Program-made: the position numbers and the translations under genes
IMG/VR virus record: IMGVR_UViG_3300012000_000027
Span: 15,246-49,457 of that record
From: a virus
Length of the DNA stretch: 34,212 bases
Strand: one strand, 5' to 3'
Notes under the pieces: model-generated
Databases searched by the model: none
Seen by the model: only the letters and a program-made list of their open reading frames with translations
What the model was told of the DNA's origin: nothing
In this document: positions 1 through 34,212 of the stretch, one piece after another
How positions within the stretch are numbered: position 1 is the first letter of the stretch
How the letters are laid out: every line of letters starts with the position of its first letter

Positions 1-818
1 TCCACTATTTGACCTGCAGGATCTGTAGTCCCATCTACCATAATTGAAACTTTACCGCCAGTTCCATCCCCCAAAATATCTAAAGAAAATGATCCTTGTG
101 AATATCTTGAACCAGGAGTATCAATATAAACTTTTTTAATTTGATTACCATTTAATGTAGAATCTCCATTTTGCCTTACTGAAACAATCTGAGAATCTGA
201 AGAAGTACTCCAATCATTCGGAACTGCAATATAGTCAGTAGAATCAAATTTTATAATATCGCTAGGTGATACGGTAAACAAATATTTCCAAAGATATCCA
301 TCGCCACTTTCTCCAGCCTTAGATGGTTCTAAATCTGTAAAAGTTGGTTCATCCTGAGAAGAATTGCCTAAGGTATTGATTCCCGAAGAACCATTATCAA
401 TACAAATATAAACTTTATATTGTGAATTAATTACATAATAATTAGCATCATAGAGTCTAGTTGCATTAGTAATTGGCGATGGTTTTGAAATGGAATAATC
501 ATGCCTATACATTTCATATTTTGTACCAGATACCCAATCAATTCTTCTTATAAGTCTTCTAACATTTAAACTAGTAACTTTTTTACCAAAAATCATAGTA
601 TCATGATAATGATTTTGGAAATCGATATTATCTACAGGTTCTGGAGTTTGACCACTCGTATTCCAAGTAGAACTTCTTCCAAATCCTACTGTGGTTGGAC
701 TTGTTCCAGGATTTGGTAATCCTAAAAATACATAATATGAGTTTGCAGTATTAGATATTGAGTCTACAAAATTACTTGCATTCAATATCCTAAATTGATC
801 TGATATAATTGCAGCCAT
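1..818 (-). CDS. 8: Baseplate wedge protein gp8-like (3' end outside window)
   Basis: This is the 5' part of a T4-type baseplate wedge gene; 272 codons are visible and the 3' end lies beyond the left edge. The N-terminus (MAAIISDQFRILNASNFVDS) and the later segment NHYHDTMIFGKKVTSLNVRR match what I know of cyanophage gp8, the wedge subunit that connects to gp6, gp7 and gp10 in T4. T4 gp8 is 334 residues, so a short C-terminal part is missing. A perfect late promoter sequence, TATAAATA, lies 19 nt upstream of the ATG, so the gene should be transcribed late. It follows the giant gene in the same direction. Identity is from remembered family resemblance plus synteny; confidence is good. Confidence 0.85.
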   Translation of the reverse strand, partial: MAAIISDQFRILNASNFVDSISNTANSYYVFLGLPNPGTSPTTVGFGRSSTWNTSGQTPEPVDNIDFQNHYHDTMIFGKKVTSLNVRRLIRRIDWVSGTKYEMYRHDYSISKPSPITNATRLYDANYYVINSQYKVYICIDNGSSGINTLGNSSQDEPTFTDLEPSKAGESGDGYLWKYLFTVSPSDIIKFDSTDYIAVPNDWSTSSDSQIVSVRQNGDSTLNGNQIKKVYIDTPGSRYSQGSFSLDILGDGTGGKVSIMVDGTTDPAGQIV

Positions 819-837
819 ATTAATATGCTTTTTTCTA

Positions 838-845
838 TATTTATA
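838..845 (-). promoter_or_regulatory. T4-type late promoter for gp8
   Basis: Read on the minus strand the eight bases are TATAAATA, the T4 late promoter consensus recognised by the gp55 sigma factor. It lies in the 42-nt gap between the stop of the giant gene and the ATG of gp8. Confidence 0.75.
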
Positions 846-860
846 CTATGATAAAATAAA

Positions 861-3800
861 TCATTTTGTAATTCCACCAGTATTTCTCAATCCATATCCC
901 CTTCTTTGGATAGTTGGGAATGTTGTTAATCCAGAATTTATAGTTTTATAACTTACTGCAATTGAAATTGGATTTGAATCTCTACTAAATCCTGATAATC
1001 TTCCCCAAGAAAAACTGCCAACATTAAGTCCATTTGTACTCAATCCGACAATAGAAGTTCTCGAATCTATGTTACAAGTAACAATTCCAGTAACTAAATC
1101 AATCGAATGAATCTTGTAGATATTATCTAAGAAAGTAGTTCCAATTCCAACTTTAGTATCATTATTTGTATCAATAGAAGTTACTCCCGTTCCAACAGTT
1201 GTATTATAAATGTAAATTGGGTATCCTGTTGCCAATCCAACTACAGAATTTAAATTAAATTTCAATCCAAGAGAAGTTCCAATTCCGGATGAAGTTGAAA
1301 TTCCAGTGATAATTCCAGATTTTCCATTTACACCAATCACTCCATATATTGATTCATTAGAAATAGATGGTAATGGAACAATAACCTGTGGTGGCATTTT
1401 AATACTATATCCCAATCCAGGATTTGTAATTGTAATTGGAGTTGTTAGACTTCCTGAAGAAGAGACTGCGATAGTTGCTGTTGCAGTGGATCCAATACCA
1501 ATACCAACTCCCATCGGTAATAAAGTCGAAACACCAACTGTCAATGGTGCGGAGATCTTTACAGTAACTGATGCTCCAGTATATCCGCTTCCAGGGTTAT
1601 TAATTGATAATGATTGAATTGTACCTGCTGCAGAAACCACAGCGGTAACTGCAGCAGAGACGGGATCACTATCACCACTATCAATAATAAGTGCATTAAA
1701 ATTCGGAGATACTAAGTTCTCATAATTGAAAAATTGTGCATCGTCTACAAATATTTCAGTATCGGTAGATGAAAAATCTTTAATAATTCTTGCTGCAGGA
1801 TATACTAAAGGTTCAAGTGAATCTCTTGACTTATAAACCCTTTCACCATTAATAGTTTGATCAACTTTCTGCTTTGTCCAATACAGAGGTTTTGGATTTT
1901 CGGTATCTATTCCTTGATCCAAATATAGATTAGTTTCAAATGTATCAGAAGAAGTTATATTAAATACTGTTCTTGGATTTTGGGATATTGTTGAAGTAAT
2001 ATCATTATTTCTAATAACTTGTACAATATCACCAGTTTTCAATGATGGTGTTACTGATGTTTGTTTCGAATCAACTCCTTTTGTTCCAGCATAGAAGAAT
2101 ACTGAGATATTGTCTTCTATTTTTGGTGCATCCGTAAAAGTAAATGAAGTTCCACCATCAAATTGATAAGAAACACCAGGATCTTGTATTACACCATTGA
2201 TGAAAATCAATAATATTGAACTAAGATCTATTTCAGAACCCGCACCAGATTCAATACTTAAAAGTGAATTATTATAGTAAAGTGGGAATCTTTTTCTAAT
2301 TCCATCTTGATAATTTTTAAGACTATCAATATAGTTTAATTCTCCAAATTGCCATGCAGAAAATGAATCATTGAAAACATCCAAAACAGTTACTTGGAAT
2401 TGTTCCAATGGTGATGATAGTCCTTTAGCAGTAACTAAACCAACAGGAGTAAATACATCTCCACGATTAAATCCATATCCAGATCTGGTAATTTTAAATG
2501 ATTTGACCTGGAATAATGTAGATCCAATTCCAGTTGTAGAACTAGATCCAACTTCAACATTCATTAAAAGTCCAACTCCAGTGGCAGTTGTTGTACCTAT
2601 ACCCAATCTAGAAACTCCTATAATTGGCATATTTTCATAACTTGGAGGAGCGATTTGAATTCTTGGATTTGAAGAATATCCAGATCCACCACCAATAACA
2701 TTAAATCTAAGAGTACCTCCCACACCAACTGTAGCAGTTATGTTTGCCCCAGATCCTGAAACATCAGTAACTCCAACAGAAACTGTTCCATAATATCCAG
2801 AACCCAAAATATCAGTAGTTCCTATACCAACAGATACAATTGATCCACCCGATACTACAGCAGTGACAGATGCGCCTACAAGAGGTGCATAACCTAGTCC
2901 TGGGGTAGAACCAAGGGAAATGATTAATCCCCCTCTTGGAAGTTGATTCTGATTAACATCGGAAACAGATTGAACTGGGGGATAATCACTAGAAGTTCTT
3001 ATTCCAGTAAATACTATACTAGTGATTCCAGAATTGCTATCTTCAATAATTGAAAAATTATTTGAAGTATTATTAAAAGTAGATGGTGATTGGAAGAAAT
3101 TGTTTATAAAAACAATACCATTTCCGCCACTTGTACCTAGTCCAACAGTATTGATTCCTTGAGTTGTTAATCTATATGTTTGTCCTATTCCAGTAAATTG
3201 ATTAGAAATATCATCATAAATTATATTTGTGGTGTAATCTTGTCTCAAAAATACTCTACCAGTAAAGGAAGATTTTGGAAACTCTAAATTGCCTGTAGTT
3301 TTTGCATTTTGTGGATTACCATAAGGTGCTTGTGTGAAATAGATTTGATTTCCAACTATATTAAATGAACCTCTATAAATCCTAGCATTTGTAGAATCTG
3401 TATGAGTGGTTATTGCTGATCCAATATAACCTCGTTCAACTTCAACTAAATTGTATGATCCAGTACTTTGAACTGGGCCAATACTTGTAGTTCCAAGTCC
3501 AACATTAGAAATCTTCATGTACTCATTATCAACTTTGAGTATATCATTTGGATATATTGATGTAATACCACTTAAAGATAATATTGTTCTTCCAATACCA
3601 ATAACTCCATTATTAATAAGATTATAATTAATTGGAGTGAATGAAATTGGATATTGTACAATACCATCAATCGTAATGATTGATTTTTCATTCTTCTTAG
3701 CCATTTCTAATTGATGACTATTTCCTTGACCATAAGAGGTAAATGTAACACAAATTCCCGAAATAGCAAAATTTTTGGTCAATGCTAATTTAAAAGTATC

Positions 3801-6800
3801 CTTTGTTATTTTATGGGCAAATACTTTTGTTGGTAATGTACTTGAACCAATACCAACTGAAGATATACCTACTCCAAGGAAAGTTGTATTTGGAGTATAA
3901 ATTAATTCCTCACCATCATTAAAGAAATGATCTTTAATTGTAAATATCCCAGTAACTGGATCCAAAATTGAACTGTTAGTTGGATCAAAAGTTTTCATGA
4001 ATATTGGAGTTTCATTATAATTCATGTTAAAGTTCAATTTATTGATTCCAGATCCATTAATTCCGTAGAATTTTGAAATCGAATAACTTTCTGAAATTGC
4101 ACCATAACTCAATACCTGGGGGGTATTCACATAATCAGAATCTGAATATAAAACTTCGTTGTAACTAATAATTTCAACATTTCCAGTTATTGATGCATTT
4201 GGATAGAATTTTAGTACAAAATTCGATCCCGAATATTCTCCACCAAAAGTACCAATTCCATTAGTACTTCCAATAGATAAAAATGGATATTGCTCAACAT
4301 AAAGATTAGATGCATCTTGAACCAATACCACCTGATGCAATGCACTACTTAAACCAATTCCAACCTTAACAATTGATTTTACGCCAGAGCATATTGTCGT
4401 ATCTAAAGAAATTATTGTAGATGCTGAAGAAACATTTGAATAATTTGATTGATAGAATGCTGTTCTTTCATAACCATCAATTTGATTAGTTACTTTAAAT
4501 CTATAAGTTGCAATTCCAACTGATGTTGTACCAAATCCAACATTTCTAGATCTTAATGTAACTTGATTCGACGCTGTATTGGTATAATTTAATTGAACTA
4601 CTCCTCCAGAAATTGAAGATCCAAATGTACCAATAAAATTATAAGATAGAGTATTATTAGATGAATTTGCATCAAAATAATATTCCGACAAATAAGTATT
4701 AGTTCCATCATGATTGAGATATATCTCAACATAATTTATTTCATTTGTTGCATTATTAACTAGTTCGATGCTAGAATGAACCGAACTAAAATTACTTGAT
4801 TGTAAAGAAACAATAGATGTAGTGATTCCAGGTTGAACAACAGAATTTGAAGATATTAAATTGACATATCCAAGATATTGTGTAGAAATTCCAGCCAAAG
4901 ATGATATAAATTTATAATTAAGTACCTTTACATCATAATCATAAGAATATGGATCTGTTGGAGCAAATCTTAAGGTTGAATTTCCAAAAATATCAGTATA
5001 ACCATAAATGTCTCCTAGTTTTTCATCTTGGTTAAATATGGAACCTTTTTGTAATGTAAAGGTATCATTTTCAGTATTGAGAACTACAACTTCATTTATT
5101 TGATATTGAGTTTTTTGTGTATTTGAAATCTGTATCAGATATCTATTATAAGACTCATTAGCGGAGAAGTTTACTAGTTCCAAATAATCACTTGGATCTG
5201 CATTTCCATTAGAAAACTGTGATTGTATATCATCAATTCTCAAAACTCTATTAGTTTGGCATTCAAGATATCCTGCTAATTTTTTATTCCTTAATCGTAA
5301 AAATTTTGAAGTGTCTAATACTACATTCGAATCAAATGCCAAATCAAAATTATTAATTGTATCTACTCTCTTTTCTTCAGTTATATCAAATACAATAATG
5401 CTAGCATCGGTAGAACCAATTCCAACAGATCTTGAATTAGAAACTATTTGAGTATCTGCAAAATTTTTAAGTCCACTAGTATGAAGTAAATTATTTACTG
5501 GTCCAATAAATTTTTCAAATTCTATAGGACTTTTAATACTATATGAAAGATTTTGGTAATAATCATTATTAGCAATTACTTGAAAATCTTCATCTAATTT
5601 TCCAATATTATCCAACCACCCATAATCCTGTCTTAATGAATAACTTACATTAAATTTTCCATTGTTAGTTTCTATTCTGTTTATAGTTGCAATAGTTCCT
5701 GTAGTTTTTCCTTTTATAATTTCTCCAACAGATAAATCATAACTTCCAAATACTTTTATAAAGGAATTATCATAACTTGTAATAATTAAATCAATTTGAT
5801 TAAATCCATTTCCACTATTAACCAACAGACCTTCTCCGACTAAAAATTCGGAAGGAATTTCAGTTATTTTAAATTTTGGATAATCTTCATATTTTACAAT
5901 ATTTGCAAAATTGTTTTGAATAGTTTTTGCTATTCCAGCATTTGTGGTTAGACCTGAAACACTATATGAAAGTTTTGAGAGTACATTATCATAGGAAGAT
6001 ACTGTAAAAAATTGATATCCATAATTATCAGAATTGAATCCAGATCCATCAGAACTATATTGCTGAATACCTTCAACATAAATTTGATCTCCAACAGAAA
6101 ATGGTGAAGTAGTAAATCCTAAAGATGGCGGAGACAGATAGCAAGTAATTAATCCAGATATAGAAGTTTCGACAGTATTGATACTTATTCCATTGGAATT
6201 ATTAATAGTTCTTAATTCAACATTTGATGCTGGTAATCCTTTTGGTGGTTGAATTATATTAACGGAAGTGATATTGTTTGATGTTAATACTGCTTCCACA
6301 AATCCATTATCAATTTCTTCACCTGTATTTGAGTTTATGACAATTAATTTTGGTGCAAAATTATAATTTTTTCCACCATATAAAACATCAATTTTTGATA
6401 TTTTATTTGAAGATTCTAATGATATTACCGGTGAAACGTATGCAGCAGGTCTTAAAGTTTTATCCGAAGAATATTCATACCCTTCGTTTAGAATTTTAAT
6501 CTCCTTAGATCTTCCAATATTATATGATTTTGGTATTAAATATGCCCCACTGCCATTGATTGAATTAGAACCGGTAAATGTTGGAATCTTTTTATAAGTG
6601 TTATTACTGGATAATATTCTAACTTTACTAATTCCCCCAGATGCAGTAGTTGATGTTGTGGTGAATTTTAACTCATCGCACTCGAATTGGGAATAATTTA
6701 ATTTTTCTGGAACACTACTTAAACAAATATCAAAAGTAGTTGTTCCAACTCCAGATATTGAATATGTTCCAGAATATTGACTATTTACGAATGAAATCTT

Positions 6801-9800
6801 AGACGCATCAAAAACTTCATTGTCACTAGCAATAATATTTCCAGATTTTTCTAAACTATAATACAAAGAAGTTGGCAAATCTGAATTATATTTTATTGTT
6901 ACTGTTGCATTTGTAGAAATTCCAACAGTTCCTACCCCAGAAACTATAAATGAAGATGTAGATCCTAAAGATACAAATTCATTATTAAAATCATTATCAA
7001 AAAATAGTTTAAATTTATATCCAGATAATGAAGAATCTGAAACATTAAATACCAAATCATTATTTCGCACAACATTTAATTGTGGATTAATTTTTGATAA
7101 TTTTTGTCCATTGCCACCCTGACTATTAATATCTACAAATTTAAGTGGAGTACTTATGCAATCAATATAGGTATTTGATAACTTGATATTATTATTATCA
7201 ACTTTATATACAAAATAAAATCCAGTGGATAATCCAGAAGCTACCGAATCTGATGATGTATAGTAAACTTTATCTCCAGTTTTAAAATCGTGGGAGTTTA
7301 TATTAATGGAATTTGAATTTATATTAATTGCAAGGGAATTAATCGATGCTGGATTTATTAATATTCTTTTTGTTGTTGGTTCATATTGAACATACACTGA
7401 AATTGATGTACCAATTCCAACTGATAAATTTGGATTTGTGGTCAGAGTAATTACATCTCCATTTGATAATCCATGTGAAGTTGTTATAGAGACTGTAGTT
7501 TTAATTTTGTCTACTTCTACAGTTTCTTGGTGATAAACACTTTGAATGGAATAATCATACCTATCAGATCCATTAGATACAAAAAATAATTCTGATGAAT
7601 TTAATTGTGTTTTAATACCTATTGTATTATTAGATTTATTCGTTACATATACTATTTGAGAATTTCCACTAGAAAATAAGTCAAAAGATGAAGAATTAAA
7701 AGATGTTGAAACTGATAATGGCGATGAAATAGGAGATGTGAAAATAACTTTTTGATTATCCGTAAAAGGATGATTTTTTAAATATATTGATTGTGAAGGA
7801 ATAGATCTGACAAAAGAATTTGCCGCAAAGGAAACAATTACGGAAGTTGAAACTCCGGCACTAACTCCATATCCAATAGAATAAATTGGATTAAAGTATA
7901 CAGTATCGTTTAATTTTGATTCAAAATAAGTTGTCTTTTTATCAATTAAGAAATTATCAGGAATAAAATTAACTTGTGTGGTAGAACTATGGGCAGATCC
8001 AATGTTTCTTACTACTTTTAATGCATTATTTTCATTAAAAATATTCAAAATTTTCATTGTTTCATCTTCTATTGAAATAGAACTACCAATAGAAATATTT
8101 GATGGAATATTGGATAAAAATATATCAGTAACAAAACCAACTAATGCATTAGATGCAACATTTTGAGATAAGAATGATTGATCAGGAGATACTTTTATAG
8201 AATAGATACCATTTAAATTACTTAAATTTGTCGATACTCCAGAAATGGATACAATATCACCATCTGATAAATTGTGATATGGTTGAATTGATACTCTCAG
8301 TTGTTCACCATTCTCCCAAGTTAAAACTGTATTTTCATAACTAGTTACACTAGTGTTTAAATTTAAAATATCTTTTCCATTAATTTCACTAACTGATACA
8401 CTCAATCCATTGGATCCAGTACCATTTTCATCAAATGTTAACAAATCATTTATTTTATAGTTATCTCCAGACTCCACAATATCAAAATTTTCTATCGATC
8501 CAGTCATTACCGATTCTACAACGGCTTTTTGATCAATAGATTCATTGGATTCAATAATAAAATCATTTCCAGCATAAGGATCACTCATTTTATATGGAAA
8601 GGTATTTCTAACTAAGTTAGAATTCGAGAAATCAAATGTTTGGTCGATAGAATTATTATCACTTACAAAATTAGATCTATAAGTATCTCCTATAAAATAT
8701 GGAAATTTGCTGATATAAGAATTCTGACTGGGTGCAATTGTTGCAAAATATGCATAAGTTCCATTTGGAAAATCTTTTGTTTTTCCAAATCTTCCATTAT
8801 GCTCATCCAGATCTCCAGAATCATCAAAAATATAATCCTCAACAAAAAATCCACTATCTATTGAATTTCCATTTGGAAAAGTTAAAGGTCTATTAGTAAT
8901 ATTTGATAATGAAGCAGAGTATCCTGATGTCAAATATTTTACCGAAGAATTGATATCAGATGGATCAGAATATCCATAACTTCCATAAATTGGATTTCCA
9001 TCATATGCCCATCCAATAATATCGGAATGACTAGTGCCATCATCACCAAAGTAATTTTTTAAACCATTAAAATATCCACATATAGAATATTCCAATTCAC
9101 CATTACGATCAAATAATACCTCATCACCGTATTTAAAATTATTATTTACGGTTAAAGATCTAACAAATGGTTGTAATATTGCTCCAGATCCAGCAGGAGA
9201 GCATACAACTGAAGTTTTATTAACTGAATATCCTGCTCCAGAGTTAATAACAATAACTTTTAATATTCTGTTGTTATAAACTATAGGTCTTAATTCTGCA
9301 CCAATTCCATCACCATAAACAATCAAATCGGGTGTGGAATAATATTCTAATCCTCCATAGAGAACTTGAACTTCTGTTATCTTACCATCTATAATAATTG
9401 GTTTGAATTGGGATTCTTTACCATTTTTTATAGTAACTAATGGTCTTTTATGTAAATTTAAAATAGTAGATCCATAATCACTACCACTTTCATATAAGTA
9501 AGTATCTACAATTTTACCCCTGATTACAGGAGTAGCTGTCAATATGCCAACAGATAATGTAGTAGTACCTACACCAACTGCAGAATATTGTATAGAAAGT
9601 GAAATATTTGGATAACTGAAATATTGATATCCAGATCCTTGAGTGGTTAAATTTTCATATTTTCTTCTTTGATAATATGATTTATTTGTTCCACCTACTC
9701 CTGCATCTGATAATTTAAATGAATTTTCATTTATTTTCAAAACATAATATTGATGACTGGAAGATAATCCAGAAATAGTAGATGTTTGATATGAATAATC

Positions 9801-12719
9801 AATTAAATCACCATCATTAAATCCATGATTATTAAAATTAATAGAATTTTCAGTAGTAGATATACCAGAAGGATTTACTATGAGTTTTCTATTTTCGTAT
9901 CCTGATCCACCATCTATTACTTTTATTTCAGATAATACATTTTTTATAGAGGATGTTTTGAATTTATGGAATCCAGTTGTGTTTAAACTTGTAAATCCTA
10001 CTGTATTAATTCCTAATCTATAATCAGGTAAGGATGGATATAACTGGATTGTAGTACTATTAATGATACTTGCATAGTAAATATTTCCAGTTTTTAATGT
10101 TTCGGTTGAATTATAAGTGTAGTAGGGTGAAGTTCCAATTTCTAAATTATTATTTGAATCATAAATTATAGGTTCTCCATCAACAAAATTATGATTGGTA
10201 AGAAATGTTATTGTCTCAGATGTTGTGGAAATACCACCATTATCTTTTATTTCTCTGGCATCGAAAATAACCTCTCTTCTTCTTTTCTGAATGACTGGTT
10301 CAAATACTGCCCCAGATCCATTTCCACCAGTTAATGCAATTGATACTATATTACTTATATCAAAATCTTGTGGATCAATGAATATTTTTTTAAGACTTCC
10401 TCTTATTACAGGTTGAACTAATGCAGTAGTTCCAGAAGATGGGGAAATTGTTAAAAGTGGAGGATTAATGACATCATAATTATCTCCACCATTTAAAATG
10501 GATATGGAATCCAATGGTCCATAATAAATTTTATTTTCTGATTTATAATTCTCAATTTCTACTCCATTGATTAACATTCCAGTTGGCCCCGGATTTGTTG
10601 TTTGTCCTAAACCATTTTGAATATTTTCATTTGAGAGGTTTATTGGGAATTTTTTAAGTAATTTTTGTGGGTAAATTAATCCAGATTTTTGATCATCTAA
10701 AATGAAAGTATGTACATCGGATGATGTGGTAGTTCCGATACCAACAGTATTTGCAATACCAATAAGAGCTTTTGAACTATAAAGTTTGATTTTATTTTTT
10801 GATGATAAAACTTCCACATAATATGATCCCTCTTGCAATCCAGGGAGACTTGATCCTTGTGGTTTGTAATATACTTTATCTCCAGTTATAAATGGAACTT
10901 GAGATATGCTAAATGAAATTGTTGAGTATGTTTGAGTGCTTGAATCAAAATCTCCTTGTAATGTTGGAGGAAGAGCGTTTGAAATACTTGCACTGGTTAA
11001 AGTTTTAGTTATTGTATAAGATGGTAATCCATTTGATGCAACATATAAAGAGTTTTCTTCATCATCATATACATTTTGGACATCAGAAATTAGTTTATTG
11101 TTGCCAAATTGTATTGGAACACCAGTACTACTTGCCTTATTAATTTTTCTTCTTAGATCATATTTTATGGATGAATTGTAAACAAAACCATTAAAATTAT
11201 TTAATGTGACTGTATTTGATCCATCTTGCGAAATAGCATCTACTTTTGTGGCAGATAATACTACATTTTGAGTATCTCTTTCCAAAAGTTCTACATAATC
11301 ACCTTGTTTTAAACTTGATTTATCAATTGTACTACTTAAAGTTAAACTTGGTAGATTAAATGATTTTATTTGATATCTCGATGATGTATTATAAATCCAA
11401 GAATTTGATAATATTTCTTTGCGATTATTTGTATTTGAATTCTTAATTATTGTACCGATATTTTTTACCGAGATTTCATCACCTTCGGAAACTTCAAAAT
11501 TATCCGATAATGGAATAAAATCTGATAATACGCCAGTCAGTCTTAATTCTACCTTTTTATTGGGGTCACCATTTTCATACCCATAATAAATTTCATCATT
11601 TCTAATTGAATCCGTAGTTGAAATTTCACTACTAATTCCAGAACATCCAAGAAACTGATTAATACTTTTGTCAGTGTAACTAATTACATTAGACCCAGAA
11701 ATAAGCGTTCCTGTTTGAGCAAATCCAATTGTAGAATCTACACTTATTACAGAGGATCCTATAGAAGTTGTTTCTAAAGATTTTGTGTTTGGAGTTATGT
11801 TAAAAGTACCTTGAATCAGTGAACGATCCTCATATCCAACAAAAAGAGAAATTTTATAATATGATTTATTATTTCTAGTTAAAATTTCTACTTCTGAAAC
11901 TGGAGCACTTGTATTTTCATCTGTTGATTTTACAATTGTTTGTCCGATCAAATTATATGGATTTCCAGAAATTCTTTCGGCAATAACAACTTCTCTTCTG
12001 ATGAATTCAGCAGAAGATGGTTTTAGAAGTAAAGTTTCTAAATTTATTAATTTTGGAGTTATTCCATATAAAATATTAAATAAAATTCTAAAAGATTCTT
12101 CAGTACCTTTTGCTTGATAAAAATATTTTGCCTGCTTTACAAAGTTTCCTACATGTAAATTGGGAACAAAATCTACATCTTCAAGTCCTGGAGTTAGACT
12201 AAATTTAAGTTTTTTATAGAATTCCTTAAGGAATAGCGAACTAAGATTCTGTACAGGCGATTGACTTGTGTGTGATGCTGCAGTAGAAGTTGAAAATACT
12301 AATTCTTCTGGATTTTGTGAATCATGATATGAAGTAATTCCACTAAAACCCCTTATGCATCCAGTAAATGATGTGGAAGTCTTTTGAGTATATGTAATAA
12401 TTTCATCATCAATCTTTAAAAGTCCATACTGATTTGGGAATCCCTTAGTAGAACTTACTGCAATTATAGTATCTTGTGATTGTATCGAAGATGATAAAGT
12501 AGTAACTCCAACAACAACTTCGGGAGTTAGATTATCAACCTTTAAATATTGATCTAAATTTTCTGCAATATCAACTGTTCCACCTTGATATTCTTGAGAA
12601 ATATAATATTGCTTTAAAAAGTCTACAGTTTTTGGACTTTCATCTAATATAAATTCAGGAAGTTGATTTTGAATTATTTGCTGTACTTTTACTCTAGTCT
12701 CAAATCCAGTTTGTATCAT
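861..12719 (-). CDS. Giant virion structural protein at the gp7 position (3952 aa)
   Basis: One uninterrupted 3952-codon frame. It starts one base after the gp6 stop and precedes gp8, so it occupies the place of T4 gene 7 (wedge protein, 1032 aa in T4) but is nearly four times longer. The first 240 residues look like a baseplate attachment domain (YFYQAKGTEESFRILFNILY near residues 200-220). The rest is Ser/Thr/Gly/Asn-rich beta-type sequence with recurrent VGIGTT and GGxGY-type motifs. Around residues 1220-1260 there is a YHYH-like segment (GWAYDGNPIYGSYGY). A short motif of the form IDDEIITYT (about residue 105) recurs in diverged form later, suggesting internally duplicated modules. Probably a baseplate wedge protein fused to, or expanded into, a long peripheral fibre. 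Homology to gp7 is inferred from position and the N-terminus only. Confidence 0.8.
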   Translation of the reverse strand: MIQTGFETRVKVQQIIQNQLPEFILDESPKTVDFLKQYYISQEYQGGTVDIAENLDQYLKVDNLTPEVVVGVTTLSSSIQSQDTIIAVSSTKGFPNQYGLLKIDDEIITYTQKTSTSFTGCIRGFSGITSYHDSQNPEELVFSTSTAASHTSQSPVQNLSSLFLKEFYKKLKFSLTPGLEDVDFVPNLHVGNFVKQAKYFYQAKGTEESFRILFNILYGITPKLINLETLLLKPSSAEFIRREVVIAERISGNPYNLIGQTIVKSTDENTSAPVSEVEILTRNNKSYYKISLFVGYEDRSLIQGTFNITPNTKSLETTSIGSSVISVDSTIGFAQTGTLISGSNVISYTDKSINQFLGCSGISSEISTTDSIRNDEIYYGYENGDPNKKVELRLTGVLSDFIPLSDNFEVSEGDEISVKNIGTIIKNSNTNNRKEILSNSWIYNTSSRYQIKSFNLPSLTLSSTIDKSSLKQGDYVELLERDTQNVVLSATKVDAISQDGSNTVTLNNFNGFVYNSSIKYDLRRKINKASSTGVPIQFGNNKLISDVQNVYDDEENSLYVASNGLPSYTITKTLTSASISNALPPTLQGDFDSSTQTYSTISFSISQVPFITGDKVYYKPQGSSLPGLQEGSYYVEVLSSKNKIKLYSSKALIGIANTVGIGTTTSSDVHTFILDDQKSGLIYPQKLLKKFPINLSNENIQNGLGQTTNPGPTGMLINGVEIENYKSENKIYYGPLDSISILNGGDNYDVINPPLLTISPSSGTTALVQPVIRGSLKKIFIDPQDFDISNIVSIALTGGNGSGAVFEPVIQKRRREVIFDAREIKDNGGISTTSETITFLTNHNFVDGEPIIYDSNNNLEIGTSPYYTYNSTETLKTGNIYYASIINSTTIQLYPSLPDYRLGINTVGFTSLNTTGFHKFKTSSIKNVLSEIKVIDGGSGYENRKLIVNPSGISTTENSINFNNHGFNDGDLIDYSYQTSTISGLSSSHQYYVLKINENSFKLSDAGVGGTNKSYYQRRKYENLTTQGSGYQYFSYPNISLSIQYSAVGVGTTTLSVGILTATPVIRGKIVDTYLYESGSDYGSTILNLHKRPLVTIKNGKESQFKPIIIDGKITEVQVLYGGLEYYSTPDLIVYGDGIGAELRPIVYNNRILKVIVINSGAGYSVNKTSVVCSPAGSGAILQPFVRSLTVNNNFKYGDEVLFDRNGELEYSICGYFNGLKNYFGDDGTSHSDIIGWAYDGNPIYGSYGYSDPSDINSSVKYLTSGYSASLSNITNRPLTFPNGNSIDSGFFVEDYIFDDSGDLDEHNGRFGKTKDFPNGTYAYFATIAPSQNSYISKFPYFIGDTYRSNFVSDNNSIDQTFDFSNSNLVRNTFPYKMSDPYAGNDFIIESNESIDQKAVVESVMTGSIENFDIVESGDNYKINDLLTFDENGTGSNGLSVSVSEINGKDILNLNTSVTSYENTVLTWENGEQLRVSIQPYHNLSDGDIVSISGVSTNLSNLNGIYSIKVSPDQSFLSQNVASNALVGFVTDIFLSNIPSNISIGSSISIEDETMKILNIFNENNALKVVRNIGSAHSSTTQVNFIPDNFLIDKKTTYFESKLNDTVYFNPIYSIGYGVSAGVSTSVIVSFAANSFVRSIPSQSIYLKNHPFTDNQKVIFTSPISSPLSVSTSFNSSSFDLFSSGNSQIVYVTNKSNNTIGIKTQLNSSELFFVSNGSDRYDYSIQSVYHQETVEVDKIKTTVSITTSHGLSNGDVITLTTNPNLSVGIGTSISVYVQYEPTTKRILINPASINSLAININSNSININSHDFKTGDKVYYTSSDSVASGLSTGFYFVYKVDNNNIKLSNTYIDCISTPLKFVDINSQGGNGQKLSKINPQLNVVRNNDLVFNVSDSSLSGYKFKLFFDNDFNNEFVSLGSTSSFIVSGVGTVGISTNATVTIKYNSDLPTSLYYSLEKSGNIIASDNEVFDASKISFVNSQYSGTYSISGVGTTTFDICLSSVPEKLNYSQFECDELKFTTTSTTASGGISKVRILSSNNTYKKIPTFTGSNSINGSGAYLIPKSYNIGRSKEIKILNEGYEYSSDKTLRPAAYVSPVISLESSNKISKIDVLYGGKNYNFAPKLIVINSNTGEEIDNGFVEAVLTSNNITSVNIIQPPKGLPASNVELRTINNSNGISINTVETSISGLITCYLSPPSLGFTTSPFSVGDQIYVEGIQQYSSDGSGFNSDNYGYQFFTVSSYDNVLSKLSYSVSGLTTNAGIAKTIQNNFANIVKYEDYPKFKITEIPSEFLVGEGLLVNSGNGFNQIDLIITSYDNSFIKVFGSYDLSVGEIIKGKTTGTIATINRIETNNGKFNVSYSLRQDYGWLDNIGKLDEDFQVIANNDYYQNLSYSIKSPIEFEKFIGPVNNLLHTSGLKNFADTQIVSNSRSVGIGSTDASIIVFDITEEKRVDTINNFDLAFDSNVVLDTSKFLRLRNKKLAGYLECQTNRVLRIDDIQSQFSNGNADPSDYLELVNFSANESYNRYLIQISNTQKTQYQINEVVVLNTENDTFTLQKGSIFNQDEKLGDIYGYTDIFGNSTLRFAPTDPYSYDYDVKVLNYKFISSLAGISTQYLGYVNLISSNSVVQPGITTSIVSLQSSNFSSVHSSIELVNNATNEINYVEIYLNHDGTNTYLSEYYFDANSSNNTLSYNFIGTFGSSISGGVVQLNYTNTASNQVTLRSRNVGFGTTSVGIATYRFKVTNQIDGYERTAFYQSNYSNVSSASTIISLDTTICSGVKSIVKVGIGLSSALHQVVLVQDASNLYVEQYPFLSIGSTNGIGTFGGEYSGSNFVLKFYPNASITGNVEIISYNEVLYSDSDYVNTPQVLSYGAISESYSISKFYGINGSGINKLNFNMNYNETPIFMKTFDPTNSSILDPVTGIFTIKDHFFNDGEELIYTPNTTFLGVGISSVGIGSSTLPTKVFAHKITKDTFKLALTKNFAISGICVTFTSYGQGNSHQLEMAKKNEKSIITIDGIVQYPISFTPINYNLINNGVIGIGRTILSLSGITSIYPNDILKVDNEYMKISNVGLGTTSIGPVQSTGSYNLVEVERGYIGSAITTHTDSTNARIYRGSFNIVGNQIYFTQAPYGNPQNAKTTGNLEFPKSSFTGRVFLRQDYTTNIIYDDISNQFTGIGQTYRLTTQGINTVGLGTSGGNGIVFINNFFQSPSTFNNTSNNFSIIEDSNSGITSIVFTGIRTSSDYPPVQSVSDVNQNQLPRGGLIISLGSTPGLGYAPLVGASVTAVVSGGSIVSVGIGTTDILGSGYYGTVSVGVTDVSGSGANITATVGVGGTLRFNVIGGGSGYSSNPRIQIAPPSYENMPIIGVSRLGIGTTTATGVGLLMNVEVGSSSTTGIGSTLFQVKSFKITRSGYGFNRGDVFTPVGLVTAKGLSSPLEQFQVTVLDVFNDSFSAWQFGELNYIDSLKNYQDGIRKRFPLYYNNSLLSIESGAGSEIDLSSILLIFINGVIQDPGVSYQFDGGTSFTFTDAPKIEDNISVFFYAGTKGVDSKQTSVTPSLKTGDIVQVIRNNDITSTISQNPRTVFNITSSDTFETNLYLDQGIDTENPKPLYWTKQKVDQTINGERVYKSRDSLEPLVYPAARIIKDFSSTDTEIFVDDAQFFNYENLVSPNFNALIIDSGDSDPVSAAVTAVVSAAGTIQSLSINNPGSGYTGASVTVKISAPLTVGVSTLLPMGVGIGIGSTATATIAVSSSGSLTTPITITNPGLGYSIKMPPQVIVPLPSISNESIYGVIGVNGKSGIITGISTSSGIGTSLGLKFNLNSVVGLATGYPIYIYNTTVGTGVTSIDTNNDTKVGIGTTFLDNIYKIHSIDLVTGIVTCNIDSRTSIVGLSTNGLNVGSFSWGRLSGFSRDSNPISIAVSYKTINSGLTTFPTIQRRGYGLRNTGGITK

Positions 12720-12720
12720 A

Positions 12721-14607
12721 TTACTTCCTCGTTAAATCTCCATTTGAATAACTTGATGTTACTTTAAATCCGACACCAGATATTTGTTCACCAGATGAAA
12801 TTGTATCTCTGATCATATTTATGTTGCTCTTTGCAATGTTAAATTCCAGATAAAGATCCTTTAATCCAACAACGTCATTCGAATCTGGATATGCTTGAAT
12901 TTCAATTACGGAATTTGGTTTTTCAGTAGATGTTATCAGAACAGTTCTTAGAATTATTTCTCCAGTTAGGTAATTTACCGTTCCTGCAGATTTGACTACA
13001 ATTGTATTTTTTTCATCATTTTTTACAATTGAAAGAATACCAGTTTGATAATTATCAGATTTATTTGGAGTATCAGTCAGATATACCAATTCAGATGTTC
13101 CACTGATAGTAAATCCAGTACTTTTTATATTATATCCGTTAATATTGACATGGAATGCATTCCCAAAACATAATTCGTATTGAGTAAATTGATTTACAAG
13201 AGCATTCAAATTTCTTCTAATGATTACTTTTGTAATATTTGATGTAATTGCAACATCAACATTATCAATTAATTGTAAAATTTTACTATATTTAAATCTT
13301 CCGCCAAACTTATTTACATCAAGTGAAGTGGAATATGTACTTAATGCACTAATAACTTTATTTTTTAAATCAGTTGAATTGCCAACTTGTGTTGAATTAT
13401 AGTAGATTGAAGAATCAATTTCAACATAAAGAATTTTAAGATCGACAATTTGCTGATTAATTCCCGACAATGAGTACTGTTTTAAATTTGAAAGAATGAA
13501 TTTCTTATCAAAATCAGAAACAAAATCTCCATTTTTTGGTTTAATACTGATAAGTACATTTCCAAATTGTGGTGGAGATAATTCTTCACCTCCAACAATA
13601 GAAACGGAATCTGCATTTGGATAGATTCTTTTAACAATTGACTCATAATCTCTTGCAGTTACAGCACGATTTTGAGAAGAATATAAATGTGGTGCAAAAT
13701 ATTTAATTGAATTGATTGATTCAATATCACCACCATTATTTGATGCAGAAACTGTATTAACTGTAATTGTATTTGATTGAACTGCTAAAGGATTGCCTAA
13801 AGAATTATTAAAGGTTCCCGCAAAAGAAAATTTAGATGCCCCATTTCCATCTTCACCATCAGTTATAATATAACTTACAGTAATTACTGTATTATTTTCA
13901 AGTTTCTTTCCAAAAATACCATCACCAAATAAAAGTTCATACTTTTCATCCTGTATTTCTTGAATCAAATATATTTCAGAAGTTGAATCAATATTAAAAA
14001 TATCATCTGCGAGAAAATATTCTCTACCTAAACCAGTATCATGAATTCCTTTTACATAAACAACAATTGTTGAGGTATCAATATATGAGTTATCTAAAAT
14101 AAATTTTTGATCTAGTGATCCATCAACAATAAATTCCTTCGTTAAATATGTGCCTTGATAGATATCGATGTTATTAAATTCTGCTACGCCAGAATTTAAA
14201 TTGGTGGTAATGCTTTTTGGAATTGAAAATGTATATGATGTATTATTAATATTTCCTACACATACCAATCCTGCTTTTAAAACAACTTGAGATGTTGATT
14301 GATTAGTTTCTACTGAAAAAGAAACTTGTGCTTTTGAAGCGGTTCTGGAGCGTGGTACATATCCAATATTTCTTGCTAACGAAACAACATTCTGTCTCAG
14401 AGTTGCCGAATCCAAAAAGGATTCATTGACAACCATATTTGAATTAAATGCTGTAATGTAAGTATTATATGCTAAAGTATTGATTAATACTGAAAAATTA
14501 GATCCATCAAAATCAAAGTCCGTGAATGTTGAATTTGCACGGAGATAATCCTTGATGGATGTTTTTATTTGATCAAAGTCTAAATTTGTAAATTTTGTAA
14601 AAGGCAT
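12721..14607 (-). CDS. 6: Baseplate wedge protein gp6
   Basis: 628 residues, close to T4 gp6 (660), the wedge protein whose dimers form the inner ring of the baseplate. The N-terminus (MPFTKFTNLDFDQIKTSIKD) and the following LINTLAYNTYITAFNSNMVV and SLARNIGYVPRSRTA segments are typical of cyanophage gp6 and of the wider gpJ-like baseplate family. It starts one base after the gp25 stop and ends one base before the start of the giant gene, giving a gp25-gp6-giant transcription unit with probable translational coupling. No separate promoter is visible, so it is expected to be read from the late promoter upstream of gp25. Confidence 0.92.
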   Translation of the reverse strand: MPFTKFTNLDFDQIKTSIKDYLRANSTFTDFDFDGSNFSVLINTLAYNTYITAFNSNMVVNESFLDSATLRQNVVSLARNIGYVPRSRTASKAQVSFSVETNQSTSQVVLKAGLVCVGNINNTSYTFSIPKSITTNLNSGVAEFNNIDIYQGTYLTKEFIVDGSLDQKFILDNSYIDTSTIVVYVKGIHDTGLGREYFLADDIFNIDSTSEIYLIQEIQDEKYELLFGDGIFGKKLENNTVITVSYIITDGEDGNGASKFSFAGTFNNSLGNPLAVQSNTITVNTVSASNNGGDIESINSIKYFAPHLYSSQNRAVTARDYESIVKRIYPNADSVSIVGGEELSPPQFGNVLISIKPKNGDFVSDFDKKFILSNLKQYSLSGINQQIVDLKILYVEIDSSIYYNSTQVGNSTDLKNKVISALSTYSTSLDVNKFGGRFKYSKILQLIDNVDVAITSNITKVIIRRNLNALVNQFTQYELCFGNAFHVNINGYNIKSTGFTISGTSELVYLTDTPNKSDNYQTGILSIVKNDEKNTIVVKSAGTVNYLTGEIILRTVLITSTEKPNSVIEIQAYPDSNDVVGLKDLYLEFNIAKSNINMIRDTISSGEQISGVGFKVTSSYSNGDLTRK

Positions 14608-14608
14608 T

Positions 14609-15010
14609 TTATCTTACTGCCTCTAGTAGGAATGAAAATTGTTGTGTTGGAAATTCTTGTCCTATAATATCAAATGACACTACGATTTCAAATTCATTTG
14701 TATCTGGAAAAGGATTTACGTCAACTTTTACATTATTTACTCTTCTTTCATAATTTGAAATAGTTGTTTCAATCTCATTTTTAATTATGGATGCAGTACC
14801 ATAATCACAAAATTCAAACAAACTTCTGCGAACATTTGATCCAAGAAGAAGATTAAAAAATACCTCTGTTGGAATTGTTTGTACAAGATTGCGAATTGAT
14901 CTTGTAATCGCTCTTTCATTGACAAGTATCGGTAAATCCTTTGTGATCGGATGAGGATCAAAGGATAGACTAATATCTTTAAATGATCTAGATATCCTTT
15001 GTATTGCCAT
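14609..15010 (-). CDS. 25: Baseplate wedge protein gp25
   Basis: 133 residues, against 132 in T4 gp25, a small lysozyme-fold-like wedge protein conserved from T4 phages to type VI secretion. The central FFNLLLGSNVRRSLFEF segment and the C-terminal pattern (I.NEI...I.NYE.RV....V.V.P, then a beta hairpin) fit the family. It is the first gene of the structural unit and has late promoter-like octamers (AATAAATA/CATAAATA) 20-31 nt upstream. A reading frame in the same stretch (14785-15018) is only a shadow of this gene. Confidence 0.93.
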   Translation of the reverse strand: MAIQRISRSFKDISLSFDPHPITKDLPILVNERAITRSIRNLVQTIPTEVFFNLLLGSNVRRSLFEFCDYGTASIIKNEIETTISNYERRVNNVKVDVNPFPDTNEFEIVVSFDIIGQEFPTQQFSFLLEAVR

Positions 15011-15029
15011 TCGAACAAAAATTTTTATA

Positions 15030-15041
15030 TATTTATTTATG
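15030..15041 (-). promoter_or_regulatory. Late promoter upstream of gp25
   Basis: Two overlapping octamers on the minus strand, AATAAATA (15030-15037) and CATAAATA (15034-15041), fit the relaxed cyanophage late consensus NATAAATA. They overlap the stop codon of the preceding 60-residue gene. Confidence 0.65.
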
Positions 15042-15219
15042 CCTTATTCCAAGAGGAACCATAACTTGGTTCTGTTCCATAATCCCAATCATCATAATCT
15101 TCGTCATTACGAATTTTTTCATGTAATTCTGTCTGTTTTTTAAGATTATGCTTTGGTGCATAATCATGCATAACCTCTTGAATGATTCTTTTTTGGGAAT
15201 TTTCTGATTCGAATAACAT
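15037..15219 (-). CDS. Small acidic hypothetical protein (60 aa)
   Basis: I do not recognise this protein. It is charged and polar: a lysine/glutamate-rich helix-like N-terminal half (QKRIIQEVMHDYAPKHNLKK), then an acidic, aromatic stretch (NDEDYDDWDYGTEPSYGSSW). It lies between speD and gp25, reads in the same direction and ends inside the gp25 late promoter. An AGGGG run 7-11 nt before the ATG may act as a weak ribosome-binding site. Conserved small proteins are common here in cyanophages, but no function can be given. Confidence 0.65.
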   Translation of the reverse strand: MLFESENSQKRIIQEVMHDYAPKHNLKKQTELHEKIRNDEDYDDWDYGTEPSYGSSWNKA

Positions 15220-15228
15220 TTTTAGCCC

Positions 15229-15279
15229 CTGTTTTAATTAAAAAACAGAACTTTTATTAAAGTGCGGTTGCTATCGCAC
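15229..15279 (-). terminator. Two short hairpins between speD and the 60-aa gene
   Basis: CTGTTTT...AAAACAG (15229-15248) is an A/T-rich stem, and GTGCG...CGCAC (about 15262-15279) is a short GC stem. In the direction of speD transcription, the GC stem lies just past the speD stop, and the T-rich stretch follows. This could be a weak rho-independent terminator. Confidence 0.35.
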
Positions 15280-15287
15280 ATTACTAT

Positions 15288-15614
15288 TTAACGATCAACT
15301 TCTCTGAGTCTAAAATTGTTCGAATTTAGATATTTTAGCAGTTCTAGGGCAATCAATTTTGGATTTCCATCACCACATGTATAGACATCGATGGCAATTG
15401 CTTCTTTTTCTGGCCAAGTATGACAAGAAACATGACTTTCTGAGAGTGCAATAACAATCGTAACCCCCTGTGGGTAAAAACAATGTTGAAAAATATTCAA
15501 AATTGTCATTTTTGCGCGATTTATTCCTCTCTCCATTGCTTCTTGAAGAGCAATTCCATCATTTAAGAGATCAAAATTTACATCATACACCTCCAATAGG
15601 AGATGTTTACCCAT
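15288..15614 (-). CDS. speD: S-adenosylmethionine decarboxylase proenzyme (SpeD)
   Basis: 108 residues from the ATG at 15614 (MGKHLLLEVYDVNFDLL). Reading could extend to a TTG five codons upstream, but family members begin at MGKHLLLE. It makes decarboxylated SAM, the aminopropyl donor for spermidine. The self-cleavage site is visible: Glu59-Ser60 in LSESHVSCHTWPE, with His65 and Cys80 at the same spacing (+5, +20) as Ser63/His68/Cys83 in the Thermotoga enzyme. The serine becomes the pyruvoyl cofactor. speD is a known auxiliary metabolic gene of T4-like cyanophages. A late-type AATAAATA lies about 40 nt upstream of the ATG, hinting at late or dual expression. Confidence 0.96.
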   Translation of the reverse strand: MGKHLLLEVYDVNFDLLNDGIALQEAMERGINRAKMTILNIFQHCFYPQGVTIVIALSESHVSCHTWPEKEAIAIDVYTCGDGNPKLIALELLKYLNSNNFRLREVDR

Positions 15615-15652
15615 CGAAAATCGTTCCAAGATACAAAAAATTAATTAATTAC

Positions 15653-15865
15653 TTATTTATTTGTGAATTCTGAGACACTCATACGAGAAAGAGTGTAATT
15701 TTTCTGAATACGAATGTCTTTATTTCTAAAAGTCCAACATTCTCCACTATTATCGAGAAAAACGACCCATTCGAGGTCATGTTCCTGAGATCTATCAATC
15801 ATAAAAAAAGCCCAACCATTACCTTTGGGAGTAACAACTGGGATAGTAGGATTCAATTGAATCAT
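15653..15865 (-). CDS. Conserved small hypothetical protein (70 aa)
   Basis: No known domain is recognised. The sequence is compact and beta-rich (WAFFMIDRSQEHDLEWVVFL, then a GECWTFRNKDIRIQKNYT stretch), consistent with a small soluble globular protein. It lies between speD and a 47-residue basic protein; its ATG is 5 nt from the stop of that gene, so the two are likely co-transcribed. I recall proteins like it in cyanophages, but without any assigned function. Confidence 0.7.
   Translation of the reverse strand: MIQLNPTIPVVTPKGNGWAFFMIDRSQEHDLEWVVFLDNSGECWTFRNKDIRIQKNYTLSRMSVSEFTNK
15654..15661 (-). promoter_or_regulatory. Late promoter-like octamer upstream of speD
   Basis: The minus strand reads AATAAATA, fitting the NATAAATA cyanophage late motif. 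It overlaps the stop codon of the upstream 70-residue gene and lies 39 nt before the speD ATG. Confidence 0.5.
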
Positions 15866-15870
15866 AAATT

Positions 15871-16014
15871 TTATTTACCCTGCCCTCTATACTTTTTGCG
15901 AGCTTTATTGCGAGAAGTAGCGGCATACTTTGTATTAGAACCGCATCCTTGACGAGTATTTTTGGGACGAGACTCAATAATCTTAGAACCGCCCAATGAT
16001 TTTTTAATTGCCAT
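15871..16014 (-). CDS. Short basic hypothetical protein (47 aa)
   Basis: A 47-residue, strongly basic frame starting MAIKKSLGGSKIIESRPKN and ending in SRNKARKKYRGQGK. The basic tail suggests nucleic-acid binding, but no fold is identifiable. The neighbours are packed on both sides: the upstream 52-residue gene stops 2 nt before this ATG. Codon use and tight spacing support a real gene although it is very short. Confidence 0.65.
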   Translation of the reverse strand: MAIKKSLGGSKIIESRPKNTRQGCGSNTKYAATSRNKARKKYRGQGK

Positions 16015-16016
16015 AA

Positions 16017-16175
16017 TTAATCTCCTATAATTTCAGTTTCAATATCGTTTGGATCTGGAGAACCTGTCTGATAAAATTTAATTGACAAATCCTCCATAAT
16101 ATCGAAGTACTCTTCTTCTGTAAGTGAGGAGTATATTCTACGTCCTTTACAAATTATATTGTACTTGTCTGCCAT
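16017..16175 (-). CDS. Small hypothetical protein (52 aa), cyanophage type
   Basis: A 52-residue frame beginning MADKYNIICKGRRIYSSLTE and followed by EEYFDIMEDLSIKFYQTGSP. It is acidic at the end. The arrangement (beta strand, turn, EEEYFDIMEDL helix) is reminiscent of small cyanophage proteins of unknown function. The ATG is 4 nt from the stop of the glycosyltransferase-like gene, so it belongs to the same transcript. Confidence 0.7.
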   Translation of the reverse strand: MADKYNIICKGRRIYSSLTEEEYFDIMEDLSIKFYQTGSPDPNDIETEIIGD

Positions 16176-16179
16176 CAGA

Positions 16180-16935
16180 TCAAATTACTCTTGTCTTTTC
16201 GTGACCAACTCTGATACGAGGATCGCACCAAATTTCAAAACCTGCTTCTTTTGCATCCAGGCAGAATGATACATCCTCTCCACACATATCCTGAACCTCT
16301 CCAGATTCAAAGACTTGCATTTTAGGTGCAAACCAAGGATACTTCATCTCTTCGTGTTCAAAAACTCCGTGCTTGATAAGCAACCATCCAAATCCCACAT
16401 AGTCTACAGTGAATGGTTTACGACGCTTTTGAATACTTTCAAGAGTTTCATGATTCATGACTCCACCATTATTGCGGAAATCATCTTCTTCCATCCAGTG
16501 TGCAACAGAAGTGGTGTGACCATCTTCAGTACAATACCATCCAGATGCAATGTCCTTATTCATTAAAACCAATTGATAGAATTTTTCTGTATTGAAAACA
16601 ATATCAGAATCAATCCACAATTGCCAATCATATTTAAGTTTTCCATCCCAGGGAATTTGATTCGGTCCACGCAGTACATTCGCTCCTAAACATTTGCATC
16701 TTGCAAAGTTTACCATGGATGAATAGTCCTGCGAGATCTGAATACTTGCTCCCGCCTGCACAAGGTCGAAGCAGAGTTGTACAAAGTTCTTTAAGTAAGT
16801 GTAAGAAACTCCGCGACCAGGAAGACAAAAGACCACGGACTTTCCGCGAACCATTTCTCTCGCCAAATCATAATCCCATTCTTCTTGTGGCGCCACTGTT
16901 GGGGCCTTTGCTTTTACGGTAAATCCTTTAGACAT
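16180..16935 (-). CDS. Glycosyltransferase-like protein (GT-A fold)
   Basis: 251 residues. KSVVFCLPGRGVSYTYLKNF is an N-terminal beta-strand/loop of the nucleotide-sugar binding type. WQLWIDSDIVF (about residue 110) carries the DxD motif that coordinates the metal and sugar-nucleotide in GT-A enzymes. CGEDVSFCLDAKEAGFEIW near the end matches the ED acid/base helix region of GT2-like proteins, followed by DPRIRVGHEK. T4-like cyanophages commonly carry such genes, and the target (phage DNA, capsid or host surface) is unknown. It has its own sigma-70-type promoter, implying early transcription by host polymerase. Confidence 0.8.
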   Translation of the reverse strand: MSKGFTVKAKAPTVAPQEEWDYDLAREMVRGKSVVFCLPGRGVSYTYLKNFVQLCFDLVQAGASIQISQDYSSMVNFARCKCLGANVLRGPNQIPWDGKLKYDWQLWIDSDIVFNTEKFYQLVLMNKDIASGWYCTEDGHTTSVAHWMEEDDFRNNGGVMNHETLESIQKRRKPFTVDYVGFGWLLIKHGVFEHEEMKYPWFAPKMQVFESGEVQDMCGEDVSFCLDAKEAGFEIWCDPRIRVGHEKTRVI

Positions 16936-16957
16936 AAGTTAAATTGTTTACTTTCAT

Positions 16958-16986
16958 ATCATACAATATTATGTAGCATTTGTCAA
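16958..16986 (-). promoter_or_regulatory. Sigma-70-type promoter for the glycosyltransferase gene
   Basis: On the minus strand, TTGACA (16981-16986) and TATGAT (16958-16963) are separated by exactly 17 bp. The -35 element overlaps the last codons of the AbrB-like gene. The -10 is 22 nt upstream of the ATG. This is a textbook early-type promoter and points to host RNA polymerase. Confidence 0.75.
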
Positions 16987-17156
16987 TTATTCTTTTCTGA
17001 AAGAATCACTTCGGTTCCTTCGATTTTAAAACTAATTTCAGTATCTTCATACCATGAGAGTTCGTTTGCTACGATCTCTGGAATAATCACATAATAATCG
17101 CCAGTAATTGGATCAACCTGTACGGACTTAAAAATTTCTCCCGAATTTTTTTTCAT
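16983..17156 (-). CDS. Small AbrB/SpoVT-like protein (57 aa)
   Basis: 57 residues beginning MKKNSGEIFKSVQVDPITGD. The pattern DYYVIIPEIVANELSWYEDTEIS followed by a short strand and VILSE resembles the swapped-hairpin AbrB fold: two strands, a helix after IPE, then W/D and a final strand. Members bind DNA as dimers, and T4-like cyanophages often have one. It could be a small transcription regulator. A TATAAT lies 30 nt upstream of the ATG. The stop codon overlaps the promoter of the downstream glycosyltransferase-like gene. The family call is by pattern only. Confidence 0.65.
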   Translation of the reverse strand: MKKNSGEIFKSVQVDPITGDYYVIIPEIVANELSWYEDTEISFKIEGTEVILSEKNN

Positions 17157-17456
17157 ATAAAGTATTGTAATTTACCATTTTTCAAAATTATATAGTATTT
17201 TTTGAGTTTTGTGTGAGGGTTCTTGAAGTTTTTTGTGGGGCGGAATTTTTTTTATAATGGGGAGATATATTGATGCCTTGTGTAACACTTTGTAGGTTAG
17301 GGTAGTTAGCCGTTTTATAACCGCCCATGGGCGCCCATCCGGCGCGGCGCCGACCCATAAAGACTGCAAAACACGAACGAACGAACGATTAGAATATCTA
17401 ATCAATCGAAGTATGGGCGGCAGAATGTAAACAACTGCCGCCCACGAACGTATACC
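17157..17456. other. 300-nt intergenic region with promoter and palindromes
   Basis: No convincing gene. Near the left, TATAAT (17187-17192, minus strand) fits a -10 for the AbrB-like gene, without a clear -35. ATGGGCGCCCAT (about 17323-17334) is a perfect palindrome inside a very GC-rich patch. GATTAGA...TCTAATC (17387-17403) is a second palindrome, next to a CGAA tandem. A 9-bp stem GGGCGGCAG/CTGCCGCCC (17415-17443) follows the stop of the next gene and may terminate its transcript, though no T-tract follows. This marks the switch from AT-rich structural genes to GC-richer accessory genes. Confidence 0.5.
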
Positions 17457-17858
17457 TTACCAGGTGTAAAGTTCACTCACTATTTCATCACCTCCGAGCG
17501 TACAAGGGTCGCCGTCAATATAATCTACTGCCTGAAATGACGGGCAGACTGACCACGTTTCGGTCTCAATGAAGTGGTTAAGTGCAAACTGAGCGAACTT
17601 AATTGCACCTTGATTGTTATAAAATTGCCCCAAACAATAGTTCATTGTTTGATTGTAACCCTGCGGATCTTGCTGATCTACAGTTACAAACAAGACACCC
17701 AATCTACGACCGTCACCGACATCGAAGGACACATCGTAGCGGTATCCGTCTACAGTGTAAAAAGTAACTTCCTGAGTGTAGATGTAACCGAGTTCAGGGA
17801 TTGCATCGCCACGTGATGCGTCCCATTCCAGAGTGTAGCGAGAGAGTGTAGCGGTCAT
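17457..17858 (-). CDS. Hypothetical protein (133 aa)
   Basis: Not recognised. The protein is acidic and rich in aromatic residues, with alternating beta-type patterns (YTQEVTFYTVDGYRYDVSF, then RRLGVLFVTVDQQ) and a helix-like QTMNYCLGQFYNNQGAIKFA segment. Four cysteines are spread out with no obvious metal-binding spacing. It probably forms a small soluble domain. It is the last gene of a same-strand series (17.4-18.96 kb) whose gaps each contain a G-rich/C-rich hairpin. Confidence 0.7.
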   Translation of the reverse strand: MTATLSRYTLEWDASRGDAIPELGYIYTQEVTFYTVDGYRYDVSFDVGDGRRLGVLFVTVDQQDPQGYNQTMNYCLGQFYNNQGAIKFAQFALNHFIETETWSVCPSFQAVDYIDGDPCTLGGDEIVSELYTW

Positions 17859-17887
17859 GGTAGGATTGCGGTAGGTTTGAGTGAAAT

Positions 17888-17908
17888 AGGGGCGGAAGAT
17901 CCACCCCT
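17888..17908 (-). terminator. Intergenic hairpin after the 96-aa gene
   Basis: AGGGGcGGA/TCCaCCCCT with a 3-nt loop, 15 nt beyond the stop of the 17923-18213 gene. Only a short T-run (ATTTC) follows in gene orientation, so attenuation is as likely as full termination. Confidence 0.45.
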
Positions 17909-17922
17909 AGAGTGTTAGTTAA

Positions 17923-18213
17923 TCAACCAAAGATCTTGCGACGTTGTACAACTAACGCTAGATCTTTGTCAATCATGTCAATAATCTGCCGCCGCATTGT
18001 CTTGCCAAACTTAATTTCAAGCGCTTCCTTTGCAGCGTTAAAAGATCTTTCCCATTCCAACATCATCACCTTAGCATCAATATATTTGCCCGAATTAATC
18101 GGGTTTTGCATCATTTTGTCCAGATACATATCCTGTTTAGTGGCAGAATACAACATAGATTCATAAAAATCTTTGAGCGTGCAATCGGTGAAATGGGATA
18201 CAGTCAGTGCCAT
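17923..18213 (-). CDS. Hypothetical helical protein (96 aa)
   Basis: Not recognised. Almost entirely helix-forming: YESMLYSATKQDMYLDKMMQ, KVMMLEWERSFNAAKEALEI and RRQIIDMIDKDLALVVQRR. It is basic towards the C-terminus. The leader contains CACCACACT and no Shine-Dalgarno sequence, like many genes in this region. It is flanked by hairpin-bearing gaps on both sides. Confidence 0.7.
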   Translation of the reverse strand: MALTVSHFTDCTLKDFYESMLYSATKQDMYLDKMMQNPINSGKYIDAKVMMLEWERSFNAAKEALEIKFGKTMRRQIIDMIDKDLALVVQRRKIFG

Positions 18214-18241
18214 GATCTTAGTGTGGTGAAAGGTGAATGAA

Positions 18242-18263
18242 AGGGGGAGAATTGTCTCCCCCT
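18242..18263 (-). terminator. Intergenic hairpin after the 105-aa gene
   Basis: AGGGGGAGA-ATTG-TCTCCCCCT, a perfect 9-bp stem with a 4-nt loop just past the stop of the 18274-18591 gene. TTTC follows in gene orientation. Likely a transcription terminator or attenuator. Confidence 0.5.
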
Positions 18264-18273
18264 AAAGTGTCAA

Positions 18274-18591
18274 TCAACCCATTGAATCACGCCAGTCCGG
18301 GTAAACGTCCCTGACATAATCTCTAACCTCTTTTTGAGAGTAGCACTCTAAAATGTCGTAGAGGTTGAACAGTTCGGAGTTGATGATTACATCCCAGATA
18401 CAATCAAAGGTAAACTGTTCGCTGTTAGTGTCATCGTAGAACACTTCCCTTTCGTTAATACAATCTTCATGAAATTTGTGCATCTCAGAGTGTAGAGACT
18501 CATGAGAATAGCGTACTCGATTGTAGAGTTCATCGACAATCTTAGAGGCAATTGCGTCAACAATTGTCTGATTCTGTAGTTTGGTTTGCAT
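18274..18591 (-). CDS. Hypothetical acidic protein (105 aa)
   Basis: Not recognised. Helix-rich and acidic: ASKIVDELYNRVRYSHESLH, a basic/acidic mix up to about residue 50, then FDCIWDVIINSELFNLYDIL and a C-terminal VRDYVRDVYPDWRDSMG-like end. Some cyanophages carry small proteins of this kind, but I cannot name a family. The leader carries a doubled TTTCACC and no Shine-Dalgarno sequence. Confidence 0.7.
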   Translation of the reverse strand: MQTKLQNQTIVDAIASKIVDELYNRVRYSHESLHSEMHKFHEDCINEREVFYDDTNSEQFTFDCIWDVIINSELFNLYDILECYSQKEVRDYVRDVYPDWRDSMG

Positions 18592-18618
18592 TTATCTATG
18601 GGGTGAAAGGTGAAAGGA

Positions 18619-18637
18619 AGGGGTGGAATCCACCCCT
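18619..18637 (-). terminator. Intergenic hairpin after the 102-aa gene
   Basis: AGGGGTGGA-A-TCCACCCCT, a nearly perfect palindrome immediately beyond the stop of the 18648-18956 gene. It belongs to the series of G-run/C-run hairpins found in most gaps from 17.9 to 24.3 kb. Confidence 0.45.
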
Positions 18638-18647
18638 AGAGTGTAAC

Positions 18648-18956
18648 TTAACGGTCGGTCTTCCTAACAGTGATGAAAGGAGAACCGATAGATTCCTCAC
18701 ACTTACCTTCAGAGATCCCAGTCTCTTTAAGTAAGGTGATCTGGGCGTTTAGTGCCCGATCGGTAACCTTAACGGTGCGCTTGCCCTTGTTAAGTGTAAC
18801 CGAACCCCAGCAGGTTTTAACCGTCTGGGGATCTTCGATTAGCGCAATCATCTGCGCTTTTAGATCTTCAACGCGCTTTTTAGCAGCGTCTGCTTGTTCC
18901 ATTGCTTCCAACAGTTTGGGAAGCAATGTCTCAACTTGACCGACAATTAATGTCAT
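18648..18956 (-). CDS. Phage protein with N-terminal coiled coil (102 aa)
   Basis: Residues 1-40 form a coiled coil (LLEAMEQADAAKKRVEDLKA). The second half begins with a beta hairpin, CWGSVTLNKGKRTVKVTD, and ends in ESIGSPFITVRKTDR. Coiled coil followed by a small beta domain resembles phage Gp157- and Gam-type nuclease-modulating proteins in outline, but I see no diagnostic motif. Function unassigned. The leader is about 130 nt and contains CATACT some 50 nt before the ATG. Confidence 0.72.
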   Translation of the reverse strand: MTLIVGQVETLLPKLLEAMEQADAAKKRVEDLKAQMIALIEDPQTVKTCWGSVTLNKGKRTVKVTDRALNAQITLLKETGISEGKCEESIGSPFITVRKTDR

Positions 18957-19087
18957 GGGTCCTAAAGATAAAGAACAGAGTGTAACTAAAGAGAACCTAA
19001 AAAGTATGAAACAGCAGAACCGGCGCGACGGTAGAACCCGCCCGACCCATCGCCCGCGATGCCTCCGGCACCGCCCGATCCTGCTAT

Positions 19088-19324
19088 TTAATTTTCAAGG
19101 TTCGCCTGCTCACAATAGGCACCAGAGATCGATCCCGCAACCATTAAACGGTATCCGCCTGATACCGAATCCCAGATCCGTTTGATCAGCGCTGCTGATC
19201 GTTCAAAGGTTGACGGATGGGGTGGCGACATGGTTGGGATCGGCACCAGCGGCACCAGCGGCACCAGGAGCATCAGCGGCACCAGCGGCACCATCAGGAT
19301 CCGTATCATCAGGATCCGTATCAT
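19088..19324 (-). CDS. Hypothetical protein with repeat-generated hydrophobic N-terminus
   Basis: The C-terminal part, from MSPPHPSTFERSAALIKRIW to the stop, looks like ordinary coding sequence (47 codons from an ATG at 19231). The frame stays open upstream through two DNA tandem repeats that encode MIRIL units and then VPL units, a hydrophobic lead that could act as a membrane anchor. In-frame ATGs occur at 19339, 19324, 19309 and 19294. The one at 19324 is 27 nt from the TATACT at 19352-19357, the same spacing as at neighbouring genes, so it is chosen here. If the repeats are only leader, the protein is the 47-residue form. Confidence 0.45.
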   Translation of the reverse strand: MIRILMIRILMVPLVPLMLLVPLVPLVPIPTMSPPHPSTFERSAALIKRIWDSVSGGYRLMVAGSISGAYCEQANLEN

Positions 19325-19349
19325 CAGGATCCGTATCATCAGGATCCGT
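19235..19349. repeat. Two adjacent tandem repeats (9-bp and 15-bp units)
   Basis: Plus strand: about five copies of GGCACCAGC-like 9-mers (19235-19293, one interrupted), followed by 3-4 copies of the 15-mer ATCAGGATCCGTATC (about 19293-19349). Both units are multiples of three, so copy number can change without breaking the minus-strand frame. Confidence 0.8.
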
Positions 19350-19447
19350 AAAGTATAAAGAACTAAAACAGGACTAAGTGTAGAGAATTAAACCACACCA
19401 CTGACTCACAGACTACACTTAATCCTGAGTTAGTTCTTTATACTTTA
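19349..19447. repeat. Long inverted repeat with 34-nt arms
   Basis: Arms at 19349-19382 and 19414-19447 are reverse complements at 31 of 34 positions, with a 31-nt loop. Each arm carries a TATACT that reads outwards (minus strand on the left, plus strand on the right). The left TATACT is placed to act as -10 for the 19088-19324 gene. RNA read across it would fold into a very long hairpin. Confidence 0.8.
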
Positions 19448-19458
19448 TAACTTCTACT

Positions 19459-19617
19459 TCATTCTTGTTCTTCATTCATTGCAGAAAATATATGCATCTT
19501 GTCAATTATACTTGAACACGCGATTGCATCATCATCATCATCTGTACATCCTAGGTGCGCGAATATAACGTCATATATCACATCGAGTTCGCGTGAAGTG
19601 AATGCGGGAATGATCAT
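19459..19617 (-). CDS. Small acidic hypothetical protein (52 aa)
   Basis: Starts MIIPAFTSRELDVIYDVIFA and contains a run of five aspartates (HLGCTDDDDDAIACSS). The opening, a strand followed by TSRELDVIYDVI helix, resembles small phage proteins with a sensor-like helix, but no function is known. A longer in-frame reading runs through a palindromic repeat array upstream and is not credible. The ATG at 19617 begins the ordinary coding part. The array TCTCGTCGAGA (19657-19754) lies immediately upstream and may control it. Confidence 0.65.
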   Translation of the reverse strand: MIIPAFTSRELDVIYDVIFAHLGCTDDDDDAIACSSIIDKMHIFSAMNEEQE

Positions 19618-19656
19618 GATAATGTGTGATGAATGTGTGTTAAATGTGTATGTGCG

Positions 19657-19754
19657 TCTCGTCGAGATGTGTGTATGTGCGTCTCGTCGAGATGTGTGTA
19701 TGTGCGTCTCGTCGAGATAATGTGCGTTAAATGTGCATGTGCGTCTCGTCGAGA
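19657..19754. repeat. Array of four TCTCGTCGAGA palindromes
   Basis: Copies at 19657-19667, 19682-19692, 19707-19717 and 19744-19754. The first three are spaced 25 bp apart in a near-perfect tandem unit with TGTGTGTATGTGCG between palindromes; the fourth is 37 bp away. The array fills the gap between two same-strand small genes. The palindrome suggests a dimeric DNA-binding protein. Confidence 0.85.
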
Positions 19755-19756
19755 TT

Positions 19757-19924
19757 CTAATAGTGATGCCTCGACATTGTGCAGTTTGGATCATTGTACC
19801 AATCAGAATCTTCATAGGATTCTGATACTTTAGGCGCCATCCGAAGCATTAGATCATCGGATAATTTACACATTCCAGTTGTAACTAACTCAAGGATTTC
19901 GTCAGCAGTGAGAAAAGTTTGCAT
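19757..19924 (-). CDS. Small hypothetical protein (55 aa)
   Basis: Starts MQTFLTADEILELVTTGMCK. Helical N-terminal half, then an acidic, aromatic tail (SESYEDSDWYNDPNCTMSRH). Not recognised. The stop codon lies 2 nt from the last TCTCGTCGAGA palindrome. Upstream a GGGGGG/CCCCCC hairpin separates it from the next gene. Confidence 0.65.
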   Translation of the reverse strand: MQTFLTADEILELVTTGMCKLSDDLMLRMAPKVSESYEDSDWYNDPNCTMSRHHY

Positions 19925-19944
19925 GATGAAAAAGTGTAGAGAAT

Positions 19945-19964
19945 GGGGGGAAATGAATCCCCCC
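19945..19964 (-). terminator. GGGGGG/CCCCCC hairpin
   Basis: Six-base G and C runs with an 8-nt loop, 10 nt after the stop of the 19975-20295 gene. No T-tract follows. Same type as the other gap hairpins. Confidence 0.4.
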
Positions 19965-19974
19965 GTTGTTGCAA

Positions 19975-20295
19975 TTAACCTAGAAGTGCTCCAGACTCAA
20001 AAGGTTCAGTGATTCCATCATAGTTAATGAACCATTTGTGATTCTTTTGGAATACACATTCTGTGCCATTCCCGTTACCTTTAAGAATAGCATTGAGGCG
20101 GGATTTAGTGGTTTGAGAACGCCTGCCGCCATCATAAAGAATGATGCAATTGTCTGAGATGTCGGCAATCAAATTGCCGAACAAATAGACACTGGAAACA
20201 TCACGGGATTCATCATACCTAACCTCTGTATTGTCCAATTGCCAATTCTCACCATTGAAAATTGCAGCGTTCATCAGGGTTTCGATCTTACGCAT
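19975..20295 (-). CDS. Hypothetical protein (106 aa)
   Basis: From the ATG at 20295 (MRKIETLMNAAIFNGENWQL). Beta-rich: VSSVYLFGNLIADISDNCII, an Arg/Ser-rich turn (GRRSQTTKSRLNAILKG) and VFQKNHKWFINYDGITEPF. This resembles a group of small phage proteins of unknown function built on NG.NW..DNT..R repeats. An upstream extension to 20448 would cross the hairpin and the -10, and is rejected. TATACT (20325-20330) is 29 nt upstream, followed by a CACCACACCACC leader. Confidence 0.75.
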   Translation of the reverse strand: MRKIETLMNAAIFNGENWQLDNTEVRYDESRDVSSVYLFGNLIADISDNCIILYDGGRRSQTTKSRLNAILKGNGNGTECVFQKNHKWFINYDGITEPFESGALLG

Positions 20296-20324
20296 GGCGT
20301 TTGGTGGTGTGGTGAACTGATGCC

Positions 20325-20386
20325 AGTATAGGGTCAGAATGGGGGGATTCTGATCCCCCCGTGTGCAGGTTAATGAACTGTCACAG
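20325..20386 (-). repeat. Gene-junction module (junction, hairpin, TATACT)
   Basis: In gene orientation: a degenerate junction (20361-20386, CTGTGACAGTTCATTAACCT), a perfect 8-bp stem (20341-20360, GGGGGGAT/ATCCCCCC, loop of 4) and TATACT (20325-20330). It separates the 40-residue gene from the 106-residue gene. Confidence 0.65.
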
Positions 20387-20503
20387 GGTCCCCTTTCTGC
20401 CCATTGCTGCCCATACGTGAGCGGGCCCGGAGAGAATCCGCTCACCATTGCGGACCCATACGATCCGACGGGTTTTGATGTCGCAGGCGATGTTCAGGGT
20501 CAT
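20381..20503 (-). CDS. Very small hypothetical protein (40 aa)
   Basis: MTLNIACDIKTRRIVWVRNG, then ERILSGPAHVWAAMGRKGTL. Codon use is regular and GC-rich, like its neighbours. The strand-turn-strand opening looks like half of a beta hairpin. Not recognised. The stop codon is embedded in a junction element (the GTGACA of the consensus supplies TGA). Length makes this less certain than larger neighbours, but the module layout repeats here as elsewhere. Confidence 0.5.
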   Translation of the reverse strand: MTLNIACDIKTRRIVWVRNGERILSGPAHVWAAMGRKGTL

Positions 20504-20548
20504 CGGTCGGTGGTGTGGTGTGAACTGAGAGAATCCTACCATGGAATG

Positions 20549-20567
20549 GGGGGGATTGGATCCCCCC
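20549..20567 (-). terminator. GGGGGGAT/ATCCCCCC hairpin
   Basis: Eight-base stem with a 3-nt loop, 8 nt after the stop of the winged-helix gene. No T-tract. Confidence 0.45.
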
Positions 20568-20574
20568 GTATGGG

Positions 20575-20835
20575 TCACCCGATCAGAGCAGCAATCAGGC
20601 GATCACGCTTGCGGATGGCAGTGGGAACAATGAACCAGAGATCACGCTTGCCATTATCGGCACGCGTGGCGTCCAGAATGCCATCACGCTCCAGATCAAC
20701 CATGATGGCATGGATGGTGCCCTTGTGGCGCTTGGGATCCATGCCCATGCTCCGCACAAGGTCGGAGCAGGTCTGCGGTCCCTGCTGAATCAGGATGGCG
20801 CGGACAGCGATGCGGGTGAGAGTGGAGAAGTTCAA
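20575..20835 (-). CDS. Winged-helix DNA-binding-like protein, TTG start (86 aa)
   Basis: The pattern of a small winged-helix domain is clear: TRIAVRAILIQQGPQTCSDL (helices 1-2), VRSMGMDPKRHKGTIHAIMV (recognition helix region), LERDGILDATRADNGKRDLW (wing) and a basic tail. No ATG lies at a sensible place; a TTG at 20835 sits 27 nt from a CATACT, exactly the spacing seen at neighbouring genes, and is taken as start. Probably a transcription regulator; target unknown. It is one of only two DNA-binding-regulator candidates in the window (the other is the AbrB-like protein). Confidence 0.7.
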   Translation of the reverse strand: MNFSTLTRIAVRAILIQQGPQTCSDLVRSMGMDPKRHKGTIHAIMVDLERDGILDATRADNGKRDLWFIVPTAIRKRDRLIAALIG

Positions 20836-20862
20836 CGGTCTGTGGTGTGGTGAACTGATACC

Positions 20863-20929
20863 AGTATGGGGGCAGATGGGGCACCCTGCCATCAGGTTGT
20901 GCCACCTGTCAGACTGTCCACCATGGTGG
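20863..20929 (-). repeat. Gene-junction module upstream of the winged-helix gene
   Basis: Junction variant at 20898-20921 (GTGGACAGTCTGACAGGTGG in gene orientation), then an imperfect GGCAG...CTGCC stem and CATACT (20863-20868). On the far side, CCACCATGGTGG (20918-20929) is a perfect 12-bp palindrome. Confidence 0.55.
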
Positions 20930-21025
20930 TTTTATGGGTCGGTGGTGCCTGTAGGATATGGGGACAATCAGCACCAACACCGGCAGGGTCGCCGGTTGAA
21001 CAACTATCGCCACCGAACCTACCAT
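20909..21025 (-). CDS. Doubtful 38-aa hydrophobic peptide
   Basis: A frame from ATG 21025 begins MVGSVAIVVQPATLPVLVLI and ends at a TGA in the junction element. It could be a one-span membrane peptide, and TATACT lies 17 nt upstream. However, the same DNA is part of a diverged 75-nt repeat whose second copy (22780-22855) has indels that do not keep this frame, so the conserved thing may be the nucleic acid and not a protein. Confidence 0.25.
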   Translation of the reverse strand: MVGSVAIVVQPATLPVLVLIVPISYRHHRPIKPPWWTV

Positions 21026-21031
21026 GAAATA
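20957..21031. repeat. 75-nt diverged repeat, copy A
   Basis: Aligns along its whole length with 22780-22855 at roughly two thirds identity with about three single-base indels. Shared blocks include CAGCACC, AGGGT, TGAACAA, ATCGCCA, GAACCT and ATGAAATA. Confidence 0.65.
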
Positions 21032-21041
21032 ATGGCGCAAA

Positions 21042-21075
21042 AAGTATAAAAAAAGGGAGCAACTTGTGCCCCCTT
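21042..21075 (-). terminator. Rho-independent terminator after the 80-aa gene
   Basis: In gene orientation, GGGGGCACA-AGT-TGCTCCC followed by seven T's. This is one of the best terminators in the window, about 15 nt after the stop at 21088. A TATACT (21043-21048) overlaps its end and could start the next short transcript. Confidence 0.75.
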
Positions 21076-21087
21076 AAGTATAATCAA

Positions 21088-21330
21088 TCAGCGACAACCA
21101 TCATGCCATGCTGTACCGCAGGAATTGTTAGCGATCATATCATCATCGGAAGGTCCCCACCCTTCGATATATTCGAGGATGGTGACAAGATCGCCAACCT
21201 TATCATAAAGGTCTGCAGGGATGTCAAGATCATTCAGAATCTTGGTCCAAACCGGCAGAGTAGCAGCGGCGACGGTGATAGCGTCGCAGCGGTTCAGAAT
21301 GGCGGTGGCAGCGGAAGGATCGGGAAGCAT
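21088..21330 (-). CDS. Hypothetical protein (80 aa)
   Basis: Not recognised. Mostly helical: SAATAILNRCDAITVAAATL, then VWTKILNDLDIPADLYDKVG, then DLVTILEYIEGWGPSDDDMI and a short Cys/His-containing tail. Composition is GC-rich with an alanine-rich start. It ends directly before a strong terminator, and the upstream gap has the standard hairpin and junction. Confidence 0.68.
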   Translation of the reverse strand: MLPDPSAATAILNRCDAITVAAATLPVWTKILNDLDIPADLYDKVGDLVTILEYIEGWGPSDDDMIANNSCGTAWHDGCR

Positions 21331-21378
21331 GGTGCTTTGTGGTTGACTCTTTAAGTTTACAAGCTGGATCGGTAGTGT

Positions 21379-21424
21379 GGGGGGATCGCCGATCCCCCCT
21401 TGTGACAGTGGTCAGATTGTCACA
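21379..21424 (-). repeat. Gene-junction module
   Basis: Junction (21401-21424: TTGTGACAATCTGACCACTG in gene orientation) that supplies the last codons of the 223-residue gene, then a near-perfect palindromic stem GGGGGGATCG/CGATCCCCCC (21379-21399). Confidence 0.7.
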
Positions 21425-22083
21425 ATGGCGTTAACTTTATTTTTTGCAACGCCATGTGCAGGGAACGCTATCACAAACTGACGGTCTGCAACTTGACACA
21501 AACCGCAGGTGGCGCAAGTAACATTCTCATGAATAGTTGCGGGGCAGGTGATAACTTTGCGACCGTTGGTTGTTGTATAAAATCGGTCGGTTTTTTCAGA
21601 GTTAACAACTGCAACGGCAGGAATGTTATGCTCACTCATCACGCGGTCGGCATCATCCACAGACTCACAAGATGCGTTGACAGTGAAACCCAATCCGTTT
21701 GCATTCTGCAGACAAATAATGTTATGCTCGTTGAGAATGTGATGCGAATAGGTGAAACCTTTGCGCCCCTTGTTTGCATCAATCAGTTGGCGGAGTTTGA
21801 GATAATCAATGTTTCCGTTGTTGTGTACAAGATCACCAGAAACATTGTGACGCCAGATCTGACCGCGCTGAATCTTACGGATCTGAGCAATAAACTCAGA
21901 CCAAACTACACCGCGCTCAGTGTTAGAAACCTTGCGCCAGTGTAACGCTTGCGGACCCGACTTAGCGTAGCAACCTTTCTCATAGAATGGGCAGGTTGTT
22001 GGGCAAGATGCCCGTTCGCTGGTGGTGGTGGGGATTGGTCCAGTCTTGGCGTTGCTGGAAACCATGGTGAGAGCAACTTGCAT
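21412..22083 (-). CDS. Cysteine-rich phage protein, DUF7227-like (223 aa)
   Basis: Opens with VALTMVSSNAKTGPIPTTTS, then a cysteine cluster CPTTCPFYEKGCY (about residues 28-40) and ALHWRKV. The middle has GQIWRHNVSGDL and GRKGFTYSHHIL; the end has CPATIHENVTCATCGLCQVA (about 180-200) and VIAFPAHGVAKNK. These motifs mark a family found in many tailed phages, which I recall as DUF7227; its function is unknown. The paired cysteine clusters suggest Fe-S or zinc binding. The final codons (GTG ACA ATC TGA) are part of the repeated junction element. TATACT (22111-22116) lies 27 nt upstream. Confidence 0.8.
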   Translation of the reverse strand: MQVALTMVSSNAKTGPIPTTTSERASCPTTCPFYEKGCYAKSGPQALHWRKVSNTERGVVWSEFIAQIRKIQRGQIWRHNVSGDLVHNNGNIDYLKLRQLIDANKGRKGFTYSHHILNEHNIICLQNANGLGFTVNASCESVDDADRVMSEHNIPAVAVVNSEKTDRFYTTTNGRKVITCPATIHENVTCATCGLCQVADRQFVIAFPAHGVAKNKVNAIVTI

Positions 22084-22110
22084 CGGTGGTGTGGTGCGGT
22101 TGACTTCTAC

Positions 22111-22170
22111 AGTATAGGAGCAGGATGGGGGGATCAGAGTCCCCCCGTGTGCCAGTTGTCAGATTGTCAC
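22111..22170 (-). repeat. Gene-junction module
   Basis: A clear example. In gene orientation: GTGACAATCTGACAACTGGC (junction 22147-22170), GGGGGGA/TCCCCCC stem (22127-22146), TATACT (22111-22116), then a CA-rich leader (CGCACCACACCACC) before the ATG of the 223-residue gene. Confidence 0.8.
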
Positions 22171-22640
22171 TTCCACAGACCTTCAGCAATCAAACGATTA
22201 ACTAACACTTGCGCGAGTTTGCCACACTCATCGCACGCCTTGGCATATTTAATCTCAGAGCGCAGAGAATACTGCTCTGGGTTCTTATAACCGCCAAACT
22301 TGTAACGGTAAGATGCACTCACAACCTTCAGAAGTTGGCGCTTTTGGAGATCATCTTTTGCCAGTTTATAGATGGGGATAAAATAGCGGAAGTCACCAAT
22401 CGCACGGCAACGCTTTAGTTTGGTGACGATCATTGTTGCAGCAGCGGCACCAAAGTAAGGTGTCAATTCTACTGTCAAAAAAGCATTAAAAGGTGCCAAT
22501 TCTGCTGGTTCATTGTTAGCAACACTAGCAGCAGGTTGGGTCGTTACATCACTCAAACCAAGCAACACATTGGCAATCTCCATATAAGAACCGTTCAGGG
22601 TGACAGTGTTATCGTTGACGGTGATTGTGACGGTGTTCAT
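22167..22640 (-). CDS. Hypothetical protein (157 aa)
   Basis: From ATG 22640 (MNTVTITVNDNTVTLNGSYM). Residues 1-35 form a small beta unit; about 45-65 is a Pro/Ala linker (TTQPAASVANNEPAELAPFN); the rest is helical and basic (TMIVTKLKRCRAIGDFRYFI, KLAKDDLQKRQLLKVVSASY). Upstream extension to 22706 crosses a hairpin-like GGCG/CGCC stretch and is not needed. Not recognised. The stop falls inside the junction element. Confidence 0.72.
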   Translation of the reverse strand: MNTVTITVNDNTVTLNGSYMEIANVLLGLSDVTTQPAASVANNEPAELAPFNAFLTVELTPYFGAAAATMIVTKLKRCRAIGDFRYFIPIYKLAKDDLQKRQLLKVVSASYRYKFGGYKNPEQYSLRSEIKYAKACDECGKLAQVLVNRLIAEGLWK

Positions 22641-22779
22641 GATCTTTTGATGGTGAGCGGCGTCAGTGGTGCGCCGTTGAATCAATGATGCCATGCCGGA
22701 ACGCATCAGATCCAGCGACCTTGTGACAGTTACGAAACTGGTTTTTGATGCTGGTTTTTGATCGGTGCCATGGTATCTT

Positions 22780-22855
22780 TATAGAACAACCAGCACCGAC
22801 GGGGGAAGGGTATCCCTACTGAACAATACATCGCCAAGGAACCTGCAATGAAATA
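22780..22855. repeat. 75-nt diverged repeat, copy B
   Basis: Second copy of the sequence at 20957-21031, same orientation, in a gene-free stretch directly downstream of the terminator at 22872-22905. Confidence 0.65.
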
Positions 22856-22871
22856 TAATAGTATCGTTATA

Positions 22872-22905
22872 TGAAGAAAAATGGGTCAGGCACCACCCCG
22901 ACCCA
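22872..22905 (-). terminator. Rho-independent terminator
   Basis: In gene orientation TGGGTC...GACCCA with a partly paired interior, followed by TTTTTCTTC. It lies about 95 nt after the stop of the 22998-23186 gene and ends that transcript or a short RNA from the TATAAT just upstream of it. Confidence 0.7.
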
Positions 22906-22997
22906 CAGTCACCACTCACCTTCTTTAGAATTATATGTTTTCTTTCGCGCTGGGTAACTTTATCCTTGAGCGACGGCAAACCCCTTCCGCCTTTGTA

Positions 22998-23186
22998 TCA
23001 TAATTGTATCATCCAATCCGCATCATTGTCAAGCGTCACCCAGAAGTGATTGCGCCCATTATGTGATGTAAGAAACACGCGATTGCCCGTGCGCTGCTCT
23101 ATGATACACATGTGATCGCCTTGCATGATGTTCGAGAACCTATTTTTCGCTTTGCGCGAGATTGGTGTAACGAATGCGGTTTTCAT
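22998..23186 (-). CDS. Small basic hypothetical protein (62 aa)
   Basis: MKTAFVTPISRKAKNRFSNI, then MQGDHMCIIEQRTGNRVFLT and a final WVTLDNDADWMIQL. The GDHMCIIEQRTGNRVFLTS stretch reads like a small SH3-like beta barrel, a common fold among phage accessory proteins; no specific family. The ATG is 11 nt from the first of three TCTCGWCGAGA palindromes, so it is one of the three genes that may share control through them. Confidence 0.68.
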   Translation of the reverse strand: MKTAFVTPISRKAKNRFSNIMQGDHMCIIEQRTGNRVFLTSHNGRNHFWVTLDNDADWMIQL

Positions 23187-23196
23187 GATGTGTGTG

Positions 23197-23248
23197 TCTC
23201 GACGAGATTGTGTACATGGTCTCGACGAGATTGTGTGTCTCGTCGAGA
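23197..23248. repeat. Three TCTCGWCGAGA palindromes
   Basis: Copies at 23197-23207, 23220-23230 (TCTCGACGAGA) and 23238-23248 (TCTCGTCGAGA), in the 78-nt gap directly upstream of the 22998-23186 gene. TTGTGTG-like spacers echo those at 19.7 kb. Confidence 0.85.
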
Positions 23249-23264
23249 TTCTATGTTTCCCTAA

Positions 23265-23441
23265 TCAAACATCATAATGTTTGTAATGTCTGATTTCACT
23301 CTCGTAGAATGAAATATCTTCCTGATCGTGAAATCCTCTACCACAGGAGAGAATGAAGTTTGCCATTTCAACTCTTTGATTGCAGACATCCTGAAGAATC
23401 TCAGGATTGCGTTGGAAACAGTCTGAACGGTCAACGATCAT
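23265..23441 (-). CDS. Small hypothetical protein (58 aa)
   Basis: MIVDRSDCFQRNPEILQDVC, a helical middle (NQRVEMANFILSCGRGFHDQ) and an acidic/aromatic tail. Not recognised. It starts 28 nt after a TATACT (23470-23475) with a CACC-rich leader, the standard layout of this region. Confidence 0.65.
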   Translation of the reverse strand: MIVDRSDCFQRNPEILQDVCNQRVEMANFILSCGRGFHDQEDISFYESEIRHYKHYDV

Positions 23442-23469
23442 TGTAGGGGTGTCGGTGGTTGACTTCTTA

Positions 23470-23527
23470 AGTATAGGGCATCTAGAGGGGTCTGGGAGAC
23501 CCCTTGTGCCAGTTGTCAGAGTGTCAC
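23470..23527 (-). repeat. Gene-junction module
   Basis: Junction TGTGACACTCTGACAACTGG (23504-23527, gene orientation), stem AGGGGTCT/AGACCCCT with a 3-nt loop (23486-23504) and TATACT (23470-23475). One of the closest matches to the consensus. Confidence 0.8.
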
Positions 23528-23569
23528 ATCCTCCAGCAATTCAGGATTGTACTCTTCAACCTCAGTCAT
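23516..23569 (-). CDS. Possible 17-residue peptide
   Basis: MTEVEEYNPELLEDVTL, with its ATG overlapping the stop of the preceding gene (TGATG) and its last codons formed by the junction element. The overlap suggests coupling, but the length makes it uncertain; it may be a remnant of a longer gene. Confidence 0.25.
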   Translation of the reverse strand: MTEVEEYNPELLEDVTL

Positions 23570-23727
23570 CAATCGTCTCCGAAATTGTTAGAAAGAAAGT
23601 CTTCGAGTTCAGTGAGTTTGCTCTCACTCATGTTCCAAACATACTCACTGATGACAGTATCAAAAAGGTCAGCATCTTCACGACACTTTTCTTTCAGAAA
23701 CCACTCCAGTTCGGTTCGGTTAGTCAT
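23569..23727 (-). CDS. Small acidic helical protein (52 aa)
   Basis: MTNRTELEWFLKEKCREDAD, then LFDTVISEYVWNMSESKLTE and an acidic end. Helical throughout. Not recognised. Its ATG overlaps the stop of the 41-residue membrane peptide gene (ATGA), so it is probably translated by coupling in a chain of five small overlapping genes (24003 down to 23516). Confidence 0.65.
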   Translation of the reverse strand: MTNRTELEWFLKEKCREDADLFDTVISEYVWNMSESKLTELEDFLSNNFGDD

Positions 23728-23849
23728 TTTCTTAGAGGAGAGTTAAAGTAACGACGAAAAGCAGTGAGAACAATAATGCCCGTTGAAATAATACCAACCA
23801 AACCAAGGAAGGTAACAGCATCACCAGTGAAAGTGTAAGAGTCAGGCAT
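23724..23849 (-). CDS. Small single-span membrane protein (41 aa)
   Basis: MPDSYTFTGDAVTFLGLVGI continues as an uninterrupted hydrophobic stretch (about residues 11-30, ending IIVLTAF) followed by a basic RRYFNSPLRK tail. The positive-inside pattern predicts an outside N-terminus. Not recognised; small membrane proteins of phages may act in lysis or host membrane changes, but nothing here shows it. Overlaps both neighbours (8 nt upstream, 4 nt downstream). An extension to 23915 would cover the upstream gene and is rejected. Confidence 0.62.
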   Translation of the reverse strand: MPDSYTFTGDAVTFLGLVGIISTGIIVLTAFRRYFNSPLRK

Positions 23850-24003
23850 CTTTGTGAAGGTTGTAGATTTTGGAAATAATGTTGTCATAATCTTCCACAG
23901 GATCTTCTTCTTCATCCTCGCAGAATTGGCGGTTATTGCTAACCAAATTGTAGATCAAGTCCCACTCAGAATCAGTGAAGAACTCTTTGATGGTGTCAGG
24001 CAT
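23842..24003 (-). CDS. Small acidic hypothetical protein (53 aa)
   Basis: MPDTIKEFFTDSEWDLIYNL, then a very acidic segment (CEDEEEDPVEDYDN) and a helical end. The opening TDSEWDLIYNL is similar in style to TSRELDVIYDVI in the 19459-19617 gene, hinting that the two could be distant relatives. The stop overlaps the next ATG by 8 nt. Confidence 0.65.
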   Translation of the reverse strand: MPDTIKEFFTDSEWDLIYNLVSNNRQFCEDEEEDPVEDYDNIISKIYNLHKDA

Positions 24004-24019
24004 GGTTGTTTTTTATGAT

Positions 24020-24193
24020 TCAGTGAATAACAATTTCCCAATCATGGTCTCGGTCAGTCAAAAATGAACTATCTGATTTGAGACTAATGGGATGGTAAAC
24101 ATTACCACCATACTCTTGAACCATGACAACATTTTGCTTCCTGTCTTTGGGAGACATCTTGAGCAATTCCTGAAGCAAATCTTCGTAAGACAT
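24020..24193 (-). CDS. Small hypothetical protein (57 aa), cyanophage type
   Basis: MSYEDLLQELLKMSPKDRKQ, then NVVMVQEYGGNVYHPISLKS and an acidic end with a final strand. Helix, then VxV strand, then the Y.P.S/ISL motif and a last strand is a layout I recall from cyanophage proteins of unknown function. First gene of the overlapping small-gene series; CATACT (24223-24228) lies 29 nt upstream. Confidence 0.7.
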   Translation of the reverse strand: MSYEDLLQELLKMSPKDRKQNVVMVQEYGGNVYHPISLKSDSSFLTDRDHDWEIVIH

Positions 24194-24222
24194 CAGATGA
24201 AAGTTGTGTGGGGAACAAAGGT

Positions 24223-24280
24223 AGTATGGCAGAGAATGGGGGGCATTTCAACCCCCCTTGTGCCAGTTTTCAGAGTGTCA
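24223..24280 (-). repeat. Gene-junction module
   Basis: Junction TGACACTCTGAAAACTGGCA (within 24258-24280), GGGGGG/CCCCCC stem (24238-24257) and CATACT (24223-24228). A TTGAAA in the hairpin loop lies exactly 17 bp from the CATACT and could act as -35. The HNH gene on the other strand begins just beyond it. Confidence 0.75.
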
Positions 24281-24285
24281 TATAA

Positions 24286-24293
24286 TATAAATA
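24286..24293 (+). promoter_or_regulatory. Late promoter for the HNH gene
   Basis: TATAAATA on the plus strand, 25 nt before the ATG at 24319. Perfect T4 late consensus. Confidence 0.75.
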
Positions 24294-24318
24294 ACTATGA
24301 AATCTTTTGACTACTATA

Positions 24319-24792
24319 ATGAAAGAGCATCCAACATACAAAGGTTTCTTTGTAACTGAAGATGGTGAAATCTATTCAAAAAGAGGAAAATTAAAAGGAC
24401 AATTTGATAAAAGGGGTTACTTAACTTACAATCTTTATGGATATGGTAAAAAGTCTGGGCATAGAATGGTGGCAGAAACTTACCTACCAAATCCAGACAA
24501 TTTACCACAAGTTAATCATATAGATGAAAACAAAACAAATAATAAAGTAGAAAATCTAGAATGGATTAGCAATGCAGATAATATGCATCATTCTAGTTTT
24601 TTATGGACAGTTCTTCACATTGAAAGTGGAGAACAATTTGTAGTTAAAAATATCAAAAAATGGGCAAGAGAAAATAATCTCAGTCAGGGAAACCTAGCAA
24701 GAACCCTGACTGGAATAAGAAAACAACATAAAGGTTATAAAGTTTTGTCAGTTAATAATCATAATTGCCATTCAAATAAGAATCAAAATTAA
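24319..24792 (+). CDS. HNH homing endonuclease (NUMOD4-HNH-NUMOD type)
   Basis: 157 residues. Residues 1-50 (EHPTYKGFFVTEDGEIYSKR) are a NUMOD4-like module. The HNH core follows: GHRMVAETYLPNPDNLPQVN, HIDENKTNNKVENLEWIS (VNH...N..N..NLEW) at about 55-95. The C-terminus (VKNIKKWARENNLSQGNLAR) is a helix-turn-helix DNA-binding module. Free-standing homing endonuclease, cutting DNA at a recognised site and spreading by repair. It is on the plus strand, against its neighbours, with its own TATAAATA, and its 3' end overlaps a minus-strand gene by 41 nt. A TTG 12 nt upstream is a possible but less likely start. Confidence 0.9.
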   Translation: MKEHPTYKGFFVTEDGEIYSKRGKLKGQFDKRGYLTYNLYGYGKKSGHRMVAETYLPNPDNLPQVNHIDENKTNNKVENLEWISNADNMHHSSFLWTVLHIESGEQFVVKNIKKWARENNLSQGNLARTLTGIRKQHKGYKVLSVNNHNCHSNKNQN

Positions 24793-24880
24793 ACTCCTGA
24801 TCTTCATTCAATTCTGGAATATTCAAATCCCAGATTTCGCCAGGAGCATCAGCGATTTCGACCCAGAGAGTGTCTTCCAT
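24752..24880 (-). CDS. Small acidic protein (42 aa) overlapping the HNH gene
   Basis: MEDTLWVEIADAPGEIWDLN, then IPELNEDQEFNFDSYLNGNY. Acidic with aromatic residues. The last 41 nt are shared tail-to-tail with the HNH gene, so its original C-terminus may have been replaced when the HNH gene arrived. TATACT (24910-24915) is 29 nt upstream, with a CCACACACCCCC-type leader. Confidence 0.6.
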   Translation of the reverse strand: MEDTLWVEIADAPGEIWDLNIPELNEDQEFNFDSYLNGNYDY

Positions 24881-24909
24881 GTGGTTGGGGGTGTGTGGTT
24901 GACTCTTAA

Positions 24910-24968
24910 AGTATAAGGGCACTGGAGGCGCTCCTAGTGCCCTCTGGTGACAGTTCCTATGCTGTCAC
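24910..24968 (-). repeat. Gene-junction module with long hairpin
   Basis: Stem AGGGCACTGGAG-GCG-CTCCTAGTGCCCT (24916-24943) has 12 pairs with one bulge. TATACT (24910-24915) overlaps its end. The junction (24945-24968, variant GTGACAGCATAGGAACTGTC) supplies the last codons and stop of the 154-residue gene. Confidence 0.7.
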
Positions 24969-25421
24969 ATAGTTCGGGATTTCAATGCGCTCCACAGGCG
25001 CTTTATAATTGATCTGGAACGCTTTCCAGTTATCATTCAGATCGAAAAGGTAAGCATACTCTTCGCCACCAAGATCACCAGAGATAAACTCATCGAAACT
25101 GGTGTGCTCTACATTAACATCATCACCACGCTCTGAATGATACAGAGGTTGAGGATCACGAAGTGGAGCATACAACCAGTTGTCATGTTCATCCCGAATG
25201 ATCTGACCATTCTCATCGCGGACTGCTTTAGTTTCCCAGAGATGTTCAGTCCGAAGAGATGACATTGAACCACCATTGATGAGTTCTTCAACATCATCGC
25301 GGTTCTGATAATGTTCTACCAGAATTTTACCATTGTGCTCAGGATATCCATCCCAATGGCAGTAAACACTGACCACAGAATGATCAGTCATTTCGATGCC
25401 GATGCGTGAACGAGTTCCCAT
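24957..25421 (-). CDS. Conserved phage protein of unknown function (154 aa)
   Basis: MGTRSRIGIEMTDHSVVSVY followed by CHWDGYPEHNGKILVEHY. This opening (GTRSRIGIE, SVY.HWDGYP..G..L) defines a widespread phage protein family of unknown function that is common in cyanophages. The middle is acidic with GGSMSSLRTE and HSERGDDVNVEHTSFDEFIS, and the end has YLFDLNDNWKAFQINYKA. Probably one globular alpha/beta domain. CATACT (25445-25450) and a CACC-rich leader lie upstream. Confidence 0.8.
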   Translation of the reverse strand: MGTRSRIGIEMTDHSVVSVYCHWDGYPEHNGKILVEHYQNRDDVEELINGGSMSSLRTEHLWETKAVRDENGQIIRDEHDNWLYAPLRDPQPLYHSERGDDVNVEHTSFDEFISGDLGGEEYAYLFDLNDNWKAFQINYKAPVERIEIPNYVTA

Positions 25422-25444
25422 GATGTTGAGTGGTGAACGATGTA

Positions 25445-25502
25445 AGTATGGCAGGGGATCACGAGATCCGCAACCCCCTAGTGGACAGTTCAGAAACCGT
25501 CC
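25445..25502 (-). repeat. Gene-junction module (imperfect hairpin)
   Basis: Junction variant GGACGGTTTCTGAACTGTCC (25480-25502), itself a palindrome-like GGAC...GTCC, then an interrupted GGGGATC/GATCC..CCCC stem (25453-25480) and CATACT (25445-25450). Confidence 0.55.
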
Positions 25503-25657
25503 ATTGCATCTTCCAGCATGGTCACAAGACCGTCGAAGTCCTCTGACGCAGGAAGAACCGTGATTAGGGCATTCACCAGATCAGAACCGTACTCATCCCG
25601 AAGTTCGTTCAGGTACTCCTTCCGATTGGCGTAACCGTTCTCAGTGTAGATGCTCAT
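25490..25657 (-). CDS. Small acidic hypothetical protein (55 aa)
   Basis: MSIYTENGYANRKEYLNELR, then DEYGSDLVNALITVLPASED and a final helix. The pattern (Y.NG..NR.EYL..L...Y...V..L...LP..EDFDGL) is typical of a small cyanophage protein group I have seen without function. Likely three helices. The leader (CATCACTCAACACC) has no Shine-Dalgarno. TTGACC lies 17 bp from CTATGT upstream, a possible promoter. Confidence 0.7.
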   Translation of the reverse strand: MSIYTENGYANRKEYLNELRDEYGSDLVNALITVLPASEDFDGLVTMLEDAMDGF

Positions 25658-25716
25658 GGTGTTGAGTGATGAACGAGTCCAACATAGGGCATCAGAACCG
25701 GATAGGTCAATGGGTA

Positions 25717-25740
25717 GTGGACAGTTGCAGGATTGTCACA
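25717..25740 (-). repeat. Gene-junction element without hairpin
   Basis: TGTGACAATCCTGCAACTGT in gene orientation. No stem follows. The gene that should precede it is absent; the GIY-YIG gene on the other strand begins about 100 nt further on. Confidence 0.6.
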
Positions 25741-25749
25741 GGAGTAAGG

Positions 25750-25757
25750 TATAAATA
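25750..25757 (+). promoter_or_regulatory. Late promoter 1 of the small GIY-YIG gene
   Basis: TATAAATA on the plus strand, 87 nt before the ATG at 25845. Perfect T4 late consensus. Confidence 0.6.
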
Positions 25758-25768
25758 ATGTGCCTGCG

Positions 25769-25833
25769 TTGGGTGACACTTTCCAGGTGGGGGGGATTTT
25801 ATCATCTCCTCCTATAAATATTTCGTCACCCAA
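25769..25833 (+). repeat. Inverted repeat enclosing late promoter 2
   Basis: TTGGGTGAC (25769-25777) and GTCACCCAA (25825-25833) are perfect reverse complements, 47 nt apart. The second TATAAATA lies between them. Confidence 0.7.
25813..25820 (+). promoter_or_regulatory. Late promoter 2 of the small GIY-YIG gene
   Basis: TATAAATA on the plus strand, 24 nt before the ATG at 25845. Confidence 0.75.
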
Positions 25834-25844
25834 TTACAGAGCAG

Positions 25845-26120
25845 ATGAAAAAAACCTATGTGGTGTATAACACCATCTTGGATAAGATTGTATACGTTGG
25901 ATCAAGCAAAAATCCAGAGAAAAGATTTTATGCCCATAAGTGGAGAGCAAATAATATTGAAAATGGGAAATCTTACTCAAAATATGCTATGAAACCTCTG
26001 CACCATCATATGAATGAGTTTGGCGTGGATAATTTCTCCTTTGAAGTAGTGAGCGACGAGAACATTGAAGTGGAACTACAAGAAACACTAAAACCCATTT
26101 GTTGTATTAAATATGGATAG
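25845..26120 (+). CDS. GIY-YIG endonuclease, short form (91 aa)
   Basis: YVVYNTILDKIVYVGSSKNP (residues 4-23) is a GIY-YIG motif in variant form (VVY...VYVG), followed by the expected ERFYAHKW-like helix (KRFYAHKWRANN) and a later FSFEVV strand with an E near the end of the domain. Only the catalytic domain is present; the C-terminal DNA-binding part usual in homing enzymes is missing and the end (ETLKPICCIKYG) looks abrupt, so it may be a truncated homing endonuclease. Plus strand, against its neighbours, with two TATAAATA promoters. Confidence 0.8.
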   Translation: MKKTYVVYNTILDKIVYVGSSKNPEKRFYAHKWRANNIENGKSYSKYAMKPLHHHMNEFGVDNFSFEVVSDENIEVELQETLKPICCIKYG

Positions 26121-26174
26121 TTCTCCACAAGGTTGTTGAAAACTCCAATATTTCTGTGGAATAAATGTGGATAA
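26121..26174. other. Three DnaA-box-like 9-mers
   Basis: TTCTCCACA (26121-26129, plus), and on the minus strand TATTCCACA (26155-26163) and TTATCCACA (26166-26174). The last is the exact bacterial consensus and the others differ by one base each. They lie in the gap after the small GIY-YIG gene. Confidence 0.4.
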
Positions 26175-26195
26175 GTCACTTACATAACTGTCACA

Positions 26196-26348
26196 TCAGT
26201 ACCAGTCATAAGAGTCTTTGATGGTAGCATGGACATCCTCATCCCCTTCGAGTTCTAATAACTCTTTCCAGTCCATGTTTTCTATGTTCAGGTCATCATA
26301 ACACATAATATCCAGTGTAACTCGTACCAGGCGCCTTTGTGCTAACAT
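26196..26348 (-). CDS. Small acidic hypothetical protein (50 aa), cyanophage type
   Basis: MLAQRRLVRVTLDIMCYDDL, then NIENMDWKELLELEGDEDVH and a short end in YDWY. The pattern V.VTLDI.CYDDL.I.N.DW.ELL.LEGDE.V...I resembles a small cyanophage family of unknown function. It has one of the best promoters in the window (TTGCAT-N17-TATAAT, 26372-26400), which overlaps the last codons of the upstream 46-residue gene. Confidence 0.7.
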   Translation of the reverse strand: MLAQRRLVRVTLDIMCYDDLNIENMDWKELLELEGDEDVHATIKDSYDWY

Positions 26349-26371
26349 GATTCTTGTGCGATGTGTACTAC

Positions 26372-26400
26372 ATTATATCATGCATAATGACGATATGCAA
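26372..26400 (-). promoter_or_regulatory. Sigma-70-type promoter for the 50-aa gene
   Basis: On the minus strand TTGCAT (26395-26400) and TATAAT (26372-26377) with exactly 17 bp between. The ATG is 23 nt downstream of the -10. Confidence 0.75.
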
Positions 26401-26518
26401 GAGATTCGTAATCTTGCGCGTCGCGTGCATAATCCTCGTCGAGATCCTGTGCATACTCGTCGAGATCCTGTGCATAATCGTTGCTGTATGTATAGTCGAG
26501 ATCGTAGTCGTCGTACAT
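26378..26518 (-). CDS. Tyr/Asp-rich 46-residue protein with DYAQDLDE repeats
   Basis: MYDDYDLDYTYSNDYAQDLD, continuing EYAQDLDEDYARDAQDYESL and a short end. Strongly acidic; tyrosine and aspartate make up about half of it. The unit QDLDE is coded by the same bases as the palindrome (GATCTCGACGAG), so DNA repeat and protein repeat coincide. Promoter TTGCAT-N17-TATGAT lies 30 nt upstream with a palindrome inside its spacer. The composition would suit a DNA-mimic or binding protein, but this is inference; it could also be a chance frame through repeats. Confidence 0.5.
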   Translation of the reverse strand: MYDDYDLDYTYSNDYAQDLDEYAQDLDEDYARDAQDYESLAYRHYA

Positions 26519-26634
26519 AACTCGTCGAGATCCTGTGGTACTGTGTGATCATAGCACGATTCTCGACGAGATGCAAGTGCAATACCTGGTCTCGTCGAGA
26601 ATTATGAATCTATATATGAGATTTCGTCGAGAAA
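26434..26634. repeat. Cluster of CTCGTCGAG palindromes
   Basis: Exact TCTCGWCGAGA at 26561-26571 and 26590-26600; one-mismatch copies at 26434-26444, 26455-26465 and 26520-26530; a degenerate TTTCGTCGAGAAA at 26622-26634. The first three are inside the 46-residue gene or touch its start, the others lie upstream of it. Confidence 0.8.
26548..26576 (-). promoter_or_regulatory. Promoter with palindrome in the spacer
   Basis: On the minus strand TTGCAT (26571-26576) and TATGAT (26548-26553), 17 bp apart. TCTCGTCGAGA (26561-26571) occupies the spacer beside the -35, a classic repressor operator position. Confidence 0.65.
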
Positions 26635-26699
26635 TGTGTGCTTTTGTGAACTTATAAGGCATTCTTATGGGTTTTTTGGGCGCTCGCGGGGGGTGGTGC

Positions 26700-26728
26700 T
26701 TGACAAACTCCGCGTTTTATGTTACACT
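26700..26728 (+). promoter_or_regulatory. Sigma-70-type promoter towards the 341-aa GIY-YIG gene
   Basis: TTGACA (26700-26705) and TACACT (26723-26728) on the plus strand with a 17-bp spacer. The leader to the ATG at 26947 would be about 210 nt and includes the repeats. Confidence 0.6.
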
Positions 26729-26740
26729 GCCTAAACTTGC

Positions 26741-26835
26741 ATAAGAACTGGAGCATTTATAAGGCATTTATAAGGCATTAATGGACATTTATAAGAACTG
26801 GAGCATTTATAAGGCATTTATAAGGCATTTATAAT
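26741..26835. repeat. 39-bp direct repeat containing GGCATTTATAA units
   Basis: 26741-26779 and 26791-26829 are identical over 39 bp. Inside and between them GCATTTATAA or ACATTTATAA occurs six times, mostly at 11-bp spacing. On the minus strand each gives TATAAATG, one base from the late promoter consensus. Confidence 0.85.
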
Positions 26836-26946
26836 ATCTATTGATTCTCAATAAAATAAGACTTATTGAGAAAACAGTAAAATCACATAATATAAAAATA
26901 ACAAATATATACATATAACACAGAAATATATTTTATACAAATTCTC

Positions 26947-27972
26947 ATGGCATTCATCTACTCAATTACAAATCTTGAGAATCAAAAATTATATGTCGGT
27001 AAGACTACTAAATCAAATCCGTATGATAGATGGAAAGAACACATAGCAAACAGTAAGAATAATTTAAATGAAAACAACTCTGCTCATTCAATGCCTATTG
27101 TAAGAGCAATCAGTAAATATGGATCAGATAAGTTTAAATTCAGAGTATTAGAAGAATGTAATGATGATAAAGTGAATCAACGTGAAATCTATTGGATAGA
27201 AAGATTAAATGCATGTGGTAAAAATGGATATAATGTTACTCTAGGTGGTGAAGGTATAAACAAATTACCAAAGCAATGGAAGAATCATCCAAATAGTAAA
27301 GAGGTAAGTTGTTATACATTAGAAGATGAATGGGTTGCAGATTATGATACAACAGGTGTAGCAGCATTTCATATATTAGGGCGTAATCCAAATAAAAGTG
27401 AAAAAAATTGCATTAAGGCATGTATTAAAGGAATCACATTTCAATCACTTGGTTATAGATGGGCATGGAAAGGTGAAACTCCTAAGATAATAGAAAAGAG
27501 AATAAATCGTCGTGGTAATGTATATGGCATTAACCCGTTATTAGGACATAAAAAGATGTGGAAATCTGCTGCAGATGCGGCCGAAGAAATAGAAGGAAAC
27601 CGTAAAAATAATAATGCAATACACCAATCATTAAAGAGTCCAAATAAAGCGAAACTACAAGTAAAAGGTTGGTATTTTTTCAGAAAGAAAAATGATGCGC
27701 TAGGAAATTGGAAACCAACAACTAACAACAGAGGAACTGAATACTATAAAGAATTGGCAAAAAAGAGTAATGAAAAAAGAAAAAAACCAGTTCATGGTAT
27801 AAACATTAAAACAGGTGAGATTATAAAATTTAACAGTATAAGTGAGGCATCATTCTTTATTAAAGGAGAAGGAAATTATAAGGCAACTGCTAACATCATT
27901 AATAATATTAAAAAAATTGAACGAAATGAAACTTGGTGCAATGCTTATGGTTGTCGTTGGTATTATTCATAA
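26947..27972 (+). CDS. GIY-YIG homing endonuclease (341 aa)
   Basis: Catalytic domain at residues 1-95: FIYSITNLENQKLYVGKTTK (IYS...LYVGKT), YDRWKEHI with the conserved Arg, FRVLEEC and NQREIYWIERLNACGKNGYN with the conserved Glu and Asn, then VTLGGEG. From about residue 115 on there are repeated DNA-binding modules of the NUMOD/IENR type (KMWKSAADAAEEIEGNRKNN with a nearby GWYFF; KFNSISEASFFIKGEGNYKA with CRWYY). It resembles T4 Seg proteins and intron-encoded endonucleases of phages. Plus strand; AT-rich, unlike the GC-richer genes to its left, in keeping with recent arrival. The 3' end overlaps the next minus-strand gene by 6 nt. Confidence 0.92.
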   Translation: MAFIYSITNLENQKLYVGKTTKSNPYDRWKEHIANSKNNLNENNSAHSMPIVRAISKYGSDKFKFRVLEECNDDKVNQREIYWIERLNACGKNGYNVTLGGEGINKLPKQWKNHPNSKEVSCYTLEDEWVADYDTTGVAAFHILGRNPNKSEKNCIKACIKGITFQSLGYRWAWKGETPKIIEKRINRRGNVYGINPLLGHKKMWKSAADAAEEIEGNRKNNNAIHQSLKSPNKAKLQVKGWYFFRKKNDALGNWKPTTNNRGTEYYKELAKKSNEKRKKPVHGINIKTGEIIKFNSISEASFFIKGEGNYKATANIINNIKKIERNETWCNAYGCRWYYS

Positions 27973-28167
27973 TTTCCTTTGAATTGACATAATTTCTATC
28001 TTTGGTTTCCATTCATAAAGACGATAACAGTGTACTCCGTTCTTCATCATCTTTACCATTGCCTCTTGTGCAGACTCCAATTGAAAATAAACAGCACTGA
28101 GTTTACTTTCCATATATTCATACTCTACACAATAGAATCCATGCTTGAGTGGGTCAGGTATTTTCAT
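27967..28167 (-). CDS. Small hypothetical protein (66 aa)
   Basis: MKIPDPLKHGFYCVEYEYME, then SKLSAVYFQLESAQEAMVKM and a final strand-rich tail (HCYRLYEWKPKIEIMSIQRK). Looks like a single alpha/beta domain. Not recognised. Its start overlaps the stop of the upstream gene by 14 nt; its end meets the GIY-YIG gene tail-to-tail. Confidence 0.65.
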   Translation of the reverse strand: MKIPDPLKHGFYCVEYEYMESKLSAVYFQLESAQEAMVKMMKNGVHCYRLYEWKPKIEIMSIQRKL

Positions 28168-28366
28168 AGAATCTTTTCAAATAAGTGAACCATGCTTTCA
28201 TACTCTTTTCGGTAATCACAAGTTCAAAGTTACTAATTACCTGTGAAAAAGTTACAATCGAAATGAGTGCATCCAACAGTTTAGCATAAGGTTGAATGAA
28301 CCGATAGATTTTAAGTTTGAATGTGGGTTCTGGTTTCTCCCACCTCATAATACGAATTGACATCAT
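28154..28366 (-). CDS. Small hypothetical protein (70 aa)
   Basis: MMSIRIMRWEKPEPTFKLKI, then FIQPYAKLLDALISIVTFSQ (amphipathic/hydrophobic helix) and KSMKAWFTYLKRFYENT. Basic with one long helix that might associate with membrane. Not recognised. Two consecutive ATGs; either could be used. Confidence 0.62.
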   Translation of the reverse strand: MMSIRIMRWEKPEPTFKLKIYRFIQPYAKLLDALISIVTFSQVISNFELVITEKSMKAWFTYLKRFYENT

Positions 28367-28391
28367 TCTTCACTATAAAGATTCAGTTGTT

Positions 28392-28745
28392 TCATGATGC
28401 AAGTTCTACCGGTTCATAACCATCAGTCCATGGTTGATTCTCAAATATGAATGCAATAGCATCATCAGTAAAAGAAGTCACATCACCAGGAAATGCAATA
28501 TATGCAGTTTGCTCATCAGTAAAGTCTGGAAATTGAATATCACTCATTTCTAATTCTGACAAATAAACTCCATACTCACCAGTCTCTTCATTATAATTAT
28601 TAACTTCATGATTCATTTTATCAAACTCATCTTTACTCATCACCAGTTCTTCATAAACAACACGGCGGCGAACAACAGTGACTTTTTCGGAATCATTCAT
28701 TGCATCCACATCATAACCAAATTGAGCGGCAATTACGGGATTCAT
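28392..28745 (-). CDS. Acidic hypothetical protein (117 aa)
   Basis: From ATG 28745 (MNPVIAAQFGYDVDAMNDSE). Residues 20-40 hold a basic strand (KVTVVRRRVVYEELVMSKDE); the rest is very acidic (NYNEETGEYGVYLSELEMSD, FPGDVTSFTDDAIAFIFENQ). Not recognised. Starting further upstream would cross the junction element and the TATAAT at 28793-28798, and is rejected. Confidence 0.7.
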   Translation of the reverse strand: MNPVIAAQFGYDVDAMNDSEKVTVVRRRVVYEELVMSKDEFDKMNHEVNNYNEETGEYGVYLSELEMSDIQFPDFTDEQTAYIAFPGDVTSFTDDAIAFIFENQPWTDGYEPVELAS

Positions 28746-28792
28746 AGTTAGTAGGTTTCGGAGAGTAGAGTAACACTTGTGCGTTACATATG

Positions 28793-28853
28793 TATTATAA
28801 GGGCAATGAGAGAGAAGAGATTGCGATCTTGTGCCAGTTATTGAAGTGTCACA
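28793..28853 (-). repeat. Gene-junction module
   Basis: Junction TGTGACACTTCAATAACTGG (28829-28853), a weak GCAAT/ATTGC stem (28803-28824) and TATAAT (28793-28798) for the 117-residue gene. Confidence 0.75.
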
Positions 28854-28869
28854 AGACCCATTTTTATTC

Positions 28870-29283
28870 TCACATAAGTTTACATGCTGCATCAAGTTGT
28901 TTCATTTTATACTCTTCCAAAAGTGGTTTTACCAACTTATGAAGACGATAAACAGTTGCACGATCTGGAATTTGATTACCAAAGATTTTATACATCAATG
29001 TATTGTAATCATATAGTTTTTTGTCCTTTTTATACAATTCCCAATTTATCCAAAGTTTACCATAAGCATAGGGATAATTTTCTATCCACAAAGACAGAGG
29101 ACCAACAAGAGCAGTAAATTGATCAAGAATTTCAATCTTTGTGTTTGGATTATCCAAAATACAATTGATCATTCTAGAAAGTTCTTTCGATGTTGAATCA
29201 ACTCGAATCAAAGATGAGAAGAAGTAAGAAATTTCGTCTAGCAAGGTTTCCTCCTTGTGTATATGAGTATCATAGAGCATCAT
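28870..29283 (-). CDS. Hypothetical protein (137 aa)
   Basis: MMLYDTHIHKEETLLDEISY, FFSSLIRVDSTSKELSRMIN, a Trp/Tyr-rich middle (LWIENYPYAYGKLWINWELY) and a helical end (ATVYRLHKLVKPLLEEYKMK). All-helical appearance; the RATVYRLHKLVKPLLEEY part could be a helix-turn-helix, which would make it DNA-binding, but this is only suggestive. Preceded by a good junction element and two tandem ATGs. Confidence 0.7.
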   Translation of the reverse strand: MMLYDTHIHKEETLLDEISYFFSSLIRVDSTSKELSRMINCILDNPNTKIEILDQFTALVGPLSLWIENYPYAYGKLWINWELYKKDKKLYDYNTLMYKIFGNQIPDRATVYRLHKLVKPLLEEYKMKQLDAACKLM

Positions 29284-29302
29284 GAATGATTTGGGAACTT
29301 TC

Positions 29303-29326
29303 TTGTGCCAGTTGTTGAAGTGTCAC
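29303..29326 (-). repeat. Gene-junction element without strong hairpin
   Basis: TGTGACACTTCAACAACTGG in gene orientation, one of the cleanest copies, between the 47-codon gene and the 137-residue gene. Confidence 0.8.
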
Positions 29327-29353
29327 AGTCAAATGCAATGAATGATTATTGTT

Positions 29354-29497
29354 TCAGTCATCATTGCCAAACTCTTTTCGGAGTTGTTCATACTGCTTGC
29401 GACGATTTTCTTTTCGTTGCTCTTCTACTTTCATTCTCTTTTCGTACTCTTCATCAGTTTCAATACGAGTTCGATAAAGATAGTACTCTTTGTGTAT
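29354..29497 (-). CDS. Small coiled-coil protein, start codon unclear
   Basis: The frame encodes EYYLYRTRIETDEEYEKRMK, then VEEQRKENRRKQYEQLRKEF and ends GNDD. It is plainly coding-like and helical, but there is no ATG, GTG or TTG at the expected place. An ATA codon at 29497 sits 5 nt from the TATAAT (29503-29508) and would be almost leaderless. The first ATG, at 29434, gives only 26 residues. Either an unusual start is used or the start was lost. I recall similar small coiled-coil proteins in cyanophages. Confidence 0.45.
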   Translation of the reverse strand: MHKEYYLYRTRIETDEEYEKRMKVEEQRKENRRKQYEQLRKEFGNDD

Positions 29498-29502
29498 GAG
29501 GT

Positions 29503-29562
29503 TATTATAAGACGAAAGGCACCTGATTTCAAGTGCCTATGTTCCAGTTTGGAAAGTGTCCT
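29503..29562 (-). repeat. Gene-junction module
   Basis: Junction variant AGGACACTTTCCAAACTGGA (29539-29562), stem AGGCACTTGA/TCAGGTGCCT type (29517-29538) followed by TTTCGTC, and TATAAT (29503-29508). The stop codon of the NUMOD3 gene lies in the junction. Confidence 0.7.
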
Positions 29563-30130
29563 ATGATATTCGTTTTCTTTTGGAAGTATCTATTCCTCTT
29601 GCTTTTTGATATTTTGTAAGTGGTCCAGAAGTTGATATAAATCCAGTTTCAAGACACATCCATCTTTGGGAATTTACATTTTTTGCAGATTTTTGCATTG
29701 ATTTTAGTCCATTTTCACTATATTTGACTTTTCTACCTCTACGACTTTTATTTCTTTCTACTACATCTGGTCTTTTTCTACCATACATAGGATTTTTTTC
29801 ACCTATTTTTTCTCTATTTCTTTTTGAAACCTCTTCACCATTTGAAATAAATTTTGTAGAAGTTTGCTTTGCTTTATTAACAAAATGAGGATTGTTTGCT
29901 ACATCATAATAATCGTGTAAAATAATCTCATCAGCAATTGCATCTTTTCTCGTAGCATAATCGTCTTTTAGGATTATTTTGTATTTTGGTTTAAATGTTT
30001 TATCTGCAAATGAACCAAAATAGTTTATATCTTTTTCTGGTAAGCATTTGCATCCTCTGCTACCAAAATATCCTCTACCACATTCTTCATAAGAATAATA
30101 GGTATAGTAATACTCTTTTTGAGTTTCCAT
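29561..30130 (-). CDS. Homing endonuclease-like protein with NUMOD3 motif (189 aa)
   Basis: Residues 1-45 (YYTYYSYEECGRGYFGSRGC, then DINYFGSFADKTFKP) are a diverged GIY-YIG-like start (YYTYYS...GYFGSRG) seen in phage homing proteins. At about 105-125, EKIGEKNPMYGRKRPDVVER is a NUMOD3 DNA-binding motif. The basic C-terminus has a further module (MCLETGFISTSGPLTKYQKA). The only complete homing-type gene on the minus strand. Its 3' end runs into an intact junction element, so it may have replaced the end of an older gene. A TATAAATA lies 112 nt upstream. Confidence 0.8.
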   Translation of the reverse strand: METQKEYYYTYYSYEECGRGYFGSRGCKCLPEKDINYFGSFADKTFKPKYKIILKDDYATRKDAIADEIILHDYYDVANNPHFVNKAKQTSTKFISNGEEVSKRNREKIGEKNPMYGRKRPDVVERNKSRRGRKVKYSENGLKSMQKSAKNVNSQRWMCLETGFISTSGPLTKYQKARGIDTSKRKRIS

Positions 30131-30142
30131 CGTTCTATTCTA

Positions 30143-30231
30143 TTTGGACGGCATTATTATTTAGTAAAGTTTATACAAGAAAAGGTGCCCCAAAGAGCAC
30201 CTAATCTTATCTGTAGAGATTGCCGTCCAAA
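30143..30231. repeat. 11-bp inverted repeat around a terminator
   Basis: TTTGGACGGCA (30143-30153) and TGCCGTCCAAA (30221-30231) are perfect reverse complements 67 nt apart, upstream of the NUMOD3 gene, enclosing the terminator at 30183-30202. Confidence 0.7.
30177..30202 (-). terminator. Rho-independent terminator upstream of the NUMOD3 gene
   Basis: In gene orientation AGGTGC-(8 nt)-GCACCT followed by TTTTCTT. It lies between the late promoter (30242-30249) and the gene, so it may attenuate read-through. Confidence 0.65.
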
Positions 30232-30241
30232 CAGACACTTT

Positions 30242-30249
30242 TATTTATA
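30242..30249 (-). promoter_or_regulatory. Late promoter-like TATAAATA
   Basis: Perfect consensus on the minus strand, between the 135-residue gene and the NUMOD3 gene. Confidence 0.6.
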
Positions 30250-30341
30250 AGTCAATCCTTGATAAGTTTGCGTTCGGTGTTCATTGTAAGTTGTGTTGAG
30301 TAAATGGAATTAAAGATTAAGAAAGAATTTTGTTTCGGTTA

Positions 30342-30749
30342 TCACCAATCAATTTCAATCACATATTCACCCTCTTCAAGAATACCCTTAGAATGCAAGT
30401 CATTAACAATCATAGAAACATCTGGATAAAAGTTTCTCTCCCAAAAAAGATTATTTTTCCGTTCATTTTCAAAGTGTTTAAGTGTATCTTTTGGTGAAGT
30501 ATTCAACCAAGTTTGAAAACTAACTCCCATTTCATCTTCATCACCATTAACCTCAAATGGAATTGATTTGTTCCCATAATCAAACTCATTTTCATAAGTA
30601 TCAGGAACAGAAAACTTATAATTCCCTCTTTCTTTACAACCATCTTGTTGTTGAAAAAGATAAGGTTTTCCGTAGATGTTGGATACAAACTTATCCCAGT
30701 CTCGAACACTAATTAGTTTAACAGTTTTAGTTTTCAATTTTTGTTTCAT
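30342..30749 (-). CDS. Hypothetical protein (135 aa), cyanophage type
   Basis: MKQKLKTKTVKLISVRDWDK, FVSNIYGKPYLFQQQDGCKE, then an acidic middle (FEVNGDEDEMGVSFQTWLNT) and a helical end (KDTLKHFENERKNNLFWERN, then IVNDLHSKGILEEGEYVIEI). The WDxFV...YG+PY.FQQQDGC++RG motif is one I recall from phage proteins of unknown function. Preceded by a terminator/junction module. Confidence 0.72.
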   Translation of the reverse strand: MKQKLKTKTVKLISVRDWDKFVSNIYGKPYLFQQQDGCKERGNYKFSVPDTYENEFDYGNKSIPFEVNGDEDEMGVSFQTWLNTSPKDTLKHFENERKNNLFWERNFYPDVSMIVNDLHSKGILEEGEYVIEIDW

Positions 30750-30777
30750 TGGTTTGTTGTGTACGAAGTCATCATAC

Positions 30778-30829
30778 GAAAAAGGGCACTCGTTTTCAAG
30801 TGCCCGTGTGCCAGTTTGAGAAGTGTCCT
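30778..30829 (-). terminator. Terminator with junction element
   Basis: Perfect stem GGGCACT/AGTGCCC (30784-30805) followed by TTTTT in gene orientation: a good rho-independent terminator for the GNAT gene. The junction variant (30806-30829, GGACACTTCTCAAACTGGCA) carries the GNAT stop codon. TATGAT lies just downstream. Confidence 0.75.
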
Positions 30830-31211
30830 ATCTTGGATTGCGAATATCAGTATCTCTGGTTGTAAAGTCTCTGGATCTGCCACGATTTTTTTCAAATCCG
30901 TGTGACTTATAAAACTTTGCTAACTTTGCCTTCTTACCTTTGTCAGGATCTTGAGTGAGAGTCATTCTTTTTTTCTGGTTATCCGCATACTTTGTAAGAC
31001 CCCTCATCACTCTTGTTCCAATTCCCTTTCCTTGCATATTTGGAGGAACGAAGAGTTGATTTACACGAAGATCACCAGATTTATCATCATGTGAAACATC
31101 AACATTTGTTCCCGGATACTTTCTTCCATATGCCTGATCTATTTTACGAAGAACTTCCTTTGGTGGTCTTGCTTCTTTTGCTTCTACAATGAATTGTGAA
31201 TATGTCTTCAT
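30828..31211 (-). CDS. GNAT-family N-acetyltransferase (127 aa)
   Basis: Motif A of the GNAT fold is clear: VNQLFVPPNMQGKGIGTRVM with Q-G-x-G-I-G/T binding the acetyl-CoA pyrophosphate (about residues 51-70). Motif B, AKLAKFYKSHGFEKNRGR, follows at 95-112 (FYK.HGF). The substrate is unknown. The N-terminus MKTYSQFIVEA matches a short leader (M-x-[ST]-[FY]-x-x-F-x-x-E) that recurs on cyanophage proteins; its role is not known to me. A one-mismatch late motif lies upstream, so late expression is possible. Confidence 0.85.
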   Translation of the reverse strand: MKTYSQFIVEAKEARPPKEVLRKIDQAYGRKYPGTNVDVSHDDKSGDLRVNQLFVPPNMQGKGIGTRVMRGLTKYADNQKKRMTLTQDPDKGKKAKLAKFYKSHGFEKNRGRSRDFTTRDTDIRNPR

Positions 31212-31237
31212 CGCATTTTTCTTTTTGATTATTTAGT

Positions 31238-31417
31238 CTAAAACTCTTTAATCAATAGATTTGCTATATTTTCAATTGCTTCTTCAATAGTCGCATTTGT
31301 ATTATTTTGCAAATACTGATCAGTGTACCACAAAGCATCTTGAGGACTTAACTGTGCGCTACCTTTTTCCATGTAAATATCATATGCCTTAGCGGCAATT
31401 CGTCTTTTAACATTCAT
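31238..31417 (-). CDS. Small hypothetical protein (59 aa)
   Basis: MNVKRRIAAKAYDIYMEKGS, then AQLSPQDALWYTDQYLQNNT and a helical end. Three helices likely. Not recognised. The ATG overlaps the stop of the 83-residue gene (ATGA type), so translation is probably coupled. Confidence 0.65.
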   Translation of the reverse strand: MNVKRRIAAKAYDIYMEKGSAQLSPQDALWYTDQYLQNNTNATIEEAIENIANLLIKEF

Positions 31418-31665
31418 TTGACTTGCGATTCTCCACTATCAATGTAATTTGCTGCTGCTTGTAAATAATCTGCTGCTTTTGTAATCTTTGATTGTACCCA
31501 TGCTTCTACATCTTTCTCTTCACCTTGCATATGTTTCTGAAGTCTAGCAATAGAATCCATTGCGGTTTTAAGTTCTGATCGAATCATGGATACTTCATGA
31601 TCTTTTTCCTCATAGATTCCTTGATATGCATCTCTGAAACTATAATAAATTTTCTTGGATTCCAT
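31414..31665 (-). CDS. Helical cyanophage protein (83 aa)
   Basis: MESKKIYYSFRDAYQGIYEE, a coiled-coil stretch (SELKTAMDSIARLQKHMQGE) and VEAWVQSKITKAADYLQAAA. The motif EAWVQSKIT.AADYL...A.YI.SGE is one I recall in late/structural small proteins of cyanophages; its role is unknown. The late-type CATAAATA 22 nt upstream supports expression with virion genes. Confidence 0.72.
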   Translation of the reverse strand: MESKKIYYSFRDAYQGIYEEKDHEVSMIRSELKTAMDSIARLQKHMQGEEKDVEAWVQSKITKAADYLQAAANYIDSGESQVK

Positions 31666-31687
31666 GAGTAAGATTCTGAATGTACTC

Positions 31688-31695
31688 TATTTATG
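31688..31695 (-). promoter_or_regulatory. Late promoter-like CATAAATA
   Basis: Fits NATAAATA on the minus strand, 22 nt before the ATG of the 83-residue gene. Confidence 0.55.
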
Positions 31696-31702
31696 ATGCA
31701 AC

Positions 31703-31942
31703 TCAGACTACAGAGTCTTTCTTAAAACGTTGGCGCCAAAGTTTCCAGGAGCGTTCTTTCATATTATTAATCATTTCATAACGCTGTCGAATTTCAGAAT
31801 CCCCATTCAAATCATAAATGAAAGGAATCGCAAGATCCATTCCATCTATTGCATGATTCAAAATATGAATCAAAAGATCATGCTCTTCAACTGAAAACTC
31901 TAGAGTGATAGGAGTCTGATCGTAATAAATGTCTTCGGTCAT
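31703..31942 (-). CDS. Hypothetical protein (79 aa)
   Basis: MTEDIYYDQTPITLEFSVEE, then HDLLIHILNHAIDGMDLAIP and a helical basic end (NNMKERSWKLWRQRFKKDSV). Looks like one alpha-helical domain with a leading strand. Not recognised. Preceded by a UUCG-loop terminator and TATAAT. Confidence 0.68.
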   Translation of the reverse strand: MTEDIYYDQTPITLEFSVEEHDLLIHILNHAIDGMDLAIPFIYDLNGDSEIRQRYEMINNMKERSWKLWRQRFKKDSVV

Positions 31943-31975
31943 TGGGTTTGTTAGGTGACTTGTTTATTATAATGC

Positions 31976-32022
31976 AAAAAAGGCACTCCGAAGAATGCCT
32001 TGTGCCAGTTGTTCAAGTGTCT
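31976..32022 (-). terminator. Terminator with UUCG loop plus junction element
   Basis: In gene orientation AGGCATTC-TTCG-GAGTGCCT followed by TTTTTT (stem 31981-32000), a good rho-independent terminator with a stable UUCG tetraloop. It follows the stop of the 75-residue gene through a junction copy (GACACTTGAACAACTGGCAC, 32001-32022). TATAAT lies directly downstream. Confidence 0.8.
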
Positions 32023-32248
32023 ATTTTTTGATTGTGATCTGCTGATTCCGAATCTTACAAAGTTCGGTCAGTTTTTCACCAGAAAGAAAGACTTCCATTT
32101 GGGAATAATTTGTACCACATTGCATATTCAGTTGTTTTTGAACAATTCCAGAAGAGTGCCATTCCATTATCGGTGTTGAAATAAGAAGCACAGACGCACT
32201 AATTACCAAAGATGAAGTAATGAATACAAAAAATTTATCAGAATACAT
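32021..32248 (-). CDS. Membrane-anchored small protein (75 aa)
   Basis: From ATG 32248 (MYSDKFFVFITSSLVISASV). Residues 5-26 form one transmembrane or signal-anchor helix. The rest (GIVQKQLNMQCGTNYSQMEV, then GEKLTELCKIRNQQITIKK) would lie outside the cytoplasm, with two cysteines that could pair. I recall very similar small cyanophage proteins without function. An upstream extension to 32326 overlaps the 180-residue gene and is rejected. Spacing to that gene is 7 nt. Confidence 0.72.
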   Translation of the reverse strand: MYSDKFFVFITSSLVISASVLLISTPIMEWHSSGIVQKQLNMQCGTNYSQMEVFLSGEKLTELCKIRNQQITIKK

Positions 32249-32255
32249 AATAATC

Positions 32256-32798
32256 TCAGATTGCCTCGGTAACAATCTTAGCACCTTTGAACTTGGAACG
32301 AGCAGTCTTGTTCTTGGTATCCACACCAGTCACCACGGCAACCTGAGGAGTACTAGTACCAGTATAAAGAAGAATGTCATTCTTTTTCAGAGCACCAGGA
32401 GTTCCAACATAATGAGTTTCTTTACCGGAAATAGATGCACTGAAGGTATAAGGTACAACTTCTTCTAGGTCTTTTTTATCAAAAACATGAATTTTACCAG
32501 TGCCCTTTTCTTCAATCAGATATTGATTGCTACTGTTAGTGCCGATGTGAGTACCATAAGCAACAGTACCATCAACAGTGAAAGAATAAAGAGTTTTAGT
32601 ATCAGTAGTCATTTCAGTTTCCTCGTCGTAAAGTTTTAGATCGTCGCCGTAAGCAGTGAATGATTGATTTCTATGTAGATATTTGCAAGTATAATATCCA
32701 CCATGATAATCAGAACCAGAAGAATAATAAGTAATTTTAGCAGGTTTTTTGCCGTATTCTTTGGTGACAATATCATCAACATTAAATTTTTTTGCCAT
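32256..32798 (-). CDS. Beta-rich hypothetical protein (180 aa), cyanophage type
   Basis: MAKKFNVDDIVTKEYGKKPA begins an SH3-like small barrel (about 1-55: VDDIVTK..G.KPAKI.Y....Y.G.Y.C.Y). A second barrel-like unit covers 65-120 (TKTLYSFTVDGTVAYGTHIG, then KIHVFDKKDLEEV) and a third 125-180 (KKNDILLYTGTSTPQVAVVT). Repeated KOW/SH3-like units are plausible. I recall relatives in cyanophages without function. Co-transcribed with the membrane protein gene. Confidence 0.72.
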   Translation of the reverse strand: MAKKFNVDDIVTKEYGKKPAKITYYSSGSDYHGGYYTCKYLHRNQSFTAYGDDLKLYDEETEMTTDTKTLYSFTVDGTVAYGTHIGTNSSNQYLIEEKGTGKIHVFDKKDLEEVVPYTFSASISGKETHYVGTPGALKKNDILLYTGTSTPQVAVVTGVDTKNKTARSKFKGAKIVTEAI

Positions 32799-32850
32799 AA
32801 TTAAACAATTTCAATGGGTTTTGATGAAGAGTTTCGTTGACTGCCTTCAT

Positions 32851-32909
32851 ATTGTAAAGGCACACAAATCTCTTAGAGGAATATGTGTGCCAATTCTTAA
32901 AGTGTCACA
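32851..32909 (-). terminator. Hairpin plus junction element
   Basis: AGGCACACA/TATGTGTGCC type arms (32858-32891) with a 17-nt loop, TTTA following, then TACAAT (32851-32856). The junction copy (32886-32909, GTGACACTTTAAGAATTGGC) follows the 95-residue gene. Confidence 0.6.
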
Positions 32910-33192
32910 CTTCTACAATGTCACCATGAGAACGAGCACGGTTCACCAGAGTGCCCCAGGAGGTCAGAGAACACACTTCCGGGTCATTCATGATGCTATA
33001 CCACAGTTGAGCAGTAGCGTCGTCCTCAACCTCATAACGATAGACCTTATCAGAGGTATGATAGGACACCAGTACATCGTAGGAATCATTTCCCTCAGCA
33101 GAAGGAACCAGTTCCAACATACTAATAGCACTCGACTCTTCTTTGGTGAAGGTACGAGCAATAACAAAAGGATGACGAGTTGCAGTGATCAT
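32905..33192 (-). CDS. Hypothetical protein (95 aa), KTSC-like in outline
   Basis: MITATRHPFVIARTFTKEES, then LELVPSAEGNDSYDVLVSYH and KVYRYEVEDDATAQLWYSIM. The order of strands around YDVLVSYHTSDKVYRYEV followed by a helix recalls the KTSC small domain (L.V.Y..G..Y.Y), and the end (TSWGTLVNRARSHGDIVEV) is well defined. The family call is tentative; function unknown. Confidence 0.7.
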   Translation of the reverse strand: MITATRHPFVIARTFTKEESSAISMLELVPSAEGNDSYDVLVSYHTSDKVYRYEVEDDATAQLWYSIMNDPEVCSLTSWGTLVNRARSHGDIVEV

Positions 33193-33269
33193 AATTAGAG
33201 TTTCCGGGATAATGCGGATTTGTTCCGCTTGTTAACAGTTTAATGGGAGAGTCTGGACTTTAGTGTCGG

Positions 33270-33299
33270 CATTGTGCCACCTTGTCAACTGGCACAATG
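33270..33299 (-). terminator. Perfect 10-bp hairpin built from the junction element
   Basis: CATTGTGCCA/TGGCACAATG with a 10-nt loop, 13 nt after the stop of the 61-residue gene. Here the GGCACA of the junction element is itself one arm. No T-tract. Confidence 0.5.
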
Positions 33300-33312
33300 T
33301 CCACGATGTTCG

Positions 33313-33498
33313 CTACTTATCTGATTCTTTGCCAAGTTTTATATTTTTCCAACATGGTCTATAAACAAGCATACACACATCTTTTGATCGATGATCCATT
33401 TTACTCAAACAGATTGTAATATAATGCTCACAGATAAAATCAACAATTCCAACATAATCATTATATCTAACCTCCAAACCTTTATAGAAGGTAATCAT
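33313..33498 (-). CDS. Small conserved cyanophage protein (61 aa)
   Basis: MITFYKGLEVRYNDYVGIVD, then FICEHYITICLSKMDHRSKD and CMLVYRPCWKNIKLGKESDK. This is an SH3-like beta barrel pattern (KG..V.YN...G.V.FI...YITIC). I recall it as a family conserved in T4-like cyanophages, usually next to the gene that precedes it here; function unknown. Its start overlaps the stop of the upstream gene by 4 nt. Confidence 0.78.
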   Translation of the reverse strand: MITFYKGLEVRYNDYVGIVDFICEHYITICLSKMDHRSKDVCMLVYRPCWKNIKLGKESDK

Positions 33499-33779
33499 AA
33501 GAATGCCGCTTCTAATGGAGTTTGATTAATTGGCATTGCTGAATAAGGAGTAGTATTCTCTATATCTATTTCTTTACCAATTGTCTTTACATTCACTGGT
33601 GCATAATAGATTCTTTTCTTTGGATTGTAGAATGAATGAATGGTTTTGGTACTGGCGCCAAGGTTATAATCAAATTTGCGATGACAAAGGAGCATAATGC
33701 GAATAGTACTTGGATTGAATTGTTCATACTCATAAGAATAACCATCAGGTGCAGAATAAGGTAGAGGTGGAATTTTCAA
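33495..33779 (-). CDS. Conserved cyanophage protein (94 aa)
   Basis: MKIPPLPYSAPDGYSYEYEQ, then TIRIMLLCHRKFDYNLGAST and KRIYYAPVNVKTIGKEIDIE. The motifs YSYE.E.F....IRI...HR.KFDYNLG and Y.PINS/PVN.K..G..VDI.NTTPYSAM (here with I in place of V) are ones I recall from a cyanophage family of unknown function. Forms an overlapping pair with the 61-residue gene. Confidence 0.78.
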   Translation of the reverse strand: MKIPPLPYSAPDGYSYEYEQFNPSTIRIMLLCHRKFDYNLGASTKTIHSFYNPKKRIYYAPVNVKTIGKEIDIENTTPYSAMPINQTPLEAAFL

Positions 33780-33828
33780 GTTTAATCGTCAACTAACAAA
33801 ACTATAATAGCAAGAAAAACATCAAAAG

Positions 33829-34020
33829 TCAAATACTTTGTGACACTATTTCAACCGTCCATTTTTTATATTGTTTATATACACCATTGGCAACTCTACA
33901 CATACCACTACAATTCAAATTGTTTGTCTCACAAAAGTTTTTCAATCTATTTGTAATAAAAATTTCACCAAGAGGATTTGTAATTTTATAAGTTTTTTTA
34001 CATATTTTATTATTTATCAT
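33829..34020 (-). CDS. Homing endonuclease C-terminal-like fragment (63 aa)
   Basis: YKITNPLGEIFITNRLKNFC, then ETNNLNCSGMCRVANGVYKQ and YKKWTVEIV match the small helix-turn-helix module (NUMOD/IENR type) at the C-terminus of phage HNH and GIY-YIG homing enzymes. No catalytic domain is present. It may be a decayed homing gene whose N-terminal half was lost, or a stand-alone DNA-binding protein. A GTGACACTATTTCAACC sequence near its 3' end resembles the junction element in reverse orientation. Confidence 0.6.
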   Translation of the reverse strand: MINNKICKKTYKITNPLGEIFITNRLKNFCETNNLNCSGMCRVANGVYKQYKKWTVEIVSQSI

Positions 34021-34077
34021 TCTAGCATATGGATTATTTAAATATGCTAAAATAAAATATAAAAATTGAATCTGTTT

Positions 34078-34085
34078 TATAAATA
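34078..34085 (+). promoter_or_regulatory. Late promoter (first of a pair)
   Basis: TATAAATA on the plus strand, 35 nt before the ATG at 34121. Confidence 0.65.
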
Positions 34086-34102
34086 GCTTAAAAAATATTA
34101 GA

Positions 34103-34110
34103 TATAAATA
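34103..34110 (+). promoter_or_regulatory. Late promoter (second of a pair)
   Basis: TATAAATA on the plus strand, 10 nt before the ATG at 34121, which would leave almost no leader if used; the first one may be the working copy. Confidence 0.5.
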
Positions 34111-34120
34111 TATATTAAAA

Positions 34121-34212
34121 ATGGCAACACAATATTTAAGACAACAAGTAATACATATTGCTGATGAATTAAAAATTTCACATGGTGATGATTATAGTAG
34201 TGAAGTTTGCAA
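34121..34212 (+). CDS. Plus-strand gene, 5' end only (30 codons visible)
   Basis: MATQYLRQQVIHIADELKIS, then HGDDYSSEVC before the right edge. Too short to identify. Plus strand, with two tandem TATAAATA promoters in front, so a late gene; the window's other plus-strand genes are all homing endonucleases, but this start does not show such motifs. Confidence 0.6.
   Translation, partial: MATQYLRQQVIHIADELKISHGDDYSSEVC

Follow-up and report, generated by a model that had tools for sequence, protein, structure and literature searches.

The window, a 34,212-nucleotide stretch of DNA, is part of a 49,457-base IMG/VR virus record and was placed with the T4-like cyanophages by a gp25-like ORF and its neighbours. 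The nearest named records were S-SRM01, S-SKS1 and S-SSM7, at about 78-80% identity over short stretches. Read from 26576 to 26548, the minus strand is TTGCAT-CTCGTCGAGAATCGTGC-TATGAT, with a 17-bp spacer, and 29 bp downstream of the -10 hexamer begins an acidic ORF of 46 aa, which fell below the 90-aa threshold of the initial ORF listing (Table 1). This ORF had homologues in S-SRM01 (87% identity), S-T4, S-SKS1 and a marine single-cell virus, and a diverged counterpart, PSSM2_098, in P-SSM2; its product matched no PHROG or Pfam family. Many viruses that infect cyanobacteria of oceans and lakes had the promoter and the 46-aa gene together. Further along, the TTATAAGGCATTT repeats of window positions 26652-26834 adjoin a plus-strand promoter-like TTGACA-17-TACACT (26700-26728), which precedes a GIY-YIG-like ORF at 26947.

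The palindrome was present in nine exact copies in the window, far beyond chance, as shuffles gave 0.00. These copies fell into three clusters, of which the one at the 46-aa gene spanned 26434-26632. The most distant, cluster 1, had a counterpart in S-SRM01 at 90907-91006. No obvious -10 or -35 was seen at clusters 1 and 2, so the role of the palindrome there may differ. In relatives, site-to-site distances grouped near 22-24, 31-33 and 42-43 bp, approximately whole helical turns; strict helical phasing of the sites (R about 0.45, among related sequences) is only suggestive. Across contigs, 49 sites of the TATAGTCGAGA type were found in the context of the in-gene site nearest the start codon (26491-26501).

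Several other repeats were recorded in the window. A 35-bp inverted repeat, 91% complementary with a 29-nt loop, lies at the end of the MIIPAF gene (19349-19447) and is possibly a terminator-like hairpin, and a 9-bp tandem repeat (CGGCACCAG and related) occupies 19223-19321, a stretch with no long ORF. A second dispersed motif, TGTGCCAGTT-N6-GTGTCACA, of about 24 bp, was present in nine or more copies between 20362 and 33297 (for example 23504-23528, 28830-28853 and 29304-29327). It was located at gene boundaries, often directly after GGGGGG-N8-CCCCCC hairpins. Blocks of GTGGTTGACTNNNNAAGTATA were repeated between genes at 21330, 22087, 23446 and 24886; on the minus strand at least two of them lie directly upstream of small genes, and they are possibly a common regulatory element.

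Table 1. Features of the window bearing on the putative promoter, the palindrome clusters and the candidate binding protein.
Feature	Position	Strand	Basis or remark
57-aa AbrB/MazE-fold protein, candidate binder, near gp25	16983-17156	-	predicted fold; presence in cluster-bearing phages
MIIPAF gene, flanks cluster 1	19459-19617	-	
Cluster 1, four palindromes flanked by two small genes	19657-19754	.	
LVTTG gene, flanks cluster 1	19757-19924	-	
62-aa PHROG 1653 gene, downstream of cluster 2	22998-23186	-	
Cluster 2, three palindromes directly upstream of the PHROG 1653 gene	23197-23248	.	ATG at 23186
Second gene, 50 aa, PHROG 12516 (function unknown)	26196-26348	-	follows the 46-aa gene
46-aa acidic ORF MYDDYDLDYTYSNDYAQDLDEYAQDLDEDYARDAQDYESLAYRHYA, first gene of the putative promoter	26378-26518	-	474 relatives among IMG/VR pattern matches
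In-gene site TCTCGACGAGG	26434-26444	.	codon bias
In-gene site TCTCGACGAGT	26455-26465	.	codon bias at LD[EDY]
In-gene site (TCTCGACTATA on minus strand)	26491-26501	.	codon bias
Palindrome variant TCTCGACGAGT (minus strand), ends 1 bp before start codon	26520-26530	.	
Extended -10, TGC-TATGAT (TATGAT 26548-26553)	26548-26556	-	conserved as TGCTATAAT/TGCTACAAT in relatives
Palindrome TCTCGTCGAGA in promoter spacer	26561-26571	.	same place in P-SSM2
-35 hexamer TTGCAT	26571-26576	-	letters; TTGACA in many relatives
Upstream palindrome TCTCGACGAGA	26590-26600	.	spacing classes in relatives
CATATATAG, between two palindromes	26610-26618	-	TATAAATA in some relatives, as in T4 late promoters
Upstream palindrome variant TCTCGACGAAA	26622-26632	.	

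The first-pass annotation had reported two minus-strand hexamers 17 bp apart, with a palindrome in the spacer touching the -35. Re-reading of the letters bore out both observations, the first T of TCTCGTCGAGA being the last T of TTGCAT. Taken alone, the hexamers were at chance level, as a 17-bp pair of equal quality occurs once per 263 bases of strand. A generic consensus scan of the window returned 9 promoters against 6.9 +/- 2.9 in shuffles, and the promoter at 26548-26576 was not among its matches. Since TTGCAT agrees with the consensus TTGACA at only three of six bases and the scan did not recover the promoter, the window by itself was not convincing, and the question was decided by comparison with relatives.

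Relatives for this comparison were selected by protein rather than by promoter, and 50 distinct upstream regions were kept. A TTG followed after 17 bp by at least five of the six bases of TATAAT was found in 39 of the 50 regions and with an 18-bp spacer in another 8, where chance would give about 0.27 per spacing; TTGNNN at 17-18 bp from the -10 was thus kept in 47 of 50. The -10 carried a TGN extension, TGCTATGAT in the window and TGCTATAAT or TGCTACAAT in most close relatives. The dyad lay inside the spacer in 31 of the 39 regions with the 17-bp spacing, and a dyad lay within 8 bp of the ATG in 46 of 50. A pattern scan for TTGACA-(0-1)-dyad-(5-6)-TATAAT, allowing spacers of 16-18 bp, matched 72 contigs, 49 of them distinct, and the spacer was 17 bp in all 49; a scrambled dyad of the same composition gave 0 matches in the same scan.

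The arrangement was also present in cultured phages. Upstream of PSSM2_098, the Prochlorococcus phage P-SSM2 has TTGACA-a-TCTCGACTAGA-tctgg-TATAAT, with a second dyad 5 bp before the ATG. The dyad of S-T4 overlies the -35 position, and S-SKS1 keeps TTGACA-N17-TATAAT and the flanking sites with a degraded spacer dyad. Hexamers 16-18 bp apart, as in a sigma-70-type promoter, are thus conserved above chance, together with a dyad overlapping the promoter elements, as in an operator. Conservation of the -10, the -35, the spacing and the palindrome together in dozens of phages strongly supports the earlier proposal that an operator-like dyad lies in the spacer of a promoter, and on this comparative ground the promoter at 26548-26576 is very probably real. 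That annotation had also seen here a concrete possible job for the dispersed palindrome. The promoter dyad is indeed conserved, but the job was drawn too narrowly, as the dyad recurs at the start codon and in the coding sequence, and at least two further small genes have it nearby.

The distribution of the sites was assessed in a first set of relatives, obtained by scanning contigs for paired palindromes, and in 18 named cyanophage records searched whole. Among the matches listed for the first contig set, 82 clusters lay at the 46-aa gene, 75 of them with a PHROG 12516 gene nearby. Other clusters among these matches were at PHROG 1653 or LVTTG-type genes, like clusters 2 and 1 of the window, and 31 were elsewhere. 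Of the 18 named records, S-SRM01, S-SKS1, S-T4, P-SSM2, P-SSM5 and two single-cell viruses carried multi-site clusters; S-SSM7, S-CREM2, S-CAM1 and ACG-2014d had only two scattered sites each, and no sites were found in S-PM2, P-SSM7, ACG-2014f, B23, S-CAM7 and Sf-CH8. Genomes with clusters had them in one to three places. Because the sites are too short, a BLAST search of named phages with the array returned nothing useful. Among 257 Gb of contigs from bacteria and archaea, only 56 stretches had paired sites, and none was titled as cyanobacterial. A host operator was dropped as an explanation, since the paired-site scan indicated that the clusters are phage-specific; possibly a host protein uses single sites.

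Nearly every family member has a site adjoining its start codon, and sites also lie upstream of other genes; the palindrome could accordingly be read as an RNA element, with hairpins at the ribosome-binding site controlling translation or mRNA decay. The half-sites do not favour this reading. Among pairs of TCTCG/TCTAG half-sites, both carried C in 86 cases, the two were mixed in 34 and both carried A in 7, against 83.5, 38.9 and 4.5 under independence. One-sided changes were therefore as frequent as independence predicts, and these counts held no excess of compensatory changes across the stem, the mark of an RNA hairpin. The predicted stem is worth only about -2 kcal/mol and is lost in the common mixed variant, and sites lie upstream of and within the promoter as well. 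We regard an RNA element as very unlikely. Since the half-sites vary independently, a protein dimer on double-stranded DNA fits better than an RNA stem, and the pattern points to a dyad that is probably read in that way. The coding sequence is also constrained. At LD[EDY] in the 46-aa family, Leu was written CTC in 413 of 478 cases (86%), Asp GAC in 424 of 478 and Glu GAG in 307 of 327; in other ORFs of the same contigs, the comparison set, the counts were 15 of 246 (6%), 41 of 246 and 43 of 111. As CTC-GAC-GAG is so far above its use in other ORFs, the in-gene DNA site itself is under selection. This codon constraint and the fixed 17-bp spacing are difficult to reconcile with a proliferating short repeat that has no regulatory role and lies near promoters by chance. 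Copy number and spacing do differ between phages, and several intergenic gaps hold sites, as such a repeat would predict, but the position relative to the -35, the -10 and the ATG is fixed across diverged phages, which makes this origin highly improbable. Homotypic arrays with spacings close to whole helical turns would also suit iteron-like sites for replication, partition or packaging whose overlap with the promoter is incidental. The sites are instead tied to one gene family and its promoter, and most genomes have one dominant cluster, next to the same small gene; we give this explanation next to no weight.

The direction of regulation is a separate matter. In the subclade of the window the -35 is weak (TTGCAT or TTGCAA) and overlapped by the dyad, as expected if a bound protein recruited RNA polymerase. 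Sites also flank the CATATATA/TATAAATA element, an octamer type that 42 of 48 regions carry upstream, where shuffles gave 5.3, so that a dual-function site might switch between the sigma-70 promoter and this upstream late-type element. Many relatives, however, reach the full TTGACA/TATAAT consensus and keep the dyad, which means that no activator is needed, and the register of the dyad to the -35 shifts by -1, 0 or +1, which steric blocking allows. A repressor is therefore the most economical role, and an activator or dual-function site appears unlikely. The simplest account of sites that cover promoter, start codon and gene body alike is repression by steric blocking, with added roadblocks.

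Our best reading of these sequences is accordingly a repressor-operator system of the phage, in which each genome has several target clusters. The locus would probably comprise a host-sigma-70-type promoter of a small operon and an array of dimer-bound operators, the operon being on early and then shut off. The promoter at 26548-26576 would serve the 46-aa acidic gene and then the PHROG 12516 gene, and the spacer palindrome would be one of an array of TCTMGWCKAGA operators bound by a dimeric DNA-binding protein. The bound protein would cover the -35/spacer face, while copies bound at the start codon and within the gene would act as further roadblocks. Transcription would be on early in infection and off as the binding protein accumulates; a late-type promoter at the CATATATA/TATAAATA element may then take over. 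We infer repression by the bound protein, a phage origin of that protein and this timing.

A possible binder is the 57-aa phage protein with a predicted AbrB/MazE fold, the best candidate and a weak one. Its AlphaFold2 model (mean pLDDT 87.7) has the swapped-hairpin fold; Foldseek matched it to MazE 1ub4_C with probability 1.00 but an E-value of 0.086, and VIA gave Z scores of 6.5 to SpoVT and 6.1 to MazE. The protein belongs to PHROG 661, of unknown function; its S-SRM01 homologue had no Pfam match and its profile no PDB sequence match. All the long records with clusters that were checked contain it, at about 2-10 kb from a cluster (S-SRM01, S-T4, S-SKS1, P-SSM2, P-SSM5, AG-345-F15 and the window), a linkage that common synteny alone could explain; in P-SSM2 it occupies 69246-69407. 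Against the candidate, homologues are also present in Sf-CH8, S-CAM7 and ACG-2014f; these phages lack TCTMGWCKAGA sites, and no convincing different palindrome array was found near the gene in them. The protein is also acidic (5 K/R, 11 D/E); in this it is unlike the AbrB, MazE, SpoVT and VapB swapped-hairpin proteins, of which MazE, SpoVT and AbrB match its predicted fold, and no toxin partner was identified. Neither the 46-aa family gene nor the AbrB-like gene is annotated in the public S-T4 record (L123 (S-T4) 3001-3144; S-T4 171233-171388). Two other proteins were rejected as binders. The PHROG 1653 protein had no homologue found in S-T4, P-SSM2 or S-SKS1. The PHROG 12516 protein, considered as an autorepressor, was not found in P-SSM2, is present in phages without sites and gave a poor model (pLDDT 70).

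Sigma-70 promoters with a spacer operator, such as tet, lambda PR/PL and lac-type promoters, have consensus hexamers 17 bp apart and a dyad in or beside the spacer. The cyanophage promoter resembles them in its 17-bp spacing and spacer dyad, but its putative operators also cover the start codon and coding sequence, forcing codons. The stoperators of L5-type mycobacteriophages are asymmetric and oriented with transcription. They likewise comprise many dispersed copies of one short operator per phage genome, some outside promoters, whereas the cyanophage sites are symmetric and clustered at few genes. With the early/middle/late programme of T4 the system shares a T4-like phage, a sigma-70-type early promoter and a late-type TATAAATA element, but homologues of motA and asiA are absent from cyanophages (PMC2984593). 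Early genes of T4-like cyanophages are probably read by unmodified host sigma-70 RNA polymerase, and the control of gene timing without MotA and AsiA has been described as unknown (PMC2984593). Sullivan et al. reported program-predicted sigma-70 promoters in these cyanophage genomes (PMC3037559), and the promoter of the 46-aa gene may be among them. We found no mention of the palindrome or of such a repressor-operator in the open-access texts searched.

The palindrome is a concrete cis-element that is conserved and lies at named genes of the cultured phages P-SSM2, S-SRM01, S-T4 and S-SKS1. Its conservation within a promoter suggests an on/off switch for phage genes, and it bears on how T4-like cyanophages time their genes without MotA and AsiA. 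The in-gene regulatory sites appear to shape the encoded protein. More speculatively, T4-like cyanophages might have a repressor-operator regulon of their own in which a protein, perhaps the acidic one with the AbrB/MazE fold, would shut off early genes without MotA and AsiA, and in which in-gene operators would dictate the amino-acid sequence of a small, widespread protein.
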